Notes under the pieces: generated by a model
What the model was told of the DNA's origin: nothing
The model's input: the letters and a program-made list of their open reading frames with translations, nothing else
Databases searched by the model: none
Shown here: positions 1 through 5,907 of the stretch, piece by piece
Layout of the letters: every line of letters begins with the position of its first letter
Numbering within the stretch: the first letter of the stretch is position 1
Origin: Desulfobacteraceae bacterium
GTDB lineage: Bacteria > Desulfobacterota > DSM-4660 > Desulfatiglandales > Desulfatiglandaceae
NCBI GenBank assembly: GCA_020349865.1
Contig: CP070700.1
Coordinates: 524,587-530,493, forward strand
DNA length: 5,907 nt
Direction: 5' to 3'
Program-made: the position numbers and the translations under genes

Positions 1-917
1 GCCCAAGCCCTGCCCGTTTTCAGTTTCCTCTTCCTGATTTCATCAAATTCTCCCTTTCGCCAATCTGGAATCTTTTCCTCGTTCATAAGCCAAAGATGCT
101 TGGTCCCTTTAAGGCATTCTTCTCCCTTTTTCATCAACATCTTATGTTCTTGACGTCTCACCTTATCCAGAGCCTCTGTCACTTGGCGGACTACATGAAA
201 ACGGTCAAAGACGATCTTTCCCTCCGCACCAGGTACAAGATCTTTCGTGGCAGCAATGTAGGGATCCCACATGTCCATAGCGATAGCTTTAATCCCTTTC
301 AACTCTTCCTTAGAAAACTGACCATAGTAGCCTTCAAGACTATCTTGCCCCCTGTCTTCAAGAACGCATTCCACTGTACCACCGCGCAGGTCACAGACCA
401 ATGTCTCATAGCGATGTCTCCTGGTAAAAGATTTCTCATCAATACCAAGGTAGTCCGGAACTACGCATTTCTTCCTGCTAAGGCCCCTTTCAACAGCCTT
501 CTCCATGATGTTCCAGGCTTCGTACCAGCTTGTGTCCGTCAGATGATTGGTCCCCGTCACATCGCACTCCATCAGTGTATCAATTACCCGGTTCTCAAAG
601 AGCAAGGTAAATCGACTCCCAGGCTCAGCCCAAGGAGCCGGGACTTGTCTCACATCATGCTTGGGACATTTAACCCGGGGCAAACGGCAATGAATATAGG
701 TTCCAAACTGGCATGTATTGAGATGGCGCCATACTCGTTCTTCGCTGTGATCATAGACGGATGCTTTCTTTTCACATTCGGGGCAGTTCCATTTTATGCC
801 GGAATAATCTTCTATCCAGACATCCACTCGGCCAGCATCAGGATCAAGCTCAACCTTTGTTACTCTCCAAGGGTCACAGAGTCCAAGCAACGCTTCATAA
901 AATTCTGTGTCTCGCAT
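1..917 (-). CDS. ISL3-family transposase, N-terminal 305 residues (runs off left edge)
   Basis: This is a DDE transposase that would cut and join the ends of the surrounding insertion sequence. The open frame reads from ATG at 917 through 305 codons to position 1 with no stop. It begins MRDTEFYEALLGLCDPWRV, a typical ISL3 start. An N-terminal zinc-binding region shows CPEC (C45, C48) and CPKH (C84, H87). The helix-turn-helix-like linker contains WAEPGSRFT (about residues 96-104). The catalytic core has the first acidic residue in GIDEKSF (D160) and the second in AIAMDMWDPY (D215), followed by VFDRFHVVR and the family motif KGTKHLWL. The third catalytic Glu and the C-terminus lie beyond the window. 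The ATG at 917 was chosen because AAAGAGG (930-924) is six bases upstream; an in-frame ATG at 923 overlaps that site. No frameshift or stop is seen, so the visible part looks intact. Confidence 0.93.
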   Translation of the reverse strand, partial: MRDTEFYEALLGLCDPWRVTKVELDPDAGRVDVWIEDYSGIKWNCPECEKKASVYDHSEERVWRHLNTCQFGTYIHCRLPRVKCPKHDVRQVPAPWAEPGSRFTLLFENRVIDTLMECDVTGTNHLTDTSWYEAWNIMEKAVERGLSRKKCVVPDYLGIDEKSFTRRHRYETLVCDLRGGTVECVLEDRGQDSLEGYYGQFSKEELKGIKAIAMDMWDPYIAATKDLVPGAEGKIVFDRFHVVRQVTEALDKVRRQEHKMLMKKGEECLKGTKHLWLMNEEKIPDWRKGEFDEIRKRKLKTGRAW

Positions 918-981
918 CGGCATCCTCTTTTCAGTGCTTTGATCAGCCAATGCTACAATATGGGAGACAAATTGACTACAA

Positions 982-1011
982 TATATAGATTCACCCACGC
1001 AAAACTGTGAA
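982..1011 (-). promoter_or_regulatory. possible transposase promoter overlapping the IS end
   Basis: On the minus strand TTCACA (1011-1006) and TATATA (987-982) are separated by 18 bases. This gives a moderate sigma70-like match about 65 bases upstream of the transposase start. Promoters overlapping a terminal repeat are common in insertion sequences. The match is imperfect in both boxes and the region is AT-rich, so chance is a real alternative. Confidence 0.3.
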
Positions 1012-1016
1012 GGACC
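990..1016 (-). repeat. putative terminal inverted repeat of the ISL3 element
   Basis: Reading inward on the minus strand from 1016, the sequence starts GGTCCTTCACAGTTTTGCGT and continues to about GGGTGAA. It lies about 73-100 bases upstream of the transposase ATG, which is where a terminal repeat is expected. The partner repeat is not in the window, so both the length and the exact tip are provisional. Confidence 0.5.
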
Positions 1017-1049
1017 ATATATATAGGAAAAATATTTTGGGAGTAGATC

Positions 1050-2303
1050 ATGGAAGATAAACTTCGATGTTATGATAAGGTGATTCAACTTATTAATAAA
1101 GGTGTTGATATCCCCAACCCGTTTAGCATAGATCTGGGCGATGAAGTCAAGATTGACCAGATATCCGGGAATGGCGTAAAGATTTATCCCGGGTGCAGGA
1201 TCTATGGTGAACACACTGTCATATCCGGAGGTTCACAGATTGGTTATGAAGGTCCGGTTACTGTAGATAACTGCCAGTTAGGTCCCAATGTCGTTCTGAA
1301 GGGCGGTTATTTTAATAATTCCGTCTTTCTCGAAAAAGCGAACATGGGATCAAGCGCACAGGTGCGGGAAGGCTGTATCCTTGAAGAAGAGGCTAACGGT
1401 GCACATTGTGTGGGTTTAAAACAGACCATACTTTTCCCTTTTGTGACGCTTGGCAGTCTTATCAACTTCTGTGATTGTATGATGGCCGGCGGCACAAGCC
1501 GAAAGGATCACAGCGAGGTGGGCAGCTCTTATATACACTTCAATTTTACACCTGATGGGGATAAAACAACGGCATCATTGATTGGAGATGTGCCGAGGGG
1601 TGTCATGCTTAATCAGCCTGCTATTTTTTTAGGAGGCCAAGGTGGCATTGTAGGCCCTTTACGCATGGGATACGGTAATATTGTTGCTGCCAACTCTATT
1701 CTGCGGAATGATTTTATTGAGGACAATAAATTGATAGTTGGGAAGACACACTCTGGAAAGACAATGAATTACAGGCCAAGGGCCTATCCTGTCTTTCGTC
1801 GTATTCTGGAAAATAATATAATTTATCTTGCTAATCTGATAGCCCTCGAGGAGTGGTACATCAATGTGAGGCGCCCATTTTTTGATACGCAGGAATTAGG
1901 TCGGCTTGTCTTTGACGGATCGCTTGATAAACTGGCACTTGCGAAGAAAGAACGATTGAAGCGTTTAAAGATCTTGGCTGAAAAAGTGAAGATACCATTT
2001 GAAGATGATGAAAAGTCAAATACTAAAACAAAAGGGAGAAACGAGTTCTCCTTGAAGTATTCAGAAATAGAAGGTCTCTTTTCGGGAGCTATGAAAAATA
2101 GTGATATAGACAGATACCGTGATGTTTTTCTCTCTGATTACGAAAACTCAAGGATTAATAACGGATCCGATTATATAGCAGTCATACAGGGTCTTCCTTC
2201 TCAGGTTTCTCAAAAGGGAACGACATGGCTTCAGGGGATCATAGACGCATTTTGTGAAAAGACAAAGGAAATTGTACCATTATTAAAACTGTTCGCCAAA
2301 TGA
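1050..2303 (+). CDS. left-handed beta-helix (hexapeptide-repeat) protein, GlmU acetyltransferase-like, no uridylyltransferase domain
   Basis: The 417-residue product has three parts. A short N-terminal segment (1-30) resembles the linker before hexapeptide domains in sugar-phosphate acyltransferases. A long left-handed beta-helix follows (about 33-230), with repeats such as VKIYPGCRI, TVDNCQLGPNVVLKGG, NSVFLEKANMG, AQVREGCILEEEA and GPLRMGYGNIVAANSIL. The charged, mostly helical C-terminal region (about 245-417) has no motif I recognise. The conserved HCVGLKQTILFPFVTLGSLINFCD stretch lies at about 119-142. Bifunctional GlmU (about 450 aa) begins with a GxGTRM-type uridylyltransferase domain, which is absent here. 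Proteins of this build are often named UDP-GlcNAc pyrophosphorylase-like, but uridylyl transfer is not supported. Acetylation of GlcN-1-P, or simply a sugar-nucleotide-binding role, is an inference from the fold and from the downstream GlmM. The start is supported by GGGAG (1039-1043) six bases before ATG. It begins 33 bases beyond the ISL3 end. Confidence 0.75.
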   Translation: MEDKLRCYDKVIQLINKGVDIPNPFSIDLGDEVKIDQISGNGVKIYPGCRIYGEHTVISGGSQIGYEGPVTVDNCQLGPNVVLKGGYFNNSVFLEKANMGSSAQVREGCILEEEANGAHCVGLKQTILFPFVTLGSLINFCDCMMAGGTSRKDHSEVGSSYIHFNFTPDGDKTTASLIGDVPRGVMLNQPAIFLGGQGGIVGPLRMGYGNIVAANSILRNDFIEDNKLIVGKTHSGKTMNYRPRAYPVFRRILENNIIYLANLIALEEWYINVRRPFFDTQELGRLVFDGSLDKLALAKKERLKRLKILAEKVKIPFEDDEKSNTKTKGRNEFSLKYSEIEGLFSGAMKNSDIDRYRDVFLSDYENSRINNGSDYIAVIQGLPSQVSQKGTTWLQGIIDAFCEKTKEIVPLLKLFAK

Positions 2304-2384
2304 GTTTTTTGTATTATTGAAATCTTTTTACTTGTGCGTGACCTGTACTGAATTACGGGCATAATAAGTTGACAGATACATTTT

Positions 2385-2392
2385 AAAGGAGG
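2385..2392 (+). promoter_or_regulatory. strong ribosome binding site for glmM
   Basis: AAAGGAGG lies seven bases upstream of the ATG at 2400, a near-perfect Shine-Dalgarno sequence that fixes the glmM start. It is the strongest such site among the genes in this window. Confidence 0.8.
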
Positions 2393-2399
2393 AATCTAT

Positions 2400-3749
2400 A
2401 TGGGTAAATTATTTGGCACTGACGGAGTCCGAGGAGAAGCAAACCGATATCCAATGAACGCTGAAATTGCCTTCGCCATAGGGCAGGCAGTTGTCTATAT
2501 CATGAAAAATGCGCGTTCACATCCCAGGGTAGTGATCGGGAAAGACACTCGCATATCGGGCTATATGCTTGAAAGCTCCCTTGAGTCAGGCATAACCTCG
2601 ATGGGGGGGAATCCTTATCTGCTCGGTGTTCTGCCTACACCCGGGATCGCTTTTGCCGCCCAGAGCATGCGCGCCGACGCGGGGATTGTAATTTCTGCTT
2701 CTCACAATCCCTACCAGGACAACGGTATAAAAATTTTTTCAGGTACCGGCTTTAAGCTGTCTGATGAGCAGGAGGACGCTATCGAGGACCTGATGCTGAG
2801 CAACACGCTTCATGAACTCGTGCCGCCTGTCAAGGACATGGGTCAGGCATTCCGTTTGGATGACGTAAATGGTCGTTATATTGTATTCCTTAAAAACTCA
2901 TTTCCCAGGGATCTCTCCATTGAAGGGATGAAGATAGTTCTGGATACCGCCAATGGCGCCACCTATAAAGTCGCCCCGGCCGCTTTCTGGGAGCTGGGAG
3001 CCAAGACAGAGATTATCCATAATTCTCCAAATGGCATCAACATAAACGATAAGTGCGGTTCCCAGCATACAGAGGACCTTAGAAAAAAGGTTGTCGAAAG
3101 CGGCGCTTCGATCGGGCTTGCCTTTGACGGTGATGGTGACCGCCTGATCGCGGTAGATGAAAAAGGACAGGAAATAACTGGTGATCAAATTCTGCTCATA
3201 TGCGCGAACACACTTAAAGAACAGGGGAAATTAGAGAATGACCTTCTTGTAAGTACTGTTATGAGCAACCTGGGATTAAGGGTTGCCTGTAAGAAATATG
3301 GTTTCAAACATCACGCCTCCAAGGTGGGAGACCGTTATGTCCTTGAGGATATGTTGAAATTGGGAGGGGTGATAGGCGGTGAAGAATCGGGCCACATGAT
3401 TTTTCTTAATAAGCACACAACAGGTGACGGAATTATTACTGCGCTGCAACTGCTTGCCGCCATGGTCAGGTCGGGCAAGCCCCTTTCGGAACTTGCCCGA
3501 ATGATGGACATTTATCCCCAGAAATTAATAAATGTGGATGTGAAGAGCAAACCTGAAATCAATACGGTGCCGCAGGTTATGGAGGTAATAGAGAAGGTCG
3601 ATAAGGAATTAGGCGAAGAGGGCCGGGTTCTTGTACGCTATTCCGGAACCCAGAACATGTGCAGGGTAATGGTTGAGGGTCCATCGAAATCTGTGACGGA
3701 AAAATATTGCGAAGAGATTGCAGACGTTGTAAAACGCGCTCTTGGCTGA
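2400..3749 (+). CDS. glmM: phosphoglucosamine mutase
   Basis: GlmM interconverts glucosamine-6-phosphate and glucosamine-1-phosphate in the cytoplasm, the step that commits hexosamine to UDP-GlcNAc for peptidoglycan and surface polysaccharide. The 449-residue length is typical of bacterial GlmM. The N-terminus MGKLFGTDGVRGEAN is diagnostic. The phosphoserine loop is ISASHNPYQDNGIKIF, with the catalytic Ser at 101. The Mg-binding loop is DGDGDR (D243, D245, D247). The sugar-binding loop is GEESGH (327-332). The phosphate-binding loop near the C-terminus is RYSGTQNMCRVMVEGP (413-428). All four active-site loops are present and in order, so the enzyme should be functional. GlmM is normally activated by phosphorylation of the active Ser. 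The gene is 96 bases after the beta-helix gene and 25 bases before the deaminase gene, with no clear terminator on either side, so cotranscription is likely. Confidence 0.97.
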   Translation: MGKLFGTDGVRGEANRYPMNAEIAFAIGQAVVYIMKNARSHPRVVIGKDTRISGYMLESSLESGITSMGGNPYLLGVLPTPGIAFAAQSMRADAGIVISASHNPYQDNGIKIFSGTGFKLSDEQEDAIEDLMLSNTLHELVPPVKDMGQAFRLDDVNGRYIVFLKNSFPRDLSIEGMKIVLDTANGATYKVAPAAFWELGAKTEIIHNSPNGININDKCGSQHTEDLRKKVVESGASIGLAFDGDGDRLIAVDEKGQEITGDQILLICANTLKEQGKLENDLLVSTVMSNLGLRVACKKYGFKHHASKVGDRYVLEDMLKLGGVIGGEESGHMIFLNKHTTGDGIITALQLLAAMVRSGKPLSELARMMDIYPQKLINVDVKSKPEINTVPQVMEVIEKVDKELGEEGRVLVRYSGTQNMCRVMVEGPSKSVTEKYCEEIADVVKRALG

Positions 3750-3764
3750 AAAAATTTTTAAAAC

Positions 3765-3770
3765 GGAGGG
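3765..3770 (+). promoter_or_regulatory. ribosome binding site that fixes the nagB-like start
   Basis: GGAGGG... type site (CGGAGGG, with GGAGGG at 3765-3770) lies four bases before ATG 3775. An in-frame TTG at 3742, overlapping the end of glmM, would add eleven residues but has no ribosome binding site, and the added residues do not resemble a NagB N-terminus. The ATG at 3775 is therefore preferred. Confidence 0.75.
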
Positions 3771-3774
3771 AAAT

Positions 3775-4734
3775 ATGCCCATTAAGGTATTCATAACAAA
3801 TGACTTTGAACATATGAGCAAGGTTGCTGCGGACATTGTAAAAAAGAGACTCATTAAAATATTCAAAACAAAAAAGGAGATTGTACTGGGGCTCGCCACT
3901 GGAAACTCACCCACAGGCATGTACAAACATCTGGCACAGGCGGCTAATGACGGTGAGTTTGACAGTGGACGCATCAGAAGCTTTAACCTCGATGAGTATG
4001 TGGGGCTTCCCGGTGAGAATGTTCAGCAACGTGTTAGTCATCCGGAAAGTTACTGCTTTTTTATGATTCAAGAATTTTTCGGCCTTCTGAAGAAGAAATT
4101 CATTGAAACAAATGTTCCCTTCGGATCGTTGATTGATCAAAAGACTTTGATAAGTGAACTTAAAAAATATCCCATGGATTGGGCATACAAAGGCATAGAC
4201 GCAGGAAAGGCTATAGCCATAAAACAAAAGGCCCAATCAGAATATCTTAAGTGGATAAAAAAGGATATCCTTTACAGATACGTGCAGAAAATAAAAAAAT
4301 CCGGAGGTATTGACCTCCAGATAATAGGTGTTGGAGGTAGAGGTCATGTGGCATTTCACGAATCAGGAATACCCTTTAGGGGAAGTTCGGTTATGCTCGT
4401 TAAACTTGACAATAACACCATTAAGAACTCCGTGACAGACGGGCATTTTCCTTCGGTTAAAGAGTGCCCCAATTACGCCATTTCAATGGGTGCGGAGCTT
4501 GTTTATAAAGCAGGAACCGTGGTTCTGCTGGCAAATGGAGAGAGGAAAATCGAATCCGTTACACGATCCCTTCTGGAGTATGTGACCCTGGAAGTACCCA
4601 TCTCATATGGACAAGAATATGCCAACAATGGCGGCAATCTGATATATGTACTCGATAAGATAGCAGGTAGGAACTTACTTACCCAGAAGGGCAAGCTTAA
4701 AGAAAAAAAGATAAAGGTTGAGAACCTGACATAA
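3775..4734 (+). CDS. glucosamine-6-phosphate deaminase/isomerase family protein (NagB-like, divergent)
   Basis: NagB-family enzymes reversibly convert glucosamine-6-phosphate to fructose-6-phosphate plus ammonia. This 319-residue protein has the family landmarks in order: the phosphate loop LGLATGNSPTGMY (38-50), the catalytic-Asp motif SFNLDEYVGLP (69-79, D73 matching E. coli D72), HPESYCFFM (89-97), and GVGGRGHVAFHESG (185-198). The His and Glu of that last motif are kept (H191, E196, matching E. coli H143 and E148). Where E. coli has D141 and other members Asn, this protein has R189. It is about 50 residues longer than E. coli NagB (266 aa), mainly through an extension after GLP (about 80-88) and a Lys-rich insert between about 105 and 178. 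A charged Lys-rich tail ends the protein. The gene follows glmM by 25 bases, which suggests a biosynthetic or salvage role coupled to GlmM. The family assignment is firm; retained deaminase activity is uncertain. Confidence 0.85.
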   Translation: MPIKVFITNDFEHMSKVAADIVKKRLIKIFKTKKEIVLGLATGNSPTGMYKHLAQAANDGEFDSGRIRSFNLDEYVGLPGENVQQRVSHPESYCFFMIQEFFGLLKKKFIETNVPFGSLIDQKTLISELKKYPMDWAYKGIDAGKAIAIKQKAQSEYLKWIKKDILYRYVQKIKKSGGIDLQIIGVGGRGHVAFHESGIPFRGSSVMLVKLDNNTIKNSVTDGHFPSVKECPNYAISMGAELVYKAGTVVLLANGERKIESVTRSLLEYVTLEVPISYGQEYANNGGNLIYVLDKIAGRNLLTQKGKLKEKKIKVENLT

Positions 4735-4762
4735 GCAATTAAAAACAGTTCAGGCGTTACCA

Positions 4763-4792
4763 AGTAGAGACAAGGCATCCCTTGTCTCTACT
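4763..4792 (+). repeat. perfect palindrome, 13-bp stem and 4-base loop, REP-like or terminator-like
   Basis: AGTAGAGACAAGG, loop CATC, then CCTTGTCTCTACT form a perfect 13-bp inverted repeat. It lies in the gap between the convergent nagB-like gene (ends 4734) and the nucleotidyltransferase gene (ends 4837). No T-tract follows on either strand, so it is not a canonical intrinsic terminator, though a stem this stable could protect 3' ends or stop convergent transcription. The GTAGAGACAAGG-type arm resembles dispersed extragenic palindromes seen in many copies in some bacterial genomes; only one copy is visible here. Confidence 0.8.
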
Positions 4793-4836
4793 GTAATTCG
4801 AGACCGCTTCAGAGGCTGGAATTGTATAGTCCCCAT

Positions 4837-5736
4837 TTATTCAAACTCCTCAGATTCTTCGGTGGGATAGAAAAGATGGTAACTATCTTCCTTGATCTTC
4901 TCAAGGTCTTCGTGAAGGAGGCAATTTTCCGCCCTTAATCTGAATTCCCTGGCACTCCTTTCCATGGCATCGATCTTCTCATTTATACCATATTCTCTTA
5001 AAAGCTTCTTTATCGTGTGAAAAATATCATCACTTCCAAAGAGCAGAGTGCCCTCGTGTAATATCTTGCATGCCACCATGTGTTTAAATGTATCAAACTT
5101 CACCTGCTCTTTTACACGGGAAATATCCTTTACCATATAATCTATCTCTTCCTTTATATATGGATTTAACAGAAGGCTGTATTTTTCCTTATAGATTTCC
5201 TCATCGAGTCTGCCTCTCTGTCTTTCAGGAAACTGACCATCCACTATCACCACAATATCCATATCAGATCCCTTTACCATCTTTCCCGTGCTTCTTTCAG
5301 GACGTGGGACATCATTGGCCATATTAAAAACAATATCACCGGCTATTATGAAACAGATCCTCTGCTGTAAATCATACTCGAACCGGTCCATGAGGGAAGA
5401 CACAATATTATATGCCAGATCGGATTTGGTCCTGCTTATCCTCTCAATATTTTCTTCTATCTCCATGGCCTTGCTCTCAATCGGACCAGGATCATTTGTT
5501 AGACCGATTATGGAATAGGTTAGAAACTCCCTCAAAATAGAAGGGGACAGACGTGCATAACCCTCTATGTTTCTATCAAAACGCAAATATCTGGTCCCAA
5601 CTATCTTTATGAACAATTTATCGGACAATCTACAAGCCCGTAAAAGCAGAAGAGGGTCACCACCGAAAACCTTCACCAGTTCGGAACCTGTAATGGGACC
5701 TTTGTCCTTTATTATATCAATAATCCCGTCTTCCAT
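4837..5736 (-). CDS. nucleotidyltransferase-fold protein with N-terminal winged-helix-like domain, function unknown
   Basis: The 299-residue soluble protein has two recognisable parts. Residues 1-55 (IIDIIKDKGPITGSELVKVF, then a short helix and a strand pair ending GTRYLRFDR) look like a winged helix-turn-helix. Residues about 125-240 look like a Pol-beta/MNT-type nucleotidyltransferase domain. There the strand FIIAGDIVFN leads to GSDMDIVVIV, giving the metal-binding Asp pair D158 and D160; a possible third Asp is in EEIDYMV (D199). ACKILHEGTLLFGSDDI (222-238) matches the small helix-plus-strand that follows this core in related proteins. The C-terminus is helical and very acidic (EESEEFE). 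Between G133 and the DxD motif there is an unusually long loop. No toxin-antitoxin partner, CRISPR or defence gene is adjacent in the window. It reads convergently with the amino-sugar genes, from its own promoter at 5808-5836. The ATG at 5736 has AAAGAGAT (5750-5743) six bases upstream. Nucleotidyl transfer is inferred from motifs; the substrate is unknown. Confidence 0.8.
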   Translation of the reverse strand: MEDGIIDIIKDKGPITGSELVKVFGGDPLLLLRACRLSDKLFIKIVGTRYLRFDRNIEGYARLSPSILREFLTYSIIGLTNDPGPIESKAMEIEENIERISRTKSDLAYNIVSSLMDRFEYDLQQRICFIIAGDIVFNMANDVPRPERSTGKMVKGSDMDIVVIVDGQFPERQRGRLDEEIYKEKYSLLLNPYIKEEIDYMVKDISRVKEQVKFDTFKHMVACKILHEGTLLFGSDDIFHTIKKLLREYGINEKIDAMERSAREFRLRAENCLLHEDLEKIKEDSYHLFYPTEESEEFE

Positions 5737-5758
5737 TAGTTTATCTCTTTAAAAATCC

Positions 5759-5779
5759 GGTGAGGTGAGGTGGGGTGGG
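5759..5779 (+). repeat. G-rich tract with GGTGA tandem units (C-rich in the leader mRNA)
   Basis: Short tandem GGTGA units grade into GGTGGGGTGGG, giving five runs of two to four G on the plus strand. The minus-strand leader of the nucleotidyltransferase gene is therefore C-rich just upstream of its ribosome binding site. Two-tetrad G-quadruplex formation on the DNA strand is possible, but the runs are uneven. Confidence 0.4.
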
Positions 5780-5807
5780 TGATAAGAAGTCCCTTTTTTA
5801 AGACCAG

Positions 5808-5836
5808 AATATAGGAAATTTCGGCTAGTGGGTCAA
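5808..5836 (-). promoter_or_regulatory. sigma70-type promoter of the nucleotidyltransferase gene
   Basis: On the minus strand TTGACC (5836-5831) and TATATT (5813-5808) are separated by exactly 17 bases, with each box differing from consensus at one position. Transcription would start near 5801, giving a leader of roughly 65 bases before ATG 5736. The -35 box lies in one arm of an inverted repeat (5830-5850), so a repressor or activator site could overlap it. This is the best promoter match I see in the window. Confidence 0.65.
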
Positions 5837-5850
5837 GCAAAATCTGACCC
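5830..5850. repeat. inverted repeat GGGTCA-N9-TGACCC, possible operator or repeat end
   Basis: GGGTCA (5830-5835) and TGACCC (5845-5850) are perfect inverted six-base arms around nine bases. The repeat overlaps the -35 region of the promoter for the minus-strand gene, as an operator would. TCTGACCC recurs at 5892-5899, so the repeat may instead belong to a dispersed repeat or small mobile-element end that continues to the right of the window. Confidence 0.45.
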
Positions 5851-5907
5851 CTGGATGTTGTGGCGGGAACTCGCTGGCTTGATTTAGGCACTCTGACCCG
5901 CAGAGGA

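What the first reader, a model, noticed from the sequence alone, without database searches (positions are those of the whole stretch)
1050..4734. Possible alternative hexosamine pathway: GlmU-like beta-helix, GlmM and a NagB homologue in one operon
The three genes share one strand, have 96- and 25-base gaps and no clear terminators between them. GlmM is biosynthetic, whereas NagB is usually found with nagA/nagE for GlcNAc breakdown. Pairing NagB with GlmM and a GlmU acetyltransferase-like protein suggests either that NagB runs in the aminating direction (Fru-6-P + NH3 to GlcN-6-P), replacing GlmS, or that the set balances hexosamine flux. NagB reversibility is established for the family; the operon role here is inference.
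Basis: partly seen in the sequence, partly recalled or inferred. Interest (0 to 1): 0.7.

Follow-up and report, generated by a model that had tools for sequence, protein, structure and literature searches.

The report
Conserved cell-wall sugar operon with NagB
Three neighbouring genes here belong to a widely conserved cluster that probably supplies the amino-sugar building block of the cell wall; the odd one, a NagB-type enzyme usually used to break amino sugars down, mostly sits in genomes that already have the normal enzyme for making them, so it more likely balances the pathway than replaces that enzyme.

Summary
In detail: a GlmU-acetyltransferase-like protein ('LbH', 1050-2303), GlmM (2400-3749) and a NagB-family protein (3775-4734) share one strand with gaps of 96 and 25 bases. 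The order is conserved: contiguous in 36 of 66 related loci, often beside GlmS, YvcK/GlmR, RapZ, NrpR or glutamate dehydrogenase genes. In 50 of those 66 genomes full-length GlmU is rare (8 of 50) and NagA over cut-off rarer (2 of 50, 11 more at 179-224 bits), so a UDP-GlcNAc-supplying role is supported. 'NagB replaces GlmS' is not supported for these relatives: 26 of 50 have canonical GlmS, 21 of 50 a ~1250-aa GlmS-like protein, none both, 3 neither. Best reading: a split-GlmU hexosamine operon in which NagB opposes or tunes GlmS. The window's own genome is not held, so its GlmS status is unknown.

The parts
1050..2303 (+). LbH protein, 417 aa: GlmU-acetyltransferase-like beta-helix (about residues 10-241) plus a predicted helical C-terminal part
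   Evidence: TIGR01173 47.4 bits over profile 243-445 only; profile comparison with 6 full-length GlmUs 98.7%, E 2.7e-16; predicted model has helices at 249-408 but its core 114-239 is mostly below pLDDT 50
2400..3749 (+). GlmM, phosphoglucosamine mutase, 449 aa
   Evidence: TIGR01455 583.8 bits against cut-off 447.55; four PGM_PMM Pfam domains
3775..4734 (+). NagB-family protein, 319 aa, with an extra stretch of about 40-50 residues and Arg where E. coli NagB has Asp141 (number recalled)
4837..5736 (-). Nucleotidyltransferase-domain protein (NTP_transf_2), 299 aa; a recurrent neighbour of the module, here on the opposite strand
   Evidence: PF01909 24.2 bits, cut-off 21; homologue on the + strand in 18 of 66 loci

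Best explanation
The three genes are the core of a conserved operon that supplies UDP-GlcNAc. GlmS (canonical or the ~1250-aa form, elsewhere or in the same cluster) makes GlcN-6-P from Fru-6-P and glutamine. GlmM turns it into GlcN-1-P. The LbH protein is, or works with, the GlcN-1-P N-acetyltransferase in organisms whose GlmU lacks its acetyltransferase half, and a stand-alone or truncated GlmU uridylyltransferase (or another one) makes UDP-GlcNAc. The NagB-family protein acts on the same GlcN-6-P/Fru-6-P pool as a counter-valve to GlmS (net deamination when hexosamine is in excess), perhaps reversibly when ammonium is high. Shown: homology, gene order, neighbours, co-occurrence in relatives. 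Inferred: LbH activity, NagB activity and direction, co-transcription, and that the window's organism has a GlmS.
For: Order contiguous in 36 of 66 loci. Canonical GlmS directly after NagB in L037, L038, L041, L043; giant GlmS in the same cluster in several Syntrophales-type loci such as L014, L015, L020, L023. YvcK- and RapZ-family genes beside LbH in L001, YvcK in L030 and L054; in B. subtilis GlmR (YvcK) stimulates GlmS and YvcJ is a RapZ homologue (PMC7525490, abstract and outline). GlmS of one kind or the other in 47 of 50 tested relatives and in 16 of 16 LbH-positive genomes of a 118-genome sample. GlmU acetyltransferase half missing: full GlmU in 8 of 50, and over cut-off in 2 of 16 LbH-positive against 55 of 102 LbH-negative genomes (Fisher p 0.0024, relatedness ignored). 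LbH aligns with the whole GlmU acetyltransferase half. No NagA above 51 bits in 33 of the 41 tested genomes with this NagB type. GlmS and NagB act in opposite directions in S. mutans (PMC3306399, abstract and outline).
Against: No activity is shown for LbH or this NagB. The catalytic His of GlmU aligns with invariant H154 but with F140 (a profile that held one wrong sequence). 8 of 50 genomes have LbH and also full-length GlmU, and 21 of 102 LbH-negative genomes have a GlmU match limited to the N-terminal part, so LbH and GlmU loss are not strictly tied. NagB is absent from 8 of 50 LbH genomes, and a ninth, G048, has only an ordinary NagB, so it is dispensable. Asp141 of NagB is replaced by R, H or K in 32 of 32. 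GlmS of the window's own genome was not found or excluded. 3 of 50 relatives and the module-type-NagB genomes G060 and G134 show no GlmS.
Confidence: 0.55

Rival explanations
1. One reading: NagB runs in the aminating direction (Fru-6-P + NH4+ to GlcN-6-P) and replaces or backs up GlmS; glutamate dehydrogenase and NrpR neighbours would tie it to nitrogen supply.
For: G081 (3.4-Mb contig with N-runs) and G118 have acetyltransferase-GlmM-NagB in a row, near glutamate dehydrogenase, and no GlmS (0 of 2). G060 and G134 have GlmM followed by the window's NagB type, no LbH and no GlmS detected. In a 118-genome sample NagB was found in 4 of 13 genomes without a GlmS match at 1e-50 and in 5 of 105 with one (Fisher p 0.008, relatedness ignored). 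Giardia lacks GlmS and uses its NagB anabolically (PMC4281351, passages and introduction).
Against: GlmS or the GlmS-like giant is present in 47 of 50 tested module genomes and 16 of 16 LbH-positive genomes of the sample. G060 and G134 are fragmented and G060's GlmU runs into a contig end. G081/G118 NagB is a different, ordinary type. Two of the 13 (G152, G128) have long GlmS-like frames below the threshold. Akkermansia, without GlmS, has a NagB that is unlikely to aminate under physiological conditions and the organism needs amino sugar (PMC5902328, passages and section 7).
Confidence: 0.2
2. This NagB subfamily has changed function: a phosphosugar-binding regulator of GlmS/GlmM, or an isomerase/deaminase for another amino sugar, rather than a GlcN-6-P deaminase.
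For: Separate supported clade (34 rows, 97/94), below the NagB equivalog cut-off, an extra 40-50 residues, basic residue at the Asp141 position in 32 of 32.
Against: The Asp72, His143, Glu148 and Lys208 equivalents are kept in 32 of 32. The Asp141 position is Asn in the solved B. subtilis deaminase and Glu or Asn in other NagB-family proteins fetched here. The fold matches solved NagBs closely.
Confidence: 0.2
3. Ordinary GlcNAc catabolism or accidental neighbourhood: NagB belongs to a breakdown pathway and merely lies next to GlmM.
For: NagB is catabolic in most organisms (PMC4281351 introduction).
Against: Conserved contiguous order in 36 of 66 loci. NagA over cut-off in 2 of 50 genomes, 11 more at 179-224 bits. 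G016 has a separate NagB-like gene right next to its NagA-like gene in addition to the module NagB.
Confidence: 0.04

Closest known systems
Canonical bacterial UDP-GlcNAc pathway (GlmS, GlmM, bifunctional GlmU)
   Same: GlmM is an ordinary member; GlmS is present in 47 of 50 relatives if the giant form counts
   Different: GlmU acetyltransferase half missing in most tested relatives (full in 8 of 50), with a GlmU-acetyltransferase-like LbH protein and a NagB in the GlmM operon
Glucosamine-6-phosphate deaminase NagB (monomeric and hexameric types)
   Different: Below the equivalog cut-off, extra 40-50 residues, basic residue at the Asp141 position, linked to GlmM instead of NagA
Anabolic NagB of Giardia (GlcN6P from Fru6P and ammonia; PMC4281351, passages and introduction seen)
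   Same: NagB placed in a biosynthetic route
   Different: Giardia lacks GlmS; most tested module genomes have one. Direction of this NagB is untested
Archaeal-type bifunctional GlmU (TIGR03992), acetyltransferase half
   Same: In G081 and G061 a stand-alone protein like this half stands right before GlmM, with a NagB-family gene after it, the same layout as the window
   Different: A different acetyltransferase family from LbH: TIGR03992 was not among the window LbH's hits
GlmR/YvcK - YvcJ/RapZ control of GlmS in B. subtilis and E. coli (PMC7525490, abstract and outline; PMC7073468, listing only)
   Same: YvcK- and RapZ-family genes lie beside the operon in L001; YvcK in L030 and L054
   Different: Here the neighbours vary by lineage (NrpR, YvcK, RapZ or none seen) and no regulation has been shown

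Membership tests
GlmM (phosphoglucosamine mutase) | Score over the curated TIGR01455 cut-off | tested here: met
   583.8 vs 447.55 bits
NagB (glucosamine-6-phosphate deaminase) | Glucosamine_iso domain PF01182 over cut-off | tested here: met
   35.7 vs 27 bits
NagB (glucosamine-6-phosphate deaminase) | NagB equivalog TIGR00502 over cut-off | tested here: not met
   141.9 vs 236.9 bits, matched in two stretches because of the insertion. So it is filed as NagB-family, not as a NagB equivalog
NagB (glucosamine-6-phosphate deaminase) | Active-site Asp72, His143, Glu148 (E. coli numbers recalled) | tested here: met
   32 of 32 module NagBs at the aligned positions
NagB (glucosamine-6-phosphate deaminase) | Active-site Asp141 (E. 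coli number recalled) | tested here: not met
   R 29, H 2, K 1 of 32; R 119, W 1 of 120 listed homologues. The position also varies in other NagB-family proteins
NagB (glucosamine-6-phosphate deaminase) | Interconversion of GlcN-6-P and Fru-6-P | not testable with these tools
   needs an enzyme assay
GlmU (bifunctional) | Uridylyltransferase half plus acetyltransferase half, TIGR01173 over cut-off | tested here: not met
   47.4 vs 366.85 bits, only profile 243-445 matched
GlmU acetyltransferase half | Homology over the whole acetyltransferase half | tested here: met
   LbH 10-241 against GlmU 250-456, 98.7%, E 2.7e-16
GlmU acetyltransferase half | Catalytic His (E. coli His363, number recalled) | tested here: inconclusive
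   Aligned with invariant H154, with F140; the model core is mostly below pLDDT 50
GlmS (for the ~1250-aa neighbour in relatives, not in the window) | TIGR01135 over cut-off | tested here: not met
   233.0 (L015) and 224.1 (L002) vs 418.05 bits
GlmS (for the ~1250-aa neighbour in relatives, not in the window) | Catalytic residues of glutaminase and isomerase domains (15 sites, numbers recalled) | tested here: met
   14 of 15 sites identical in 38 of 38 rows (6 rows repeat a gene), the 15th (Ser347) Thr in 37 of 38

The most novel reading that the evidence does not exclude
Some anaerobic bacteria make GlcN-6-P from Fru-6-P and ammonium with a NagB wired into an acetyltransferase-GlmM-NagB biosynthetic operon, without GlmS (the G081/G118 family, perhaps G060/G134), and the window's NagB subfamily is a dedicated form of this ammonia-fed entry that also works beside GlmS as a nitrogen-dependent backup.
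Probability: 0.2. Interest if true: 0.8.

Novelty: new variant of a known kind. Interest (0 to 1): 0.52.

Why it matters
UDP-GlcNAc supply is essential for bacterial cell walls and is usually described as one textbook route. Here a large, mostly uncultured group appears to have rearranged it: GlmU split or truncated, a GlmU-acetyltransferase-like protein without a Pfam family, a NagB subfamily built into the operon, and in 21 of 50 tested genomes an unusually long GlmS-like protein with a probable propeptide. Each part can be tested by expression in E. coli K-12. If a lineage such as G081/G118 really uses NagB as its only GlcN-6-P source, the general rule that walled bacteria need GlmS or salvaged amino sugar would have a clear exception.

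Tried and rejected
Own-genome search: no genome is held for the window. I then looked for the window's contig by its length (4,985,782, shown for P0001) in the protein-search tables for canonical GlmS and for the giant. It is in neither list of the best 120; with capped lists this shows neither presence nor absence.

NagB as a dead enzyme because of the Asp141 change: rejected as too strong, since the position varies in other NagB-family proteins.

LbH fold search: not done, because residues 114-239 of the model are mostly below pLDDT 50. First LbH-GlmU profile comparison held one out-of-frame sequence (G035); repeated without it. In one search the extracted frames for G039 and G043 are also out of frame, so their truncation rests on the search table. 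Six truncated GlmUs were inspected in that alignment (G008, G009, G034, G036, G037, G049); all six lack the stretch with the catalytic His.

Known structured RNA such as a glmS ribozyme: none over the gathering score in window, L001, L002, L015 or L043 except a tRNA in L001. Papers: eight searches on NagB/GlmS direction, Syntrophus or Smithella with hexosamine genes, monofunctional acetyltransferase, NrpR in Deltaproteobacteria, glmS-nagB-glmM operons, propeptide in GlmS, and GlmS absence. I saw no title or abstract on this operon, but the lists were cut (20 of 38, 15 of 93, 12 of 24, 8 of 51) and most subscription journals are not held.

Bias: searches were given 50 of the 66 genomes, preferring those with GlmM or NagB near LbH; 16 were left out. 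The 66 loci come from patterns of the window's own LbH, so near relatives are over-represented. MAGs are incomplete; completeness was not told. Fisher tests ignore relatedness.
Full report
What is in the window. An ISL3-family transposase fragment (3-914, minus), a GlmU-acetyltransferase-like protein (here LbH, 1050-2303), GlmM (2400-3749), a NagB-family protein (3775-4734) and a nucleotidyltransferase-domain protein (4837-5736, minus). GlmM passes its curated cut-off. LbH has no Pfam match and matches GlmU models only over the acetyltransferase half. The NagB-family protein passes the Pfam cut-off but not the NagB equivalog cut-off.

Conservation. A scan of bacterial and archaeal genomes with LbH gave 66 loci, mostly labelled deltaproteobacterial, with 9 labelled as Actinomycetota of some kind. 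In 36 of 66 the three genes are contiguous on one strand with gaps under 400 bp (in L010, L026 and L035 the NagB is matched in pieces or cut); in 15 of 66 LbH and GlmM are contiguous without NagB next (two of these contigs end within 250 bases); in 15 of 66 GlmM is not next to LbH (two of these contigs end within 100 bases). In even samples LbH was found in 16 of 118 genomes of G015's phylum and 2 of 100 of G043's phylum, each count including the centre genome.

Neighbours. In Syntrophales-type loci such as L015 the order is giant GlmS, NrpR-type regulator, LbH, GlmM, NagB, PyrG. In L021, L027, L045 and L066 a glutamate dehydrogenase lies between NrpR and LbH (L021 by Pfam; the others by near-identical sequence starts). 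In L037, L038, L041 and L043 (Actinomycetota-labelled MAGs) a canonical GlmS follows NagB. In L016 and L018 GlmS and a truncated GlmU lie divergently upstream. In L001, the locus whose LbH is most like the window's, a RapZ homologue and a long CofD/YvcK-family protein lie divergently upstream; L030 and L054 carry a shorter CofD/YvcK-family protein. In B. subtilis GlmR (YvcK) stimulates GlmS and YvcJ is a RapZ homologue (PMC7525490, abstract and outline); Listeria GlmR is reported as an accessory uridyltransferase (PMC10128056, abstract and outline).

Is GlmS missing in relatives? In 50 of the 66 source genomes, 26 have canonical GlmS over cut-off and 21 have the ~1250-aa GlmS-like protein, five of them (G019, G024, G026, G028, G042) only as pieces. 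None has both; 3 (G025, G047, G050) show neither. The giant keeps 14 of 15 GlmS catalytic sites identical in 38 of 38 aligned rows (6 rows repeat a gene) and Thr for Ser347 in 37 of 38, with 24-121 residues before the nucleophile Cys when the farthest start is taken; since GlmS needs an N-terminal Cys (recalled), propeptide removal is inferred. In the phylum sample 16 of 16 LbH-positive genomes have a GlmS (6 canonical, 10 giant) and all 10 frames of 1242 aa or more are in LbH-positive genomes; shorter long frames of 1163, 1163, 1170 and 1058 aa occur in LbH-negative G055, G092, G152 and G128. So in these relatives NagB accompanies GlmS.

GlmU and NagA. Of the 50 genomes, 8 have full-length GlmU (G004 with one internal stop), 13 a GlmU match that stops at model position 322-369, 18 a match to the uridylyltransferase half only, 7 only a weak 94-107-bit match and 4 none of these. 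Six truncated copies inspected lack the catalytic-His stretch. In the phylum sample GlmU is over cut-off in 2 of 16 LbH-positive and 55 of 102 LbH-negative genomes; 21 of the 102 have an N-terminal match only, 6 a C-terminal piece only, 20 no match at 1e-50. That fits LbH as the missing acetyltransferase but does not prove it. NagA is over cut-off in 2 of 50 and at 179-224 bits in 11 more; 33 of the 41 genomes with module-type NagB have no NagA match above 51 bits.

The NagB subfamily. It forms a supported clade (34 rows, 97/94), has an extra 40-50 residues and carries R, H or K at the Asp141 position in 32 of 32, while the Asp72, His143, Glu148 and Lys208 equivalents are kept; of 120 listed homologues 119 have R and one W. 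The model is confident and close to solved NagBs. Because the Asp141 position varies elsewhere in the family, inactivity is not implied.

LbH. Residues 10-241 align with the GlmU acetyltransferase half (98.7%, E 2.7e-16). R106, K124, N165 and K172 align with an Arg, Lys, Asn and Lys of GlmU that I take (recalled) for R333, K351, N386 and K392; the catalytic His aligns with invariant H154 but with F140. A predicted helical part follows.

In the phylum sample 13 of 118 genomes had no GlmS match at 1e-50; two of these, G152 and G128, have long GlmS-like frames. NagB was found in 4 of the 13 and 5 of the other 105. G081 (3.4-Mb contig; two 100-base N-runs in the 16 kb fetched) and G118, the two held members of their family, have no GlmS (0 of 2). 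Both carry in a row a GlmU-acetyltransferase-like protein, GlmM and an ordinary NagB, near a glutamate dehydrogenase homologue. For G081 the first is a stand-alone archaeal-type GlmU acetyltransferase half (TIGR03992 155.3 bits), NagB is over its cut-off (264.9 vs 236.9 bits) and glutamine synthetase is close by. G060 and G134 carry the window's NagB type right after GlmM, without LbH or detected GlmS, and nest inside the module clade beside L051, but both assemblies are fragmented and G060's GlmU runs into a contig end. One NagB is known to be anabolic (Giardia, PMC4281351, passages and introduction) and one was judged unlikely to aminate in the cell (Akkermansia, PMC5902328, passages and section 7).

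Verdict. A real, conserved operon that most likely supplies UDP-GlcNAc. My odds: pathway role 0.9; LbH as acetyltransferase 0.65; NagB as counter-valve or tuner of GlmS 0.5; NagB as GlmS replacement in the window's own organism 0.2. The window's own GlmS status is unknown.

Noticed in passing
L015:5045-8779 (+), L002:5605-9465 (-); 21 of 50 genomes: A ~1250-aa GlmS-like family with conserved catalytic residues, a probable propeptide before the nucleophile Cys and about 200 extra C-terminal residues; never found together with canonical GlmS in the 50 genomes.
   Followed up: partly
L108 (G081) and L109 (G118): GlmU-acetyltransferase-like protein, GlmM, ordinary NagB and a glutamate dehydrogenase homologue clustered in two genomes without detectable GlmS.
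   Followed up: partly
window 4837-5736 (-): Nucleotidyltransferase-domain protein whose homologue lies on the + strand in 18 of 66 loci, mostly just downstream of GlmM or NagB; in the window it is on the opposite strand.
   Followed up: partly
window 3-914 (-): ISL3-family transposase fragment directly upstream of the operon; in L001 the same place holds YvcK- and RapZ-family genes.
   Followed up: no
L015:8879-9928 and similar loci (L014, L020, L021, L023, L026, L027, L032): An NrpR-domain regulator (PF01995, 277.9 bits in L015) in bacterial hexosamine clusters, with glutamate dehydrogenase next to it in L021, L027, L045 and L066, suggests a nitrogen-sensing link.
   Followed up: partly
L111:3207-7317 (G061): Archaeal-type GlmU acetyltransferase half, GlmM, YvcK-like and NagB-like genes in a row, in a genome with canonical GlmS elsewhere.
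   Followed up: no
L104 (G036): GlmU that has lost the acetyltransferase coils with the catalytic-His stretch by an internal deletion but keeps its C-terminal end.
   Followed up: no
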